A stretch of 64,000 nucleotides of DNA from Advenella mandrilli (GTDB taxonomy: Bacteria > Pseudomonadota > Gammaproteobacteria > Burkholderiales > Burkholderiaceae_B). A model generated the notes under the pieces. That model searched no databases, had not been told where the DNA came from, and saw only the letters and a program-made list of their open reading frames with translations. The stretch is taken from the NCBI RefSeq assembly GCF_016595155.1, contig NZ_JAENGP010000001.1, forward strand, positions 62,001-126,000, written 5' to 3'. The number at the start of each line of letters is the position of its first letter. Within the stretch, counting starts at the first letter, position 1. Both the position numbers and the translations under genes were made by a program. Of this stretch, positions 1 to 64,000 are shown in pieces.

Positions 1-273
1 CAGACGGTGGACGGCGGGCAGCTTGATGGTGGTGATGTCTATATCACTGTTTTCTGCCTGTGCGGCAGTATGGGGAGATTCTGGCGCCTTGAATAGATAG
101 CTTTCCAGATGCACTCGGTTTTTGATAATGCCTGCGACAAAAGTGCTGTCCGTGCCTTCAATGCTGCCCGTTTGTATGGGCTTGAAATAATCGCTGTCAG
201 CATGCAGGCAGAGCCAGGCGCTGGCCAGGGTTTTGCCTATGTGGGTGTCTGTGCCGGTAATAAATACGCTCAT
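1..273 (-). CDS. bioD: Dethiobiotin synthetase, C-terminus cut by window edge
   Basis: Catalyses ATP- and CO2-dependent ureido ring closure of 7,8-diaminopelargonate to dethiobiotin in the cytoplasm, the penultimate step of biotin synthesis. The first 91 residues are visible and open with MSVFITGTDTHIGKT, whose residues 7-15 are the GTDTxxGKT P-loop typical of BioD. A lysine in a YFKPIQTG segment matches the substrate-binding KPxxTG motif of the family. The family is usually about 220-230 residues, so more than half lies beyond the left edge. It follows bioF with only 8 bp between them, so the two are co-transcribed leftwards. Confidence 0.93.
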   Translation of the reverse strand, partial: MSVFITGTDTHIGKTLASAWLCLHADSDYFKPIQTGSIEGTDSTFVAGIIKNRVHLESYLFKAPESPHTAAQAENSDIDITTIKLPAVHRL

Positions 274-281
274 GATTACCT

Positions 282-1421
282 CTATAGGGTTTTGATGATC
301 GCAATGGTTTTTTCAATATCCTGTTCGGTATGGGTGGTGTTAAGTGCCAGGCGCAGGCGTGACTGCGCTGGCAGCACGGTTGGTGGGCGAATGGCCGACA
401 CAATAATGCCTTGGCTGGCCAGCTTTAGCTTGGCGTCCAGGGTGCGTTTTTCGTCTTTTAAAATGACGGGCACGATGTGGGTGTTGGACAATCCGGTATC
501 AAAACCGGCGGCAGACAGCTCATTGCGTAAATGCTGTGCCATGGCAAACAGCGTTTGTCTTTCTGGTTGAAAATCAGGCACCCATTCCCAGGCTTTTTGG
601 GCGGCACCCACCACAAGTGGGGAGGGGGCGGTTGAGTACACAAAACCGGTGGTTTTATTAATAATGTAATTGCTGATGTCCCGGCTGCAGGCAATATACG
701 CACCACTCACTCCCAATGCCTTGCTGAACGTACCCATCACCAGGTGCGGTACCCGATTAAACTGTATTTCGGTTGACAGGCCATAGCCTTGCGGACCGAA
801 TAGTCCGGTGGCATGCGCCTCATCCAGATAGACAAATGCCTTGTGCTCTTCTGCCAGTGCAACTATTTCATTTAAATGAGCTTTGTCGCCATCCATGCCA
901 TAGACCGTTTCCGCCACAATGAATTTGGGGCGTCTCTCGAGATGGTGGGCTTGCATCAGGCTAGCTAAATGACTCATATCATTGTGTTGGTAGCGAACCA
1001 GTTCGGCGCCACTTAAGAAAATGGCGTTATACAGGCTTGAATGATTCAGCTGGTCAAAAAACACCAGTGGCCGGGCAGCTAAAACCCGCTTGTCCAGCAG
1101 GCTGGCCAAGACGGTCAGGTTGGCCTGAAATCCTGAATTGAATACCAGCGCAGCTTCGGTGCCCTTGTCTTGGGCAATGCGCTTTTCAAAGGACTCGCAA
1201 AGCTCACTATTACCAGACAGCAGGCGAGAGCCGGTGGCACCCGCGCCCCAGCATTCTCCGGCCTTGGTGGCGGCCTGTACCAGTGCTGGCTGTTGGCTAA
1301 GGCCAAGGTAATCGTTACTGGAAAAATCAAGATGCGCTTTACCCTGGGGCAATAGAAAAAGCTGGCGGTAGCGGTTTTCGGTTTGCAGTTTGCCGCAATA
1401 CTGCTTGTATGAAGTAAGCAT
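282..1421 (-). CDS. bioF: 8-amino-7-oxononanoate synthase
   Basis: PLP-dependent alpha-oxoamine synthase that condenses pimeloyl-ACP (or -CoA) with L-alanine to give 8-amino-7-oxononanoate in biotin synthesis. At 379 residues it has normal family length. Visible landmarks are the N-terminal FSSNDYLGL motif (about residue 33), DEAHATG (residues 200-206, the PLP-ring Asp and His) and GTFSKALG with the Schiff-base Lys at 234. The ATG at 1421 is preceded by AGAGGA at good spacing. It heads the visible bioF-bioD pair. A 12-bp palindrome lies 28 bp upstream of the start. Confidence 0.95.
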   Translation of the reverse strand: MLTSYKQYCGKLQTENRYRQLFLLPQGKAHLDFSSNDYLGLSQQPALVQAATKAGECWGAGATGSRLLSGNSELCESFEKRIAQDKGTEAALVFNSGFQANLTVLASLLDKRVLAARPLVFFDQLNHSSLYNAIFLSGAELVRYQHNDMSHLASLMQAHHLERRPKFIVAETVYGMDGDKAHLNEIVALAEEHKAFVYLDEAHATGLFGPQGYGLSTEIQFNRVPHLVMGTFSKALGVSGAYIACSRDISNYIINKTTGFVYSTAPSPLVVGAAQKAWEWVPDFQPERQTLFAMAQHLRNELSAAGFDTGLSNTHIVPVILKDEKRTLDAKLKLASQGIIVSAIRPPTVLPAQSRLRLALNTTHTEQDIEKTIAIIKTL

Positions 1422-1449
1422 TATTCCTCTTTTGTGCTGGTGTGCTTAT

Positions 1450-1461
1450 GCTTATATAAGC
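1450..1461. promoter_or_regulatory. 12-bp perfect palindrome upstream of bioF
   Basis: GCTTATATAAGC is a perfect palindrome 28 bp upstream of the bioF start, where an operator could sit. It does not match the BioR consensus (TTAT-N2-ATAA) as I know it, and I see no BirA-type long operator. It is listed only as a candidate site. Confidence 0.25.
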
Positions 1462-1781
1462 AAGCAGAAAGTCAAAAGAAGATTTTAATGCTTGAGTGTG
1501 GAGGTGTGTTTTGTTATTTTTATGTTTTTTGGTGGTGTTTTAATGAAACTTAAAAGGAGAAGAGTGATTTTATTGGTTTTGTTACTGTGCGGTTTGAGTC
1601 AGTATGTGGCAAACTTTGATCTTTAGAAAAGGTTGGCTTTTTCAGGTGTTGCTTGCTAGTCGTTTTTTTGCCAGATTGCCAGAAAAATCAATGCAGTTTG
1701 TATGATTTGTTATTAAATGATTCGCAACTAATCAGTATAGTATCAATTTTTGTTCTCATTACAAATGTCTAGGGTATTCCC
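1462..1781. other. AT-rich intergenic stretch with one very short ORF
   Basis: No recognised gene is seen between bioF and the azurin control region. One 27-codon plus-strand ORF (1543-1626) would encode a basic N-terminus (MKLKRRR) followed by a hydrophobic run, like a tiny membrane or secreted peptide. Its upstream region has only a weak GGTGGTG ribosome-binding candidate. I give it low weight and do not call it a gene. Confidence 0.3.
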
Positions 1782-1795
1782 TTGATTTTTATCAA
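1782..1795. promoter_or_regulatory. FNR/ANR-type oxygen-responsive box upstream of azurin
   Basis: TTGATTTTTATCAA is a perfect match to the FNR/ANR consensus TTGAT-N4-ATCAA. It lies about 115 bp upstream of the azurin start. If it acts as a class II site centred at -41.5, transcription would begin near 1830. Azurin under ANR control in low oxygen is known from Pseudomonas, so position and target fit. Binding itself is inferred. Confidence 0.7.
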
Positions 1796-1910
1796 CAAAG
1801 ACTACTGTTTTACTCAACTATTCGGAAGAAATAGTGTTTAATACTGAATATGAGCTTATAACTTATCGTATGATACGTAAGTATAAAAGTTTTTTTCACA
1901 GGAGAAATAT

Positions 1911-2363
1911 ATGTCTTTCAAAAAACTGGCACTTGCTGCCGTTCTGTCTGTTGCCGCAACCCCCGTACTGGCTGCTGAATGTGTTGTAGAAATTGAATCT
2001 AACGATGCCATGCAATTCAACACGAAAGAAATTTCCATTAGCAAAACATGCGAAGAATTTACTATTAACTTGAAGCACGTAGGTAAATTGCCTGCAGCAG
2101 CCATGGGTCATAACGTTGTTATTGCCAAAACTGCAGAGATGCAAGCGGTAGCCAACGAAGGTATTGCAGCGGGTGTCGCCAACAACTATGTTAAAGAAGG
2201 CGATGAGCGTGTGGTTGCAGCCACTAAACTAATTGGTGGCGGTGAATCCACAACCGTAACGTTCCCTGTTAAAGACCTGGTAGCTGATACCGATTACACT
2301 TTCTTCTGCTCTTTCCCTGGCCATTCTGCCCTAATGAAAGGTGCTGTAAAACTGGTTGATTAA
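1911..2363 (+). CDS. azu: Azurin, periplasmic blue copper protein
   Basis: Small periplasmic electron carrier with a type 1 copper site. The 150-residue precursor has a 21-residue signal peptide ending PVLA, leaving a 129-residue mature chain starting [11 protein letters not shown], the classic azurin length and N-terminus. In mature numbering the copper ligands are all in place: Gly45, His46, Cys112, His117 and Met121. The structural disulfide Cys3-Cys26 is also present. Trp48 of Pseudomonas azurin is Val here. An AGGAGA ribosome-binding site precedes the ATG. The upstream FNR-type box suggests induction at low oxygen; two terminators follow. Confidence 0.97.
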
Positions 2364-2390
2364 TTTCTAGCCAAATCAACTATCTTTAAA

Positions 2391-2464
2391 AGTCCCGCCG
2401 GGAAAGCGGGGCTTTCTTAAGAATTAAAAAAGCCTGCATTTCAATATTGAGATGCAGGCTTTTT
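2391..2464 (+). terminator. Two tandem intrinsic terminators after azurin
   Basis: The first hairpin pairs 2391-2398 with 2406-2413 (CCCGC/GCGGG core) and is followed by TTCTT. The second pairs 2427-2439 with 2452-2464 in a perfect 13-bp stem (core GCCTGCAT/ATGCAGGC) flanked by A- and T-runs, so it can work in either direction. Confidence 0.85.
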
Positions 2465-2751
2465 GTTTTAAATATTTACCAATAGAAATATTTAAAATTC
2501 AATGGGTTGTTTATATAAGACAATAATCAGTCATTATTGTAAGGAAATGAAAAGTTAATTTTTGCAATTAAAATGAGAAAAACACATAACTCATTGGTTT
2601 GTAATACTATATTTTTTATTTTTCAAAATAACAGGAGTATCAATAAAAGTAATTTAATGTAAATTGTCCGTTTTTTTTATATGATTGATAAGAGTGGTTA
2701 ATTAAGACAACGAAAATTCGTATCTGTCTGGTATTAAAAAAGGATTAGAGG
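2465..2751. other. Very AT-rich leader of the adhesin gene
   Basis: No ORF or RNA gene is recognised. The stretch is strongly AT-rich with many A/T runs, as is usual for promoters of surface adhesins that are silenced by nucleoid proteins. It ends in AAAGGATTAGAGG directly before the adhesin ATG. Promoter elements could not be assigned with confidence. Confidence 0.4.
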
Positions 2752-5700
2752 ATGAACCGGATTCACAAAAGCATTTTCAATGAGCAAACAGGAACCTATG
2801 TGGCGGTTTCTGAAAACACAAAAAACAAGGGTAAGTCTGGCCGTAAACTACTGGCTGCAACAGCGTTGTCTGCTGCTTTGGGGTTTGGGGCGATGGGGTC
2901 TGCGCAGGCACAGTTGGTAAGTGCTTGTGCAGGAGTCAGCTTGCCTAACAGTGTGATAACAGATGTGGTGGTTGGGGATATTCTTTATCCGGTTTTGACT
3001 GGTTTACCAGTAGTTGGCCCTTTGCTTGGTACTCTTGGTGTTACTGATATACTTGATCTGGTGGTGGCCGGAGAGGATATTACACTGAATGTGCTTGATA
3101 CCAATGGGAAACTTTTATCTACTGATGCAGACTGCGATACTACAGCGGATTCTTATGCGTTAAATAAAGAAGGTGGCATCGCCATCGGTGGTAATAAAAT
3201 CTCCGGTTTGGGCTCAAATGGAAAAGAAGCAACGGCCTCAACAGAGTCTTCAATTGCATTTGGAAATGAAGCTAAAGCCCTTGCAACGGGTGCTATTGCC
3301 ATTGGTGAAAAAGCACAGGCTCTTGCCGCGGGAGCTATAGCAATTGGTGAGAATTCAGTTGCAAATGAAGTTAATACCGTTTCCGTGGGTTCTGCTGGCA
3401 ATGAGCGTAAAATCACCAATGTGAAAGCAGGTGAAAACTTAACCGATGCGGTTAACGTTGGCCAACTGGATGCGGCGATCACTAACATTAATACCAGTGG
3501 TTTAGTGCGCCAGCCTAACCCGGCAGACAACATCACTGTTGGCCAGGAAACACAAGGTGTCGCAGTAGATTTTTCTGGCAGCATCACAACTGCTCAGGGG
3601 CCAGAAGCTTATGATCGTAAACTGATTGGTGTGGCAGCTGGCGATATTGGCAATGCAGACAGCAACGAAGCCGTAACTGGTGGCCAGTTGTATACAACGA
3701 ATAAATATATTGCCGATGCGTTGGGTGGTGGTGCTGAAGTCAAAGCAGATGGTACGTTGCAAGCACCTGAGTATGAACTTACTTATGGTACCTCTGGCTT
3801 GGCAGGCGCCAAACATGGTGATGTGGGTTCAGTGCTGGGTGAGTTGGCAGGCCATGTGGGTAGCAATGCCGTCAATATTGATAATAATACAACCAATATC
3901 AACAAGTTGTTGGGCGGTGAGGTAGGTATTGTTAAGCAGGATGCCACAACACGCGATATTACGGTAGGCGCTGAAACCGACGGTACGATTGTTAACTTTA
4001 CCAATAAAACTGGTGATGCGCGTACGCTGACCGGTTTAGCCAATGGTGAATTAAAAACAGGCAGTATGGATGCCGTGACCGGTGACCAGCTGTTTAGTAC
4101 CAATACCAATCTTGATTCAACCCTGGCCGCCCTGGGTGGTGGAGCTGAGGTCAAGGCAGATGGTACGGTACAAGCCCCTGAGTATGTGCTTGATGATGGT
4201 ACTAACAAAGGCACGACGACAACGTTTAACAATGTGGGTGGTGCACTGACAAACCTGGATGGTCGCGTTACTGCCAATACAGGTGATATTGGCACTATTA
4301 AAACTGACATTACCAATATCACGAAGGGTAGTGTAGGTATTGTTAAGCAGGATGCCACAACACGTGACATTACGGTAGGCGGTGAAACCGACGGTACGAT
4401 TGTTAACTTTACCAATAAAGAGGGTGAGGTTCGTACGCTGACCGGCTTGGCTAATGGTAATTTGGCGGCAGGCAGCACTGATGCTGTGACCGGTGACCAG
4501 CTGTTCAGTACCAATACCAATCTTGATTCAACCCTGGCCGCCCTGGGTGGTGGAGCTGAGGTCAAGGCAGATGGTACGGTACAAGCCCCTGAGTATGTGC
4601 TGGATGATGGCACTAACAAAGGCACGACGATAACGTTTAACAATGTGGGTGGTGCACTGACAAACCTGGATGGTCGTGTTACTTCTAATACCACCAATAT
4701 TACCAATCTGATGAATGGTACTGCCGGCTTGGTTCAGCAGGTTAATGACAGTGCATCCATTACCGTTGGTGCTGCCTCGGGTGGTACGGTTGTTAACTTT
4801 GTGAATAAAGACGGTGATGCCCGTACCCTGACCGGTTTGAAAGAGGGGGATCTGTCTACTACCAGTACCGATGCGGTAACCGGCAAGCAATTACATGCGA
4901 CCAATGTTGACCTAGCTACTGCCTTGACAGCCTTGAACGCAGTTGATCCTATTACAGGTGGTGCAATAAGGCCTGATTACGTGCTTGATGATGGTACCAA
5001 TAAGGGTAATACTACAACTGTACATACAGTGGGTGAGGCTTTTGAAAATCTGGATGGTCGTGTTACTTCCAATACAAGCCGAATTACCAATATAGAAGGT
5101 GATCTTGCCAGCATCCAAAACGGTACAGCGGGTATTGTTAAACAGGATGCCACAACACGTAACATTACCGTGGGTGGTGAAACCGATGGTACGATTGTTG
5201 ACTTTACGGGTACGGATGGCGTGCGTACGCTGACCGGTTTGAAAGATGGTAAGCTTTCAGCTACCAGTTCTGATGCTGTGACAGGCAAGCAGTTGCATGC
5301 GACCAATCAGCAGGTGAAAGCTACAGCCAGTGCATTGGGTGGTGGTGCAGAAGCCAAGGATGATGGCACATTTGTTAATCCGCTTTATGCACTGCAGGAA
5401 ATTCAGCAGGATGGCAGCAAAAAAACGGTAACCTTTGATAATGTGGGTGGAGCTTTAACAAGCCTGAATACGTCAGTCGCCAGCTTGCAGGATCAAGTCA
5501 ATAACAACACCTCAATTGGTTTGGTGCGTCAAGACTCAACAACCCGGGTTATTTCCGTAGGTGGCAATACCGATGGCACGGAAGTCAACTTTGCCAACAG
5601 TAACGGCGAAGCCCGTGTGATTAGTGGCGTTGCGGCAGGTAAAGGCCCAACCGATGCCGTTAACGTCCAGCAGGCCCAGGAGATGATTTCAGGTGCCACC

Positions 5701-5967
5701 AGTACCTTGCGCGGTGAAATCCGTCGTGCCGAAAAACGTGCCGATGCCGGTACGGCTGCAGCGACTGCGGTCGCAACGCTTGGTCAGGCTTATCAGCCCG
5801 GTCAAAGCGCGTTCTCAGTCGGTGGTGGTACATGGCGTGGTGAAGCCGGTTATGCGGTTGGTCTTTCTACCGTATCCGAAAACGGCAAATGGCTGCTGAA
5901 AGGTGCGGTTAACGGTTCAGGCCGTGGCGGTGCCGGTGGTGGTGCCAGCGTTACCTACTTGTGGTAA
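2752..5967 (+). CDS. Trimeric autotransporter adhesin (YadA-like, type Vc secretion)
   Basis: An outer-membrane adhesin expected to form a trimer whose C-termini make a 12-stranded beta-barrel. The 1071 residues begin with an extended signal peptide region (MNRIHKSIFNEQTGTYVAVS) and a cleavable signal ending GSAQA near residue 53. A short unique segment with two cysteines follows, then YadA-head-type repeats (AIAIGEKA, AIAIGENS) around 160-205 and a neck-like DAVNVGQL motif. The stalk is built of repeated modules with DATTRDITVG, RTLTGL, DAVTGDQLF and LDGRV motifs. The last about 85 residues (from GEIRRAEKRADAG to SVTYLW) are a typical YadA anchor. The ligand cannot be told from sequence. Confidence 0.93.
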   Translation: MNRIHKSIFNEQTGTYVAVSENTKNKGKSGRKLLAATALSAALGFGAMGSAQAQLVSACAGVSLPNSVITDVVVGDILYPVLTGLPVVGPLLGTLGVTDILDLVVAGEDITLNVLDTNGKLLSTDADCDTTADSYALNKEGGIAIGGNKISGLGSNGKEATASTESSIAFGNEAKALATGAIAIGEKAQALAAGAIAIGENSVANEVNTVSVGSAGNERKITNVKAGENLTDAVNVGQLDAAITNINTSGLVRQPNPADNITVGQETQGVAVDFSGSITTAQGPEAYDRKLIGVAAGDIGNADSNEAVTGGQLYTTNKYIADALGGGAEVKADGTLQAPEYELTYGTSGLAGAKHGDVGSVLGELAGHVGSNAVNIDNNTTNINKLLGGEVGIVKQDATTRDITVGAETDGTIVNFTNKTGDARTLTGLANGELKTGSMDAVTGDQLFSTNTNLDSTLAALGGGAEVKADGTVQAPEYVLDDGTNKGTTTTFNNVGGALTNLDGRVTANTGDIGTIKTDITNITKGSVGIVKQDATTRDITVGGETDGTIVNFTNKEGEVRTLTGLANGNLAAGSTDAVTGDQLFSTNTNLDSTLAALGGGAEVKADGTVQAPEYVLDDGTNKGTTITFNNVGGALTNLDGRVTSNTTNITNLMNGTAGLVQQVNDSASITVGAASGGTVVNFVNKDGDARTLTGLKEGDLSTTSTDAVTGKQLHATNVDLATALTALNAVDPITGGAIRPDYVLDDGTNKGNTTTVHTVGEAFENLDGRVTSNTSRITNIEGDLASIQNGTAGIVKQDATTRNITVGGETDGTIVDFTGTDGVRTLTGLKDGKLSATSSDAVTGKQLHATNQQVKATASALGGGAEAKDDGTFVNPLYALQEIQQDGSKKTVTFDNVGGALTSLNTSVASLQDQVNNNTSIGLVRQDSTTRVISVGGNTDGTEVNFANSNGEARVISGVAAGKGPTDAVNVQQAQEMISGATSTLRGEIRRAEKRADAGTAAATAVATLGQAYQPGQSAFSVGGGTWRGEAGYAVGLSTVSENGKWLLKGAVNGSGRGGAGGGASVTYLW
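3922..4743 (+). repeat. Near-identical tandem modules inside the adhesin gene
   Basis: A block starting GTAGGTATTGTTAAGCAGG at 3922 recurs at 4333, an offset of 411 bp (137 codons), with long stretches of nearly identical DNA (for example around 4100-4250 and 4510-4680). More diverged copies start near 4720 and 5125. Such in-frame repeats can recombine and change stalk length. Confidence 0.8.
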
Positions 5968-6045
5968 ACCTTTGGTAAGGCCGGGTGTGGTGTAGCCCGG
6001 CTTGCCAGGAATACCAAAGGGCTTGCCGCTAATACGCAAGCCCAT

Positions 6046-6093
6046 AAAAAAACCGGTTCATGCATTTTGTTTCAGGCATGAACCGGTTTTTTT
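6046..6093. terminator. Bidirectional terminator between adhesin and MFS gene
   Basis: A perfect 18-bp stem (6046-6063 with 6076-6093; core ACCGGTTCATGC) with an A-run on one side and a T-run on the other. It separates the convergent adhesin and MFS genes and can end transcripts from both. Confidence 0.92.
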
Positions 6094-6150
6094 GTACTTT
6101 GGGTAAATGTTGTCGATTAAAAAAGTGGGGCGGGTTTGGCGCGTTTAGTC

Positions 6151-7353
6151 CTAAAACGCCTTGCGCGTACCCAATAACAATAACAGCGCAATGCCAAGCG
6201 GGATCAGCAAGAATAAAAATCCATAGGCGTAACTGCCCATGGATTCAGATACCTGGCCAATCAGCGGGGGGCCAATCACCACGCCCAAATACGTGACTGA
6301 AAGCGTCACGCCAGTGATAGAGCCGGATTTTCCTTCGGGCGATTTACGGGCCACTTCGGTCAGGTAAACGCCGTTCCAGCCAATACCCATCGCACCGTAT
6401 AAAATAAAAAACAGGGCAATGAACAGGGTGCTGGTATCGGGGTTAATGGAATACACCGCCAATGACGCGGTAATCATGCCCAGGGTCAGGAAGACCAGCA
6501 TGCTCCACGGAGAAAAAAACCGGTCGGCCAGCCAGCCCCAGAAAATCCGGCCGATGACGCTGGAAACCTGTGAAAAAGACAGCAGCAGGCCGGAGATAAC
6601 CAGCGCAAAACCCAGTTCTTTATTCAGGAACGTAATGGCGTAGGTCATTAAGGTAAGCTGGCAGATGGAAAAGCAGAAAGAAGACAAGGCCAGCGTGCGT
6701 AAAGCGGGGGTGCGAAAAACCGTTTTCAGGGCATTGATGAATTCGGTTTTGAAAGAGGTGGAAATAACCGTGTTTTCGGGTTCCCAGTCTTTGGGGGTAA
6801 ACAGGGCAATACACACAAACACAATCAGTACCAGTAAAATAACCAGCATGGCTGAATACCAGCTCATGATCTCGAGCAGGGCTGGTATTAAGAGCGCAGC
6901 CAGTACACCACCCAAGGGTACACCGGTTTGTTTGATGGAGAAAATCAGATTAAGCCGGTGTTTGGGCGTATTTTTAATTAAGATTTGCGAACTGCAAGGG
7001 GTAATGGGACCGTAGCCGGCACCAATGAATGCACCCATGAGCAGCAGGGTGGGTAAAGAAGGCGCCAGCAGGAAAAGCAGCATCCCGATGGCGCAAGAGG
7101 CAATGCACAGTATGCTTAATCGAATGGGGCCGGTTATGGTGAGCAGCATGCCGGTGCAAACGCTCATGGTCATGGCGGTCAGGTAGGCACAGGCAATATA
7201 CAGGCCCAGGTGGCTGGTGGAAATGTTGAGATCGGTGCTGAGGACCGGAATCAACACAGGCGGAATCAGCAAGACCATGGACCCGAGGGATTGAATGGTT
7301 AGCGTCAGGGCAAGTACCAGCCAGGCTTTTTTGTTTTCAGTGATTGTGCTCAT
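6151..7353 (-). CDS. MFS transporter, substrate unknown
   Basis: A 400-residue inner-membrane protein with about twelve hydrophobic segments in the usual 6+6 arrangement, split by a hydrophilic loop around residues 190-205 (TPKDWEPENT). Motifs of the major facilitator family are visible, such as FWGWLADRF in the second half. It most resembles CynX/NimT-type and other organic-anion MFS carriers in general pattern, but no substrate can be read from it. It stands alone: cls upstream ends 25 bp away on the same strand, so the two could share a transcript. Confidence 0.8.
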   Translation of the reverse strand: MSTITENKKAWLVLALTLTIQSLGSMVLLIPPVLIPVLSTDLNISTSHLGLYIACAYLTAMTMSVCTGMLLTITGPIRLSILCIASCAIGMLLFLLAPSLPTLLLMGAFIGAGYGPITPCSSQILIKNTPKHRLNLIFSIKQTGVPLGGVLAALLIPALLEIMSWYSAMLVILLVLIVFVCIALFTPKDWEPENTVISTSFKTEFINALKTVFRTPALRTLALSSFCFSICQLTLMTYAITFLNKELGFALVISGLLLSFSQVSSVIGRIFWGWLADRFFSPWSMLVFLTLGMITASLAVYSINPDTSTLFIALFFILYGAMGIGWNGVYLTEVARKSPEGKSGSITGVTLSVTYLGVVIGPPLIGQVSESMGSYAYGFLFLLIPLGIALLLLLGTRKAF

Positions 7354-7378
7354 TTTTTATTGGCGTTGTCGTTTCAAT

Positions 7379-8833
7379 TTAAAGGTAAGGTGAAGCCAGC
7401 CAGATGATTTTATTCCTGAGCTGTTTGAGAAAGCTGATTGATTTTAACGTGTCCCGGGTGACAGGGACAGCCTTTTCAATTTCACCGTCTATGTGTTGGC
7501 TAATGCGGGTGCTGAAGGTTCGATCATACACCTCTATATCTACCTCAAAGTTCAGGCGCAGGCTGCGGGCATCCCAGTTTGAGGAGCCTACCAACGCCCA
7601 GCCTTCGTCTATTGTGAACAGTTTGGAATGGTCAAAAGGGCCGTTGCTGCGCCAGACATGGCAGCCACTGTCCAGCACCTGGTTGAGCTGGGCCATCATG
7701 GCACAATTGACCAGGTACAGGTTGTTTTTACCGGGTATTAAGATATCTACCCGGATGCCCCGGCGTGCCGCGGTATTCAGGGCACCTAGCAAGACCTGGT
7801 CGGGCAAAAAATAGGGGGACTGGATGCGAATGTGCTTTTGCGCCACCGCGCAGGCGGCCTGAATCAGCCGGTGGGTGCTGGTAATGTCGTTATCGGGCCC
7901 CGATGTAATGCAGCGGGCGGCAGTATTTGATTGGGGCAGGGGTTCAGGGGTGGATATCCAGTTGGCGGGCATGAGTTTTTCATGGGTGGTAAATGACCAG
8001 TCATGAAAAAACACCAGCAATAGCTGAAACACCAGCGGCCCCCTTATTTGAAAATGGACATCTTTCATGGGGGTGCCCTGGCTTATTTCAGAGGTAAAGC
8101 CTTCCCTGATGTTCATGCCGCCGCTAAACGCAAGCTGGCCGTCAATCAGCAGGATTTTGCGGTGACAGCGCAAGTTGGAGTAGGGCATTTTGAAACTGAA
8201 GAAATGCGCCTCAAAAAGGGCCACATCAATGCCGGTGTTCTTGAACAGGGTCGTAATGGAGGGCCGGGAATATTTGGCGCCAATGGCATCAATTAAGACC
8301 TTAACGGTGACGCCTCTTTGGCGTGCACGCACCAGGGCCTGTGCAATACGTTTGCCAATTACGTCATTGTCAAAAATATAGCTTTGCATGGCAATGGTTT
8401 TGGTGGCGCTGTCGATAGCGGCAATCATGGCTGCATAAGCTTCATCGCCCCCCAGCAGTGGGGTAATGCTGTTGTTGCTCCAGATGGGAAAGCGGCTTAA
8501 CTTGTTGCCGGCTTTTTTCAGGGATTCGAACTGGGGGCCGGAGATATCGGCAATATTGCCGGTTTCCCGGTATTTGCCATTTAAATGGTCTTGAAGCAAA
8601 TATTCATTGTGTTGCAGGCGCCTGCTGCGGTTGATCCGGTTAATGCCTACTAAAAAATACAAGAACGCCCCAAAAAATGGCGATAGAATAACCACGCCAA
8701 CCCAGGCAATGGCAGCTCGGACATCACGCTTGGTCATTGCTGCATGAATGGCGGCCAGCAATCCAATAAGCAAACCCGAACCAAATATCAGGTGGGTTTG
8801 GTATTCAAGCAGAAAGGCCCAAAAAGCGGTCAT
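7379..8833 (-). CDS. cls: Cardiolipin synthase (phospholipase D family)
   Basis: Makes cardiolipin, in bacterial ClsA-type enzymes by transferring a phosphatidyl group between two phosphatidylglycerols at the inner membrane. At 484 residues it has ClsA length. Two N-terminal membrane segments (about residues 10-32 and 40-63) are followed by two HKD motifs: HRKILLID (His224, Lys226, Asp231) and HSKLFTID (His402, Lys404, Asp409). Both halves carry the downstream GG/GS-x-N signature (FSGGMN, VGSSNW). It is divergent from the tRNA-His gene. Confidence 0.92.
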   Translation of the reverse strand: MTAFWAFLLEYQTHLIFGSGLLIGLLAAIHAAMTKRDVRAAIAWVGVVILSPFFGAFLYFLVGINRINRSRRLQHNEYLLQDHLNGKYRETGNIADISGPQFESLKKAGNKLSRFPIWSNNSITPLLGGDEAYAAMIAAIDSATKTIAMQSYIFDNDVIGKRIAQALVRARQRGVTVKVLIDAIGAKYSRPSITTLFKNTGIDVALFEAHFFSFKMPYSNLRCHRKILLIDGQLAFSGGMNIREGFTSEISQGTPMKDVHFQIRGPLVFQLLLVFFHDWSFTTHEKLMPANWISTPEPLPQSNTAARCITSGPDNDITSTHRLIQAACAVAQKHIRIQSPYFLPDQVLLGALNTAARRGIRVDILIPGKNNLYLVNCAMMAQLNQVLDSGCHVWRSNGPFDHSKLFTIDEGWALVGSSNWDARSLRLNFEVDIEVYDRTFSTRISQHIDGEIEKAVPVTRDTLKSISFLKQLRNKIIWLASPYL

Positions 8834-8887
8834 ATATTCAATAATCCAACAAAAAACAACAGAAATGTACTTTATTGTAAAGCGGAC

Positions 8888-8916
8888 TTGTCAAATCTGA
8901 AAGTACTTGCTATAGT
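8888..8916 (+). promoter_or_regulatory. Sigma-70 promoter of tRNA-His
   Basis: TTGTCA (8888-8893) and TATAGT (8911-8916) are separated by exactly 17 bp, a near-consensus sigma-70 promoter. The expected start lies about 10 bp before the tRNA. Confidence 0.75.
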
Positions 8917-8934
8917 TCTATCTTTATTGCAGTG

Positions 8935-9010
8935 GTGGCCGTAGCTCAGTTGGTAGAGTCCCGGATTGTGATTCCGGTTGTCGTGGGTTCGAGCCCCATC
9001 GGTCACCCCA
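8935..9010 (+). tRNA. tRNA-His (anticodon GTG)
   Basis: A full cloverleaf can be drawn. The acceptor stem GTGGCCG pairs with CGGTCAC, the anticodon stem encloses the loop TTGTGAT, and the T-arm carries GGTTCGAGCC. CCA is encoded at 9008-9010. G at 8934 pairs with C73 and is the extra G-1 nucleotide that histidyl-tRNA synthetase requires, so the mature 5' end is probably 8934. Confidence 0.96.
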
Positions 9011-9021
9011 ATAAAAAACAG

Positions 9022-9042
9022 CCGCCTTGTGCGGTTTTTTTT
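9022..9042 (+). terminator. Terminator of tRNA-His
   Basis: The short hairpin CCGC-CTTGT-GCGG is followed by eight T residues, just 11 bp after the tRNA. Confidence 0.75.
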
Positions 9043-9118
9043 CGTCCTTGATTCTTGTGCTTCAGTTACTTGTACAATAAACCGCCAACTAAAAAATAAA
9101 AAATATAAAGATGGCAAT

Positions 9119-9140
9119 CAGGACCCGCTTAGGGGTCCTG
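9119..9140 (-). terminator. Hairpin downstream of fdsA
   Basis: A perfect 8-bp stem (CAGGACCC/GGGTCCTG) with a 6-base loop lies 11 bp after the fdsA stop. On the minus strand a T-rich run follows only about 10 nt later, so it is an imperfect intrinsic terminator. Confidence 0.5.
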
Positions 9141-9150
9141 GGTTCAATGG

Positions 9151-12048
9151 CTATTTTTGCTTCAACAGCAAATCAGTTTGTTCATGCGTACCAGGATCCG
9201 CCAATTTCAAAAAGTCCTGCTGTTTCTTATCGGTGGTAAACCAGTGGTTTTGCCATTCTGATACATAATTTTCCACCTTGCTTATTTGAACTGCCGTTAC
9301 TTTGTACTCGGGGCAGCTGGTCGCCCAATCGGCATTATCGGTCGTAATGACATTGGAGCCGGAAACAGGATGGTGGAAGGTCGTGTAAACAACGCCGGGT
9401 TGTACACGAGTGGACACCTTGGCTTTCATGGCAATTTGTCCGACCCGGCTTGTAATCTGAACGATGTCGTTATCTTCAACTCCCCTGTCTGATGCATCAT
9501 GAGGATGGATTTCCAGCAAATCTTCTTCATGCCAGACAGTATTGCTGGTTCGACGCGTTTGTGCGCCTACATTGTATTGGGTAAGAATACGGCCGGTGGT
9601 AAGAATGAGCGGGAAGCGTTTGTTGGTGCGCTCGTTTGTGGGGATATATTTGGTAGGTACAAAGGTTCCTTTTCCATGAGGGAAACTCTCGATATGCATA
9701 ATCGGCGTTCCTTCTGGGTTTTGGGGGTTGCAGGGCCATTGAACACTGCCACCCATTTTCTCGATATGGGCATAGCTGATCGAGGCGAAGGTGGGGGTCA
9801 GGCGCGCAATTTCATCCATGATGTCGCTAGGGCTTTCGTATTGCATGGGGTAACCCAGGGCATTTGACAAGGCCTGGGTTATTTCCCAATCAGCCATGCC
9901 AGACTTGGGACGCATGACTTTTCTAATGCGCGAAATACGGCGCTCGGCATTGGTAAATGTCCCGTCTTTTTCCAGAAAAGAAGCGCCAGGTAAAAAAACA
10001 TGGGCATATTTGGCCGTTTCATTCAGGAACAGGTCCTGGACAATCAGGCATTCCAGGTTGGCTAAAGCGGCTTCTACATGTTGCGTATTGGGGTCTGACT
10101 GTAAAATGTCCTCTCCCTGGCAATACAGGCCTTTGAATGAGCCACTGATGGCCGCATTGAACATATTGGGAATGCGCAAGCCCGGGTTTGCGTCAAGCTT
10201 GACCTCCCAGGCTTGTTCAAACTGGTTGCGGGTTGCCGTATCGGATACGTGGCGGTAACCGGGAAATTCATGGGGAAATGAACCCATGTCACAAGATCCC
10301 TGTACGTTATTCTGGCCCCGTAAGGGGTTGACGCCAACGCCACTCAGGCCAATATTGCCAGTGATCATGGCCAGGTTGGCAATGGCCATGACGGCGGTTG
10401 AACCCTGGCTATGTTCGGTGACACCCAAGCCGTAATAAATGGCAGCCTTGCCACCCGTGGCAAACAGGCGTGCCGCCTCACGGATGGTTTGGGCTGGAAC
10501 CCCGGTTATCGTGGCGGCTGATTCTGGTGAATTTTCATCAAGCAAGACAAATTCAAGCCACTCTTTAAAGGTTTCCGAATCACAACGTTCGGCGATAAAC
10601 GCTTTGTTTTGGATGTTTTCAGAAATGATGGTATGCGCAAAGGCATTAAGCATGGCCACATTGGTACCGGGTGTTAAAGGCAGGTGATAATCGGCCTTGG
10701 CATGTGCCGTGGATACCAATGAGATGGTTCTTGGATCAATAACAATGAGTTTTGCGCCCTGGCGCAATCGTTTCTTTAAGCGTGATCCGAACACGGGGTG
10801 GGCATCAGTCGGATTAGCACCAATGATAAGGATCACATCACTATCGGCAACGGACTCAAACGTTTGCGTACCCGCTGACTCCCCCAGCGTTTGTTTTAAG
10901 CCAAATCCGGTGGGTGAATGGCAAACTCGGGCACAGGTGTCAATATTGTTATTGCCCATAGCCGCCCGCACGGTTTTCTGCACTAAATAGACTTCTTCAT
11001 TTGAACAACGGGATGAAGAGATGGCGCCTACCGAGTTTTGTCCATATTTGGCCTGTATGCGTTTTATTTCGCTGGCGGCATAATTGATGGCTTCTTCCCA
11101 GGATACTTGACGCCAGGGCTCATTGATTGATGACCGGATCATGGGTGTAGTGATACGGTCTGAATGGGTGGCATAGCCCCAGGCAAAGCGGCCTTTGACG
11201 CAGGCATGACCTTCGTTGGCTTTGCCATCTTTCCATGGCGTCATTCGGACCAGCTCTTCGCCCTTAAGCTCTGCCTTAAGGCCGCAGCCAACGCCACAGT
11301 AAGCACAGGTTGTTATCACGGCATGATTGGGCTGACCCATCTCTATGACACTATTATCCATGAGTGCGCCTGTTGGGCAGGCTGTGACACAGGCGCCACA
11401 AGAGACACAGTCGCTGTCTTTGAAATTCGTGTTTAACCCAGTGCTGATTTGAGATTCAAGCCCTCTGCCATCGACCGTTAAGGCAAACGTGCCCTGTGTT
11501 TCTTCACAGGATCTGACGCAGCGATTGCAGACAATGCATAAGTCGGGGTTAAAGGTAAAGTAGGGGTTTGAATTGTCGACGGTTTTATTGGCCTGTTTTT
11601 TATCATAACCCTCAAACCGGACCTGCCTGAGTCCAACCTGGCCTGCGGTGTCCTGCAGTTCGCAATCTCCATTTGCCGAACAGGTCAGGCAATCCAGGGG
11701 ATGCTCGGAAATATAGAGCTCCATGACATTGCGTCGTAAATCGGCAAGGCGTTTGTTTTCAGTTATCACCACCATACCTTCCTCTGCCAGGGTGGTGCAT
11801 GAGGCGGGGTATCCTCTGCGTCCTTCTATCTGGACCAGGCAAAGCCGGCAGGAACCAAAGGGTTCCAAAGAGTCGGTAGCGCATAATTTTGGGATAGCCA
11901 GGCCCAGCATCGAGGCGGCGCGCATGATGGAGGTGCCTTTCGGGACATGAATGGTGTGCCCGTCTATTTGAAGGCTGACTTCGTTGATATTATTGGTGAT
12001 GGCCGGGGTGCCAAAATCCGTATCGCGCTTGAGGACCGTTTCTAACAT
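9151..12048 (-). CDS. fdsA: NAD-dependent formate dehydrogenase, alpha (molybdopterin) subunit
   Basis: The catalytic subunit of soluble NAD-linked formate dehydrogenase; it oxidises formate to CO2 at a bis-MGD molybdenum centre. The 965-residue product starts at 12048, where AAGGA precedes ATG; a longer reading to 12174 would overlap fdsB and lacks support. In order it shows an N-terminal [2Fe-2S] domain (Cys56, 67, 70, 84), a His/Cys cluster region (HPLDCLTCSANGDC), two further [4Fe-4S] sets (CIVCNRCVRSC, CVSCGACVTAC), CAYCGVGC, and the active-site Cys-His pair in ARVCHSPTG. A C-terminal dinucleotide-binding barrel completes it. It ends the leftward fdsGBA operon, 35 bp after fdsB. No fdsC or fdsD follows. 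Confidence 0.93.
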   Translation of the reverse strand: MLETVLKRDTDFGTPAITNNINEVSLQIDGHTIHVPKGTSIMRAASMLGLAIPKLCATDSLEPFGSCRLCLVQIEGRRGYPASCTTLAEEGMVVITENKRLADLRRNVMELYISEHPLDCLTCSANGDCELQDTAGQVGLRQVRFEGYDKKQANKTVDNSNPYFTFNPDLCIVCNRCVRSCEETQGTFALTVDGRGLESQISTGLNTNFKDSDCVSCGACVTACPTGALMDNSVIEMGQPNHAVITTCAYCGVGCGLKAELKGEELVRMTPWKDGKANEGHACVKGRFAWGYATHSDRITTPMIRSSINEPWRQVSWEEAINYAASEIKRIQAKYGQNSVGAISSSRCSNEEVYLVQKTVRAAMGNNNIDTCARVCHSPTGFGLKQTLGESAGTQTFESVADSDVILIIGANPTDAHPVFGSRLKKRLRQGAKLIVIDPRTISLVSTAHAKADYHLPLTPGTNVAMLNAFAHTIISENIQNKAFIAERCDSETFKEWLEFVLLDENSPESAATITGVPAQTIREAARLFATGGKAAIYYGLGVTEHSQGSTAVMAIANLAMITGNIGLSGVGVNPLRGQNNVQGSCDMGSFPHEFPGYRHVSDTATRNQFEQAWEVKLDANPGLRIPNMFNAAISGSFKGLYCQGEDILQSDPNTQHVEAALANLECLIVQDLFLNETAKYAHVFLPGASFLEKDGTFTNAERRISRIRKVMRPKSGMADWEITQALSNALGYPMQYESPSDIMDEIARLTPTFASISYAHIEKMGGSVQWPCNPQNPEGTPIMHIESFPHGKGTFVPTKYIPTNERTNKRFPLILTTGRILTQYNVGAQTRRTSNTVWHEEDLLEIHPHDASDRGVEDNDIVQITSRVGQIAMKAKVSTRVQPGVVYTTFHHPVSGSNVITTDNADWATSCPEYKVTAVQISKVENYVSEWQNHWFTTDKKQQDFLKLADPGTHEQTDLLLKQK

Positions 12049-12083
12049 TATCCTTGTCTCCTGGAAACTTGTGTTTTTATATT

Positions 12084-13634
12084 TTAAAGTTGCACTTTTT
12101 CTTTTATGAAGTCTTGCGGATATTTGTTGATGGCCGACATGACAGGGTATGGCGCCATACCACCCAGGGCACATAAAGAACCGGCAATCATGGTGTCACA
12201 TAATTCTTCCAAGAGAGCCAGATTTTCTTTTGTCTGAATACCCTTGCGGATTTTTACAATGGTTTCCACGCCGCGCTTTGATCCAATGCGACAGGGGGTG
12301 CATTTTCCACAGGACTCATGGGCACAGAACGCCATGGCATATTCAGCCATTTCAGCCATGTCAACATTCTCGCTGAAAGCAACAATACCGCCATGACCGA
12401 CCATGGCACCAATTTTTGAATATGCCTCATAATCTAGGGGGGTATTCCATTCATTTTCAGATAAATACGCCCCTAGCGGCCCGCCAACCTGGACGGCTTT
12501 CAGGGCCAGTCCATCCTCACTGCCGCCACCGTAATCGTAGAGCAATTCGTTTAAACTAACCCCAAAGGATTTTTCAACCAGGCCGCCGCGTTTGATATTG
12601 CCGGCCAGTTGGAAAGCCAGGGTTCCGTAAGACTTGCCGCTGCCAAAGTTTTTATAAAAATCTGCGCCTTTGGCGAGAATGACAGGAATGGTGGCAAGTG
12701 AAACCACGTTGTTGACAACGGTCGGCATGCCCATAAAACCCTTGATGGCAGGCAACGGCGGCTTGTACCGGATAACGCCGCGTTTGCCTTCCAGGCTTTC
12801 AAGCAGTGACGTTTCCTCGCCACAGATATAAGCACCTGCTCCTTTTCTGACGTCCAGTTCAAAAGAGAAGCCGGAGCCTAAAATGTTGGTGCCCAAATAT
12901 TGGTGTTCAGTGGCAATGGCAATGGCTTTTTGCAAGGTGTCAATGGCGATGGGGTATTCTGAGCGCACATAAATATAGCCTTTGCTGGCATTAACTGCCA
13001 GGCCGGCAATGATCATTCCTTCAATTAAGGAAAAAGGATCACCCTCCATGAGAATTCTGTCTGAGAAAGTGCCAGAGTCGCCTTCATCGGCATTGGCAAC
13101 AATGTATTTTTGCTGGCCTTGTGCCTGCCGGACGGTATTCCATTTGATGCCGGTTGGAAACGCGGCACCACCACGCCCTCGCAGGCCAGACTCGGTGACG
13201 GTGTTGATGATGGCTTCATCATTGAGGGTCAGGGCTTTTAATAAGCCTTGCCAGCCGCCCTGGTTGGCATAGTCCTGAATGTTTAAGGGGTCAATGATGC
13301 CCACTCGCTTAAACGTTAGCCTTTCCTGGTTTTTAAGGTAAGGAATGTCGTTGGTCAAACCGTGTGACAAGGGGTGATCGTGGCCAAAGAGCCATCCTGA
13401 TTTGAATAAACCAGGCAGATCCTCAAGTGTGACCGGGCCATAGCTCATGCGGCCTTTGGGGGTTTGTATTTCAACCAGGGGCTCTAACCATAAAAGACCT
13501 CTGCTGCCATTGCGGATAATATCAACGTTAATATTCTGTTCTAACGCCATTTGTTGAATGGGGGCGACCAACTCGTTGGCACCTACGGCGACGGCCGCTG
13601 AATCCATGGGGATATATATTTTTACCCTTTGCAT
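12084..13634 (-). CDS. fdsB: NAD-dependent formate dehydrogenase, beta (NuoF-like) subunit
   Basis: The diaphorase subunit that carries FMN and a [4Fe-4S] cluster and passes electrons from FdsA to NAD+. Of its 516 residues, the first about 120 form a thioredoxin-like extension usual for FdsB. The NuoF-like part has the FMN motif GRGGAAFPTGIKW, the NADH motif GAGAYICGEETSLLESLEG and the cluster motif ESCGKCTPCRIGSKRG. It overlaps the 3' end of fdsG by 13 bp, which implies translational coupling. Confidence 0.94.
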   Translation of the reverse strand: MQRVKIYIPMDSAAVAVGANELVAPIQQMALEQNINVDIIRNGSRGLLWLEPLVEIQTPKGRMSYGPVTLEDLPGLFKSGWLFGHDHPLSHGLTNDIPYLKNQERLTFKRVGIIDPLNIQDYANQGGWQGLLKALTLNDEAIINTVTESGLRGRGGAAFPTGIKWNTVRQAQGQQKYIVANADEGDSGTFSDRILMEGDPFSLIEGMIIAGLAVNASKGYIYVRSEYPIAIDTLQKAIAIATEHQYLGTNILGSGFSFELDVRKGAGAYICGEETSLLESLEGKRGVIRYKPPLPAIKGFMGMPTVVNNVVSLATIPVILAKGADFYKNFGSGKSYGTLAFQLAGNIKRGGLVEKSFGVSLNELLYDYGGGSEDGLALKAVQVGGPLGAYLSENEWNTPLDYEAYSKIGAMVGHGGIVAFSENVDMAEMAEYAMAFCAHESCGKCTPCRIGSKRGVETIVKIRKGIQTKENLALLEELCDTMIAGSLCALGGMAPYPVMSAINKYPQDFIKEKVQL

Positions 13635-14101
13635 GCGGCCACTCCTTGAATTTTTGCCTTGATTTTTTCAAGGGTAATGCGAGCTAGCGGTTGTTGATTG
13701 ACGGCGACGGCAGGGCCTTGGGCGCATAAGCCAAGACAATAAACCGGTTCCAGGGTGGCATTCGGCCATTCGGTGTGAAGCATTTCTTTTACTGCTTGCT
13801 CAACTTCTTTTGAACCCCGCGCCTGACAGGCTTCGGCCTGGCAAAACTCAATATGAATATCGCCACAGGCTTGCGTTCTGAAGTGTTTGTAAAAACTGAT
13901 CACGCCAAAGATTTCGGCACTGGAACGATTGATCGCCTGAGCGATGGGGGCGATCAAGTTTTCAGGGATATAGCCGATATGGTCTTGAACGGCATGCAAG
14001 ATGGGCAAGAGGTTTCCCTCTTTGTGTTGGTGTTCTTCCAGTATTTGGTTTAATAGTTGGCCGTGCGTGTGCCGGGGCTCATGAAGGGTAGCCGGTTGCA
14101 T
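13622..14101 (-). CDS. fdsG: NAD-dependent formate dehydrogenase, gamma (NuoE-like) subunit
   Basis: A 159-residue [2Fe-2S] subunit of the soluble formate dehydrogenase, homologous to NuoE. The four cluster cysteines are visible in CQAEACQARG and YCLGLCAQGPA. The N-terminal helical part (HQHKEGNLLPILHAVQDHIG) is typical of the family. It is the first gene of the leftward operon, with GGATGAG before the ATG and an AT-rich promoter region upstream. Confidence 0.93.
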   Translation of the reverse strand: MQPATLHEPRHTHGQLLNQILEEHQHKEGNLLPILHAVQDHIGYIPENLIAPIAQAINRSSAEIFGVISFYKHFRTQACGDIHIEFCQAEACQARGSKEVEQAVKEMLHTEWPNATLEPVYCLGLCAQGPAVAVNQQPLARITLEKIKAKIQGVAACKG

Positions 14102-14425
14102 GTCTCATCCTTTGTAATGCTTATTTATAATGTTTTCAAATTCGCATAGGCATTATGCAGTTCATGTTTGTTTTGTTTGCCGCCACGATTTAAGTATAGT
14201 AAATGTCTATGCTTATGATAAACAAGATTAATGTTGAATTACAAGTGATAGATTTTTATATATCGTTGAAAATAACTCACTTGTTTTGAATGCTGGTGGC
14301 AGCAAAACGGGTTTTTTGTTCAGAAGATGCGTATTAGTGGATGATTTGCTCCCACGCAGGAGCATGGGAGCCAGAACGAAACCTGGCCTCGTTCACATGC
14401 TCCCGCGTGGGAATGCGTAGTCTTA
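14102..14425. other. fds promoter region plus REP-like palindromes
   Basis: No gene is seen. On the minus strand a TATACT hexamer (near 14195-14200) is a plausible -10 for fdsG, with no clear -35. The part next to mutS (14348-14416) carries palindromes described separately, which may also help end the mutS transcript. Confidence 0.4.
14348..14416. repeat. REP-like palindromic element (copy 1)
   Basis: Two imperfect palindromes are built from GCTCCCACGCAGG/CATGGGAGC and GCTCCCGCGTGGGAATGC units. Close relatives occur at 22194-22223 (inverted) and 59880-59903, always between genes, so this is a small dispersed repeat family. Confidence 0.65.
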
Positions 14426-17077
14426 TTATTTCTGCCCAAAAAGATTACGCAGTTTATATAAGGCATCCAACGCTTCACGCGGGCTCAGGCTGTCAGGATC
14501 AAGATCATTAATGGCGTCGCGCAGGGCCTGTAGCTCAAGCTGGTCATCGCTGGCCTGGTCATTAGCCGGGGCGGTTTCGGCAAATAAATCCAGTTGTGCG
14601 GTGTTGCTGGCCTGGTTTTCAAGGCGTTCCAGTTCACGCTTGGCCTGGCGGATAACCGCAGCGGGAATGCCGGCTCGCTGGGCGACCTGGATTCCGTAGC
14701 TGCGGCTGGCGGGGCCTTCCTGGACTTCATGTAAAAACACAATGCCACCGGGTGATTCTGCCGCGGCCAGATGAACGTTAACGGCGGCCTCGTTTTGCTC
14801 GGGCAGGCGGGTAATTTCAAAATAGTGGGTGGCAAACAGGGTGAGTGCCTGGTTGTGGGTTAACAGGCGGCAGGCAATTGACCAGGCCAAAGACAGGCCA
14901 TCATAGGTCGAGGTGCCACGCCCGATCTCATCCATCAGCACCAGGCTGTGTGGTGTGCTGGCGGCAAGAATGGCCGCAGCTTCGGTCATTTCCATCATGA
15001 AGGTAGAGCGGCCACCGGCCAGGTCATCGGCAGCGCCAATGCGGGTGAAAATACGGTCTATCGTGCCAATGCGGGCAGACTGTGCCGGTACGAAACTGCC
15101 CATGCGGGCCAGCAAAACAATCAGGGCAATTTGCCGCATGTAAGTGGATTTACCCCCCATGTTGGGGCCGGTAATCAGCAGCATGCGCCGGTTGGGGTTC
15201 ATCTGGCAACTGTTGGGGGTAAAGCGTTCTATGGTGCGTTCAACCACCGGATGGCGGCCACCTTCAATCTCAATAATGGGTGCTTCGCATAATTCAGGGG
15301 CCACCCAGTCATTGTTGCGGGCATGTTGCGCCAGCGATAAGTACACATCAATTTCAGAAATGGCCTGGGCGCATTGCTGCAGCACCGGTACGGCCTGGGT
15401 CAATTCTTCCACCAACTGTTCATACAGCCATTTTTCCCGGCTTAATGAGCGGTCTTTGGCAGACAGGACCTTGTCTTCCCAGGACTTTAGTTCGGGGGTA
15501 ATGTAGCGTTCGACGTTTTTAAGGGTCTGGCGACGACGGTAATCGGCAGGGACTTTGTCAATCTGTCCTTTGGATACTTCAAGAAAAAATCCATGTACCC
15601 GGTTGTACTCAACCCGCAAGTTGGCAATGCCGGTGCGGGTGCGTTCCCTGGCTTCCAGTTCCAGCAGATAGGCGCCATTGTCACTGGCCAGGGTACGCAA
15701 CTCGTCAAGTTCGGCATCAAAGCCGGGGGCAATCACGCCACCTTCACGAATAAGTGCAGCGGGTTCCGCATCAATGGCCTGGTGCAGGCGGTGTTGCAAG
15801 GCCGGGTCTATGGCCAGGGCTGCAAAGAGCGTTTCCATGCGCGGGGTAGAGGCAATATGCTCGTTGAGCAACTGGTGCAAATCGGGCAGACGGGCCAGGG
15901 CATCGCGCAGGCTGGCCAGCTCGCGGGGGCGAACCGATTGCAGGGCAATCCGGGTGGCAATGCGTTCCAGGTCGGGAAATGATTTGAATAACTGGTTGAT
16001 TTTTTCCAGTACGATGGCCGGGTGCAAGGGGCTGTCAGATCTACCCAGCAGGAAAGCCTGCACGCAGGCCTGTCTGGCCGCAACCGCTTCATTGGCGCGT
16101 AGCGGGTGGTGCAGCCAGCGGCGTAGCAGGCGGCTACCCATGGGGGTTTCGCAGGCATCCAGTAAAGAAAACAGGGTTGGGCTTTCTTCACCACTAATGG
16201 TTTCTGTAATTTCCAGGTTTTTGCGGGTTACCGGGTCTAGCACCAGGTAATCGCTGGCCTGGTCAACGCTAATGCCCTGCACATGGGACAACGACTGGGT
16301 TTGTGTTCTTTCGGTGTAACGCAACAGGGCACCGGCAGCGGTGACTGCCGAAGGCATATCGTGAATACCAAAACTGGCCAGGGAATCAACACCAAAATGC
16401 TGGCATAGCAAGGCGTTGCCTTCGTTCTGGTCAAAGTGCCAGTCTGCGGTGGTGCTTAAGGTGCCTTGCCAGCTGGTTTCTGGCTGGAAAGAGTCGGCAT
16501 GCACGATTTCGGCTGGGGCAATTCGGTGGATCTCGGAATCCAGCGAAGCTATATCGCATTCGGTAAGGCGAAACTCACCACTGGCCAGGTTCAGCCATGC
16601 CAGGCCATATTTGGGCTGGCGGCCTTTATGAGGCAGGTAAATGGCCATTAACGGACGGTCAGACTTGGACGGCAGCAGGGTTTCATCGGTCAGGGTGCCG
16701 GGCGTCACGATACGGACGATTTTGCGTTCAACCGGGCCTTTGCTGGTGGCCGGGTCGCCCACCTGTTCACAAATGGCCACCGATTCGCCCATGGCAACCA
16801 GGCGTGCCAGATACTGTTCCATGGCGTGAACCGGTACACCTGCCATGGGAATCGGCTCGCCATTGGACGTGCCGCGTTTGGTCAGGGTCAGATTCAGCAG
16901 GCGTGCCGTTTTAATGGCATCGTCGTAGAACATTTCATAAAAATCGCCCATGCGATAAAACAGCAATATTGAGCCTGCTTCTTCTTTAAGGGCATGATAT
17001 TGCTGCATCATGGGCGTGTGGCCGGCAAAACGGTTACTGTCCGTTTGGGATTTGGATAATGGGGGTTTTGTACTCAT
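14426..17077 (-). CDS. mutS: DNA mismatch repair protein MutS
   Basis: Recognises mismatches and small loops and recruits MutL using ATP. At 883 residues it is of full MutS1 length. The N-terminal mismatch-binding Phe-x-Glu is in [11 protein letters not shown], the P-loop GPNMGGKST lies near residues 637-645, and the Walker B/signature [13 protein letters not shown] near 711. The C-terminus ends in a [13 protein letters not shown] dimerisation-type helix. It follows an AEC-family carrier by 6 bp and amn further up, so these three leftward genes form one transcription unit. Confidence 0.97.
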
Positions 17078-17083
17078 AGGGGG

Positions 17084-18019
17084 TTATTGTAGCGGTTGAA
17101 ACCAGGAAATAAGCAATGAAATGGTGAGTACCGAGATGACTGTAGACAGGAAAATGCTTTGTGAAACCAGTTTGCTGTCTTGCTTGTACAGGGTTGCCAG
17201 CATGAAGGGGCCGGTGCCGGTTGGCAGGGCGGCCAGCAGAATGGCGGCTTGCTGGTAAACCAGTGGCATATCAAAAACGTAAAACACCAGAAGTGCCGTA
17301 AAGGCGGGCAAGAACAACAGTTTCAAGGTAAGCACGGTTGCCGTGCCGGTTTGTAGACCCTTATTGGGGGTTTGTGCCAGAAACAGCCCAATGGTTACCA
17401 GTGCACAGGGACTTGCCGAAGCACCCAGCAGGCGGGTGAATTCCAGTAGTGGTGCAGGAATGCTGAAAGGGGTTGCTGCCACCAAACCGCCCAGAACCGG
17501 TGCGGCAATAAGTGGATTTTTAGCCAGGGAAAGGGCGGTTTTGCGCAGGGTCTTACTTAATTTGGGTGAAGACTGTACCCCAAACTCAATAAAAACAATG
17601 GCCATTGCAAACAGCACGCAGGCGGTTAATATCATGGAGATGATGGCTGGTATCAGTCCTTCCGGCCCAAACACAAGGGCGCATAAAGGAAGGCCCATAT
17701 AACCAGTATTGCTGTATGAGGCGCTTAGACTGTTAATGCTGCGATTGGCCAGTGGGGTTGTTTTTTTTTGCCAAGCCAGATAAACAAGAAAGACAATCAG
17801 CATGGCGCCCATGGAGGCGGCAATGAAGCCTGGCTGGTACAGGTCTTGCCAGGGCGTGGTGGCCATGGCCTGAAATAGCAGCGCAGGCAGGGCCAGCCAC
17901 ACCACATAAAGATTCAGGTGGTGGGTGGCGTCATGACTGAGTATTTTCTTTTTTGCAGCCAGATAACCGATCAGGATCAGGGCAAAAATCGGTATTACCG
18001 CATTGACAACTGCCGTCAA
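17084..18019 (-). CDS. AEC-family transporter (auxin efflux carrier superfamily)
   Basis: A 311-residue inner-membrane protein with about ten hydrophobic segments, of the AEC family that includes malonate and malate carriers. The second half has the family's repeat-like pattern (TGYMGLPLCALVFG, then PTGTGPFMLATLY). The start is a TTG at 18019, with AAGGAA upstream; no ATG fits. It is sandwiched between amn and mutS on the same strand. The substrate cannot be told. Confidence 0.82.
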   Translation of the reverse strand: MTAVVNAVIPIFALILIGYLAAKKKILSHDATHHLNLYVVWLALPALLFQAMATTPWQDLYQPGFIAASMGAMLIVFLVYLAWQKKTTPLANRSINSLSASYSNTGYMGLPLCALVFGPEGLIPAIISMILTACVLFAMAIVFIEFGVQSSPKLSKTLRKTALSLAKNPLIAAPVLGGLVAATPFSIPAPLLEFTRLLGASASPCALVTIGLFLAQTPNKGLQTGTATVLTLKLLFLPAFTALLVFYVFDMPLVYQQAAILLAALPTGTGPFMLATLYKQDSKLVSQSIFLSTVISVLTISLLISWFQPLQ

Positions 18020-18035
18020 GCTGAAAATTCCTTGC

Positions 18036-19532
18036 TTATTTGAAAGCGGTTTCTATAAAGCTGCGTAGTTTACGCGATTGCAGGCGTTCGCTGGGCATTT
18101 CACGCAAAATTTCCAGCGCTCGCATGCCAATATATAAATGCTGGTTAACCTGCGTACGGTAAAAGTCGGTGGCCATGCCGGGCAGTTTCAGTTCGCCATG
18201 CAGCGGTTTGTCTGATACGCACAGCAAAGTGCCATATGGCACCCTGAAGCGGAAACCATTGGCGGCAATCGTGGCCGATTCCATATCCAGTCCAATGGCA
18301 CGTGATTGTGACAGGCGCTGTACCGGCTCATCGTGATCGCGCAGCTCCCAGTTGCGGTTGTCAATGCTGGCGACGGTGCCGGTACGCATAATGCGTTTGA
18401 GTTCCCAGCCGTCCAGGCCGGATACCTGGGCCACGGCCTGTTCAAGTGCAACCTGTACCTCGGCCAGTGGGGGAATGGGTACCCATAAAGGTAAATCGGC
18501 ATCCAGCACGTGATCGTCGCGCACATAACCGTGTGCCAGCACGTAGTCGCCCAGCCTTTGGGTATTACGCAGGCCTGCACAGTGACCCAGCATGATCCAG
18601 GCAGAGGGGCGCAGTACGGCAATGTGATCGGTAATGGTTTTGGCGTTGGAAGGTCCAACCCCCATATTGACCAGGGTAATGCCCTGGCCATCGGGGCGTT
18701 TCAGGTGATAGGCCGGCATTTGGGGCAGACGGAACGGTTGGCTACCTGCTTCGGGGTTGTGTGTGGCGGTGGTGACCAGGTTGCCAGGTTCAACCAGCTC
18801 ACTGTAGCCGCTGTTGGGATCCCGTACCAGTTCGCGGGCTTTGTTGCAGAAAGCATCCACATAAAACTGGTAGTTGGTGAACAGGACAAAACTCTGAAAG
18901 TGATCGGGGGCCGATGCCGTATAGTGCTGCAGACGGTGCAGGGAGTAGTCAATGCGTGGTGCGGTGAAAGGTGCCAGTGGAGCCGGTATGTTTGCTTCGG
19001 TTTTCAATGTACCGTTAACGATGGCGTCATCCATGACTGCCAGGTCGGGTACATCAAAATAATTGCGCAGGGTCAGGTTGTTGGTGTCGTCATAGACCCT
19101 TTCTACATACGGGCTGCCCGTGAAAGAAAAATGTAGCGGGATAGGGGTTTTGGATTCGCCAATTTCAACCGCCAGTCCGTGGTTTTTAATCAGCAGGCTG
19201 AGTTGTTCCAGCAAATAGGATTTATACAGCTCGGGCTGGGTAATGGTGGTGGAATACATGCCCGGTTCGGTGGCATAACCGTAGGAAAGACGGGAATCAA
19301 TTTCCTTGTGATCGGTAACGCGCAGACGAATGGCCGGGTAAAATGCTCGAACGCTGTATTCGGGCGGGTTTTCATTGTTGATGAAATGACTGAACGCCGT
19401 ACGAATAAACAGGGTGTTGCGTTGATAAATATACACCAGTTGCTCATAAGCCTTTTCGGCATTATCAAAAGCGGTAAAAGCAATATGCTCGGGCGTGGAG
19501 ATTGCTTTGGGGGGAAGGTGAGTATGTGTCAT
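18036..19532 (-). CDS. amn: AMP nucleosidase
   Basis: Hydrolyses AMP to adenine and ribose 5-phosphate in the cytoplasm, helping to set adenylate levels. The 498-residue protein has an N-terminal AMP-nucleosidase-specific domain and a C-terminal nucleoside-phosphorylase-like domain with MGVGPSNAKTITDHIAVL and the DMESATIAANGFRFRVPYG motif, which positions the purine. No clear ribosome-binding site precedes the ATG at 19532. It is first in the amn/AEC/mutS run. Confidence 0.94.
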   Translation of the reverse strand: MTHTHLPPKAISTPEHIAFTAFDNAEKAYEQLVYIYQRNTLFIRTAFSHFINNENPPEYSVRAFYPAIRLRVTDHKEIDSRLSYGYATEPGMYSTTITQPELYKSYLLEQLSLLIKNHGLAVEIGESKTPIPLHFSFTGSPYVERVYDDTNNLTLRNYFDVPDLAVMDDAIVNGTLKTEANIPAPLAPFTAPRIDYSLHRLQHYTASAPDHFQSFVLFTNYQFYVDAFCNKARELVRDPNSGYSELVEPGNLVTTATHNPEAGSQPFRLPQMPAYHLKRPDGQGITLVNMGVGPSNAKTITDHIAVLRPSAWIMLGHCAGLRNTQRLGDYVLAHGYVRDDHVLDADLPLWVPIPPLAEVQVALEQAVAQVSGLDGWELKRIMRTGTVASIDNRNWELRDHDEPVQRLSQSRAIGLDMESATIAANGFRFRVPYGTLLCVSDKPLHGELKLPGMATDFYRTQVNQHLYIGMRALEILREMPSERLQSRKLRSFIETAFK

Positions 19533-19626
19533 TGCTGTAACAGTGCCATTTTGTTATTGGAATTAAAGGATGATATGTCCTGTTTACACAGTATAGCGAC
19601 ATATTATGACAATGACAGCACCGGCC

Positions 19627-20391
19627 TTATTTTTTGCTGGCATGCTTGATAATGTTGGTGCAAACACCGCGCATCATGTCCACTTCTTCCTGGCTCATGT
19701 GAATGCGGGTAAACAGGTAGCGCATGCGGGCCATGAGCTTTTTGGGGTGGGCCGGGTTCAGGAAGTCAATGGCGACCAGGGCTTGTTCCCAGTGTTTAAC
19801 CAGGGCTTCCACTTTTTCACTGGGCGCATAAACCATGGCATTTTGGGTTTCACTGGTTTGGGTAGATACCGGATTGCTTTCCATTAGCGCATAACGTAAT
19901 TCCCATGCGGCTAGCTGCAAGGCTTGCGATACATTCAGGGAGCTGTAGGCCGGATTGGCCGGAATGTGGCAAATACGGTGGCAGCGGTTAATTTCCTCAT
20001 TCTCAAGACCGGTTCTTTCTGTCCCCAGCACCACCGCCACGCGGTTTTCGGGGGCGCTGGCCAAATGAAGGGCGCTTAATTGGGCACTTTGGCGGATGTC
20101 CAGGGCTGGCGGGCCCATGTCCCGGTTACGTGAGGTAAGCGCAAATGAAAGTGTGACCGGCGCCAGGGCCTCATCAAGGGTGGAAACAAGGTGGGCGTTG
20201 TGCAGGACATCAGTGGCGCCACTTGACAGGGCAATGGCCTCGGGGTTGTTTTTGATGTCCGGATCTTTGGGAGACACCAGCACCAGCTCGTTAAAGCCCA
20301 TGGTCTTGATGGCCCTGGCGGCAGCACCGACATTGCCGGGGTGGCTGGGTGCCACCATGATGAAACGGGTATGGGCAAAGCTGGAAAGCAT
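19627..20391 (-). CDS. trmJ: tRNA (cytidine/uridine-32-2'-O)-methyltransferase TrmJ
   Basis: A SPOUT-class methyltransferase that 2'-O-methylates nucleotide 32 in the anticodon loop of several tRNAs. The 254-residue protein opens with FIMVAPSHPGNVGAAARA, the family signature, and the trefoil-knot SAM-binding part shows VVLGTERTGLENEE and PANPAYSSLNVSQAL. AAGGAATATC precedes the ATG. It is divergent from suhB, 113 bp away. Confidence 0.93.
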   Translation of the reverse strand: MLSSFAHTRFIMVAPSHPGNVGAAARAIKTMGFNELVLVSPKDPDIKNNPEAIALSSGATDVLHNAHLVSTLDEALAPVTLSFALTSRNRDMGPPALDIRQSAQLSALHLASAPENRVAVVLGTERTGLENEEINRCHRICHIPANPAYSSLNVSQALQLAAWELRYALMESNPVSTQTSETQNAMVYAPSEKVEALVKHWEQALVAIDFLNPAHPKKLMARMRYLFTRIHMSQEEVDMMRGVCTNIIKHASKK

Positions 20392-20504
20392 GATATTCCT
20401 TTAAAAACCATATATTCTAATGAAAAATGAGGGTTTGGCTAGAACTTGGGGCGGTTGTCCTTTAAAATGAGCGTTTTACCCAACTCGACTAAAATAGAAC
20501 AACT

Positions 20505-21299
20505 ATGCATCCAATGCTCACCATTGCCATCAAGGCAGCAAGACGTGCCGGCGCAATCATCAACCGCGGCAGCCTTGATATTGATAAAATTCAAATCGCC
20601 CGTAAAGGCCATAATGATTATGTGACTGAAATTGATCACGCAGCAGAAGAGGCGATTATTGATGTGTTGCGCGATGCTTACCCTGACCACGCTTTCCTGG
20701 GGGAAGAGTCCGGATTCGTATCTGCACAAGATGGCGAAGCCAATGCCGCTCCCGAATATCAATGGATTATCGATCCGCTTGATGGCACCAAGAATTTCAT
20801 TCATGGCTTTCCCAACTATGCAGTTTCCATTGCCCTGGCGCATCGTGGCGTTATTACTCAAGCTGTTGTGTATGACCCGGCCCGCAATGAAATGTTTACG
20901 TCTACCCGTGGTGGTGGCGCTTTCCTTAACGACCGTCGTGTCCGTGTTGCCAACCGTACCCGTTTTGCCGACGCCATGCTGGCTGGCCGCTTCCCTTCCG
21001 TGACCAGTTCCAACCGCAAAGGGGCCGAGCGTTTTTATCCCCTGGTAGATGAAAGCACGGGTTTTCGCCGTTTGGGTGCTACGGTGCTTGAATTGGCCTA
21101 TGTGGCTTGCGGGCGTCTTGACGGTTTCTGCGGTGTCAACCTGAAACCTTGGGATATTGCCGCAGGCAGCTTGCTGGTTCTTGAGGCCGGTGGCCTGATT
21201 GGCGACTTTGAAGGCGAGCAAACCTGGATGAAAACGGGTAATTTGCTGGCGGGCAACCCTAAAGTATTTACTCAAATGATTGCAGCTTTGCAAGAATAA
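20505..21299 (+). CDS. suhB: Inositol-1-monophosphatase (SuhB type)
   Basis: A Mg2+-dependent, Li+-sensitive phosphatase of the IMPase fold; SuhB in E. coli also takes part in rRNA antitermination. The 264 residues carry the metal-binding motifs GEESG (about residue 66), WIIDPLDGTKNFIHG (about residue 86) and KPWDIAAGSLLVLEAGG near the C-terminus. It is followed 16 bp later by uppP on the same strand. Confidence 0.93.
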   Translation: MHPMLTIAIKAARRAGAIINRGSLDIDKIQIARKGHNDYVTEIDHAAEEAIIDVLRDAYPDHAFLGEESGFVSAQDGEANAAPEYQWIIDPLDGTKNFIHGFPNYAVSIALAHRGVITQAVVYDPARNEMFTSTRGGGAFLNDRRVRVANRTRFADAMLAGRFPSVTSSNRKGAERFYPLVDESTGFRRLGATVLELAYVACGRLDGFCGVNLKPWDIAAGSLLVLEAGGLIGDFEGEQTWMKTGNLLAGNPKVFTQMIAALQE

Positions 21300-21315
21300 C
21301 GGCAAGAACATCTGA

Positions 21316-22170
21316 ATGGAACAGTTTATTTATTTACTGAAGGCAGCCTTTTTGGGTGTGGTAGAAGGCTTGACCGAGTTTTTGCCCATTTCAAGTACGG
21401 CGCATTTATTAATTATTGGTGACTGGATCAATTTTGATTCGGGTAATTTCAAGGTTTATGAGATTGTCATTCAGCTGGGTTCCATTCTGGCGGTCATGTG
21501 GATTTTCAGGTTTCGCCTGTGGCAGGTCATACGGGGTACGTTTACCGGCGACCGCACCGAGTTGTTGTTTACTCGTAACCTGATCCTGGCGTTTTTACCT
21601 GCCGCAGTGATTGGCCTTATTCTGATCAAGCAGATCAGCCAGTTGCTGGATGGTAAATTCATGATTTATGCCTTTACGCTGGTGCTGGGGGGCATTCTTA
21701 TGTTGTGGGTTGAAAGACGCCCCGATATGGCCAAGCACGCCTCACCCACGGAGCAAGCCCAAAGTACAAAGGTACAACGCCTGGAAGACATTACCTGGAA
21801 ACAGGCGCTTATTGTTGGATTTGCCCAGTGCCTGGCCATGATTCCCGGAACATCCCGTTCGGGGGCAACCATTATTGCCGGCATGATGTCAGGTATTCAC
21901 CGTAAAACCGCGACCGAATTTTCTTTCTTCCTGGCCATGCCAACCATGTTGGGGGCTACGGTCTTAAGCATGTATAAATATGGTGGCGAGCTTAGCAACA
22001 GTAATATGCTGGCGGTGGTTATTGGTTTTATTACGGCTTTTATCAGTGCCCTGTTGCTGGTTCGTGCCTTGCTTAAGTTTATTAGCGTTTATTCTTATCG
22101 GCCGTTTGGCTGGTACCGGATTGTACTGGGTCTGATTGTCGGGATCTGGGTGTTGTCAGCATCAACATAA
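21316..22170 (+). CDS. uppP: Undecaprenyl-diphosphatase
   Basis: An integral inner-membrane enzyme that dephosphorylates undecaprenyl diphosphate for reuse in cell-wall synthesis; high dose gives bacitracin resistance (old name BacA). The 284 residues show EGLTEFLPISSTAHLL near the N-terminus and PGTSRSGATI in the middle, the two conserved catalytic motifs, and about eight membrane segments. It is co-directional with suhB. Confidence 0.96.
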   Translation: MEQFIYLLKAAFLGVVEGLTEFLPISSTAHLLIIGDWINFDSGNFKVYEIVIQLGSILAVMWIFRFRLWQVIRGTFTGDRTELLFTRNLILAFLPAAVIGLILIKQISQLLDGKFMIYAFTLVLGGILMLWVERRPDMAKHASPTEQAQSTKVQRLEDITWKQALIVGFAQCLAMIPGTSRSGATIIAGMMSGIHRKTATEFSFFLAMPTMLGATVLSMYKYGGELSNSNMLAVVIGFITAFISALLLVRALLKFISVYSYRPFGWYRIVLGLIVGIWVLSAST

Positions 22171-22193
22171 GGCACTCTGGTTCCCATTTCTTT

Positions 22194-22223
22194 CTGGCTC
22201 CCACACTCCTGCGTGGGAGCCAG
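22194..22223. repeat. REP-like palindromic element (copy 2)
   Basis: A perfect 11-bp stem (CTGGCTCCCAC/GTGGGAGCCAG) with an 8-base loop. Its sequence matches the inverse of the element at 14348 at about 25 of 27 positions. It sits between the convergent uppP and CaiB-type genes and has no T-run, so it is a repeat rather than a normal terminator. Confidence 0.65.
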
Positions 22224-22233
22224 CAGAGGGCGA

Positions 22234-23445
22234 TTATTTACTTAGCTTGTACTGGCTATCCAGCTTGAATTCACGCAGGATTTCTTCGGTATGCTGCCCC
22301 AGTAAGGGTGGTGCCATACGGTACTGGATGGGCGTGGCCGAAAATTTGATGGGATTGGCTGTGGTTGGCGCAACACCGGCAATGGGGTGTGGAACCGTTT
22401 TCCAGATTTCCCTAGCCTTGACCTGGGGCATTTCAAATACCTGATTAATGGTATTGATGGGGCCACAAGGTACGCCTGCTGCATTAAGCCTGGCTAGCCA
22501 GTTGTCGCGGGTGTCGGTAAGCATGATCTGTTCCAGAATGGCGATTAGCGCATTGCGGTTTTTCAGACGACTGCTGTTAGTGATGTACGCAGGGTCTTGA
22601 GCCAGGTCTGGCCTGCCAATGGCATTGCTGTAAGCAACAAATTGCCTGTCGTTGCCCACGGCAACAATAAGGTGGCCGTCATTGGAAGCAAAAACCTGAT
22701 AGGGCACCACATTCTGGTGAGCATTGCCGGCCCGTTTGGGGGCAACACCCGACGTCATGTAGTTCAGGTTCTGGTTAGCCAGCATGGCAATGTGGCTGTC
22801 TAGCAGGGCTACGTCTATATGCTGGCCAAGGCCGCTTTTGTTGCGTTCTTGCAAGGCGCCCAGGATGCCAATAGTGGCATACATGCCCGTCATGAGATCG
22901 GTAACGGCAACCCCGGCTTTTTGCGGGCCACCGCCGGGTAAATCGTCGCGCTCACCGGTAATGCTCATGAGCCCGCCCATGCCCTGGATGATGAAATCAT
23001 AGCCAGGGTCTTTGGCCATGGGCCCGGTTTGGCCAAAGCCGGTAATAGAACAGTAGATGAGTTTGGGGTTGATTTCCTTGATACTGTCGTAGTCAAGGCC
23101 ATATTTTTTAAGGCCACCTACCTTGAAGTTTTCAACCAGGATATCGCATGATTTGGCCAGTTCACGAACCAGCTTGCTGCCTTCTTCGCTGGCAATATCA
23201 ATCGCGATAGAGCGCTTGTTACGGTTGGCACTTAAATAATAGGCGGCCTCAGAGGTGTCGTTACCCTGTGCATCTTTAAGATATGGAGGCCCCCAGGCCC
23301 GGGTGTCGTCGCCCGTTTCGGGGCGCTCAACCTTGATGATATCGGCACCCAGATCGGCCAGGTTTTGCGAGCACCAGGGACCTGCCAGCACACGCGACAG
23401 GTCAAGTACCTTGATGCCTTCTAATGGTAATCCACGTTTAGTCAT
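22234..23445 (-). CDS. CaiB/BaiF-family (class III) CoA-transferase
   Basis: Moves CoA between acyl-CoA and a free acid through an aspartyl-CoA thioester. The 403-residue protein begins LEGIKVLDLSRVLAGPWCSQ, shows DIIKVERPETGDDTR and a YYLSANRNKRSIAID segment, all typical of the family. The start codon directly follows the stop of the MaoC-type gene with no gap. It is the last gene of the leftward SDR, hydratase, CoA-transferase operon and would activate the substrate acid of that pathway. The true acid is unknown. Confidence 0.88.
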   Translation of the reverse strand: MTKRGLPLEGIKVLDLSRVLAGPWCSQNLADLGADIIKVERPETGDDTRAWGPPYLKDAQGNDTSEAAYYLSANRNKRSIAIDIASEEGSKLVRELAKSCDILVENFKVGGLKKYGLDYDSIKEINPKLIYCSITGFGQTGPMAKDPGYDFIIQGMGGLMSITGERDDLPGGGPQKAGVAVTDLMTGMYATIGILGALQERNKSGLGQHIDVALLDSHIAMLANQNLNYMTSGVAPKRAGNAHQNVVPYQVFASNDGHLIVAVGNDRQFVAYSNAIGRPDLAQDPAYITNSSRLKNRNALIAILEQIMLTDTRDNWLARLNAAGVPCGPINTINQVFEMPQVKAREIWKTVPHPIAGVAPTTANPIKFSATPIQYRMAPPLLGQHTEEILREFKLDSQYKLSK

Positions 23446-24303
23446 TTATTTAATCTCGGCAAAGCCATTACTTAATACAACAATATTCCGTTCTTTGACT
23501 TTGGCCTGAAACTGGATTTCGTTTTCATTGCGTTTCCACATTTCACATACCAGTGTTTCGCCCGGATAAACAGGGGCAGAAAAACGGGTATCAAAACGAA
23601 CCAGTCGTGCAGGATCATAGTCGCAGAAGGATTTCATAATAGCATGAGCGGCTACGCCATAGGTGCACAAACCATGCAAAATGGGTTGCGGATAGCCTGC
23701 TGCCTTGGCCACGACCGGATCAATGTGCAGCGGATTTGGATCGGCATTGAGACGATACAAAATAGCCGCCTGAGGCAGGATGGGCAATTCGCACACCTGG
23801 TCGGGCGCGGTTTCTGGTACTTTTGGCAGGGCTGGTGGTGGCTCATCGCTAACACCAAAACCGCCATCGGCACGGCAGAAGGTGGTTTGTTCGATGGTGG
23901 CCATCAAGGTGCCGGCTTCATCATAAAGCTTGCGTTCGGTAATGACCAAGGCACCTTTTTCAGCGCCTTTGTCAATCACGTGAGACACCCTGGCTTTGCC
24001 GGTTAGCTTGCCGCTGGCAGGCAGTGGCTGATGAATCGTGGTGCGCTGTTCGCCATGAACCAGCTTTACCCAGGTAATGCCAGCCGCCGGATCTTGCATC
24101 CAGAAGCCGGGATAACCCAGTACAACCGCCATGGTGGGGAAGGCCTTGATGTCTTTTTCGTAAACGAACTGAAGCTGGTTTTCATCAAGGGGGTCTTGCC
24201 CCAGGCCAATGCCCAGCGCATACAGGATACTGTCTTTAACGGTGTATTCCTGTACGACGTCGGGGAAGGTCCAGTTTTTAATAAGGTTATAGTCTAAAGG
24301 CAT
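23446..24303 (-). CDS. MaoC-type enoyl-CoA hydratase 2
   Basis: Probably hydrates a 2-enoyl-CoA to the (R)-3-hydroxyacyl-CoA. The 285-residue protein is a double hot-dog of the peroxisomal hydratase 2 type; the hydratase motif is LNADPNPLHIDPVVAKAAG followed by PILHGLCTYG. The start at 24303 is chosen for the AGGAGAT just upstream; a longer reading adds only seven residues. With the neighbouring 17-beta-HSD4-like SDR it mirrors the two catalytic halves of eukaryotic multifunctional enzyme 2, here as separate proteins. Confidence 0.87.
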   Translation of the reverse strand: MPLDYNLIKNWTFPDVVQEYTVKDSILYALGIGLGQDPLDENQLQFVYEKDIKAFPTMAVVLGYPGFWMQDPAAGITWVKLVHGEQRTTIHQPLPASGKLTGKARVSHVIDKGAEKGALVITERKLYDEAGTLMATIEQTTFCRADGGFGVSDEPPPALPKVPETAPDQVCELPILPQAAILYRLNADPNPLHIDPVVAKAAGYPQPILHGLCTYGVAAHAIMKSFCDYDPARLVRFDTRFSAPVYPGETLVCEMWKRNENEIQFQAKVKERNIVVLSNGFAEIK

Positions 24304-24330
24304 TGTTATCTCCTGATTGTTCAACGGGCA

Positions 24331-25245
24331 TTAAATGGGGTCCCAGTTGATCACTTCAGGAGAACGTTCCAGTTTAAAGAAGCTGCCTTTCAGTGCGGGT
24401 GCGGCCACTTCGGCAATCAGTTCGGGCGTCCAGCCGGTAGACATGTGAACGGAACGGATGGGGCGTGGCTGGCTGAACAGCATGATTTCGTTGGCGCGCA
24501 CACCAAAGATCTGGCCGGTTACTTCAGAAGCGGCGTCACTGCCCAGGTAAACGGCCATGGGGGCAATTTTGTTGGATTCCATTTTTTGCAGTTTTGCAAC
24601 GCGTGCTTTTTCTTCGGGCGTTTCTGCCGGAATGGAGCTGGTCATGCGGCTCCAGGCAAAGGGAGCGATACAGTTTGAACGTACGTTATAGCGGGACATG
24701 TCCAGGGCGATTGATTTGGACAGGCCAACAATTCCCATTTTGGCGGCAGAGTAGTTGGACTGGCCAAAGTTGCCGATCAGGCCTGAAGTAGAGGTCATGT
24801 GCACGAAAGCACCAGATTCCTGTTCACGGAAGTAAGGGGCGGCGGCACGGCTGACAAAGAATGAACCGTTCAGGTGAACATCAAGCACCTGACGCCATTC
24901 TTCTTCGCTCATTTTGTGAAACAGGCGGTCACGCAAGTTACCGGCATTATTAACAATAATGTCAATCTTGCCAAAGCTGTCAATGGCAGTCTGGATGATG
25001 TTGTTGGCGCCTTCGTAGCTGGCCACGCTATCCAGACTGGGGACGGCCTGGCCACCTGCCTTGATGATTTCATCGGCAACCGTTTTGGCTGGGCCGTCGC
25101 CACCGCCTTCACCGGTCAGGGAAACACCAATGTCGTTTACCACGACTTTGGCACCAGCGTTGGCAAATGCCAGGGCAATATCACGGCCAATACCGCCACC
25201 GGCACCGGTTACAACAACTACTTTTCCGTCTACGATTCCACTCAT
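24331..25245 (-). CDS. SDR-family 3-hydroxyacyl-CoA dehydrogenase (17-beta-HSD4-like)
   Basis: A 304-residue short-chain dehydrogenase resembling the dehydrogenase part of peroxisomal multifunctional enzyme 2. It shows the nucleotide motif VTGAGGGIGRDIA, the long insertion DIGVSLTGEGGGDGPA, NNAGNLRD and a YSAAKMG catalytic Tyr/Lys. It likely oxidises the 3-hydroxyacyl-CoA made by the MaoC-type hydratase encoded next to it. GGAGAG precedes the ATG. It heads the operon and is divergent from the LysR gene. Confidence 0.88.
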   Translation of the reverse strand: MSGIVDGKVVVVTGAGGGIGRDIALAFANAGAKVVVNDIGVSLTGEGGGDGPAKTVADEIIKAGGQAVPSLDSVASYEGANNIIQTAIDSFGKIDIIVNNAGNLRDRLFHKMSEEEWRQVLDVHLNGSFFVSRAAAPYFREQESGAFVHMTSTSGLIGNFGQSNYSAAKMGIVGLSKSIALDMSRYNVRSNCIAPFAWSRMTSSIPAETPEEKARVAKLQKMESNKIAPMAVYLGSDAASEVTGQIFGVRANEIMLFSQPRPIRSVHMSTGWTPELIAEVAAPALKGSFFKLERSPEVINWDPI

Positions 25246-25400
25246 TCTTGCTCTCCAAGGTTTTTTTAGGATATAAATAGGGGTTCAACCCTAACAACAC
25301 GATGTCTTCAGGGTTTACACATGTGGTTGGAGTATAGTAGGCCATAACGTGAATTTTATTTATTCATATTTTTTAACTACCCCCTTTCAATTTATTTAAG

Positions 25401-26309
25401 ATGCGCTACGATTTAACAGATTTAAAATTATTTATTAATATTGGCGAGACATCCAATCTGACTCGTGCAGCAGAAAGAACCTTTCTTTCTTTGCCAGCGG
25501 CGAGTGCGCGAATTAAAAATCTTGAAGAATCGCTGAAGGTGCGTTTGTTGATCCGTCAGGTTACCGGGGTAAAAATGACCCCCGCTGGCGAGATCCTGCT
25601 TAAATACGCCAAAGGTGTTTTTCAGCAGCTGGAATGCCTGCATTCCGATTTGCAACCTTTTTCAACCGGTATCAAGGGAAAGCTGCGGATTTTGGCCAAC
25701 ATGACCGCTACCCATTCTTTTCTTTCAGAAGCCTTGTCTTCTTTCCTGCTTGAAAACCCCGATGTGGATATTGAGCTGGAAGAAAAACTGACCAAAGACA
25801 TTATTTCGGCTATTCGGGCCGGCTCTGCCGACTTGGGTATTGCGTCTGGTAGTGTGAATCTGGATGGCCTGGATATTGTTCCCCTGTTCAAGGATGAACT
25901 GGTGGTTATTACCGATCTTGAACATGAGTTGAAGGAGGTTGAAGAAATCCGGTTTGAGGATTTGATAGAAAAATATCAGTTTGTGGGGATTCATCCAGAA
26001 AGTGTGATCCAGTCATTCCTGGAGGAAAAGGCCTATAAACTGGGCAAGCGCCTTCGCCAGCGTGTGTATGTGGGCAGTTTTGAAACGGTCTGCCGTATGG
26101 TAGATGCCAAAATCGGCCTGGCTATTGTGCCTATTGAGTGTGCGCGTAATTACAGTAAACCAGAGCGTCTGCATATGGTGCGCATTAGCAATGAATGGGC
26201 CAATCGCGAACGCTTTATTTGTCGTCGTGGCGGACGGGATATTCCTGCTTTTGCAGAAAAATTCATTGAACATGTGATCAGGATTGCAGGCAATATAAAC
26301 AGGCAATAA
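25401..26309 (+). CDS. LysR-family regulator next to the CoA-ester operon
   Basis: A 302-residue regulator with an N-terminal winged helix (LKLFINIGETSNLTRAAER, then LPAASARIKNLEESL) and a periplasmic-binding-protein-like effector domain. It is divergent from the SDR gene across 155 bp, the classic position for a LysR activator of that operon. The effector is unknown; a Bug binding protein is encoded just downstream. Confidence 0.88.
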   Translation: MRYDLTDLKLFINIGETSNLTRAAERTFLSLPAASARIKNLEESLKVRLLIRQVTGVKMTPAGEILLKYAKGVFQQLECLHSDLQPFSTGIKGKLRILANMTATHSFLSEALSSFLLENPDVDIELEEKLTKDIISAIRAGSADLGIASGSVNLDGLDIVPLFKDELVVITDLEHELKEVEEIRFEDLIEKYQFVGIHPESVIQSFLEEKAYKLGKRLRQRVYVGSFETVCRMVDAKIGLAIVPIECARNYSKPERLHMVRISNEWANRERFICRRGGRDIPAFAEKFIEHVIRIAGNINRQ

Positions 26310-26529
26310 GCGTTAGTTGTGTTTGCCGGTAATAGGTGTTTTCAGCGAAGCTTTCAATGGTCACTATTCAGCATCATAATGTTGAATATAGATGCTCAAA
26401 AATTGAAATGGGTATTTTCCCTGAAGCGTCTTTGTTTCTGGTGAGGTTGTTCTTTCTCAAAAAACAATATAAATAATAAGGAATAAGCCTGATAATGGCC
26501 TGTTAAATAAAATACCAGGAGATCAAGTT

Positions 26530-27528
26530 ATGTCAGGCTTATTCATTCAACGTCGGCAAACCATGAAGATGCTTGCTGCTGCCATTCTTTCATGTGTACC
26601 GTTTACAGCAAGCTGGGCAGATGCAGGAACGTGGCCGGAACAGGCGGTTAATTTTGTGGTGCCGTTTCCTCCTGGTGGACCGGTTGATACAGCGGCAAGA
26701 ATTGCCACGGCACCATTGGCAGAACAATGGAAACGTCCTGTTGTGATTGACAATAAGGCAGGTGCTGGTGGTATTGTGGGTGCCCGTTATTCGGCCAAGG
26801 CCAAGCCCGATGGCTATAATTATTTTTTCACGGCCATTCACCATGCTATTTTGCCAAGCCTGAATGATAATCTTGGCTACGATGCGCAAAAAGATTTTGA
26901 GCCGGTGGGCGGCGTTGGCCGTTTTCCTATTATTCTTGTTGCGCATCCTTCACTGAATATTACATCGGTACAGGAATTAATTGAGCTGGCAAAAGAAAAG
27001 CCAAATACGATTGCCTATAGTTCCTCGGGCACCGGGGGCGGTACGCATTTGGCCGGAGAACTGTTTGCCAGTCTGGCGGATGTCAAGTTGCAGCATATCC
27101 CTTATAAGGGCAGTGCACCTGCTGTGCAGGATCTTGTAGGCGGACAGGTGCAGCTTATGTTTGCCGATGCCACTTCCGCGCTGCCGTTTATTAAGTCCGG
27201 CAAGGTGATTCCGCTGGGGGTGGGTAATACAGAGCGTTCTGTCCTTGCACCTGAAATTCCAACCATCGCAGAGTCGGGGGTGCCTGATTATGAGGCTTAT
27301 TCCTGGAGTGGCCTGTTTGCCCCCAAAGGTACACCGGCTGATGTTATTAAAAAAATGAATGCCGACCTGAATGCCAGCTTGAATATCCCCGAAACGGTAG
27401 AGAAAATGAATGGCTCGGGCTCGGAGCCTATGCCCATGTCACCGGAAGCGTTTGGCCAGTTTTTGGATGTGGAAATTAAAAAATGGCGCGATACAATCCA
27501 GAAGGCAAATATTAAAGTGCAGGGTTAA
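26530..27528 (+). CDS. Bug-family (TTT) periplasmic solute-binding protein 1
   Basis: Bug proteins are secreted binding proteins, usually for carboxylates, that serve TctAB-type transporters or two-component sensors. This one has 332 residues with a signal peptide ending near residue 33, and the family's beta-strand/loop motif VPFPPGGPVDTAAR that closes over the ligand carboxylate. The ATG at 26530 has AGGAG at good distance; an internal ATG at 26563 would also keep the signal peptide. No TctA or TctB gene is in the window. Confidence 0.88.
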   Translation: MSGLFIQRRQTMKMLAAAILSCVPFTASWADAGTWPEQAVNFVVPFPPGGPVDTAARIATAPLAEQWKRPVVIDNKAGAGGIVGARYSAKAKPDGYNYFFTAIHHAILPSLNDNLGYDAQKDFEPVGGVGRFPIILVAHPSLNITSVQELIELAKEKPNTIAYSSSGTGGGTHLAGELFASLADVKLQHIPYKGSAPAVQDLVGGQVQLMFADATSALPFIKSGKVIPLGVGNTERSVLAPEIPTIAESGVPDYEAYSWSGLFAPKGTPADVIKKMNADLNASLNIPETVEKMNGSGSEPMPMSPEAFGQFLDVEIKKWRDTIQKANIKVQG

Positions 27529-27547
27529 TGTTAAATTTGTGATGCGC

Positions 27548-27580
27548 AATAAAAAATCCGGCCTGGCCGGATTTTTTATT
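27548..27580. terminator. Bidirectional terminator between two Bug genes
   Basis: A 16-bp stem around TCCGGCC/GGCCGGA, with A-run and T-run arms, between the convergent genes at 26530 and 27602. Confidence 0.9.
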
Positions 27581-27601
27581 GCTTGTTGCTTTACTTATTA
27601 A

Positions 27602-28573
27602 TTAAAGCTGGATGTCGGCCTTTTCAATAACTTCGCCCCACAGTTTGTGTTCACTATTAAGACGCGCTTTCAGATCGGCACCGTTGCTGAAGGTACGGGT
27701 GTAACCACCACGCTCCATCAATGCATCGAACTCGGGGTTCTTGTCAATGTTTCTTAGCGCCAGTTCCAGGCGCTGGGTGATATTGTCTGGCAAGCCTTTG
27801 GGGGCAGCCAGGCCATACCAGCCGGTAACGGCATAATCTTCAATGCCTGCTTCAATCATGGTGGGTACATCGGGCAGGGCACTGTTACGGGTTTTTGAGG
27901 TTACGGCCAATGCGCGTACTTTACCACCCTGAATGTAAGAAGCAGCAGTGTTACTGATATCAAACATGAAAGAGATTTTGCCGCTAATTACATCAATCAT
28001 GGCGGGAGAGTTGCCCCGGTAGGGTACGTGTAGCATGTCTGTATCGGTTTTCTGCTTCAGCAGTTCGGCAGAAAGCTGATTGGATGAACCGATACCGGCT
28101 GAGCCGAATGCAACGGTATTCGGGTTATTGCGGGCATAATCAACCAGCTCTTGTACGGACTTGACTGGCAGGTCATTATTGACCACCAGAACGTTGGTGT
28201 AATCAACAATATTACCAATGTAAGTGAAGTCATTGTCAAAATCAATTTTCACCGATTTCTGAATGTGTGGGGCAATGGTGGGTACAGGGCTGGCCAGAAA
28301 AGCCAGGGTATAGCCATCCGGGTTTGAACGGCTAACGCTTTCTGCACCAATCATGCCGCCGGCACCGGTTTTGTTTTCAACAACAACAGACTGCTTGAGC
28401 TCATCTGACAGGAATTTGGCAAAGGAGCGGGCGGTCGTGTCAACCGGGCCACCGGCTGCGTAACTCACAACCAGTCTGATAGGGCGTTCAGGGTACTCAG
28501 CCGCGAAAGCGGATACTGAGGCTGAAAGGGCGGTTAGGGCTGAGGCTGCCACTAATAGTTTTTTGACTAACAT
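27602..28573 (-). CDS. Bug-family periplasmic solute-binding protein 2
   Basis: A 323-residue secreted protein whose signal peptide ends SAFAA near residue 25. The ligand loop reads VSYAAGGPVDTTARSF. It ends the long leftward run that starts with the DUF35 gene; about 70 bp separate it from Bug protein 3. Sequence differences between the neighbouring Bug copies are large, so they are old duplicates with probably different ligands. Confidence 0.88.
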   Translation of the reverse strand: MLVKKLLVAASALTALSASVSAFAAEYPERPIRLVVSYAAGGPVDTTARSFAKFLSDELKQSVVVENKTGAGGMIGAESVSRSNPDGYTLAFLASPVPTIAPHIQKSVKIDFDNDFTYIGNIVDYTNVLVVNNDLPVKSVQELVDYARNNPNTVAFGSAGIGSSNQLSAELLKQKTDTDMLHVPYRGNSPAMIDVISGKISFMFDISNTAASYIQGGKVRALAVTSKTRNSALPDVPTMIEAGIEDYAVTGWYGLAAPKGLPDNITQRLELALRNIDKNPEFDALMERGGYTRTFSNGADLKARLNSEHKLWGEVIEKADIQL

Positions 28574-28643
28574 TAGGTCTCCAATAAATACAATCTTAAA
28601 ATAAAAGCCTTAAGAAGGTTTAAAATTTTTGATGTGCCAAAAG

Positions 28644-29636
28644 TTATTGAACTTTGGCTCCTGATTTTTCAACCGCTACTTTCCATTTCTGGATTTCGTT
28701 GCTGATATGCTGTTTAAATTCGTCCGGTGTGGAACCGGCGATTTCGTAGCCGTAGCTATTGAGCTGATTTTTTATTTCCGGATCATTGGCTGCATCAACA
28801 AAAGCCTTGTTCAGTTTCTGGACAATGGTGTCGGGAGTGTTGGCCGGAGCAATAATTCCGTACCAGCCGTCAACCGTAAAGTCGGGCACACCTGATTCGC
28901 TAACGGTAGGGACATCAGGCAGAACATTGGAGCGATTTTTTCCTGTGACGGCCAGGCCTTTGAGCTTGCCGCCTTTGACGTGCGGCATAGAAGTGGAAAT
29001 ACTGTCAAACATTAACGATACTTCACCGCTTAGCAAAGCGACGACTGCTGGGCCACTACCTTTGTAAGGGATGTGAATCATATCGGTATCGGTAGATGCC
29101 TTGAACAGTTCTGCGGCCAGATGGCTGGTATTGCCATTACCCGCAGAAGCAAAAGTGAGGGCGCCCGGATTTTTTTTGGCGTAGTCGATCAGTTCATTGA
29201 TGTTGTTGGCAGGTGTCTTGTGCGGGGCAGTCACCAGCATGGGTAAGGTGGCCAGCAGGGATACCGGTGCAAAATCCTGTTCGGTGTTGTAAGGCAATGA
29301 GGCATACATGCTTGGGTTGATAGCATGTGCGGCCAGCACCATTAGCACGGTATAGCCATCGGGTTTTGATCGTGCCAATTGGGAGGTGGCAATACTGCCG
29401 CCAGCACCTGGCTTGTACTCAATCACAATGGGCTGGCCCAGTGCTTTTTGCATTTGTGCGGCAACCGGGCGCGCCAGCATGTCGGCACTGCCACCCGGTG
29501 GGTAAGGAATAAGCAAGGTGATTGGCTTGGTTGGGAAATTGTCGGCTTGCGCGTGGGCAACCGTCAATCCACCGCATAATAATACGGTCCCCACGCCTGC
29601 CAGCAACTTTGCAACGATCGTCTTTGAAGCTTTCAT
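28644..29636 (-). CDS. Bug-family periplasmic solute-binding protein 3
   Basis: A 330-residue secreted protein with a signal peptide ending VAHAQA near residue 31. The ligand loop is IPYPPGGSADMLAR. GAGGAGAC lies before the ATG. It follows the CoA-transferase beta subunit by 35 bp, so uptake or sensing of the acid and its activation are probably co-expressed. Confidence 0.88.
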   Translation of the reverse strand: MKASKTIVAKLLAGVGTVLLCGGLTVAHAQADNFPTKPITLLIPYPPGGSADMLARPVAAQMQKALGQPIVIEYKPGAGGSIATSQLARSKPDGYTVLMVLAAHAINPSMYASLPYNTEQDFAPVSLLATLPMLVTAPHKTPANNINELIDYAKKNPGALTFASAGNGNTSHLAAELFKASTDTDMIHIPYKGSGPAVVALLSGEVSLMFDSISTSMPHVKGGKLKGLAVTGKNRSNVLPDVPTVSESGVPDFTVDGWYGIIAPANTPDTIVQKLNKAFVDAANDPEIKNQLNSYGYEIAGSTPDEFKQHISNEIQKWKVAVEKSGAKVQ

Positions 29637-29671
29637 TTTATGTCTCCTCGTTATGCTTGTGTTAGAACCGT

Positions 29672-30373
29672 TTAGTTTGTGTAATAAGGTTGTTGGTTCT
29701 CATCCAGATAAATCTTTTTGGGTGGATTTTCCGCAACCAGTTTGCCTTCGGTTTTGGCCTGCAGTTCTTCAAGGCTTAAACCATCTACCATGGCATGGAC
29801 ATGAAATGCATTGTCTTTCACTTCAATAACTGCCAGGTCTGTATATACCCAATTGACAACCTTGATACCGGTTAGCGGGTAGGTGCATTGATTGAGCAGC
29901 TTGGGTTTGCCATCGCGGGTTGTGTGATCCAGCATGACAATCACATTTTTTGCACCAACCGCCAGGTCCATGGCACCACCAATGGCAGCGATGGCATCGG
30001 GTGCATCGGTAATCCAGTTGGCCAGGTCTCCATTAACGGCTACCTGAAAACCACCCAGAATGGAATAGTCAAGGTGGCCACCGCGCATCATGGCAAAAGA
30101 GTTGGTGTGCTCGGTAATAGAGGCGCCTTCCAGAAGAATGATGGGCGTGCGGCTGGCATTGATAATGTCATAATCAATTTCATGATCAATGGCGGTGCGG
30201 CCCATGCCTAAAATACCGTTTTCACTGTGAAGAATGATTTCCCTGTCTTCGGGCAGGTAATCAGCAACCAGGGTAGGCATGCCAATGCCCAGGTTAACGT
30301 AGGAACCGTCGGGCAGGGTTTGTGCAACCAGTTTGGCAATCTGGGCCCGGTTCAATGAAGTAATACTAGACAT
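29672..30373 (-). CDS. 3-oxoacid/3-oxoadipate CoA-transferase, beta subunit
   Basis: The catalytic subunit of a class I CoA-transferase (ScoB/PcaJ/CatJ type), 233 residues. The active-site glutamate is Glu51 in HSENGILG; the family's GIGMPT and GGHLDYSILGGFQV motifs are present. The ATG at 30373 overlaps the stop of the alpha subunit by 8 bp and has AGGAG upstream inside that gene, showing translational coupling. Whether the acid is 3-oxoadipate, acetoacetate or another 3-oxoacid cannot be decided. Confidence 0.88.
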   Translation of the reverse strand: MSSITSLNRAQIAKLVAQTLPDGSYVNLGIGMPTLVADYLPEDREIILHSENGILGMGRTAIDHEIDYDIINASRTPIILLEGASITEHTNSFAMMRGGHLDYSILGGFQVAVNGDLANWITDAPDAIAAIGGAMDLAVGAKNVIVMLDHTTRDGKPKLLNQCTYPLTGIKVVNWVYTDLAVIEVKDNAFHVHAMVDGLSLEELQAKTEGKLVAENPPKKIYLDENQQPYYTN

Positions 30374-31040
30374 TGCCCGCTCCTGCCAGAACAATAGATT
30401 TAACAAAAATGCCCGGTGTCATGACGTGTTCGGGGTGCAGTTCACCCAGCCCTACGATTTTATCGACTTGGGCAATGGTGTTTTTGGCAGCCGTACTCAT
30501 GACCGGGTTGAAGTTGCGGGCGGCCCAGCGATAGGTCAGGTTACCCCAGCGATCACCCAAATGGGCTTTAACCAGGGCGAAATCACCGTGTAGGGGTTGT
30601 TCAAGAATATAGCCAACCCCATCAACAACCCGTTCTTCTTTGCCTTCGGCAACGCGGGTGCCATAGCCGGTTGGCGTAAAGAAAGGCCCCAGCCCGGCCC
30701 CGGCTGCACGCAGGCGTTCGGCCAGCGTGCCCTGGGGCATGCATTCAAGTTCAACTTGGCCGGCCCGGAAGGCGTTGGCAAACACATCGGATAGTGGTGG
30801 ACGTGGGTGTGAACAAATGATTTTGCGGACCTGGCCGTTTTTAATCAGGCCGGCAATGCCGTTTTCGCGGGTGCCTGCGTTATTGCTAATGATGGTCAGG
30901 TCTTTAGTGCCCATTTTCTGAAGGCTGGCAAGCAGTTCGAAAGGAATGCCCGCATCTCCAAACCCGCCAACGATGACGGATGCACCGTTGGGGATTTGTT
31001 CCAGCGCTTCAAGATGGGATGAAACGATTTTATTGATCAT
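30366..31040 (-). CDS. 3-oxoacid/3-oxoadipate CoA-transferase, alpha subunit
   Basis: The partner of the beta subunit, 224 residues starting MINKIVSSH. It carries the family GG loop VIVGGFGDAGIPFELL, an asparagine-rich strand IISNNAG and the FFTPTGYGT motif shared with PcaI/CatI enzymes. The start at 31040 leaves 8 bp after the stop of the upstream Bug gene; its own ribosome-binding site is weak, which suggests reinitiation. Confidence 0.87.
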   Translation of the reverse strand: MINKIVSSHLEALEQIPNGASVIVGGFGDAGIPFELLASLQKMGTKDLTIISNNAGTRENGIAGLIKNGQVRKIICSHPRPPLSDVFANAFRAGQVELECMPQGTLAERLRAAGAGLGPFFTPTGYGTRVAEGKEERVVDGVGYILEQPLHGDFALVKAHLGDRWGNLTYRWAARNFNPVMSTAAKNTIAQVDKIVGLGELHPEHVMTPGIFVKSIVLAGAGNV

Positions 31041-31048
31041 GCTGTGTG

Positions 31049-32011
31049 TTAGTCCATTTTCAGATTGGCCGCCTTGACGGTATCTGCCCATAAAGCTTGC
31101 TGGTCTTCAATGAAGGTTGCAAACTCAGCCGGGGTGTTGCCACCGGGCTGGCCACCCATGCCGGCAAAACGGGTTTTCACATCTTCGCTCTCCAATGCGG
31201 TCTTGGCTGCCTTGTGGAGTTTGGCCACCACGTCATCAGGTGTGCCGGCGGGAGCCAGCAAGCCGAACCAGGCAGTCACAACCATGTTGTCAATGCCGGC
31301 TTCTTTCATGGTGGGAACGTCAGGCAGCTCGGCGACACGGGCGTCACTGGTAACGGCCAGTGCCTTGAATTTACCCGACTGGATGGAAGGCAGTGAGCTG
31401 GGCAGGTTGTCTATCATGAAGGTATATTGATTGCCAAGCAGGGCACTGACGGCAGGGCCCGCGCCTTTATAAGGAATATGTTCGGCATCCAGGTTGGCAC
31501 GTTGCAGGAACATTTCTGCCGACATATGCGGAGACTGTCCTTTGCCGGATGAACCGAAGTTTTGGCGGTCTTTGTTTTCTGAAACGTATTTGATCAGCTC
31601 ACTCACTGTATTGACCGGTGTTGCTTCATTGACAACCAGTACATTGGGTACGGAAATAACCAATGTGATGGGCGTAAAATCGTCTTTCTTGTAAGGCAGC
31701 GAGTCGTACAGGCTGTAGTTGATGGCGTTGGGGCCGATATTACCCATGATTAAGGTGTAACCATCGGGCTTGGCGCGAACCAGTGCCTGGGTGCCGATAA
31801 TACCGGCGGCACCAGCCTTGTTTTCTACAACAACGGTCTGGCCAAGTTCCTGGCCCATTTTTTCACCAATAATGCGGGAAACAATATCAGTGGTGCCACC
31901 GGGGGCGGCGGGAACAATAATGGTAATGTTCTGTTCCGGCCATTCTGCCAGTGCGGGTGTACTGAACAGGATACCCAGGGACAGGGCCAGGGCGGATTTA
32001 ATACGTTTCAT
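31049..32011 (-). CDS. Bug-family periplasmic solute-binding protein 4
   Basis: A 320-residue secreted protein starting MKRIKSALALS with a signal peptide ending PALA near residue 22. The ligand loop is VPAAPGGTTDIVSR. A TTG four codons upstream is a less likely start. It is embedded between the thiolase-like gene and the CoA-transferase genes, which ties its ligand to this pathway. Confidence 0.87.
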   Translation of the reverse strand: MKRIKSALALSLGILFSTPALAEWPEQNITIIVPAAPGGTTDIVSRIIGEKMGQELGQTVVVENKAGAAGIIGTQALVRAKPDGYTLIMGNIGPNAINYSLYDSLPYKKDDFTPITLVISVPNVLVVNEATPVNTVSELIKYVSENKDRQNFGSSGKGQSPHMSAEMFLQRANLDAEHIPYKGAGPAVSALLGNQYTFMIDNLPSSLPSIQSGKFKALAVTSDARVAELPDVPTMKEAGIDNMVVTAWFGLLAPAGTPDDVVAKLHKAAKTALESEDVKTRFAGMGGQPGGNTPAEFATFIEDQQALWADTVKAANLKMD

Positions 32012-32075
32012 AATTAGTCTCAAGTAGGGGAAGCCGGGATCACCGGCTTAAAATTGGATGGGCGGAATCACCGGT

Positions 32076-33248
32076 TTACAGTGTTTCTGCCGTACCCAGA
32101 ATGGCGGTTGACTGGCTTGACAGGGTGCCGCCATTACCATGAACGACAGCCAGTTTGGCGCCGTCCACCTGGCGTTCATCGCAGCTGCCGCGTAATTGCC
32201 GGACCGCTTCAATCAGGATGAAAATGCCGTACATGCCGGGGTGAACGCATGACAGGCCACCACCGTTGGTGTTAACCGGTAAAATACCGCCCGGGGCAAT
32301 GTTGCCATTGCTCACAAAGGCACCGCCTTCGCCTTTCTTGCAGAAACCAAGGTCTTCAAGGAACAGAATAGTATTGATGGTGAAGGCGTCATACACTTCA
32401 ACCACATCAATATCGGCTGGCTTGACACCGGCCATTTCAAAGGCGATTTTGCCTGATTGCTGGGCAGCGGTGATCGTCAGGTCATGCATGGAAGAAATTT
32501 GACGGTTCCAGATGGCCGTAGAGTTACCCAGTACATAAACCGGTTTCTGTTTCATGTTTTTGGCGCGATCGGCGCGTACCAGTACATAAGCCCCGGCACC
32601 ATCGCTAACCAGGCAGCAGTCACGCACGGTTAGCGGGTCTGATACCATTTTTGAATTCAGTACGTCTTCAATGCTAAGCGGGTCGCGCATGCTGGCTTCA
32701 GGGTTCAGTTGTGCCCATTTGCGTGCGGCAACCGCCACTTCGGCCAGGTTTTCACGGGTGGTGCCATATTGGTGCATGTGGCGGTTGGCAGCCAGCGCAT
32801 ACGAGCTGAGCGGGCTTAATGGATTGTATGGGTTTTCATACGGTTGCGGGTCCATCATTTTGCGCATATTACCAATGGTGGCGCGGTTAACGGTAGATGT
32901 GCGCTGCGTGCTGCCGTAGCAGACCAGTACTGCATTGCATTGGCCTGATTCCAGTGCCTGGATGGCCGGCATTAAATGGGCCACAAAGCTGGAGCCGCCA
33001 ATCATGGTGCTGTCAATAAAAGTGGGGCGAATGCCAAGGTGTTCAATGGCTGGCATGACCCACATGGTGGCGGCCACGCTGGCGGTTGCAATACCGTCAA
33101 TATCCTGCATGGTTAAACCGGCGTCTGCAACGGCACGCTGGGCCGCCTGCACCATGATTTCCATTTCGCTAAAACCGCTTGCATCACCTAAACCGGCTTG
33201 TCCAACACCCACAATGGCAGCGGAGCCTCTTAGTTTTTTATCAATCAT
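32076..33248 (-). CDS. SCP-x-type thiolase-like protein, nucleophilic Cys missing
   Basis: A 390-residue thiolase-fold protein of the lipid-transfer/SCP-x subgroup. The place where thiolases carry the reactive Cys reads MIGGSSFVAHL, with Ser instead. The C-terminal half keeps VYDAFTINTILFLEDLG and NTNGGGLSCVHPGMYG. In steroid degraders, Cys-less members such as Ltp2 work with a DUF35 protein as retro-aldolases that split a 3-hydroxyacyl-CoA; the adjacent DUF35 gene here fits that. A plain acyltransferase role therefore looks less likely. AGGAGAA precedes the ATG. Confidence 0.82.
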   Translation of the reverse strand: MIDKKLRGSAAIVGVGQAGLGDASGFSEMEIMVQAAQRAVADAGLTMQDIDGIATASVAATMWVMPAIEHLGIRPTFIDSTMIGGSSFVAHLMPAIQALESGQCNAVLVCYGSTQRTSTVNRATIGNMRKMMDPQPYENPYNPLSPLSSYALAANRHMHQYGTTRENLAEVAVAARKWAQLNPEASMRDPLSIEDVLNSKMVSDPLTVRDCCLVSDGAGAYVLVRADRAKNMKQKPVYVLGNSTAIWNRQISSMHDLTITAAQQSGKIAFEMAGVKPADIDVVEVYDAFTINTILFLEDLGFCKKGEGGAFVSNGNIAPGGILPVNTNGGGLSCVHPGMYGIFILIEAVRQLRGSCDERQVDGAKLAVVHGNGGTLSSQSTAILGTAETL

Positions 33249-33250
33249 TT

Positions 33251-33643
33251 TTATTCTCCTGCCACTGTGAAAATTACAATATTGCCTTCTTCGGCTGTTT
33301 TGACGCTTGCCTGGACTTTCTGGCCAATCTTGACCTCGGCAGGGGCAATGCCTTCAACCCGGCTCATCATGCGGGGACCTTCTTCCAGGTCGATCAGGGC
33401 AACATTGTAATCACCACCTGCTTCAGGTTTTTTGCGTACGATCGTAGTGGCATAGACGGTACCCTTTCCGGAAGGGGCATACCATTCGATGTCACCGGAG
33501 CCACAGTGCGGGCAAATCATGCGTGGAAAGAAAATACTGGTGCTGCATGCCTTGCAGCGCTGAATCAGGAAATGTCCCTGTGCAAGTTGTTCGTGGAAGT
33601 ACTTTTCAGCCCCCACGGTTAATGTTGCATTGTCTTGTGCCAT
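33251..33643 (-). CDS. DUF35 (Zn-ribbon / OB-fold) acyl-CoA-binding partner protein
   Basis: A 130-residue protein with an N-terminal helix, a rubredoxin-like zinc ribbon (CKACSTSIFFPRMICPHC) and an OB-fold with AEVKIGQKVQASV. DUF35 proteins bind acyl-CoA and partner thiolase-like enzymes. Its stop lies 2 bp from the start of the thiolase-like gene, so the two are coupled. It is the first gene of the long leftward operon; the ATG at 33643 is preferred over a TTG five codons upstream. Confidence 0.86.
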   Translation of the reverse strand: MAQDNATLTVGAEKYFHEQLAQGHFLIQRCKACSTSIFFPRMICPHCGSGDIEWYAPSGKGTVYATTIVRKKPEAGGDYNVALIDLEEGPRMMSRVEGIAPAEVKIGQKVQASVKTAEEGNIVIFTVAGE

Positions 33644-33710
33644 AAATAATTCTCGCAAAATGATAATAACGAATCGTCATAGTATTTATTCAGACGGTTG
33701 TAAATGCAAT

Positions 33711-33746
33711 CTTCATTTTATGAAGTACGTCTTCATTCTGAATGAA
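33711..33746. promoter_or_regulatory. Two related palindromes in a divergent promoter
   Basis: CTTCATTTTATGAAG (33711-33725) and TTCATTCTGAATGAA (33732-33746) are both perfect inverted repeats with TTCAT/ATGAA arms. Their centres are 21 bp apart, two turns of the helix. They lie between the start of the leftward DUF35 operon and the rightward acyl-CoA dehydrogenase operon, where one regulator could control both. No regulator gene is adjacent. Confidence 0.5.
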
Positions 33747-33891
33747 TTATGGTTTCTACTAATAGGCAGGAAGGTAAAGTGCGAGGGCAGGCGTTCAGTT
33801 AAACCGCTGTTGAATAGGGGCTTCCAAAAAAGTAAATTGTGAAACCTTTCTTTTTGTAGTGTTATAGCATTAATTAAAAAATGGAGGACAT

Positions 33892-35082
33892 ATGGATCTG
33901 AATTTAACACAGGAAGATATTGCATTTCGTGAAGAGGTAAGGCAGTTTGTGGCAACCGCCTTGCCCCAGGATATTAAAGACAAGGTGTTTAAACACCAGC
34001 GCCTGGAAAACACGGATTATATTCGCTGGCATCACGCTCTTGATGATCATGGTTGGGGGGCACCCAGCTGGCCGGTCGAGTTCGGTGGCACCGGCTGGAC
34101 CGCCTTGCAAAAACTGATATTTGAAATCGAGTCTTTTAAAGGGGGCGCTCCCCGCCTGCTGCCATTTGGCTTAAGCATGATTGGCCCGGTGTTAATGAAA
34201 TATGCCAGCCCTGAAATGCAGCAACGCTTTTTGCCGCGTATGCTGCGGATTGAAGACTGGTGGTGCCAGGGATATTCAGAACCCGGTGCGGGCTCTGACC
34301 TGGCTTCACTGAAAACCCGTGCCGAAAAAACACCTGAAGGTTATGTCGTTAACGGGCAGAAAACCTGGACAACCCTTGGGCAATATGCCGACTGGATGTT
34401 CTGTCTGGTTCGTACCGATCCGGATGCCAAGCCACAACGTGGTATTTCCATGCTGTTAATTGATATGCGCCAGCCTGGTGTTACCGTACGCCCCATCAAG
34501 ACCCTGGATGGTGGGCATGATGTGAACGAAGTCTGGCTGGAAGATGTCAAGGTTCCTTATGAAAACCTGGTGGGTAATGAGAACGAAGGCTGGACTTATG
34601 CCAAGTATTTGCTGGGCCATGAGCGTACCGGGATTGCGGGTATCGGGCTGTGCTATCGCGAGCTGCAAATTCTTAAAGACCTGGCTGCTGAAGTGCAGTG
34701 GAATGGTAAACCGGCCAATCAGGATAGCCGCCTGAAAGACAAAATTTCCCTGATAGAAGCAGATATTATTGCCCTGGAAATGATGTTGCTGCGTATTGCA
34801 TCAGACAGCACGCAAGGCCCTGGACCACAGGCCTCCGTATTAAAAATCCGGGGCTCTGAAGTCCAGCAGGATCTGGCCAAACTCCAGCTTGAAGTAATGG
34901 GTCTGAACGGCTGGCCTTACAGCCCTTCCTGGCTGGAAGCGGGCAGTGACGTGTTTGGCCCTGGGCACGAGTTTGCGGCAGCGGCATCCGCCAATTATTT
35001 TGATATGCGTAAAACCACGATTTATGGTGGCACGACAGAGGTTCAGAAATCCATTATTGCCAAGCAGATTCTGGATGTGTAA
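33892..35082 (+). CDS. Acyl-CoA dehydrogenase (first of an adjacent pair)
   Basis: An FAD-dependent acyl-CoA dehydrogenase of 396 residues that would make the 2-enoyl-CoA. Visible landmarks are QGYSEPGAGSDLASLKTRA (FAD/substrate region) and the C-terminal IYGGTTEVQKSIIAKQIL. The usual MCAD catalytic Glu position reads Gly, as in many long/branched-chain types. TGGAGGAC precedes the ATG. The adjacent gene encodes a second, smaller ACAD; such pairs in steroid degraders form alpha2beta2 enzymes. Confidence 0.9.
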   Translation: MDLNLTQEDIAFREEVRQFVATALPQDIKDKVFKHQRLENTDYIRWHHALDDHGWGAPSWPVEFGGTGWTALQKLIFEIESFKGGAPRLLPFGLSMIGPVLMKYASPEMQQRFLPRMLRIEDWWCQGYSEPGAGSDLASLKTRAEKTPEGYVVNGQKTWTTLGQYADWMFCLVRTDPDAKPQRGISMLLIDMRQPGVTVRPIKTLDGGHDVNEVWLEDVKVPYENLVGNENEGWTYAKYLLGHERTGIAGIGLCYRELQILKDLAAEVQWNGKPANQDSRLKDKISLIEADIIALEMMLLRIASDSTQGPGPQASVLKIRGSEVQQDLAKLQLEVMGLNGWPYSPSWLEAGSDVFGPGHEFAAAASANYFDMRKTTIYGGTTEVQKSIIAKQILDV

Positions 35083-35128
35083 TTGTTAACGGTCATTGAA
35101 CCCAAAATTAAAGAAAACTGGAGGAATA

Positions 35129-36241
35129 ATGGATTTCGCATATAGTCAAGAACAGCAAATGCTGACAGAAAGTTTAAGTCGTGTCGTCAAAGAAGACTGG
35201 AGTTTTGAAAAACGCCGCAAGCGGCAGGAACAGGCAGAACTGGACAGTGCCGCCTGGAATACACTGGCCGAGCTGGGCGTGCTGGGTTTGAGCGTGCCAG
35301 CAGAATATGACGGTTTTGGTGAGTCGGCCGCCTCGTTGCTGGCCATTCACCAGGAGCTGGGCCGTGGCCTGGTGTCAGAGCCGGTGGTACCCAGCGCCGT
35401 TATGGGTGCACGGATTCTGGCCGGGAGCGATAACGAAGCGCTTAAGCAGGATTACCTAGGCAAGATTGCCAGCGGCGAAACCATCTTTTCACTGGCCTAT
35501 GAAGAAGGCCAGCGTAACGATAATCCGGCCGATATCAGCACACAGGTGCAGAATCAGGACGGCAAGCTGGTTTTGTCGGGGCAGAAACAGGCCGTATGGC
35601 ATGCGGGGGCGGCCAATGTCTTTATTGTTAGTGCCTTGTTAAACGGTGAGCTGGCCCTGTTGCTGGTGCCATCTGATATTGACGGTATTGTGGTGCAAGA
35701 TTTCCCCACCATGGATGGTACCCGTTGCGGCAATATCGCTTTTAACCAGGTCAATCTTGATGCCTCAGCCTTGCTGGCAAGCGGCCAGCAAGCGCTGGAT
35801 TTGTTAAACCAGGGGCTTGATGATGGTATCGTGGCCCTGTGTGCCCATGCCGCCGGTGCGATGGATGCGTTGCTGGGTATTACGGTTGAATACCTGAAAA
35901 CCCGTCAACAGTTTGGCAAGCCGCTGGCTCAGTTCCAGGTGCTTCAGCATCGTCTGGCCGATATGTATGTCCAGAAGGAAGTGGCTTTGTCCATGGCCTA
36001 TGTGGCGGTCGCGGCTGTAGGAGAGGCCGATCAGGCCAAAAAACGTCGCATGCTGTCATCCGCCAAAGTAAAGGTGGCCATGGCGGGCCGTTTAATTGCA
36101 GAGAGTGCCGTCCAGTTGCACGGTGGTATGGGTATGACCCATGAGCTGGAAGTGGGCGATTACTTTAAACGCTTAACGTTTATTGATTATTTGTTGGGCG
36201 ATACGACGTATCACCTGAAGCAGCTGGAGGCTCTTGAATGA
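35129..36241 (+). CDS. Acyl-CoA dehydrogenase (second of an adjacent pair)
   Basis: A 370-residue ACAD-fold protein, start chosen at 35129 because GGAGGAA lies just before it. It keeps KTRQQFGKPLAQFQVLQHRLADM and AVQLHGGMGMTHEL, but lacks the C-terminal YGGTxEIQ segment seen in its neighbour. It is 46 bp downstream of that gene and its stop overlaps the next ATG (ATGA). It may be the non-identical subunit of a heteromeric dehydrogenase rather than an independent enzyme. Confidence 0.87.
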   Translation: MDFAYSQEQQMLTESLSRVVKEDWSFEKRRKRQEQAELDSAAWNTLAELGVLGLSVPAEYDGFGESAASLLAIHQELGRGLVSEPVVPSAVMGARILAGSDNEALKQDYLGKIASGETIFSLAYEEGQRNDNPADISTQVQNQDGKLVLSGQKQAVWHAGAANVFIVSALLNGELALLLVPSDIDGIVVQDFPTMDGTRCGNIAFNQVNLDASALLASGQQALDLLNQGLDDGIVALCAHAAGAMDALLGITVEYLKTRQQFGKPLAQFQVLQHRLADMYVQKEVALSMAYVAVAAVGEADQAKKRRMLSSAKVKVAMAGRLIAESAVQLHGGMGMTHELEVGDYFKRLTFIDYLLGDTTYHLKQLEALE

Positions 36242-37038
36242 ATACCAGAAAATATGAAACGATTCTGTTCAGCTACAGGGAAGGTATCGCTTATATTACT
36301 CTGAACCGCCCCGAACGCCTGAATAGTTTTACCAGCCAGATGCACGAAGAGCTCAGGGATGTTATTTCCCTGCTTGAATCCCGGGTGGATTTGCGCGGGG
36401 TTATCCTGACCGGTGCCGGACGGGGGTTTTGTGCCGGTCAAGACTTGAGTGAGCGTAAACCCCTGCAACCGGGTGAAGTGCGTGATTTGGGTGAAAGCCT
36501 TGAAAAAAATTACAAGCCGCTGGTCATGCGCTTGCGTGCCTTGCCAGTACCGGTGGTGTGCTTTGTCAATGGGGTAGCGGCCGGAGCCGGGTTTAGTCTG
36601 GTGTTGGCCTGTGACATTATTTACGCAGTCCAGTCGGCCAAATTCATTCAGGCGTTTGCCAAAATCGGCTTAATTCCCGATGCCGGATCAACCCACTTCT
36701 TGCCACGTTTAATAGGCACTCAACGCGCCATGGCCGCTTCTATGCTGGCCCAGCCGATTTCTGCCGAACAGGCCCAGGCGTGGGGAATGATCTGGAAATG
36801 CATTCCGGATGAATCCTTGCAGGACGAAATTGCGCAAATACATCAAACCCTGCTAAATGGGGCTACCAAGGCCCTGGCGGCCACCAAACAGGCCATTTAT
36901 GCCAGCAGTGAGAATACATTGGAGCAGCAGCTTGACCTGGAAACCGAGTTGCAGCGGGAAATGGGGGCAACCAAAGACTATCGAGAGGGCTCTGTTGCCT
37001 TTATTGAAAAACGTTCTCCCGTATTCCAGGGTGCTTAG
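36238..37038 (+). CDS. Enoyl-CoA hydratase/isomerase (crotonase family)
   Basis: A 266-residue crotonase-fold enzyme, probably hydrating or isomerising an enoyl-CoA. Oxyanion-hole motifs are visible: GAGRGFCAGQDLSER and NGVAAGAGFSLVLACD. The position of the PaaG/MCAD-type catalytic acid in IGLIPDAGSTHFLPRLIG has Asp rather than Glu, as in PaaG-like isomerases. It overlaps the upstream ACAD gene by 4 bp and ends this operon. Confidence 0.88.
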   Translation: MNTRKYETILFSYREGIAYITLNRPERLNSFTSQMHEELRDVISLLESRVDLRGVILTGAGRGFCAGQDLSERKPLQPGEVRDLGESLEKNYKPLVMRLRALPVPVVCFVNGVAAGAGFSLVLACDIIYAVQSAKFIQAFAKIGLIPDAGSTHFLPRLIGTQRAMAASMLAQPISAEQAQAWGMIWKCIPDESLQDEIAQIHQTLLNGATKALAATKQAIYASSENTLEQQLDLETELQREMGATKDYREGSVAFIEKRSPVFQGA

Positions 37039-37059
37039 TCTTTATTAATTTGCCAAGCT

Positions 37060-37845
37060 TCAGGCATTGGCAGGCAGTTCAAAGCGGTGTAAACAAACAC
37101 CGCTTTTTTTTATTTCTATATAGCCACCGCGAACCGGTGCCTGATCATATTCCCAGTCGGGCAAGACCCAGCGTTCATAGGTGGTGCCATTAAGAATGCT
37201 TGTATGATGCCCCGGCTTGTGGGTATGGCCGTGGATCAGGGTACGGACCTGGGGGTCTTCAAGAAAGGCCTGTTCTATGGCGGCAACAGAGACGTCCATC
37301 ATGGTGTTGTTTTTATATTGATGCGAATTTCTGCTTTTGTTGCGGATGTGGTTGGCAATACGATGGCGCAACCTGCGGGGCAGGGCAAGGAATGTAGCCT
37401 GAATAAAGCGGTTGTGCACGATTTTTCTGAAACGTTGATAAGCCGGGTCATCGGTGCAGTATTCGTCTCCGTGGCTAAGGCGTATGGGGCCTGCCACCGA
37501 CTTTATCATAACGGTGTCTGCCAGAAGTGTGGCATTGACCTGCCTGGCCAGTGTGTCCCGGATAAGAAAATCACGGTTCCCATGCATTAAATACAAGGGG
37601 ATTTGGGCGGCTGTTTGTTTTAGCTGGTTTAGGGCTTCCTGTAACCAGGGTTCGGATGAGGTCAGGGCGATGTCGTCACCAGCCCAGAAATCAAAAATAT
37701 CCCCAGCCAATACCAGCGCATTGGCATGCGCGCGGGCACTGGCCAGAAAGGCATAAAATGCCTGTCTGGTTTTGGGGATATGCTCGCCCAGATGAATATC
37801 CGAGGCGAGCCAGAACGTTCCGTCTAGCGAAAGTTTATTCAACAA
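37060..37845 (-). CDS. lpxH: UDP-2,3-diacylglucosamine diphosphatase
   Basis: A calcineurin-like metallophosphoesterase that splits UDP-2,3-diacylglucosamine to lipid X in lipid A synthesis, acting at the inner face of the cytoplasmic membrane. The metal-binding motifs appear in order: [29 protein letters not shown] and IHGHTHKPG. The 261 residues fit the family. No ATG fits; translation starts at TTG (37845 or 37842), overlapping the end of the isomerase gene by 11 bp. Confidence 0.92.
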
Positions 37846-38461
37846 TGCTTGCTTTCTGGATAATCACGTCATCGGCAGGGACATCCTGGTGGAAGCCACG
37901 ATTGCCGGTTTTTACGTTTTCAATCTGGTCAACAATGTCGGTGCCTTCAACTACTTTACCAAAAACGGCATAACCCCAGCCTTGCGCGGTAGGTGCGGTA
38001 TGGTTCAGGAAGTCGTTGTTATTCGAGTTAATGAAAAACTGGGCCGAGGCAGAGTGTGGATCGTTGGTGCGCGCCATGGCAACGGTATATTTATCGTTTT
38101 TCAGGCCATTATTGGCTTCGTTTGTAATGGGGGCACGGGTGTTCTTTTCTTTCATGCCGGGCTGCATGCCGCCGCCCTGGACCATGAAATTTTTAATAAC
38201 ACGATGGAAAATAACGTTGTCATAAAAGCCTTCTTTGACATAGTCCAGAAAGTTTTCTGCGGTGACAGGGGCTTTTTCTGTATTCAGTTCAATCACGATA
38301 TCGCCGTGGTTGGTTTCCAGTTTGACACGGGGTAGTGTGCTCATTGTTGATTCCTTTGTTGTTGGAGAAGTTTCAGTAGCCAGTGAAGCAGGCACGATGG
38401 CAAGCCCACTTAGCAATACTAATGAACGGGCAAGCAGGCTTGCCCTGGAAAATAAATGCAT
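37835..38461 (-). CDS. Cyclophilin-type peptidyl-prolyl isomerase with signal peptide and internal start
   Basis: Catalyses cis-trans isomerisation of peptidyl-prolyl bonds. The long form (208 residues) starts with an apparent signal peptide ([20 protein letters not shown], ending PASLA near residue 28) and would be periplasmic. A second ATG at 38344 begins [15 protein letters not shown], exactly where cytosolic PpiB proteins begin, and has its own AAGGA site. The catalytic core shows [14 protein letters not shown] and [13 protein letters not shown]. Either two products are made or one start is residual. It follows the TPR gene by 2 bp. Confidence 0.9.
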
Positions 38462-38463
38462 GG

Positions 38464-39096
38464 CTAGTTTCCGTTGATGATTCGTTTTGTTGCGGCGGCC
38501 TGTGTGGCGGCACCGGTAACGCCGTTTAGCACAGCCTGATCAAAAGAATGGTTGGCCATAATGAGTTGAACCAGCCCCAGGTTGCGATGAGCAATACCAT
38601 ATTGGGGATTAATGCTAATGGCCATTCTTAGGGATTCATTAGCCAGGTCCAGCAAGCCATCCTTCAGTTGCAGGGTGGCCATGTTGTTCCAGGGTTCGGC
38701 AAGTTCAGGATATTTGCTGGTCATGTCCTGGTAAACGTCAATGGCTTCGGCGGTTCTTCCCAGCCCGGTCAAGGCGCGTGCCCGCAGGAAACGCAGCTGC
38801 ACATCGGTACCGGGTTGTTCCATATAAGAAACCGTTGGCTGTTTTTTTTCAATTTCGTTCAGGGCCTGCTGGAATTTGCCACTGGCAATTAGCTGGTTGA
38901 TGCGAATGCTGGCCTGCACTGGGGTTTCGGGAAGCGAGGTGTCGACCGAGGGCTCGAGCTTTTTCAGAATATCGGCCAGGGCCTGCCAGCCACCGTCGGG
39001 TTTGGCGGCAGAGGGTTCTTGTGCGCTTGCACTATGCATGAATAATGATAGTGTAGCGATGGCGGCCCATTTGAAAAAATTTAATCGTTGTCTCAC
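38464..39096 (-). CDS. Secreted tetratricopeptide-repeat protein
   Basis: A 210-residue protein with a signal peptide ending HSASAQ near residue 26, so probably periplasmic. The rest is helical, with TPR-like repeats: [40 protein letters not shown] and [16 protein letters not shown] proteins mediate protein contacts; no specific partner is known. It is upstream of the isomerase and lpxH genes and divergent from cysS. Confidence 0.8.
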
Positions 39097-39156
39097 TGAT
39101 TATCCAAAAAATAATTGATCCATAAATTAAACCAGGTGCAGATATGCAGATGGAAT

Positions 39157-39165
39157 TGCTATACT
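39157..39165 (+). promoter_or_regulatory. Extended -10 promoter upstream of cysS
   Basis: TGCTATACT is a near-consensus extended -10 element (TGnTATAAT). No good -35 is needed for this type. The predicted start near 39172 gives a leader of about 120 nt before cysS. Confidence 0.5.
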
Positions 39166-39248
39166 TCCGATATTGCGTATTTTAGCCTTAGTTCAGATTA
39201 GAACGTATTAAACTCTCACTGAACCTGATTAAATTCTTCGATTAACTG

Positions 39249-39278
39249 CATCTGGCATTTTATGCCGGATGATTTTTT
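39249..39278 (+). terminator. Intrinsic terminator 14 bp before cysS (candidate attenuator)
   Basis: CATCTGGCAT pairs with ATGCCGGATG (one G-U pair) around a TTT loop, followed by a six-T run at 39273-39278. It stands in the sense direction between the extended -10 promoter and the cysS ATG. It could end a short RNA or attenuate cysS. A further possible stem in the leader is GTTCAG/CTGAAC. Confidence 0.6.
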
Positions 39279-39291
39279 GTCTCTTTTTTCT

Positions 39292-40743
39292 ATGCATATC
39301 TATAACTCTCTATCCCGTACGAAAGAGCCGTTCAAGACGGTTGAACCCAATAAGGTGCGCATGTATGTATGTGGGATGACAGTGTATGACTATTGCCATT
39401 TGGGTCATGCCCGGATGCTGGTCAGCTTTGATGTTGTGCAGCGCTGGTTGCGGGAAAAAGGATATGAAGTTACTTATGTTCGTAACATTACGGATATTGA
39501 CGATAAAATCATCCGCAAGGCGGTAGCCACCAATAAAACCCTGGCCGACGTGACCGGTTTCTACACCAATGCCATGCATGCAGATGAAAGGGCATTGGGA
39601 GTCCAGGCGCCAGATCATGAGCCCCGTGCCACCTTGCATGTGCCGGGTATGCTGGAAATAATCCAGCAGTTGCAGGAAAAGGGCCTGGCTTATCAGTCTG
39701 ATGACGGTGATGTTAATTTTGCCGTGCGTAAGTTTGAAGGCTATGGCAAATTGTCTGGCCGTTCCCTGGATGACATGCGTGCGGGTGAGCGGGTGGCCGT
39801 TTCCTCAAGCAAGCAAGATCCCCTTGATTTTGTATTGTGGAAATCCGCCAAGGAAGATGAGCCCGGTGACTCCAAGTGGGCGTCGCCTTATGGGTTCGGA
39901 CGTCCAGGCTGGCATATCGAATGCTCGGCCATGAGTAAAGCGTTGCTGGGCCTGCCCCTTGATATCCATGGTGGCGGTCCTGATTTGAAATTCCCCCACC
40001 ATGAAAATGAAATTGCCCAGACCGAAGGCGCTTATGGCGGCAGTCTGGCCAATGTCTGGATGCATTGCGGTCCTTTAATGGTGGATAACGACAAAATGTC
40101 GAAATCGCTGGGTAACTTCCGTACCATTCGCCAAACCGTAGGGGCCAGTGATGAGGCCGGCGAGTCGGCAGATTATGAATGGAACCCGCGTGAAGCCGAA
40201 ATGTTGCGCTTTTTCATTGTGCGTAATCATTATCGCAGCCCGCAAAACTTCACCCCCGACAACCTTTTTGATGCCCAGGCGGCTATTGACCGTATTTACC
40301 AGACGCTTAATAACGTGGGTGTACAGGAAGCCGACATAGACTGGTCTTCCAGCTATGCAGTCGCTTTCAAGGCTGCCATGGACGATGATTTTAATACGGC
40401 GGTTGCCGTCTCGGTGCTGTTTGAAATGGCTACCGAAGCCAATCGTTTGCAGTCAAAAGAACTGGTGGGCCAGATCAAGGCACTGGGTGGCATTTTAGGG
40501 TTGCTGTCACACGATCCTGAAACCTATTTGCGTTCTATAACACGTTATACCCGCAAAAATCCTGGGGCTGCGGATGCTGACGTGCTTGCTGAAGACCAGA
40601 TCAATACCATGGTTGAGCAACGTTCACAGGCCAAGAAAGACAAGGATTTTGCCTTGGCCGACCAGATTCGTAACACGCTTAAAGAAGCAGGGGTGGAACT
40701 GGAAGATAAACCGGGTGGGTTGACGCAATGGCGCAGGGTATAG
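39292..40743 (+). CDS. cysS: Cysteinyl-tRNA synthetase
   Basis: A class I aminoacyl-tRNA synthetase that charges tRNA-Cys. The 483-residue product begins [14 protein letters not shown], the usual CysS N-terminus; a reading ten codons longer would start inside the terminator hairpin and is not preferred. The HIGH motif is HLGH (36-39), the KMSKS motif lies near residues 267-271, and zinc ligands are Cys27, Cys in HIECSAMS and the HHENEIAQ His/Glu. No clear ribosome-binding site is seen. Confidence 0.96.
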
Positions 40744-40752
40744 GGGTAAAAA

Positions 40753-41394
40753 ATGACACAAGTAATACCCGGACAGGCCTGTAAACCTGACTACTGGGAT
40801 GAGGCGGTTAGTTATCTAATGAAACGGGATCGCATTCTTCGTAAAATCATTCCTGCTCATGATGGTGTCTGGCTGGCCAGTAACAAAACGCCTTTTGTTA
40901 CTCTGGCGCGTGCCATTGTAGGGCAGCAGGTGTCTGTTAATACCGCCGAAGCGACCTGGAAAAAATTTACCACCTTATGTGGCAGTCGTCCTACACCGGT
41001 TAAAGTGCTGGAATACGATGTCGAGCAGCTTAGGGCTGCCGGTCTGGCCAAAAGAAAATCGGAATATATTCTGGATTTGGCCATGCATTTCAATGAAAAG
41101 AAGGTGCACCCGGCAAAATGGTCTAAAATGAGCGATGAAGAAATTATTGATGAACTGTGCAGCATTCGTGGCATTGGTCGTTGGACGGCAGAAATGTTTT
41201 TAATATTCAATTTGCATCGGCCAGACGTTTTACCGATTGATGACCCAAGACTGTTAAAAGCAATCTCAATGCATTATTTTAGCGGAGAGCCGGTATCCCG
41301 CTATGAAGCCAGAGAGGTGGCGCAAACGTGGCAACCCTGGCGTACGGTGGCAACGTGGTATTTATGGCGTAGCCAGGAATCCGTAGCCAATTAA
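40753..41394 (+). CDS. DNA-3-methyladenine glycosylase (AlkA-type, HhH-GPD)
   Basis: A base-excision repair glycosylase of 213 residues. The helix-hairpin-helix [16 protein letters not shown] is followed by the catalytic Asp region LPIDDPRL near residue 161. It is shorter than E. coli AlkA because it lacks the N-terminal beta domain, like many short bacterial homologues. It starts 9 bp after cysS and precedes accA, an order I know from Bordetella-type genomes. Confidence 0.88.
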
Positions 41395-41432
41395 GCCCAC
41401 TTCCAGCAAGATTCATATTAAAATCAAAAACC

Positions 41433-42389
41433 ATGAAATTTACATTTTTAGACTTTGAAAAACCCATTGCCGAGCTTGAACAGAAAATTGAGCAGCTGCG
41501 TCACGTCTCTTCTGATTCTGCAGTAGATATTTCAGAAGAAATCGGGCGTTTGCAGCAAAAAAGCGAAGCGCTTACAACCAATATTTATGCCAAGCTTACC
41601 CCTTGGCAAACAGCATTGGTGGCCCGTCATCCCCAGCGTCCCTATACGTTTGACTATGTTCGTGAAATTTTTACCGATTTCCACGAATTACACGGTGACC
41701 GGATGTTCAAGGATGACCAGGCCATTGTAGGCGGGCTGGCTCGCTTCAATGGCGAGGCCTGCATGGTTATCGGGCACCAAAAAGGGCGAGACACCAAAGA
41801 GCGTGCCAAGCGTAATTTTGGCATGCCACGTCCCGAAGGTTATCGCAAGGCCTTGCGTTTAATGCGCCTGGCTGAAAAATTCAATTTGCCGGTATTCACT
41901 TTTGTTGACACTCCAGGCGCCTATCCGGGCATCGATGCCGAAGAACGTGGCCAGTCAGAGGCCATTGGTCATAATCTGTATGCCATGGCTGAGCTTAAAG
42001 TGCCCATTATTGCCACGATTATCGGTGAGGGCGGTTCAGGAGGCGCTTTGGCCATTGCAGTAGGTGATGTGGTGCAAATGTTGCAATATTCCACCTACAG
42101 CGTCATTTCGCCCGAAGGGTGTGCTTCTATTTTATGGCGCAGTCCTGATAAGGCCCCCATTGCTGCCGAGGCCCTGTCCATCACGGCCAATCGTTTGCTT
42201 GAACTGGGCCTGATCGACCGGGTTGTGCCCGAGCCGGTAGGGGGTGCGCATCGCGATGTCACGGCTATGTCCCGTGCCTTGCGTCGTGCCTTAAGCGAAG
42301 CATTGCGACAGGTTGCCAATGTAGATCCCCAGGAACTTGTTAATAAACGTCTGGAACGCTTGCTGTCTTATGGCCGGGTCCAGGAATAA
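41433..42389 (+). CDS. accA: Acetyl-CoA carboxylase carboxyltransferase, alpha subunit
   Basis: With AccD it transfers the carboxyl group from biotin to acetyl-CoA, making malonyl-CoA for fatty acid synthesis. The 318 residues begin [20 protein letters not shown] and include [45 protein letters not shown] and [14 protein letters not shown], all diagnostic of AccA. Confidence 0.97.
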
Positions 42390-43431
42390 ACAGCCCGGTC
42401 AACCAAAAGCGTCTTTTCTTAAAGACGCTTTTTTATCAGCCCCCCTGCATGCGTTTTTTCGGATGGCCAAACGCCAGCACATACCGGTGGTGGTGGTTGG
42501 CGTCAGTGGCGGGCCAGATTCGGCCATGTTGCTGGTGTATGCCACCCATATTGCCCGCCAATACCAGGTAAGGGTTCAGGGGGTGCACGTACACCATGGT
42601 TTGCAGGCCATTGCCGATCAATGGGTTTCGCATACGCTGGCGCTGGCTAAAATACTTCATGTGGATTGCAGTATTGAATACGTCAAGGTAGATGCCGCAT
42701 CAGGCCTGGGCACAGAGGCAGCTGCACGAAACGCACGCTACCAGGCCTATGAGGATTTTGCGGCCAGAACCGGCATCCGGCATTTTTTGCTGGCCCACCA
42801 TCTTTATGATCAGACTGAAACCGTTTTGCTACGCCTGTTGCGGGGTGCCGGCGTGCAGGGTATGGCGGCCATGGCGCCACATACACAAAGAGGTGAGCTG
42901 CATTTTTATCGTCCCTGGTTAGAGGTAAGCCGGCAGAACATTCTGGATGTCACCCAACAGTTTGCCCAGGAAACCGGCTGGCAAGCCGTGTACGACCCCA
43001 CCAATACCGATCCCAAATATACTCGTGCTGCCGTACGGGAAATGCTGGTGCCCGCGCTAGATGAGCGCTGGCAGGGCTGGCGTAAAAACCTGGCTCGTCA
43101 CAGTCGTTTAATGGCAGAAAACGCCCTGTTATTAAAAGATCTGGCGCAAATGGATTATGCGGGGCTGGAGTCCAGCACTGATAACCGCAGTTTTGCTTTA
43201 GGTAAATGGCGCGAGCTACCTGGGCATCGCCAAGCCAATCTGATGCGTTATTGGCTTGATCTGCAAAATATTGCCATGCCAACCGAAGCAAGACTTAGCG
43301 AGTGGATAAAGCAGTTGCGCCAACTTCACCAAATGGGATCTGACCGTAACCTGCGGCTAAAACATGGCAATCGTGAGATACGTGTGGTTAATGGCAGGGT
43401 TGTCATGGTCTCTGGCATACAGAAGGATTAA
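42370..43431 (+). CDS. tilS: tRNA(Ile)-lysidine synthase
   Basis: Modifies C34 of tRNA-Ile(CAU) to lysidine with ATP and lysine, so that it reads AUA. The PP-loop motif [11 protein letters not shown] is near the N-terminus, followed by [18 protein letters not shown] and [30 protein letters not shown]. The start is uncertain. The ATG at 42370 overlaps accA by 20 bp but leaves a terminator hairpin inside the gene, while the ATG at 42463 gives a compact N-terminus 14 residues before SGGPDS. Neither has a clear ribosome-binding site. Confidence 0.9.
42407..42434 (+). terminator. Intrinsic terminator after accA, inside the tilS reading frame
   Basis: A perfect 10-bp stem AAGCGTCTTT/AAAGACGCTT with loop TCTT and a T-run, 17 bp after the accA stop. 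It lies within the longest tilS reading frame, which argues for the downstream tilS start or for partial termination. Confidence 0.7.
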
Positions 43432-43477
43432 AATGAGCCTGGGCTTTTCGTTAAGTTAAATACGGTAGTCAGGTTTC

Positions 43478-44173
43478 ATGCAATCATCTTTGTTCAAATC
43501 TTTTCCCCTTAATACGCTTGGCCGTGATTTTGCAGTGGGTGACATTCACGGCATGTATTCCCTGCTGGAAAAAAAGCTGGCCGCGGTTAATTTTAATCCA
43601 CAAAAAGATCGCCTGTTTTCGGTAGGAGACTTGGTGAACCGGGGGCCAGAATCTTCCCGTGTCATGTCTTTTCTGGCACAGCCCTGGTTTCATGCCATCA
43701 AAGGCAATCATGAAGATATCGCCATCTGTTCGGCAACCGATCCAAATTATAGGGATTTGATGCTAAGAATTGGTGGTGCCTGGTTAATGGATAAACCCCA
43801 AAAAGAGCAAGCCCGGATTCGGCAGGCCTTTGCCGCCTTGCCTTTGGCCATAGAAGTGCAAACGCCGGCCGGAAAAATTGGCCTGGTTCATGCTGAATGT
43901 CCCTTGGATTCATGGGATGACATGGTTTTTCTTTTGAAAGCAGGCAAGCAAGATGCCTTACATCTGGAAGAGAAGTTGTGCTGGTCCAGAAGACGGTTTA
44001 AAGACCGGGATGAAACCCTCATACAGGGTGTACACGCCTTGATAGTTGGACATAACGTGGTTGAAGGCGTGCAGCTAATGGGCAATACCTATTACATTGA
44101 AACCGGCGCTTTCTTGCTGGATAGAGAGCATGGCATGACATTGCTGGAATTGGCAACATTGAAGCCGTTATGA
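43478..44173 (+). CDS. Serine/threonine protein phosphatase (PrpA/lambda-phosphatase-like)
   Basis: A 231-residue calcineurin-type metallophosphatase. The motifs GDIHGMYSLLE, GDLVNRGPESS and KGNHED bind the two metals; VHAECP and HN in ALIVGHNVV supply the later His ligands. The family includes E. coli PrpA/PrpB and the phage lambda phosphatase, which act on phosphoproteins and small phosphates. It stands 46 bp after tilS and is the last gene before the accessory block. Confidence 0.85.
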   Translation: MQSSLFKSFPLNTLGRDFAVGDIHGMYSLLEKKLAAVNFNPQKDRLFSVGDLVNRGPESSRVMSFLAQPWFHAIKGNHEDIAICSATDPNYRDLMLRIGGAWLMDKPQKEQARIRQAFAALPLAIEVQTPAGKIGLVHAECPLDSWDDMVFLLKAGKQDALHLEEKLCWSRRRFKDRDETLIQGVHALIVGHNVVEGVQLMGNTYYIETGAFLLDREHGMTLLELATLKPL

Positions 44174-44288
44174 GGCTTTGTGTTTATTGGTTTTGTCAGT
44201 TATGAAAATAATTAATAACTGATATTCATTGATCTCGACTGTGTAATATTTAATACTTATTCCATGGCATTAAAACAGGTAGAGAGAC

Positions 44289-45083
44289 ATGAACACAACA
44301 GAAAAAAATGCTGCAATACCAGAAAATTTTACCGGGCAATTGCTGAAGGGGAAATCAGCCATTGTTACCGGTTGTGCGGCAGAGGTGGGGATTGGTCGTG
44401 CAGTAGCTATTTTATTGGCTGCTCATGGGGCAAAAGTAGCGGTTGTTGATATTGATGGTGAGCGCGCTATTGAGCTTGCCCGTTCGCTTGGGCCGGAACA
44501 TTTGGGTATTCAATGCGATATTACCAAAGAAAGTGACTGTAAGACAGTCGCTGATAAAACGCAAAATGCTTTTGGTGCCGTAGATGTGCTGGTTAATAAT
44601 GCGGGGATCTTCGCAAAGAAACCATTCCTTGATATCAGTATAGAAGAGTTCGACAGGATCATGCATATCAATGCGCACGGTACTTTCCTGATGACTCGGG
44701 CAGTGCTTCCTATGATGTTGGCCCAAGGACGCGGCAATATGATTTTTGTTTCGTCCACGGCTGCCCAGCGTGGTGGTGGCGTTTATGGCAGCAGCCATTA
44801 CATCGCTTCAAAAGGTGCAATGAGCGCTTTTGCCTTGGGTATTGCACGTGAATATGGTGCTCAGGGAATACGTTCCAATGTGTTGGCGCCCAATCTGATT
44901 AAAACAGACTCGGTATTGGACATGTCTTCCGAACAACGGGTAGCCATAGAAAAAAATGTGCCACTGCAGCGTTCTGGCAGCATCTGGGATGTAGCAGGTT
45001 CGGCCCTGTTTCTGGCATCAGATTTGTCAGCCTATATAACCGGCGCCACCGTTGATATCAATGGTGGATTTCATATCCGGTAA
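44289..45083 (+). CDS. SDR-family NAD(P)-dependent oxidoreductase
   Basis: A 264-residue short-chain dehydrogenase. The cofactor site reads IVTGCAAEVGIGRAVA, slightly unusual because Cys-Ala-Ala-Glu replaces the common Gly-rich spacing. NNAGIF and YIASKGAMSAFALG (catalytic Tyr/Lys) are present, and VDINGGFHIR ends the protein. It heads a three-gene run with a VOC protein and a flavoprotein, whose shared substrate is unknown. Confidence 0.84.
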   Translation: MNTTEKNAAIPENFTGQLLKGKSAIVTGCAAEVGIGRAVAILLAAHGAKVAVVDIDGERAIELARSLGPEHLGIQCDITKESDCKTVADKTQNAFGAVDVLVNNAGIFAKKPFLDISIEEFDRIMHINAHGTFLMTRAVLPMMLAQGRGNMIFVSSTAAQRGGGVYGSSHYIASKGAMSAFALGIAREYGAQGIRSNVLAPNLIKTDSVLDMSSEQRVAIEKNVPLQRSGSIWDVAGSALFLASDLSAYITGATVDINGGFHIR

Positions 45084-45128
45084 ATTTTTTTAATACTTAT
45101 GCAGTTTTGAAATTCTTAGGAGGAGTTT

Positions 45129-45536
45129 ATGTCTATTGTCAGACTGGATCATTACAACATTGCACCCAAAGACATGGAAGCAACCGTGCAATTTTATGTT
45201 GATGTTATTGGATTAACCGTTGGATACCGACCTGATTTCGGTGTCCCGGGTTATTGGCTATATGCTGGAGATCGCTCTGTGCTTCATCTTTTGGGTAATG
45301 ATGAAAGAAGTACCGGACCTACCGGTAGGGTTGATCATATCGCTTTTTGGGGTAAAGACGTTGGCAAGATGATTAAACGGCTGAAAAGCAAAAATGTGCC
45401 ATATAAATTACGCACAATAGAGTCGGCCAAAATGCATCAGATTTTTGTAACGGATGTGGATGGCTTGTCTCTTGAAATAGGTTTTTCCAGTGATGAACCT
45501 GTGCCTGAAGGTTCGGGGCAAACGTTCGGTTTGTAA
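45129..45536 (+). CDS. VOC-family (glyoxalase/dioxygenase fold) protein
   Basis: A 135-residue single VOC domain with paired beta-alpha-beta-beta-beta units: LDHYNIAPKDMEATVQFYVD and VDHIAFWGKDVGKMIKRLK. Likely metal ligands are His in LDHYNI, His in VDHIAF and Glu in LEIGF. Members may be isomerases, lyases or dioxygenases, so the reaction is open. AGGAGGAG gives a very strong ribosome-binding site. A small hairpin (45542-45557) separates it from the next gene. Confidence 0.82.
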   Translation: MSIVRLDHYNIAPKDMEATVQFYVDVIGLTVGYRPDFGVPGYWLYAGDRSVLHLLGNDERSTGPTGRVDHIAFWGKDVGKMIKRLKSKNVPYKLRTIESAKMHQIFVTDVDGLSLEIGFSSDEPVPEGSGQTFGL

Positions 45537-45588
45537 TCTTGGCCGACAAGGGTCGGCAATGAAAATATTATAAAGTGAGACAAAGCAG

Positions 45589-47559
45589 ATGAAGATGAAC
45601 GACATTCCCGTTCAGGGACAGTTGCACCTGGAACATTTGTTCAAACCGGTGAGTTTAGGTAATGTTCAAGCCAGAAACCGGGTATCCCTGGTGGCCACAT
45701 TAACCAATTACGCAGAAAACCATTTGATTACGCCTAAATGGACTTCGTTTCTGGTGGAGCGTGCCAAAGGGGGCGTGGGTACGCTGATTACCGAATTGAT
45801 TGCCACTGATCCGGCAGCGCTTGCGCATGGCGGAATCGTGATTGGCTATGATGACCGTAACCAGGAAGGATTTAAACGCACGGCCGCCGAGGTCAGGGAG
45901 GCGGGAGGCCTGCTGCTTGGTCAGCTGTGGCATCCGGGTCGGCAGCAATTATGGGCGCCAGTGCGTTCACCCAAAGGTATTTCAGAAAAACCGGATGCAT
46001 TTAGCTGGACAGTGCCGCATGTGATGTCAACCGGAGATCTGCGCGAGTTGATTAATCGTTTTGTGGAAGTTGCGCAGCGCTTGTATCGTGCCGGGTTTAA
46101 TGGCGTAGAGCTGCATGGTGCGCACGGATATTTGCTGACCCAACTTTTGTCTCCCTGGTCCAATGATCGTGATGATGAGTTTGGTGGTTCGGTTGAGAAC
46201 CGTACCCGTTTCATTCGTGAAATCGCACAGGGTATACGTGAAACATGTGGCGCGGACTTTATTGTTGGCTTGAAAATGCCGGGTGATGAAGGGGTGAGGC
46301 CAGGCATTGATCCCGAAGAGTCACGTAAAATCGCGGAACGGATTAATGTGGATAATTTGCTTGATTATCTGGCGATCAGTCAAGGTAACTTCAGTTTGAG
46401 TCTTGAAAACCATGTACCTGATATTTATTTCAATGAAGCGCACTTCAAGGATCTGGCGGCTGGATTGCGTCCCCATGTGAATCCTTTACCTTTAATGAGT
46501 GTAGGCAGGATTACTCGCCCTGAGTTGGCTGAACAGTTGATTGGTGATGGGGTTTGTGACATGGTGGGCTTGTCAAGAGCATTGATGGCTGATGCGAATT
46601 GGGTCAAAAAAGCAGAGCAGGGGCAATTTGATGATATCCGTCCTGCTACTTATTCAAATTTTTCCTGGGGAATGACACAGGCAGGTCAACCCATACTTGA
46701 AGAAAATAACCCTGAAATGGGAGAGTCGGGGGAATCCGGTTGGCAACCGGGTAAATCCAGCCAGCCAAAAAAAGTGTCAGTGGTTGGTTCTGGTCCGGCT
46801 GGACTTGAAGCTGCATGGGTGCTGGCGGCACGAGGCCATAAAGTGACGCTTTATGGGAAAAGTCATGTGGCAGGTGGCGCCTTACGCTTGATATCAACGC
46901 TGCCAACGCAGGTCCAGCAGAAAAAAATTATTGATTGGCAGGTGCGACAGGCAGAAAAATACGGCGTTGAGTTTCAGATGGGAGAGGAAGTCAAGACCGA
47001 GCATATTATTAAAGCTTCACCTGAGGTGGTTGTTTTGGCAACGGGTTCGGTACAAAGCACCCCTGAGGGCCTGGAAGGTAAAGGCCTGTCACTTAAAGAG
47101 GCCATGGAGCATGGCTTGACAATTCAAACTGGCAAAACCATCGTTCTTTATGACTTGGATCAGACAGCTGCTACCTATGCAGCAGCGGATAGTCTTTCCG
47201 AGCGGAATAAAGTAATTTTAGTTACGCCGCGCTCAGAGTTTGCCAAAGGTGTCAACTATTGCAGCCAGATTGGCGTTATGCGCAGACTATATGGCTCGGG
47301 TGTGACATTGATTCCTGCAACAGAAATTGTTGATTTCAAAGATTCAGCCATTGTGCTAAGGAATGTCTATACCGGTATAGAGCAAACTCATGAGAATGTT
47401 GATTATTTGTTGTGGTCTAGTCCCAGAAAAGCTAATTCAAGCTTAATCAGGGAGCTTGTTCGGGAAGGTATTCAGGCAACGTTGATTGGAGATTGCATGT
47501 CACCAAGAAACCTGTTGTGTGCCATCCATGAGGGCAGGGCTTTGGCTATGAGTCTGTAA
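45589..47559 (+). CDS. Old-yellow-enzyme / 2,4-dienoyl-CoA reductase-like flavoprotein lacking the Fe-S cysteines
   Basis: A 656-residue protein with an N-terminal FMN TIM barrel (VELHGAHGYLLTQLLSPWSN, EFGGSVENRTRF) and a C-terminal FAD/NAD(P) domain (VSVVGSGPAGLEAAWVLAARGHKV). Relatives carry a [4Fe-4S] cluster between the two domains, with four cysteines after an RPC motif. Here that segment reads RPATYSNFSWGMTQAGQPIL and holds no cysteine at all. Electron flow between FAD and FMN must therefore differ, or the enzyme works without the second flavin. It ends the SDR/VOC run. Confidence 0.86.
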   Translation: MKMNDIPVQGQLHLEHLFKPVSLGNVQARNRVSLVATLTNYAENHLITPKWTSFLVERAKGGVGTLITELIATDPAALAHGGIVIGYDDRNQEGFKRTAAEVREAGGLLLGQLWHPGRQQLWAPVRSPKGISEKPDAFSWTVPHVMSTGDLRELINRFVEVAQRLYRAGFNGVELHGAHGYLLTQLLSPWSNDRDDEFGGSVENRTRFIREIAQGIRETCGADFIVGLKMPGDEGVRPGIDPEESRKIAERINVDNLLDYLAISQGNFSLSLENHVPDIYFNEAHFKDLAAGLRPHVNPLPLMSVGRITRPELAEQLIGDGVCDMVGLSRALMADANWVKKAEQGQFDDIRPATYSNFSWGMTQAGQPILEENNPEMGESGESGWQPGKSSQPKKVSVVGSGPAGLEAAWVLAARGHKVTLYGKSHVAGGALRLISTLPTQVQQKKIIDWQVRQAEKYGVEFQMGEEVKTEHIIKASPEVVVLATGSVQSTPEGLEGKGLSLKEAMEHGLTIQTGKTIVLYDLDQTAATYAAADSLSERNKVILVTPRSEFAKGVNYCSQIGVMRRLYGSGVTLIPATEIVDFKDSAIVLRNVYTGIEQTHENVDYLLWSSPRKANSSLIRELVREGIQATLIGDCMSPRNLLCAIHEGRALAMSL

Positions 47560-47569
47560 GGGGCAACTG

Positions 47570-48505
47570 TTACGGCTTGATGGAAAGCATTTCATCAGTA
47601 GGGCGCCAGTAATCCGAGGCGGCAAGTTTCTTAACTTCCAGTTTTATAAGATCGGCAACAATTCTTGCTGCCCGGGTTGGTGTGCGTTGTGTGGATGTAG
47701 CCAAATGAATGGTTCTTGAGAATATCGGGTCAGTAATTCTTGAAACTTGAATTGTTTGGTTGAGCAGGTTTGTACGGATTGAGCCATAGGGAAGAATGGT
47801 GTGGCCAATGCCCGCTTCAACTCCCCTGATCAGGTTTTGAAGGCTGTCAATTTCTGCAATCGGAGTGAGATGAAAACCCAGTTTTCCGGTATAGGTATCA
47901 ATTAACAGGCGCATTTTACTGTTTTGTCCCGTTAGCAGAAACGGCAGGTTTTTAAGTTCTTTTCCCCTGGTACTGATGGTTACTGTACTACCAGGTGGTG
48001 AAACCAGTAGCAGATCTTCTTTGGTGAGGTTTTCATGTGTAACGGTATCGTTTTTATAAATGTCAAATACAACAGCCATGTCAAGTCGGCCTGTATTCAG
48101 CCATTCATGGACATAACCGCTAATACCTTCAATTACCTGGATTTTGATCAAGGGGTATTGTTCACGCAAATGTTTCAACACAGGAATCGTAAGACTTGCC
48201 CCGATGGCCGAGGACAGTCCAATGCATACATTGCCTGCCGGATTGTTTTGCATGCCCTTGACTTCATCAATCGCTTCATTCAGCAAGCTGTCCAATTGTC
48301 TGGCATAGGAAAGGAATTTTTCACCTTCGGGCGTCAATTGGACTCCACGCCCATTCCGGTAAAGCAGACGCACACCAAGATCGGCTTCCAGTTCGATGAC
48401 ATATTTGCTTAGCAAAGATTGGGAAACGGATAAATGAACAGCTGCCCTGGAAAAATTATGATATTGGGCAATCAGGGTAAATGCCTGGATTTTTTTCAGA
48501 TTCAT
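47570..48505 (-). CDS. LysR-family regulator
   Basis: A 311-residue LysR protein with the helix-turn-helix in FTLIAQYHNFSRAAVHLSVS and LLSKYVIELEADLGVRLLYR, plus an effector domain. It is convergent with the flavoprotein gene (10 bp gap) and divergent from the ABM-fold gene across 175 bp, so it probably controls the ABM/Bug pair. Confidence 0.87.
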   Translation of the reverse strand: MNLKKIQAFTLIAQYHNFSRAAVHLSVSQSLLSKYVIELEADLGVRLLYRNGRGVQLTPEGEKFLSYARQLDSLLNEAIDEVKGMQNNPAGNVCIGLSSAIGASLTIPVLKHLREQYPLIKIQVIEGISGYVHEWLNTGRLDMAVVFDIYKNDTVTHENLTKEDLLLVSPPGSTVTISTRGKELKNLPFLLTGQNSKMRLLIDTYTGKLGFHLTPIAEIDSLQNLIRGVEAGIGHTILPYGSIRTNLLNQTIQVSRITDPIFSRTIHLATSTQRTPTRAARIVADLIKLEVKKLAASDYWRPTDEMLSIKP

Positions 48506-48680
48506 GATAATTACGCGACAGGAGCGGGCATAAAAGCAGAGTCACCCAGTAGGACCCATGATATATGCAAAATGGAGGCATTCAAATAGGGAGGAAGCCG
48601 GATTTTTATTAATTTTATGATGGATTTTATAAAAAATAGCTTTAAAAATGCAAGAAACAGTTAATTTAAGGAGATTAAAC

Positions 48681-48977
48681 ATGTTTGGACCTGGATATTA
48701 TGTGACGGCTCAACTTAAGACAAAAGAAGGGGTAAAGCCAGAGGTGTTGCGAGATGCATTGGAAGAACTGTGTGCAGAGAGTCTGAAAGAACCCGGATGT
48801 AGTGTTTTTTTCAGTTATCAGGACAGCGATAATCCTGCACATTTCGTTTTGTGGGAGCGTTTTGAGAACGAGGAGGCTTTTAAGGCGCATGAACAGGAAG
48901 TGCATACAAAAAAATATGGTGCACTTGGTCTGTCTGAAATAGTTAATGTCATACGTTCAAGCAAGGTTTTTGCCTGA
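48681..48977 (+). CDS. ABM-fold (antibiotic biosynthesis monooxygenase-like) small protein
   Basis: A 98-residue dimeric alpha-beta barrel protein starting MFGPGYYVTAQL, chosen because AGGAG lies 7 bp before. EPGCSVFFSYQDSDNPAHF and WERFENEEAFKAHEQEVHTKK are the core ABM pattern. Members include quinol monooxygenases and heme-degrading enzymes as well as simple isomerases; no cofactor is evident. It lies 52 bp before a Bug gene. Confidence 0.82.
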   Translation: MFGPGYYVTAQLKTKEGVKPEVLRDALEELCAESLKEPGCSVFFSYQDSDNPAHFVLWERFENEEAFKAHEQEVHTKKYGALGLSEIVNVIRSSKVFA

Positions 48978-49029
48978 AAATAAAGTGTATTGATTGAAAA
49001 AATTATTAAAATGATATTGGAGACAAATA

Positions 49030-50007
49030 ATGAAATTGCTAAAAAAAGTTATTCTACCTGTTGCCTTGGGTGTTTTTTCGGTAAATGCCAGTGCGGAAAA
49101 CACTTACCCGACCAAGCCGGTTTCTATGGTGGTTCCCTATTCTGCCGGACAGATTGATGTTTTTACACGTGCTTTGGCAAAGGGATTGTCTGAGGAATGG
49201 AAACAACCGCTTATTGTGGAAAATCGGGGAGGAGCGAATGAGGCGATTGGGTCCGAATATGTAACCAGGGCTGCTCCGGATGGATATACGATTCTTATTG
49301 CGACTGAGGCGGCCTATACCTTGAATCCGATGTTGTTCAAGAAAATGACGCATGATCCCGAAAAGCAACTGGCGCCAGTGACTATGGTTGCCAAAGCGCC
49401 ATTTGTGGTAGTCGTGCCGGCATCTTCAAAAGCCAATACCATGCAAGAGTTTATTGCGATGGCCAAAGAAAGAAGCAAGACTGACCCGATCCGTTACGGC
49501 TCTTCAGGGGTTGGTGGTGTTAATCATTTACCTTATATTACCTTGTCAGCCCAACATAATCTTGAGATGATTCACGTGCCTTATAAAGGTGGTGCCGCCG
49601 TGTTGCAGGACGTGATGGCGGGGCATGTTGAAAGTGCAATGTTGGGCGCCGGTATTGTGTCGCAAAATCTGAAAAGCGGGCATATGAAAGCGCTGGCTGT
49701 TTCGGCTGATGAAAGGTTGAAAGAGTTGCCGGATGTACCTACTTTCAAGGAATTGGGCTTGCCGGATATTCAGGCTAATTATTATTTGGGATTGGCGGTG
49801 CCGACAGGTACGCCTCAAGCAGTTATCGATAAAATTGCGGAAACAACCAAAAAGGTTATTTTGACCAAAGAGTTTAAAAGTACCTATCTGGATCCCTTTG
49901 GTTTTACGGCGATAGGGTCAGGCCCCAAGGAGTTGGCTACCTATCAGCAAAAGGATAAAGCGATGCAATCTGTCCGGATTAAAGCGTCTGGCGTAAGGTT
50001 TGATTAG
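49030..50007 (+). CDS. Bug-family periplasmic solute-binding protein 5, variant ligand loop
   Basis: A 325-residue secreted protein with a signal peptide ending NASA near residue 22. The ligand loop reads VPYSAGQIDVFTRAL, without the Gly-Gly pair that the four other Bug proteins of the window have (PGGxxD or AGGxxD). This suggests an altered carboxylate pocket. GGAGAC precedes the ATG. It follows the ABM-fold gene and is probably regulated by the divergent LysR. Confidence 0.86.
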   Translation: MKLLKKVILPVALGVFSVNASAENTYPTKPVSMVVPYSAGQIDVFTRALAKGLSEEWKQPLIVENRGGANEAIGSEYVTRAAPDGYTILIATEAAYTLNPMLFKKMTHDPEKQLAPVTMVAKAPFVVVVPASSKANTMQEFIAMAKERSKTDPIRYGSSGVGGVNHLPYITLSAQHNLEMIHVPYKGGAAVLQDVMAGHVESAMLGAGIVSQNLKSGHMKALAVSADERLKELPDVPTFKELGLPDIQANYYLGLAVPTGTPQAVIDKIAETTKKVILTKEFKSTYLDPFGFTAIGSGPKELATYQQKDKAMQSVRIKASGVRFD

Positions 50008-50034
50008 AACAGGCTCAAATAATAATAAGCCCTG

Positions 50035-50074
50035 TGTCAGGACAGATGAGTTGTTTTTGGCTGCTGTCCTGACA
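50035..50074. repeat. Inverted repeat between convergent genes
   Basis: TGTCAGGACAG (50035-50045) and CTGTCCTGACA (50064-50074) form a perfect 11-bp stem with an 18-base T-rich loop. No T-run follows, but it lies between two convergent genes and may help end transcripts. Confidence 0.5.
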
Positions 50075-50105
50075 TAGGTGATTTTGAAACTGGCCTGAGT
50101 TTAAG

Positions 50106-50444
50106 TCAGTTTTTCAGGCATTGCTGGCTGATTTTTGTAAAAACGTCATCCAGTTCTTTGCGCTCTGCACTTTGGTCATTGGTGGTAATCATCTTTTCGT
50201 AAAGTTTCATTTTTTCCAGCGGCAGTGCTTTCTCGGTTTCATTGGTGAAGCATTCACAGATGGTACGACCTTCTTCCTGGGTGTATTGGCCTGCGCTTGA
50301 TGATGCGTAGCTGCTAATACATTGATTGGTCATGTTGGTCCTGACTTCTTCGGGGTAGGGCGTCAATTCAGTTTTTTTGTCACAGCCAGCCAATGCCGCT
50401 GCACTTGCTAATATCAGGCTTAATAGAATGTGTTTTTTTTGCAT
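50106..50444 (-). CDS. Small lipoprotein of unknown function
   Basis: A 112-residue protein with a lipoprotein signal: basic start MQKKHILLSL, a hydrophobic core and lipobox LAGC, with Cys20 lipidated. Asp follows the Cys, which in enterics favours inner-membrane retention. The rest is hydrophilic with two further cysteines (NQCISSYASS, TICECF) and a last one near the C-terminus (SQQCLKN). I do not recognise the family. Confidence 0.72.
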   Translation of the reverse strand: MQKKHILLSLILASAAALAGCDKKTELTPYPEEVRTNMTNQCISSYASSSAGQYTQEEGRTICECFTNETEKALPLEKMKLYEKMITTNDQSAERKELDDVFTKISQQCLKN

Positions 50445-50613
50445 GATGACTCTTGTCGGGTTGTTTTAGACAAAAAGAGTGTAACTCATTGTTTATGTAC
50501 AGACTATGTTTATGTGTGCGTTTGCTGGCAATTCAGGAGGTTTGTGTTATTGCCCAAAGAGGGGGGCATGGTTGTTGTGCTGCCTGGCTGCTTGCTGAAT
50601 AGATATAGGCAGT

Positions 50614-50645
50614 AAAAAAGCCACTTCATAAGAAGTGGCTTTTTT
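50614..50645. terminator. Terminator of the tRNA-Arg pair
   Basis: A perfect 14-bp stem around GCCACTTC/GAAGTGGC with A-run and T-run arms. It follows the leftward tRNA-Arg genes and can act in both directions. Confidence 0.9.
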
Positions 50646-50653
50646 GGGAATGC

Positions 50654-50731
50654 TGGTGCGCCCGGCAGGAATTGAACCCACGACCCCTTGGTTCGTAGCC
50701 AAGTACTCTAATCCAACTGAGCTACGGGCGC
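50654..50731 (-). tRNA. tRNA-Arg (anticodon ACG), copy 2 in the transcript
   Basis: A full cloverleaf: acceptor GCGCCCG with CGGGCGC, anticodon stem CTTGG/CCAAG around the loop CTACGAA, T-arm with GGTTCAATTCC, and encoded CCA. A34 would be changed to inosine, reading CGU, CGC and CGA. It is identical to the copy 92 bp to the right. Confidence 0.96.
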
Positions 50732-50745
50732 GTTTTTAAAGATTT

Positions 50746-50823
50746 TGGTGCGCCCGGCAGGAATTGAACCCACGACCCCTTGGTTCGTAGCCAAGTACTC
50801 TAATCCAACTGAGCTACGGGCGC
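50746..50823 (-). tRNA. tRNA-Arg (anticodon ACG), copy 1 in the transcript
   Basis: The same 78-nt sequence as the neighbouring copy, with 14 bp between them. Both are read leftwards from one promoter, so this is a recent tandem duplication or a dose-raising pair. Confidence 0.96.
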
Positions 50824-50839
50824 ATCTTTAAAGAAAGCT

Positions 50840-50868
50840 ATTATGACTAATTTTTAAAGGATAAGCAA
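50840..50868 (-). promoter_or_regulatory. Sigma-70 promoter of the tRNA-Arg pair
   Basis: Read on the minus strand, TTGCTT (50868-50863) and CATAAT (50845-50840) are spaced by 17 bp. The start is expected near 50833, about 10 nt before the first tRNA. Confidence 0.65.
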
Positions 50869-51129
50869 GAGATTTATTGGGGGGATAGAAAATAACAGGG
50901 AAAATACGGTTTTTTTGTATGGTTGTTGTTTTTTTGTTTTATTTTCACAACGAATTGAAAAAAACATTGTTAATTTCAGGCTCGCAGAAAAATTGGGCAA
51001 ATATCGCACTATTGAACTGTTTTAGCGGTCATTCTTGTAAATGCCACGGGCGGCCCATACAATGACAGACAATCAAATGCACAAATACTTTTGTGCCGTA
51101 TCAAACATTAATCCAAGAATCCAATAATA
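50869..51129. other. Intergenic stretch before the MFS gene
   Basis: No ORF or RNA gene is recognised. It is AT-rich near the tRNA end and more balanced near the MFS gene. The MFS ATG has no good ribosome-binding site. Confidence 0.3.
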
Positions 51130-52344
51130 ATGCAAATCCTTCCGTTGAAACAATTAAGATTGATGCTGGCTTTCCTGTTAACCGGTTTTATTCTTAGTCA
51201 GGCATATCGAACTGTTGGCGGTGTGCTTTCAGTTCCCCTCAAAAACGAATTTCAGCTTGATAATGAAACCTTAAGCAGTATTGTTGGTTCATTTCACGTT
51301 ACTTTTGGCAGCCTGCAATTGCTGATTGGTATTTGGGTTGATTGTTTCGGTATTCGCAGAACAATTCTTTCTTTCGCCCCCTTCACTGTAATTGGTGCGG
51401 TGTTGTCGGGTATGGCCACTTCACCCGGGATGTTGCTGCTTGGGCAAATCTTGCTGGGTTTGGGGTGTGCGCCGGCATTTCTGGTTTGTATTGTGCTTAT
51501 TTCCAGAAATTTTCCGGCCCAGAAGTTTGCACCCATGTATGGCATTGCGCTTGGTTTGGGCAGTATCGGGCTAATATTTACGTCTACCCCAGTGGCCATG
51601 ATTAGTGATGCGTTTGGCTGGCGCGCCTGTTTTTATATTTTGGCGGTGGGCAGCTTCCTGTCGTGGCTGCTTATTTATTTTACGGTCAAGGATATTGACG
51701 ATAGTGTTGATTTTTCTTTAAGTTTTAAGCAAAAAATGCTTAACGCCCTGCGTGCGGTCTCTGGTTATAAAGTACTGTTTAAAATGAGACACACCTGGGG
51801 TATTTTTTCGTTGCTGTTTGTCTGTTATGCCGCTTTTCTTACTCTGCGTGGCCTGTGGCTGGGGCCTTTGCTGGTAGAGCGTTTTGGGCAAAGTCTGGTG
51901 TTTGCCGGAAACCTGGCGCTGGTGCTTTCAATTATTTCCCTGTTCAGTCCTTCACTTTTTGGGCGCTTTGATCCGGGAAGCGGCAATCGTTATAAATTCC
52001 TGTGTTCTGTTCCGTGGGTAATGGTGGTTGGCTTTATTGTGCTGGCTTTCAGCTCTTCGCTGTGGGTAAGCGTGGCCTGTACCGTAGTGATTGCCATTGT
52101 AAACAGCTGCAGTGTTTGGCAAGTGGCTGATATCCGGGATATTTACCCCAAAGAAATGCAGGGAAGGGCCCTGGCTTTGGGCAATAGCGCTTTCTTTTTA
52201 GGGGTGTCATTCATGCAGTCCATCTCAGGAAATGCCCATGCCATATTGGCTATTAATGGTATGGATGTATTCGCCTCGGTCTTTTTTATGTGTGCAATTG
52301 TTATGACAGGCGGCATTGTCGGGTATATTCTGTTGCGAAGATAA
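51130..52344 (+). CDS. MFS transporter next to the Rieske/DUF1116 operon
   Basis: A 404-residue inner-membrane protein with about twelve hydrophobic segments. It has the early GxxxDxxG-like loop as IGIWVDCFGIRRT and a long central loop with KDIDDSVDFSLSFKQKM. It is read in the same direction as the LysR and catabolic genes that follow, 40 bp before the LysR start. Uptake of the operon's substrate is a reasonable guess, not shown. Confidence 0.82.
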   Translation: MQILPLKQLRLMLAFLLTGFILSQAYRTVGGVLSVPLKNEFQLDNETLSSIVGSFHVTFGSLQLLIGIWVDCFGIRRTILSFAPFTVIGAVLSGMATSPGMLLLGQILLGLGCAPAFLVCIVLISRNFPAQKFAPMYGIALGLGSIGLIFTSTPVAMISDAFGWRACFYILAVGSFLSWLLIYFTVKDIDDSVDFSLSFKQKMLNALRAVSGYKVLFKMRHTWGIFSLLFVCYAAFLTLRGLWLGPLLVERFGQSLVFAGNLALVLSIISLFSPSLFGRFDPGSGNRYKFLCSVPWVMVVGFIVLAFSSSLWVSVACTVVIAIVNSCSVWQVADIRDIYPKEMQGRALALGNSAFFLGVSFMQSISGNAHAILAINGMDVFASVFFMCAIVMTGGIVGYILLRR

Positions 52345-52384
52345 ATTCTGGCTTGAACAAAATAATCAGGAGACATTGTTTGTT

Positions 52385-53263
52385 ATGCAGGTGCCATTAT
52401 TAAATGCTTTACGAACCTTTACGGTATCGGCTCAACGGCTGAACTTTACCAAGGCGGCAGAAGATTTGCTGGTCTCTCCTTCGGCGGTCAGTCATCAAAT
52501 CAAGATTCTTGAAGAGTATTTGGGCTGCAAGCTGTTTTTACGTAAAAACCGTTCTTTGGAGTTGACCGATCAAGGGTTATTTTTATTTAATCGCCTGCAA
52601 CGGCCGTTTTATGAAATAAACCAGGCTTTAAGCGAATTGCGCATGCCGCATGGTAAAAGCCGTATCAATTTGTCGTTACGGCCATTTGTATCAAGCATGT
52701 GGTTCACCAGGCAATTGGGCAATTTGTGGTCCAAACACCCTGATATTGAAATTAATCTGATTCACAGTTTACAGGCTCCCGATTTTTTTCGGGATAACAT
52801 TAATTTTGCCATTGTTTGGGGCAAGCAGGGTGATTGGCCGCATTTGAATACCTTGCGGATTATCCCAGGTAATCTTACGCCTGTGTGCTCGCCATCTTAT
52901 TTGCAGAAGTACGGCAAAATTGAATCTGCGGTTGATGTAAACCAGCACATCCTGATTCATGAAGAAAACTATCTGGGTTGGCAGCAATGGCTTTTTAAAG
53001 CTACTGGGAAAGAGATGACGGCCACTAAAGGTTTTCATATTGATGATACCAATGTGAGAATGAATGCGGTGTTAAACGGTCAGGGTGTGATGCTGGGTTG
53101 TCCGGTATTGTTGCGTCCTTTAATTGAAAAAAAAGAAATAATCCAGTTGTTCGATGTGTATCTGGATGAATATGCCTATTTTCTGGCGTATCCCAAAGAA
53201 GCCAATTTAAGTCGGCAGGAACAGGATTTTATCGATTGGGTGGCCTCCATTGCGATTACGTAA
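52385..53263 (+). CDS. LysR-family (GcvA-like) regulator of the Rieske/DUF1116 operon
   Basis: A 292-residue regulator starting MQVPLLNALRTFTVSAQRLN; the ATG at 52385 is preferred because CAGGAGAC lies upstream and the winged helix begins at once. The recognition helix is in LLVSPSAVSHQIKILEEYLG. It has a terminator after it and lies 271 bp before the Rieske oxygenase gene on the same strand, so it likely controls that operon. Confidence 0.87.
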   Translation: MQVPLLNALRTFTVSAQRLNFTKAAEDLLVSPSAVSHQIKILEEYLGCKLFLRKNRSLELTDQGLFLFNRLQRPFYEINQALSELRMPHGKSRINLSLRPFVSSMWFTRQLGNLWSKHPDIEINLIHSLQAPDFFRDNINFAIVWGKQGDWPHLNTLRIIPGNLTPVCSPSYLQKYGKIESAVDVNQHILIHEENYLGWQQWLFKATGKEMTATKGFHIDDTNVRMNAVLNGQGVMLGCPVLLRPLIEKKEIIQLFDVYLDEYAYFLAYPKEANLSRQEQDFIDWVASIAIT

Positions 53264-53295
53264 AAATAGTAGTGTCTGATTTGACTCTTGACCGT

Positions 53296-53321
53296 ACGCC
53301 TGCGAATTAGCAGGCGTTTTT
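53296..53321 (+). terminator. Terminator after the LysR gene
   Basis: ACGCCTGC/GCAGGCGT with a 6-base loop and a TTTTT run. It separates the MFS-LysR unit from the catabolic operon. Confidence 0.85.
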
Positions 53322-53534
53322 GTTTTTCATGCCAGCATTTTTCCAAAAATAAAGAACGCCCTATAGGGACAATAAGCCCGAGGCTCAGTCTAGGGGTAAG
53401 TACGTACCTTAAAAAAATTCATCTATCCATCAAATTTGCTCAATTTTCAAAAGCGGCAATCTGTCGCATGATTAACTCCAATCGAACAAGAAACCATTTA
53501 ATGGTGTTTACATAACCTCAAAGGAGACACTGAG

Positions 53535-54758
53535 ATGAATAGAGCTGTACGTTCGCCAATTGCTATCGAAGAATTTGACTCAAGTTATTTTGAGCAGGAA
53601 ACTGATGAAGTATATGCCTTGCCACCCGCATGCTTCACATCCGAAGCGTTTTTCCAGTTTGAACTGAATGCCGTATGGAAAAAACAATGGTTCTGTGTGG
53701 GACGAGCCAGTGATATTCCCAAGGCCGGTGACTTCTTTACCTTTGATGTGGGTGATGATGCTCTGTTTGCCATCCGTACCCGCGAGGGCAAGATCAATGT
53801 GCTGTCAAATGTATGCCGCCATCGCAATATGCTGTTGCTGGAAGGTGCGGGCAATGTACGTCGTATCAGCTGCCCATTGCACGCCTGGGTATACAACATG
53901 GAAGGCGAGCTGGTGTCTGCACCGGGTTTGACCGATTCCGGTGCCGATTTCGACCCCAAGAGCGTTTGCCTGCCAAAAATACGTGCCGAGGTATGGGAAG
54001 GCTTTATTTTCATTAACTATGATGCCTTGGCGCCCGATTTGCATACCCGTCTGGGTAATCTTGGCCAGCAGCTGGCTAACTATCGCATGGCTGACCTGAA
54101 ATCCTCAGAACCATTGAAGATGGAAAGCTTCGACTGGAACTGGAAAATTTTCAATGATGAATGCTATCACTGCAGTTTCCTGCACGCATCATCCTGGGGG
54201 GCGATGTATGAAACCAATCCGGATAGGGTTGATGAGAGCGTGGCTTTTAATGATGTGCCCAATGGTATCGTGTCTTACAACTTGATTTCCACACATATTG
54301 ATGCAGCGCCCACCAATACTGGTTCCATTTTGCAGCCAGCCATGACAGGCCTGACCGATGAAGAGCGCTCACAGCTGTCATACATCACTGTCGCGCCTAA
54401 CCTCTTGCTGGTGGCCATGCCCGATAAAGTGAAGTATTTCATGTGGCTGCCAAAGAGTGCCACTCAATCAACCTATGGCGTGTCATGGATGTATCCGCAA
54501 TCTACCCTGGAGCGTGCAGATCACAAAGAAAAATTTGACCAAGAGCACGATGACCTGTACCCGGTAATGATTGAAGATCTGTTCGCCTGGCGTCGTTCAC
54601 ATATGGGCATGAAATCCAATTTTGCATCACGTGGCCGCTTGACCAATGAAGAACTGGTCATCAAACGCTTGCAAAACTGGTTGATTGATCAGTACCGAGC
54701 CGAAGACCTGAGCGTAGAAGAAGAAAGTCGTGTATTACCTATCAAAGCGGTTGCTTAA
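53535..54758 (+). CDS. Rieske non-heme iron oxygenase, alpha subunit (GbcA/CntA-like)
   Basis: A 407-residue oxygenase that probably hydroxylates or demethylates its substrate with O2. The Rieske [2Fe-2S] ligands are Cys94, His96, Cys113 and His116 (CRHR, CPLH). The mononuclear iron site begins with ECYHCSFLH (His212, His217), preceded by the bridging acid pair. This ECYHC form resembles glycine betaine and carnitine monooxygenases more than toluene or naphthalene dioxygenases. AAAGGAGA precedes the ATG. It is the first gene of a six-gene operon and has its reductase next to it; no small beta subunit is encoded. Confidence 0.9.
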   Translation: MNRAVRSPIAIEEFDSSYFEQETDEVYALPPACFTSEAFFQFELNAVWKKQWFCVGRASDIPKAGDFFTFDVGDDALFAIRTREGKINVLSNVCRHRNMLLLEGAGNVRRISCPLHAWVYNMEGELVSAPGLTDSGADFDPKSVCLPKIRAEVWEGFIFINYDALAPDLHTRLGNLGQQLANYRMADLKSSEPLKMESFDWNWKIFNDECYHCSFLHASSWGAMYETNPDRVDESVAFNDVPNGIVSYNLISTHIDAAPTNTGSILQPAMTGLTDEERSQLSYITVAPNLLLVAMPDKVKYFMWLPKSATQSTYGVSWMYPQSTLERADHKEKFDQEHDDLYPVMIEDLFAWRRSHMGMKSNFASRGRLTNEELVIKRLQNWLIDQYRAEDLSVEEESRVLPIKAVA

Positions 54759-54772
54759 GATCAAGAGGTGGC

Positions 54773-55741
54773 ATGATGCAGCAAATATTGCAAACACGCG
54801 TATTGAAGAAAACCAGGTTGTCAGAACGGGTAGTGGGTGTAACGCTTGGCCTGGATAATGGTACCGCGTTACCAGCCTGGGAGCCAGGTGCGCATATTGA
54901 ACTTGAACTGGCCGCGTCGCAGATAGAGCCTTTGTATCGTCAGTATTCGCTTTGTGGCCAGCAGGACAATACCCATGAATGGCAAATAGCGGTTCTCAAA
55001 GACGAGGCTAGTCGTGGCGGCTCGGTTTTCATTCATGATGTGTTGCAGGAAGGTGATGTAGTGCCGGTAAGCATACCGAAAAATCACTTTCCATTTGCGG
55101 CTAATAAAAAGTGTTTTTTTATTGCCGGTGGGATTGGTATTACTCCGATAATGCCCATGGTGAAGGCCGCTGCTGCGGCCGGCCTGGACTGGCAGTTGCT
55201 GTATCTGGCTAGAAATACGGCTGATTTTATTTTTCTTGAAGATCTGCGGCAACTGGACGGTTCACGTATTAAAGCCCATGCCTCGGATTTGGATGGTCAG
55301 TTTGATTTGCAGAAAACCTTGCTGGCACTGGATGGGCAAACAACGGTGTACTCATGCGGGCCTCAAGGGTTGCTGAATGCACTTGAACAGTATCAGGATG
55401 AACAGACATATATTGGCTGGAAACTGGTGCTAGAGCGTTTTGCTATTGAGGCCGATGCAAGCACCTTAACCGGTAACAGTTTTACCGTGACGTTGCAAAA
55501 ATCGGGAAAAACCATCACGGTTGCAAGTGATGAAACCATTCTGTCTGCCCTGAAGCGAGAAGGGATCAAGGTCAAGTGTTCATGTCAGAACGGCACTTGT
55601 GGCACATGTGAAACCGTCGTGATTTCAGGCCTGCCCGAGCACAGGGATTTTGTGTTGTCTGAAGAAGAACGGGAATTGAACGAAACCATGATGATTTGCG
55701 TATCACGTGCCAAATCGGCTGAATTGGTGTTGGATTTATAA
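54773..55741 (+). CDS. PDR/VanB-type oxygenase reductase
   Basis: A 322-residue flavin reductase that feeds electrons from NAD(P)H to the Rieske oxygenase. In order: an FMN-binding barrel (LYRQYSLCGQ), an NAD domain (FIAGGIGITPIMPMVKAA) and a C-terminal plant-type [2Fe-2S] domain with ligands in CSCQNGTCGTC and a final Cys in MICVSRA. It starts 14 bp after the oxygenase gene; the ATG at 54776 is an alternative start. Confidence 0.92.
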   Translation: MMQQILQTRVLKKTRLSERVVGVTLGLDNGTALPAWEPGAHIELELAASQIEPLYRQYSLCGQQDNTHEWQIAVLKDEASRGGSVFIHDVLQEGDVVPVSIPKNHFPFAANKKCFFIAGGIGITPIMPMVKAAAAAGLDWQLLYLARNTADFIFLEDLRQLDGSRIKAHASDLDGQFDLQKTLLALDGQTTVYSCGPQGLLNALEQYQDEQTYIGWKLVLERFAIEADASTLTGNSFTVTLQKSGKTITVASDETILSALKREGIKVKCSCQNGTCGTCETVVISGLPEHRDFVLSEEERELNETMMICVSRAKSAELVLDL

Positions 55742-55762
55742 CAATAAACAGGAGCAGGAATA

Positions 55763-56635
55763 ATGAAGAAGATCGTGGTAACAGGCGGTTCGGGCCGTGT
55801 AGGCTCGTATGTGGTGCAGCAGTTGATGAAAACCATGCATGTGGTGGTGGCTGACTTGAAACCCAGCCAGCACGCAGTGGAGTTTATTGAAACCGATGTG
55901 ATGGATCTGGAAGCGGTAAGGGCGGCAACTAAAGATGCCGATGCCGTGATTCACCTGGCAGCGATTGATTTTGACTGGAAGGCGCCCGAAGAACAATACA
56001 TTAATGTGAATGTGCGTGGTACCTGGCATGTGTTGCAGGCCTGCCGTGACAATGGCGTTAAAAAAGTGGTGCTGTGTTCCAGTATTTCCGCCTGCGGCCT
56101 GTCCGAGATGCGTGCTGACTGGAAACCGCAATATTTGCCCGTTGATGAAGCACATGAAAACAAGCCTTATCAGGCTTACAGCGTGAGCAAAATCATGATG
56201 GAGCAGATGGCAAAAAGCTTTAGCGATGCCACCGATATGGAAATCATCTGTTTGCGTCCATTGGCAGTCGTGTTGCCAGAAACCATCGAAGAGTACATCA
56301 AGTTTGTGGATGCAGAAAACCGCAACTGGCTGTTTTACTACATTTGGGCAGCCGATCTGGCTCGTGCCTTTGAGGCGGCGGTGAATTTGCAGGGTTTGCG
56401 TTACGGTGTGTTTTTCATCAGTGCCGATGACACCTCACACCCATTGCCAACAAGCGAGTGGTATCAAAATATCATCGGTACCATACCTGAAATTAAAAAC
56501 CCACGCTGGTATCAGGATAATCCACGTGCTTCCATTTTCAGCAGCAGTGCGGCAAAAGAGATTTTAGGCTGGCAACCCAGCACTGATTTCAATCAATTGC
56601 GTGAAGCGTACGCGGTGGCAGAAAGCGCTGTTTAA
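55763..56635 (+). CDS. Extended SDR / NAD-dependent epimerase-dehydratase family protein
   Basis: A 290-residue extended short-chain dehydrogenase. The NAD site is TGGSGRVGSY, and the catalytic Tyr/Lys are in YSVSKIMMEQMAKSF with Ser in CSSISACG. It resembles NAD-dependent epimerase/uronate dehydrogenase-like proteins in general form. In this operon it may oxidise the alcohol made by the oxygenase. CAGGAGCAGGAA lies before the ATG, 21 bp after the reductase gene. Confidence 0.85.
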   Translation: MKKIVVTGGSGRVGSYVVQQLMKTMHVVVADLKPSQHAVEFIETDVMDLEAVRAATKDADAVIHLAAIDFDWKAPEEQYINVNVRGTWHVLQACRDNGVKKVVLCSSISACGLSEMRADWKPQYLPVDEAHENKPYQAYSVSKIMMEQMAKSFSDATDMEIICLRPLAVVLPETIEEYIKFVDAENRNWLFYYIWAADLARAFEAAVNLQGLRYGVFFISADDTSHPLPTSEWYQNIIGTIPEIKNPRWYQDNPRASIFSSSAAKEILGWQPSTDFNQLREAYAVAESAV

Positions 56636-56680
56636 CAGTTCAAGTTTAATTTATTAAAAATTCAAGGAAGGAGATTTATC

Positions 56681-57295
56681 ATGACAGGCATTAAAACAGG
56701 TACTTTAGACTGGACTGGCGATAACCCGTTTATTTATTTGAAAACCGATCCTGCTCAGGAGTGGTCTTCCTTATCTCTGTACTTCCGTATTGCGAGCTCG
56801 GCTTATGGTAGTGGCCAGGCCATTCTAGTCTTGGATAATCCCTATGAAGAGGGAAATGACGATGATACCCGTTTGTTGATCACCAATAATAAACCGCTGG
56901 CAGAATATCTTGTTCGTGATTTCGTGCGTTACTTTGGTCTGTTTCGCAAGGCGATGGCCCTGGATAAACTGAAAATCATTGATGACGGTGTGTTCCATAC
57001 CGTGAACCGTTTCCCTGACATTGTGGCGGAAACGGTGGAATCGGGTAGTGCCGGTGTGAAAGTCGAGATGCAATGGCATCAAATGGAACAGCAGGCGATC
57101 TGCGTTGATTTGCCACAAAGCCAAACCCAAACCCAGAAACACGAAATGATGTGTGTATTTCATCCGGCACAAAGTGCACGGGTATTGATTAACGGTGTTC
57201 CTTTGCAGGGCAGCACGATTGAACGTGACTTTAATGGTACGCGTGCGCAATCGGCCAGCCTGGCCAATAGTGAAACCTGGGTACGCGTAGCGTAA
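56681..57295 (+). CDS. Protein of unknown function in the Rieske/DUF1116 operon
   Basis: A 204-residue protein I do not recognise. It has no signal peptide or membrane segment. The pattern of alternating hydrophobic residues suggests mostly beta structure, with a short helical part around LVRDFVRYFGLFRKAMALDK. AAGGAAGGAG gives a very strong ribosome-binding site. It is 45 bp after the epimerase-like gene and 10 bp before the DUF1116 gene, so it may be a subunit or partner of that protein. It is not similar by eye to AllF/FdrA or AllH. Confidence 0.72.
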   Translation: MTGIKTGTLDWTGDNPFIYLKTDPAQEWSSLSLYFRIASSAYGSGQAILVLDNPYEEGNDDDTRLLITNNKPLAEYLVRDFVRYFGLFRKAMALDKLKIIDDGVFHTVNRFPDIVAETVESGSAGVKVEMQWHQMEQQAICVDLPQSQTQTQKHEMMCVFHPAQSARVLINGVPLQGSTIERDFNGTRAQSASLANSETWVRVA

Positions 57296-57305
57296 GGAGG
57301 CTTAT

Positions 57306-58481
57306 ATGGTTCAGCATGTAAACAACACCGCATTGCAAATGGTGGTACCGCTATGGACAGGGGTAAGGCAATTACAGCAGATTTTACCGCGGCAAAGTCG
57401 CCTGGTTTTACATGCCGGGCCACCTTTTCGTGACGTATCCGAGTTGCCACAGGCCATTCTTAATTCGGTTCTGGTTGGTATTCAGTATGAAAACTGGGCG
57501 CCCAATAAAGTTGCTGCGCAGACACTGCTGGAAGAGGGGGGCGTACAGCTGGCACCGGCACAGGATTATGGCGTGCTCGTACCGCTGGCCGGTGTCGTGA
57601 CTCCCTCCATGTATATGCTTGAAGTCAGCGATGGTAATCAGCCTGTAAACAAAAAATACTCGGTCCTGAATGAAGGCATGATTTGGTGTACCCGTCTGGG
57701 TATTGATGCCGAGGAAATGGTGCCACACCTGCGTTGGCTTCATCAGGATCTAGGGGCCAAGCTGGCAGCTGGTTTTGGTGGTAATGTTGACTTGGCGCCT
57801 ATTTTGCAAGTCTCTTTGCTCAATGGTGATGATGGTCATGCCCGCACCATGTATGCTTCACGTTTGCTGGCCGATATCATTGTGTCATGGGGCATTAATG
57901 ATGAGCAAAGCAAGACCTTCCTGTATGGTGCCATGGCATGGGCGTTGAACTACTGGATGGCGGCCAGTGCCCTTATTCTGGCTACACAGAAACAGCCTGA
58001 CGGCGTTGATGCCATCGTGAAAGTAGGCGGTAACGGCTTGCGTTTCGGCTTGCAGCTGGCAAGCTCGCAGAGCTGGCTGGTTGTTGATGCACCTGTTATT
58101 CAGGGCAATAAAGAGACTGGTAAAGAGCAGGTACAGGCATTAGGCACCCTGGGTGACAGTGCGGTGGTGGATTTTGTTGGGCTAGGGGGGCAATGCCTGG
58201 ATCTGGCGGGTTTAAGTGCCAAAAATCTGCAAGGCTTTTTGCCAGAAGATTACCTCACACGCCAAAGCCGTTTCCTGAAGACAAAACCACCATTTCTGGC
58301 AGGGCGTGCAGGCATTACCAATTTCAACAGTGTCATTGAAAGCAATACCGGGCCACTGGTGCTGCTGGGCATGATTGATGGCAGTGGTCGGCATGGACGC
58401 ATTGGTGGCGGGGTTGCTACGGTGGATGCCGCATTATTGCAAGCCTTGAAGGAGTGGCAAGATGAAACGACAATGGTTTAA
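57306..58481 (+). CDS. DUF1116 protein (AllG/YlbE family)
   Basis: A 391-residue member of DUF1116. E. coli YlbE (AllG) of this family is a subunit of oxamate carbamoyltransferase with AllF (FdrA) and AllH. Shared landmarks are VLHAGPPFRD near residue 35, a glycine-rich PLAGVVTPSMYMLEV, KKYSVLNEGMIW, and GDSAVVDFVGLGG. Here no fdrA-like or DUF2877 gene is nearby; the partner may be the 204-residue protein. AAGGAGG precedes the ATG. The last 20 bp overlap the amidase gene. Confidence 0.82.
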   Translation: MVQHVNNTALQMVVPLWTGVRQLQQILPRQSRLVLHAGPPFRDVSELPQAILNSVLVGIQYENWAPNKVAAQTLLEEGGVQLAPAQDYGVLVPLAGVVTPSMYMLEVSDGNQPVNKKYSVLNEGMIWCTRLGIDAEEMVPHLRWLHQDLGAKLAAGFGGNVDLAPILQVSLLNGDDGHARTMYASRLLADIIVSWGINDEQSKTFLYGAMAWALNYWMAASALILATQKQPDGVDAIVKVGGNGLRFGLQLASSQSWLVVDAPVIQGNKETGKEQVQALGTLGDSAVVDFVGLGGQCLDLAGLSAKNLQGFLPEDYLTRQSRFLKTKPPFLAGRAGITNFNSVIESNTGPLVLLGMIDGSGRHGRIGGGVATVDAALLQALKEWQDETTMV

Positions 58482-59769
58482 GCTACCCCTGCACCAATTG
58501 CTGCAGGCACTGAATGCGGGTGAAGCCAACTTGCCGGAAGTGGTGACATCTTTCTATGAGCGCACCGCTAAACGTGATGGACAAATTGGTGCGTGGCAAT
58601 ACTTGATTGATCAGGAAGACTACCTGGCTGAATATGAAAGTCGCCGTGAGTTTTACGATGCGTCACCCTTGAAAGGCTTGCCATTTGCAGTCAAAGATGT
58701 GATTGACACGGCAGATATTCCAACCACCATGGGCTCTGTTATTCACCAGGATCGCATCCCCGATATGGACGCTTCATGTGTAACTGCCATGAAGGCGGCG
58801 GGTGGTATTCTAATGGGTAAAACGGTCACGACCGAATTTGCCTATTTTCAGGCGGGTAAAACCAATAACCCGCATGACCCCGAGCGTACGCCAGGAGGCT
58901 CATCCAGTGGTTCGGCGGCAGCGGTTGCCGATTATATGGTACCGATTGCCTTCGGTACCCAAACGGCTGCTTCGGTCATCAGGCCAGCTTCGTATTGCGG
59001 TTGTGTGGGCTATGTGGGCAGCAAGAATGAATTCTCTTTGCGTAATATCCAACCCCTGGCGCAATCACTGGATTCCCTGGGCATCATTAGCAATGATGTG
59101 CTGGATACCGTACTGGTACGTAATATATTGCTGCATAAGTCTTTGGAGCCGATGCCGCAGGCAAGCCCGTTACCCTATACTTTTGGGGTTTTTACCGGTG
59201 AGGTTTTAGGGCCAGTGCAAGACAAGATGCTGGAAACCCTGGCGGGGTGTCAGCAAGAACTGGCAGAAAAGGGGCACCGGCAGGTGGATTTTCCTTTGCA
59301 GGAAACTATTGCCGAATTAACCACATTGCACGGGCAAGTCATGGCTTTTGAAGTCGCCCGTAACCTGGAATACGAGCAGCAGCATGAAACGCTTGGCAGT
59401 CATATGCAAGCGTTGATTGGTACCGGTCTGGCTTTCCCTTACAGCGATTATATTGCTGCCTTACAGAAAGCGGATGCCATGAAACAAACGCTACTCCAAT
59501 GGTTTGACAAGAGTGGGGCAGACTTTATTCTGGCACCGGCGGCACCGGGCGTGGCACCTTATAAAACCGAAGGAACGGGGACACCATTCATGAGCCGTGC
59601 CTGGCAGCTTGCCGGTTTGCCGGTGGTGTCTTTACCCTTGGGTTACTACCAGAAAATGCCGATGGGTTTGCAGCTGATAGGCAAGCCCCATCAGGATGAC
59701 TTGCTGTTGTTACAGGCAAGGCAATTGCAGCAGCTGTTTTTGAATGAGCATGCTGCGGTGGCTGTGTAG
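58462..59769 (+). CDS. Amidase-signature-family hydrolase
   Basis: A 435-residue amidase with the Ser-cisSer-Lys triad: Lys78 in AVKDVID, the GGSSSGS loop at 145-151 and the nucleophile Ser171 in GTQTAASVIRPAS. Most relatives have DTGGS at that spot; QTAAS is unusual and may widen the oxyanion hole or change the substrate. The ATG lies inside the end of the DUF1116 gene with AAGGAG upstream, so the two are translationally coupled. It ends the operon and may release ammonia from an amide product. Confidence 0.88.
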   Translation: MKRQWFKLPLHQLLQALNAGEANLPEVVTSFYERTAKRDGQIGAWQYLIDQEDYLAEYESRREFYDASPLKGLPFAVKDVIDTADIPTTMGSVIHQDRIPDMDASCVTAMKAAGGILMGKTVTTEFAYFQAGKTNNPHDPERTPGGSSSGSAAAVADYMVPIAFGTQTAASVIRPASYCGCVGYVGSKNEFSLRNIQPLAQSLDSLGIISNDVLDTVLVRNILLHKSLEPMPQASPLPYTFGVFTGEVLGPVQDKMLETLAGCQQELAEKGHRQVDFPLQETIAELTTLHGQVMAFEVARNLEYEQQHETLGSHMQALIGTGLAFPYSDYIAALQKADAMKQTLLQWFDKSGADFILAPAAPGVAPYKTEGTGTPFMSRAWQLAGLPVVSLPLGYYQKMPMGLQLIGKPHQDDLLLLQARQLQQLFLNEHAAVAV

Positions 59770-59801
59770 TTTTAAGAGTGTTGTTTTTGTTTTAAATTTA
59801 A

Positions 59802-59831
59802 AACGTTCTGTTTTTGCAGGGCGTTTTTTTT
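59802..59831 (+). terminator. Terminator after the amidase gene
   Basis: AACGTTCTG pairs with CAGGGCGTT (two G-U pairs), followed by a run of eight T residues. Confidence 0.7.
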
Positions 59832-59879
59832 ATGGGTTCTGCAGCTACTCAACCGGGTATGAGTGCCGTAATGGTGTTC

Positions 59880-59903
59880 CTCGTTCCCATGCGCGTGGGA
59901 ATG
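59880..59903. repeat. REP-like palindromic element (copy 3)
   Basis: CGTTCCCATGCGCGTGGGAA is an imperfect palindrome that shares the GCGTGGGAATGC core with the element at 14348-14416. Confidence 0.6.
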
Positions 59904-59942
59904 CATACAGGCAACAGTATCAATGTCTGGTTTCTTCTGTGG

Positions 59943-60018
59943 AAGCGGATTTATCTTTCAGGTTTGCTCCGACGCCGCTTCGCGCCGAAGTCGCTGCACC
60001 TGAAAGATAAATCCGCTT
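59943..60018. repeat. Perfect 21-bp inverted repeat with nested hairpin
   Basis: The 21 bases at 59943-59963 (core GGATTTATCTTTCAGG) recur exactly inverted at 59998-60018, around a 34-base loop that itself contains CTTCG-CGC-CGAAG. It lies between the amidase terminator and the transposase remnants and may be part of a mobile-element end or a small non-autonomous element. Confidence 0.7.
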
Positions 60019-60203
60019 TTTGTGGTTCGGAACAGACTCTCAGTGACGAATTTTTTCTTGTAAAGGTCAAAATTAGCAATGAGCGCACTCCTGCGGGCGC
60101 AGATCCGTAAGCAATGGATGGACGGACGCCCCACCCCGTGACAGCATAAATATGCGAAAGCGAAGGTGTTATGCAATCACTTCAACTAAAAAAGGCGTCT
60201 ATC

Positions 60204-60302
60204 ATGAAGATTGCAACTATTGGTGTTGATCTGGCAAAAAAAGTATTTCAATTTCACGGTGTGAATGCGCATGGCAAGATAGTGCTAAAAAATCAGGCGT
60301 GA
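60204..60302 (+). pseudogene. IS110-family transposase, N-terminal fragment
   Basis: Thirty-two codons reading MKIATIGVDLAKKVFQFHG and onward match the start of IS110-family transposases, including the catalytic first Asp in VDLAK. The frame then stops at TGA, and no continuation is seen in the following DNA. Intact members have over 300 residues, so this is a remnant. Confidence 0.8.
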
Positions 60303-60381
60303 TCAGATGGCGAGTTTTTCGTAAATCTACCAACGTGCCTGATTGGCATGGAAGCATGATTAATCAAATGATATTGTAGCT

Positions 60382-60645
60382 TACGATGGGCTGTACTGCG
60401 CGCGAGGCGAGGTCGAGAACCGCATCAAGGAGGCGCAACTCGGTCTGTTTGGTACTCGCGCCAGTTGTCATCGGTTTGCGACCAATCAGTTCCGGCTACC
60501 ACTGGCCGCGTTTGCCTATACGTTAATGCAGCGTCTGCGTGAGGCAGTTCTCAAAAGCATTGAGCTTGGTGATGAAATATGCGGATTAGTTCTTTTCAGG
60601 CAGCCAAGGTTGGGGTCAGACAGATTTATGGCGACCAAACCCTGA
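60382..60645 (+). pseudogene. IS1380-family transposase, C-terminal fragment
   Basis: An open stretch without a proper start reads YCARGEVENRIKEAQLGLFG then NQFRLPLAAFAYTLMQRLRE, the characteristic C-terminal part of IS1380-family transposases, with the conserved Glu in GEVENR. The normal N-terminal two thirds are missing. The last about 25 codons no longer resemble the family. Confidence 0.78.
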
Positions 60646-60778
60646 AACGAGACAGTGGAGGAGGTCGCCTTCGTTATTTTTTATATGGCTGCGTACAGCA
60701 ACAGCCTTGCTTTGGTTGTAGTTTTTCTTCTCATAAAAAAGAGAAAAGCTTGTAATGCTGCAAGGCTAAGATCATTTC
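60646..60778. other. Junction region without recognised gene
   Basis: DNA between the IS1380 remnant and the promoter of the vWA gene. No ORF with a sensible start and no RNA gene is seen. It probably contains the border of a horizontally acquired segment. Confidence 0.3.
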
Positions 60779-60808
60779 TTGTGAATTGTTATTAATCGTT
60801 AATATACT
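60779..60808 (+). promoter_or_regulatory. Candidate sigma-70 promoter of the vWA/PP2C/kinase operon
   Basis: TTGTGA (60779-60784) and TATACT (60803-60808) are spaced by 18 bp. The leader to the GTG start would be about 70 nt. Confidence 0.5.
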
Positions 60809-60888
60809 GAGATAACTCCAGAGCGACAGGTTCTTTTTTTTCATAATGTTATATAGTGATACAGATAAAATCTATTCTCGGAGGGGAA

Positions 60889-61566
60889 GTGACTATTTTT
60901 GAACAACAACCGTTTGGTGATGCAGAGTTTGTGGATAATCCGCAAGCGCGATGCCCCTGCATTCTGCTTCTTGATGTTTCTGCATCTATGTCGGGCGCGC
61001 CCATCGAGCAGTTGAATGAGGGACTGCGCTATCTCCAAGAAGAAATCCAGAGCGATAGTCTTGCCGCCAAGCGCGTTGAATTTGCCATCGTGACCTTCGG
61101 TCCAGTCAGTACGGAAATGGACTTTACGAGTGCTACCGATTTCTTCCCGCCTCATCTTGTTACGCAAGGCAACACTCCCATGGGTGAGGCCGTTGAAACG
61201 GCTTTACGTATGCTGCGCGAGCGTAAGGATCGCTACCGAGCCAATGGTGTCAGCTTTTATCGCCCGTGGGTCTTTCTTATTACCGATGGCGCACCTACAG
61301 ACGATTGGAGACACGCAGCTCAGCAGATACGGGAGGGCGAAGCGTCGAAGGCTTTTATGTTCTACGCAATTGGAGTTGAAGGCGCAGACTTGGGAACTCT
61401 CGCGCAAATCTCTGTCCGCCAGCCTCTCAAACTTAAGGGGCTCCAGTTCAAAGAATTTTTCCAATGGCTTTCTAATTCGCTGGGTGCGATGTCCAGATCC
61501 AATCCGGATGATCAGGTTCCGCTTGTAAATCCCATAGCGCCAGAAGGTTGGGCAACTGCCGGATAA
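60889..61566 (+). CDS. vWA-domain protein (YegL/TerY-like)
   Basis: A 225-residue single von Willebrand A domain. The MIDAS metal site shows DVSAS (Asp29, Ser31, Ser33) and [29 protein letters not shown] is close to the start of E. coli YegL. The GTG at 60889 is chosen because GGAGGGG sits just upstream; a GTG 11 codons earlier lacks one. vWA domains of this type work in metal-dependent protein contacts beside a phosphatase and a kinase. It lies 6 bp before the PP2C gene. Confidence 0.86.
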
Positions 61567-61572
61567 GTCTTC

Positions 61573-62337
61573 ATGGAGTGGTGTTACGCAGCTGCGTCCG
61601 TGGTCGGCTTATCGCACATTCGTGCCAGAACTAGACTTCAGGATGCCAAACATTGCTTTGTTGCAAACGGTGCTAATGGTGGCCGGGTGCTTTTTGCCGT
61701 GGTTGCGGATGGTGCGGGATCGGCCAAACTCGGCGGAGAGGGCGCGTCCATCATATGCCGGACCCTTGCCAGCCAAGCCCGAAGGGCGTTGTGCAGCCCA
61801 ACGGAGCTACCTGATGATGAAACAATCTGGACATGGCTGGATATTGCCCGCGACCGCATACAACTGGCCGCAAAGAAGCGTGAACTGACCCCACGAGATT
61901 TTGCCGCAACGCTGGTTCTGGTAATTGCGTCACCGGATACTGTCGTTACTGCACACATAGGCGACGGCGCAATCGTCGCTCGTGATAGAGACGATGCCCA
62001 ATGGAGTGTCCTTAGCAAACCGCATCATGGTGAGTACGCGTCGACCACCTATTTCGTCACTGATGATCCACAGCCAACCATGCGTATTGGTAGGCATCCC
62101 AACCGGTTCAATGCCATCGCAGCTTTTTCTGATGGCATCGAGAATCTTGTCCTTGATAGCGTTACCGGTGCAGCGTACGCTGCGTTTTTTACGCCGATGG
62201 CAAAACCGCTGGAGGCTTCGACCGTCACTGGCAGAGATTGCACGTTGAGCCGAAGCCTTGCCGCCTTCCTCGGTAGTGATCGTCTCAACGAGCGGACGGA
62301 TGATGACAAAACTCTGATTGTCGCGGTGCAGAAATGA
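61573..62337 (+). CDS. PP2C-family protein phosphatase (YegK-like)
   Basis: A 254-residue Mn/Mg-dependent Ser/Thr phosphatase. Metal-binding motifs are VVADGAGSA (Asp46, Gly47), AHIGDGAIVA, AFSDGIENL and TDDDKTL. Size and motifs match E. coli YegK. It presumably removes phosphates placed by the kinase encoded next; its stop overlaps the kinase ATG by 4 bp. Confidence 0.87.
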   Translation: MEWCYAAASVVGLSHIRARTRLQDAKHCFVANGANGGRVLFAVVADGAGSAKLGGEGASIICRTLASQARRALCSPTELPDDETIWTWLDIARDRIQLAAKKRELTPRDFAATLVLVIASPDTVVTAHIGDGAIVARDRDDAQWSVLSKPHHGEYASTTYFVTDDPQPTMRIGRHPNRFNAIAAFSDGIENLVLDSVTGAAYAAFFTPMAKPLEASTVTGRDCTLSRSLAAFLGSDRLNERTDDDKTLIVAVQK

Positions 62338-64000
62338 CAATGGCCAAGTTGTTCGTAGGCAGCCAAGAGTTGCACATCGACAAGCGTATTGGCAGAGGTG
62401 GTGAAGGTGAGGTGTTCTCCATCAGTAATATGCCGGGATTTGCGGTGAAAGCCTATTTGCCAGCTATCGTGGCGGAGCGCGAAAAGAAAATTCAGGCAAT
62501 GGTCAGTGCCCGTCTTGCAGACAATACATCCACAGTGGCTTTCCCACATCAAATGGTTGTTGATGGACGTGGAACTTTCGTTGGTTTTGTGATGCGGCTT
62601 GTTGAGAAGCACAAGGAAATTCACGAGCTTCAAACCCCGTCTTCACGGCAGAAATATTTCCCCAAAGCTGATTACACCTTCATCGTGCGCGTGGCACTGA
62701 ACATCGCACGTGTATTCGCACAGATTCACGCTACGGGTTGCGTGGTTGGCGACATTAATCAGCGTGGTATTCTCGTATCCCCGACCGCTACCGTCGCCCT
62801 GATAGATGCCGACAGCTTTCAGGTCAGTGATGGTTCACAACGCTATCTGTGCGTCGTTGGCGTTCCAGAATACACGCCTCCAGAATTGCAGGGCAAATCC
62901 CTGAAGGCTATCGTCCGTACCACCGACCACGATGCTTTCGGGCTGGCTGTTTGCCTGTTCCAGTTGCTTTGCATGGACAGGCATCCATTTTCAGGCCAGT
63001 TCACAGGCCATGGGGACATGCCACTGGAAAAGGCTATTGCGGATTACCGCTTCGTCTATTCCTCTCGGAATACGGGCATGTTTCCACCTCCTGGCACAGT
63101 CAGGCTTGACGACTTCACTCCGAAAATTGCCCAACTTTTTGAAACGGCCTTTTCTCCCAACCATGTTGGGCAAAGACCGTCCGCATCGATATGGGTTGAA
63201 GCCCTTGGCGAACTGGAGTCCGCATTACGGGTTTGTAGTCAAAACAAACTTCATCATTATGCTCGGAATGCCAAGGAGTGCCCGTGGTGTCGGATGGAGA
63301 AGGCGTTCAGACGTCCCCTGTTTTTGGATCCGGGCTTCATAAATGTCGATGTCCCACCCGGTCGATTAGATCCGGCAGTAGGGTTTGTTCTGGACCTTTC
63401 TGCGTTCCTTTCAGCAATTAATGTGGTTACTATTCCGTCTTGTATATCGGTGGCAATCCCGCCGGTAGCAGGTGCACTTGCACCAAGTCAGGCAGCCAAG
63501 GAGGTACTGTCTCAAAAAAGACTGGCTCCTCTGGTCAAGATAGCCGGAGGCGCTCTTCTGTTCGGTGCAGCCTATGCGTTCGCATCTGATGTGCCCGGCA
63601 TTGTCGCTTTGGGTACTGCTGCTTTTGGGGGGTGGCTGCTATTCCGCTCATCCTCACAGGTAGACGGTTTTCTGGCTGAATATCGAAAAGCCGCTGGTGC
63701 CTTGTCTTCGCGCATAGAGTCGCTTCAGCGCTCCTCGCCCATTGTTCAGGTCCTACGGAAAAAAGCGGAGGCGCTGGATGTTATTGACGAGTATAAACAA
63801 TTGGCATCGGCATTTGGAAATGTCAGGAATGAATACGAGAAACATAGGCAGCAGAAGCAGATGGAGGGTCATCTCTCACAATTCCCAATCCGGGGCGCGC
63901 GTATTCCCAAAGTCAATTCTGGCGATATTGTGCAACTGGCGTCATATGGTTTCACCACAGCTTTTGATGCAAAACGGCGTAATGTGCAGCAGGTTTACGG
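62334..64000 (+). CDS. Atypical protein kinase (YegI-like), C-terminus beyond window
   Basis: About 555 residues are visible and the frame is open at the right edge. The kinase domain has the Gly loop IGRGGEGEVF (20-29), Lys39 in AVKAY, the catalytic Asp140 in VVGDINQRGILV and Asp158/Asp160 in IDADSF, replacing the usual HRDLKxxN and DFG. The Asn normally five residues after the catalytic Asp is Gly. A CSQNKLHHYA...CPWC zinc-binding segment follows near 300, then two hydrophobic segments (about 400-440) and a coiled coil. E. coli YegI has the same plan. The start is coupled to the PP2C gene (ATGA). Confidence 0.85.
   Translation, partial: MTMAKLFVGSQELHIDKRIGRGGEGEVFSISNMPGFAVKAYLPAIVAEREKKIQAMVSARLADNTSTVAFPHQMVVDGRGTFVGFVMRLVEKHKEIHELQTPSSRQKYFPKADYTFIVRVALNIARVFAQIHATGCVVGDINQRGILVSPTATVALIDADSFQVSDGSQRYLCVVGVPEYTPPELQGKSLKAIVRTTDHDAFGLAVCLFQLLCMDRHPFSGQFTGHGDMPLEKAIADYRFVYSSRNTGMFPPPGTVRLDDFTPKIAQLFETAFSPNHVGQRPSASIWVEALGELESALRVCSQNKLHHYARNAKECPWCRMEKAFRRPLFLDPGFINVDVPPGRLDPAVGFVLDLSAFLSAINVVTIPSCISVAIPPVAGALAPSQAAKEVLSQKRLAPLVKIAGGALLFGAAYAFASDVPGIVALGTAAFGGWLLFRSSSQVDGFLAEYRKAAGALSSRIESLQRSSPIVQVLRKKAEALDVIDEYKQLASAFGNVRNEYEKHRQQKQMEGHLSQFPIRGARIPKVNSGDIVQLASYGFTTAFDAKRRNVQQVY

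Follow-up and report, generated by a model that had tools for sequence, protein, structure and literature searches.

The window analysed here, a 64,000-nt stretch of an Advenella mandrilli contig, carries a six-gene operon joining a Rieske oxygenase, its reductase, an extended SDR, a 204-residue protein (hereafter U204), a DUF1116 protein and an amidase. The gene set is conserved in other genomes and apparently undescribed, and its DUF1116 protein is confirmed as stand-alone. As a full scheme we tentatively propose, with somewhat less than even confidence, that the operon serves the catabolism of a small azaheterocyclic carboxylic acid.

Layout and recurrence of the operon

The operon is real and correctly placed (Table 1). 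ORFs, intergenic gaps (14, 21, 45, 10 and -20 bases in the ORF list), purine-rich ribosome-binding sites ahead of the gene starts and Pfam matches bear out the initial annotation, which had described six tightly spaced genes with an MFS and a LysR gene upstream. The LysR gene starts at TTG 52316 in the ORF list, ATG 52385 being the likelier start; its product scores 223 bits against the GcvA model, under the cut-off of 288, and matched GcvA among solved structures, where no match was named HinK. The corresponding LysR cluster is present in 17 of the 22 type-A loci defined below. The MFS protein belongs to a cluster of two members, here and in Advenella faeciporci (L016), and is not conserved with the operon.

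Table 1. Features of the operon and its surroundings (window positions).
Feature	Position	Strand	Details
MFS transporter, may belong to operon	51130..52344	+	MFS_1 2.1e-33
LysR-type regulator (GcvA group), probable operon regulator	52385..53263	+	Pfam and GcvA model
Rieske oxygenase	53535..54758	+	407 aa; Pfam Rieske and Ring_hydroxyl_A
Oxygenase reductase, FNR-type, C-terminal [2Fe-2S] ferredoxin	54773..55741	+	322 aa; Pfam Fer2 and NAD_binding_1
Extended SDR	55763..56635	+	290 aa; Pfam Epimerase; TGGSGRVG and YSVSK motifs visible
U204, of an unnamed family; candidate for ring opening or an accessory role	56681..57295	+	204 aa
DUF1116 (AllG-like), stand-alone Ala-Gln clade	57306..58481	+	391 aa; AllG/PF06545 2.1e-39
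Amidase-signature hydrolase near malonamidase E2	58462..59769	+	435 aa; Pfam Amidase 1.2e-63
Start of 9.6-kb insertion	59844..64000	.	runs beyond window end; L016 synteny break

An alignment-based scan of genome contigs for U204 returned 243 loci, the best 80 of which were kept for reading; gene calling recovered U204 in 67 of them and overlooked it in the other 13, so that counts per locus are lower bounds. The exact five-gene order oxygenase, reductase, SDR, U204 and DUF1116 on one strand (type A) recurs in at least 22 of the best 80 loci, with hosts among the beta-, gamma- and alphaproteobacteria and Mycobacterium. This is more than chance would give, and the arrangement is thus not confined to the window. 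An amidase follows the five genes directly in 17 of the 22 loci and after a glyoxalase in one; two of the remaining four end with their contig and two are from Mycobacterium. A glyoxalase-I relative occurs in 17 type-A loci and a PfpI-type (DJ-1/PfpI) protein in both Mycobacterium loci, and carboxylate-type carriers are represented by TRAP (11/22) and MHS-type MFS (7/22) transporters. An oxaloacetate-decarboxylase relative is the last operon gene in three type-A loci, matching PA4872 oxaloacetate decarboxylase with 202 bits (next match 97); its best NCBIfam label is methylisocitrate lyase, at 140 bits against a cut-off of 354. Alcohol-oxidation genes occur in only one type-A locus. In Amphritea atlantica, genes for a choline-dehydrogenase-like GMC protein, an aldehyde dehydrogenase and an NCS1 (cytosine/purine-type) permease stand directly before the operon. 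Marine relatives carry sarcosine-oxidase genes.

Another 20 loci, here called sister operons, contain a second Rieske type, with U204 in all 20 and DUF1116 in 17. They bear a sulfopyruvate-decarboxylase-like TPP pair (11/20; 95 and 103 bits against NCBIfam cut-offs of 148 and 312), a HisC-like aminotransferase (10/20; 251 and 241 bits, cut-off 277) and an aldehyde dehydrogenase (8/20, likewise under its cut-off), and no amidase was called in 10 of the 20. Some clusters of amidase and U204 (L063, L078) have no DUF1116. The literature, as far as its text was accessible, yielded no description joining DUF1116 with a Rieske oxygenase and little on DUF1116 alone.

In the window's own genome, synteny with L016 ends at window position 59843 and resumes at C11:131463. 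The 9.6-kb insertion lies between the operon and the c42, MFS, LysR and glyoxalase genes (G000:C11:131466-135330), placing this transporter and the glyoxalase beyond it on the same contig, the glyoxalase copy there being 87% identical. The glyoxalase-I relative is a homologue of GloA, with 173 bits to lactoylglutathione lyase 6bnn, and full-length GloA-like rows of the alignment retain His/Glu/His/Glu, presumably the glyoxalase I metal ligands; several rows start past the first His.

DUF1116, U204 and the missing AllF and AllH

The window protein is a member of DUF1116 (135.7 bits against the PF06545 gathering cut-off of 27 bits). According to the accessible part of the E. coli report, AllF, AllH and the homologue AllG act jointly on the acylurea oxalurate, and the oxamate carbamoyltransferase reaction requires all three genes (PMC11326118). 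Neither partner lies in the operon, as had been noted at the outset, and this holds genome-wide. AllH (PF11392) was not found in the own genome, where the one FdrA match (query 108-301 of 516) falls in a frame of 298 aa, as long as a succinyl-CoA ligase alpha subunit, and no carbamate kinase scored above its cut-off (only a 23-bit match). Among 20 relatives' genomes, all with DUF1116, AllH was found in none and FdrA in 18 as partial matches only (at most 219 of 514 residues), so that neither the own genome nor these 20 encode an AllFGH set.

In phylogeny, the window DUF1116 falls in a separate clade (support 100/100). It carries Ala-Gln, as do 55 of 55 distinct clade members, at the place of the Cys-His pair found in 16 of 17 members of the other, AllG-type clade (Asn-His in one). 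In a phylum census DUF1116 was present in 16 of 398 genomes. Of the 15 besides our own, seven have AllH, all among the 11 with AllG-type proteins, and none of the remaining four does (three of Ala-Gln type, one with a weak broken match); since four of the 11 AllG-type genomes lack AllH too, lacking it is a weaker sign of the new clade alone. DUF1116 proteins of the window clade also occur in annotated loci without a called U204 (L010, L011, L012, L015), beside molybdenum hydroxylases with an amidase and HpxZ (L012) or an amidohydrolase (L011, L015). No DUF1116 relative was found in viral contigs. The missing AllH, AllF and carbamate kinase, together with the Ala-Gln clade, confirm a stand-alone DUF1116 and, as judged from sequence, make carbamoyl-phosphate formation by it unlikely. 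DUF1116 therefore comprises two deeply separated branches, and because one works without AllF and AllH, annotations as oxamate carbamoyltransferase subunit AllG are probably misnamed there.

U204 had been listed as an unknown protein, rightly so, since it matched no Pfam or NCBIfam family, and 67 members compared with Pfam gave chance-level best matches only. The alignment-based scan recovered 243 relatives, a single-protein search in the class four positive genomes of 369, two of them weak. The alignment has 15 invariant columns in 63 sequences. Descent from AllH or AllF was rejected, with profile-comparison probabilities of 2.6% and 0.2% against alignments of two sequences each. U204 also occurs without DUF1116, which lies within 8 genes in 45 of the 67 loci with a called U204. 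Neither U204 nor any stand-alone DUF1116 has an activity known to us; the unnamed U204 family now has a well-defined genomic setting and a role open to testing.

A putative pathway and its alternatives

The gene content supports the reading as a catabolic operon. From gene content, conservation, the absence of AllH and full-length AllF, the DUF1116 clade split and the affiliations of amidase and glyoxalase, all of which are observed, we infer the reactions, their order and the substrate. The Rieske oxygenase, receiving NAD(P)H electrons through its reductase, would hydroxylate the ring, with a C=C bond as the probable site; oxidation of the new hydroxyl by the SDR would give a lactam-type carbonyl. 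Ring opening, spontaneous or catalysed by U204, would lead to the N-acylated amide R-CO-NH-C(=X)-; the stand-alone DUF1116 may hydrolyse this linkage to give R-CONH2, R bearing a carboxylate. From that product the malonamidase-type amidase, which fits the amide hydrolysis foreseen in the initial annotation, would then yield ammonia and a C3-C4 dicarboxylic acid, possibly oxaloacetate in lineages whose operon ends with the oxaloacetate-decarboxylase relative. Glyoxalase I, or DJ-1/PfpI in Mycobacterium, might clear the 2-oxoaldehyde that collapse of the ring diol, should it occur, would produce. The amidase, the glyoxalase, the oxaloacetate-decarboxylase relative and the sister operons suggest an azaheterocyclic acid cleaved oxidatively to a C4 acid; the presence of that relative in just three loci was counted against the pathway, as were its methylisocitrate lyase label, the scores under cut-off and the different Rieske type of the sister operons, the single type-A locus with alcohol-oxidation genes, the second-type loci in which no amidase was called, the amidase-U204 clusters without DUF1116 and the course of the known imidazoleacetate route. 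The carboxylate-type carriers, the Amphritea genes ahead of the operon and the molybdenum-hydroxylase and amidohydrolase neighbours of other DUF1116 proteins in the clade were counted in its favour.

Imidazole-4-acetate or its N-methyl forms are our best guess at a single substrate, since the C5-C4-CH2-COOH chain corresponds to the oxaloacetate skeleton, with 3,4-dioxobutanoate as collapse product, and since the sister-operon enzymes could convert an amino acid into such an X-CH2-COOH compound. The transaminase set might act on the product instead and, as a different Rieske type bears the aminotransferase, TPP and aldehyde dehydrogenase genes, the operon types need not share a substrate. Animals form imidazole-4-acetate and methylimidazoleacetates as end products of histidine and histamine. 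A new aerobic route from these acids to oxaloacetate, with a Rieske oxygenase, a ring-opening U204 and a DUF1116 hydrolytic without AllF and AllH, and with amino acids fed into the module by transamination and decarboxylation where the related Rieske type occurs, is unlikely in this complete form. Homarine or trigonelline was considered on account of the sarcosine-oxidase genes of marine relatives. The data point to a widespread N-heterocycle pathway, apparently unprinted, whose carriers belong to the beta-, gamma- and alphaproteobacteria and to Mycobacterium, with faecal and marine isolates among them.

A substrate with the same logic and a different ring would be a cyclic ureide (pyrimidine or hydantoin type), oxidised and opened to a true acylurea R-CO-NH-CO-NH2 that DUF1116 would split into amide and carbamate before the amidase finishes. 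The NCS1 nucleobase-type permease adjoining the Amphritea operon is consistent with this, as is the second DUF1116 of Amphritea atlantica, whose neighbours are an amidohydrolase, an amidase and a gene of the gamma-glutamyltransferase family, which we take to be the family of oxamate amidohydrolase HpxW. The acylurea substrate of AllG with AllF and AllH, as given in the accessible text, points the same way (PMC11326118). We nevertheless rate a cyclic ureide as improbable, because no cyclic amidohydrolase occurs in the window operon or among recurrent type-A neighbours and the aminotransferase and decarboxylase genes in the sister operons point to an X-CH2-COOH acid. A literature search on barbiturate and ureidomalonate found nothing.

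The oxygenase could also act like GbcA, CntA and Stc2 and dealkylate a betaine-like compound at nitrogen, with loss of N-methyl or N-carboxymethyl, leaving the released amide or glyoxylate to the other enzymes. Its CxH...CxxH cluster and 2-His-1-carboxylate site mark it as a Rieske non-haem iron oxygenase: C94/H96/C113/H116 (presumably the cluster ligands), H212/H217/D348 (the likely iron ligands) and E209, at the bridging position, are the same in all 16 type-A oxygenases aligned. Glu209 falls within an ECYHC motif that we take to be typical of CntA/GbcA; this residue recalls N-demethylating Rieske enzymes and was counted against ring oxidation. BetAB-like genes ahead of one operon and the Rhodococcus ruber DUF1116 genes, which adjoin genes for Rieske proteins, formate dehydrogenase and malate synthase, agree with dealkylation. 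The label GbcA/CntA-like, given initially, nonetheless holds only loosely: the oxygenase scores 132 bits against the GbcA cut-off (NF058607) of 670, its partner 77 against 500 for GbcB, and among PDB entries carnitine monooxygenase (100 bits) comes just after biphenyl dioxygenase (106 bits). With no formaldehyde-handling gene in the window operon, and a conserved SDR without a role in simple demethylation, this alternative appears quite unlikely.

Least probable is the carbamoyl transfer of the initial annotation, in which DUF1116 with U204 as new partner would phosphorolyse an acylurea to carbamoyl phosphate: homology to AllG (PF06545, 136 bits) and the position of U204 directly 5' of DUF1116 in 22 type-A loci are outweighed by the lack of carbamate kinase and AllH, the requirement for all three AllFGH genes in the accessible E. 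coli account, the Ala-Gln replacement throughout the clade, the occurrence of U204 and DUF1116 without each other in some loci and the unlikeness of U204 to AllH and AllF profiles.

Comparison with known systems

The known imidazoleacetate route, in the available parts of its descriptions, relies on an FAD monooxygenase, and its end product is aspartate (PMC8231116, PMC6467879). The Pseudomonas HinFLHG system may share a substrate with the operon and likewise follows oxygenation with amide-bond hydrolases; the accessible text gives it an FAD monooxygenase, RidA-like and other amidases and an aspartate product, with no Rieske or DUF1116 protein among the gene functions listed. The operon oxygenase is of Rieske type and not a HinF-type FAD monooxygenase, and the histamine (hin) genes were on that partial account rejected as a direct match.

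With E. coli AllFGH the operon shares the DUF1116 core and, probably, a substrate of the N-acylated amide kind that bears a carboxylate; it has U204 and an oxygenase in place of AllF, AllH and carbamate kinase, and its DUF1116 belongs to the separate clade with Ala-Gln rather than Cys-His. GbcAB and CntAB resemble it as two-component systems of a Rieske oxygenase and an FNR-ferredoxin reductase with a Glu at what we take to be the bridging position, whereas the window genes lie far under the GbcA and GbcB cut-offs and are followed by SDR, U204, DUF1116 and amidase genes.

Malonamidase E2 (MAE2) of Bradyrhizobium is the nearest solved relative of the amidase (390 bits with the family profile; next different enzyme 225). 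The Ser-cisSer-Lys residues and the counterpart of R158, which presumably binds a carboxylate in MAE2, are retained, K78, S147, S171 and R174 aligning with MAE2 K62, S131, S155 and R158, and are invariant in 15 of 15 sequences, placing the enzyme in the malonamidase E2 subgroup. It differs from malonamidase E2 in sitting in an oxygenase operon.

Placement, recurrence and surroundings of the operon

The six genes proposed in the initial annotation as an undescribed catabolic operon all lie where it placed them on the plus strand according to ORF calls, separated by 14, 21, 45, 10 and -20 bases, and the ribosome-binding sites described there are visible in the sequence. In gene order, Pfam assigns a Rieske oxygenase, a ferredoxin-type reductase, an extended SDR, no family (the 204-residue protein U204), AllG/DUF1116 and an amidase. 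NCBIfam yields no model above cut-off for the oxygenase, reductase and amidase, and zero matches for U204 and DUF1116.

Coordinates of the features in the window and on the same contig (C11)
Feature	Position	Strand
Tandem pair of near-identical tRNA-Arg (ACG) genes, close upstream of the MFS gene	50654-50731, 50746-50823	-
Six-gene operon	53535-59769	+
Break in synteny with Advenella faeciporci	59843	
Insertion (9.6 kb)	59844-64000, on to C11:131462	

The gene set recurs elsewhere. A scan of genomes with the U204 alignment gave 243 loci; among the best 80 of these, our own gene calls place oxygenase-reductase-SDR-U204-DUF1116 in exactly this order on one strand in 22 (type-A loci). They belong to Advenella, Alcaligenes (3), Paenalcaligenes (2), Pontibacterium, Amphritea (5), Marinobacter (2), Paracoccus, Oceanimonas, a Rhodoferax MAG, Pseudogemmobacter, a Comamonadaceae, Mycobacterium (2) and Denitrificimonas. 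The amidase directly follows DUF1116 in 17/22, and in 1/22 a glyoxalase gene lies between; of the remaining four, two contigs end and in the two Mycobacterium loci an amidase lies upstream, a few kb off. Paracoccus aminovorans shows this order too; there the amidase is preceded by a glyoxalase-type gene and followed by an ABC transporter. Four records of U204 relatives are plasmids.

The U204 family is present in neither Pfam nor NCBIfam, and comparison with solved structures gave nothing convincing (best E 0.048); by profile comparison, made with alignments of only two sequences each, it is neither AllH nor AllF. U204 accompanies this gene set frequently but not invariably, since the 67 loci with a called U204 (of the best 80 of 243) have DUF1116 within eight genes in 45 cases, an amidase in 37 and a Rieske gene of one type in 24 or of the other in 20.

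The genes that come next after the operon in Advenella faeciporci and Alcaligenes encode a 144-aa protein, an MFS transporter, a LysR regulator and a glyoxalase. Synteny with Advenella faeciporci resumes 9,619 bases beyond the break (137 bases in that species), where the MFS (95% identical) and glyoxalase (87%) genes lie. The intervening insertion contains genes for a VWA protein, a PP2C and a protein kinase, a combination similar to the TerY-type triad. Short pieces in it, judged by eye, look like transposase remnants; the one 32-aa piece scanned had no match.

A DUF1116 branch and its missing partners

In E. coli allF, allG and allH are all required (PMC11326118). As initially stated, the AllG partners are missing here: the genome (3.28 Mb, 100% complete) has a single DUF1116 gene, no AllH, no more than an incomplete FdrA match within a frame of 298 aa, and no carbamate kinase above cut-off. 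For AllH and FdrA the same holds among relatives, as seen in 20 genomes (19 of those behind the type-A loci, plus that of one locus without the reductase), which have DUF1116 in 20/20, AllH in 0/20 and only partial FdrA matches in 18/20. Separately, FdrA, DUF1116, DUF2877 and carbamate kinase genes occur as complete sets on mobile plasmids of Klebsiella and Aminobacter, together with a ring-opening amidohydrolase.

Across 75 aligned DUF1116 proteins (72 distinct), 55 distinct members including the window's share Ala-Gln at positions that are Cys-His (16) or Asn-His (1) in the other 17. The two sets fall on opposite sides of one branch with 100/100 support, in a tree that the program flagged for several long branches. 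The N-terminus is usually shorter in the Ala-Gln set, but the two sets overlap in this respect. DUF1116 occurs in 16/398 genomes of a phylum census, and AllH in 7/15 of the others with DUF1116 (7/11 with AllG-type proteins, 0/4 of the rest). Other neighbours of the Ala-Gln clade are molybdenum hydroxylases and other Rieske genes. A second recurrent context, at two loci (L012, L121), joins amidase, HpxZ-type gene and Ala-Gln DUF1116; the HpxZ name is annotated in L012, which also has a molybdenum hydroxylase, and L121 has a similar small gene. A Rhodococcus ruber plasmid, with no U204 called, has two DUF1116 genes of this clade; in their vicinity are genes for formate dehydrogenase and malate synthase and two pairs of Rieske and reductase genes.

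Associated enzymes and transporters

The amidase family is closest to malonamidase E2 (390 bits; next enzyme 225). K78, S147, S171 and R174 are invariant (15/15); in malonamidase, R158 is the residue that binds the substrate carboxylate. Type-A loci also carry a glyoxalase-I relative (17/22), TRAP (11/22) or MHS-type MFS (7/22) transporters, an ABC system in Paracoccus aminovorans, and a PfpI-type protein in both Mycobacterium loci. In three (Marinobacter x2, Denitrificimonas), the last gene is a relative of the PA4872 oxaloacetate decarboxylase, for which the best NCBIfam label is a sub-threshold methylisocitrate lyase. Just upstream of the Amphritea atlantica operon lie genes for an NCS1 permease and choline-dehydrogenase-like and aldehyde dehydrogenases, and a further DUF1116-amidase group is found some 32 kb from it. 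This contig bears a catabolic island with two such groups, one of them adjoining genes for a gamma-glutamyltransferase-family protein and a Rieske protein of the VanA type.

The 20 loci with the second Rieske type (of the best 80 of 243) have U204 (20), DUF1116 (17), a called amidase (10), a TPP decarboxylase pair (11), a HisC-like aminotransferase (10), aldehyde dehydrogenase (8) and a sarcosine-oxidase-like gene (7); all these neighbours score below NCBIfam cut-offs, so their names are approximate. Taken in order, they could convert X-CH2-CH(NH2)-COOH to X-CH2-COOH upstream of the oxygenase step.

A putative route

The operon may encode a route that begins with oxygenation of a ring; the SDR would then oxidise the product to a lactam-type carbonyl, the ring would open, DUF1116 would hydrolyse an N-acylated amide, and amide hydrolysis would come last. 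Imidazole-4-acetate would be the best single fit as substrate because its four-carbon chain equals that of oxaloacetate; collapse of its ring diol would yield a 2-oxoaldehyde and thus explain the glyoxalase. DUF1116 together with a Rieske enzyme was not found in the open-licence literature; the enzyme classes are known, and no description seems to exist of their combination, of the DUF1116 branch or of U204. The known imidazoleacetate route (PMC8231116, PMC6467879) differs from the one proposed here.
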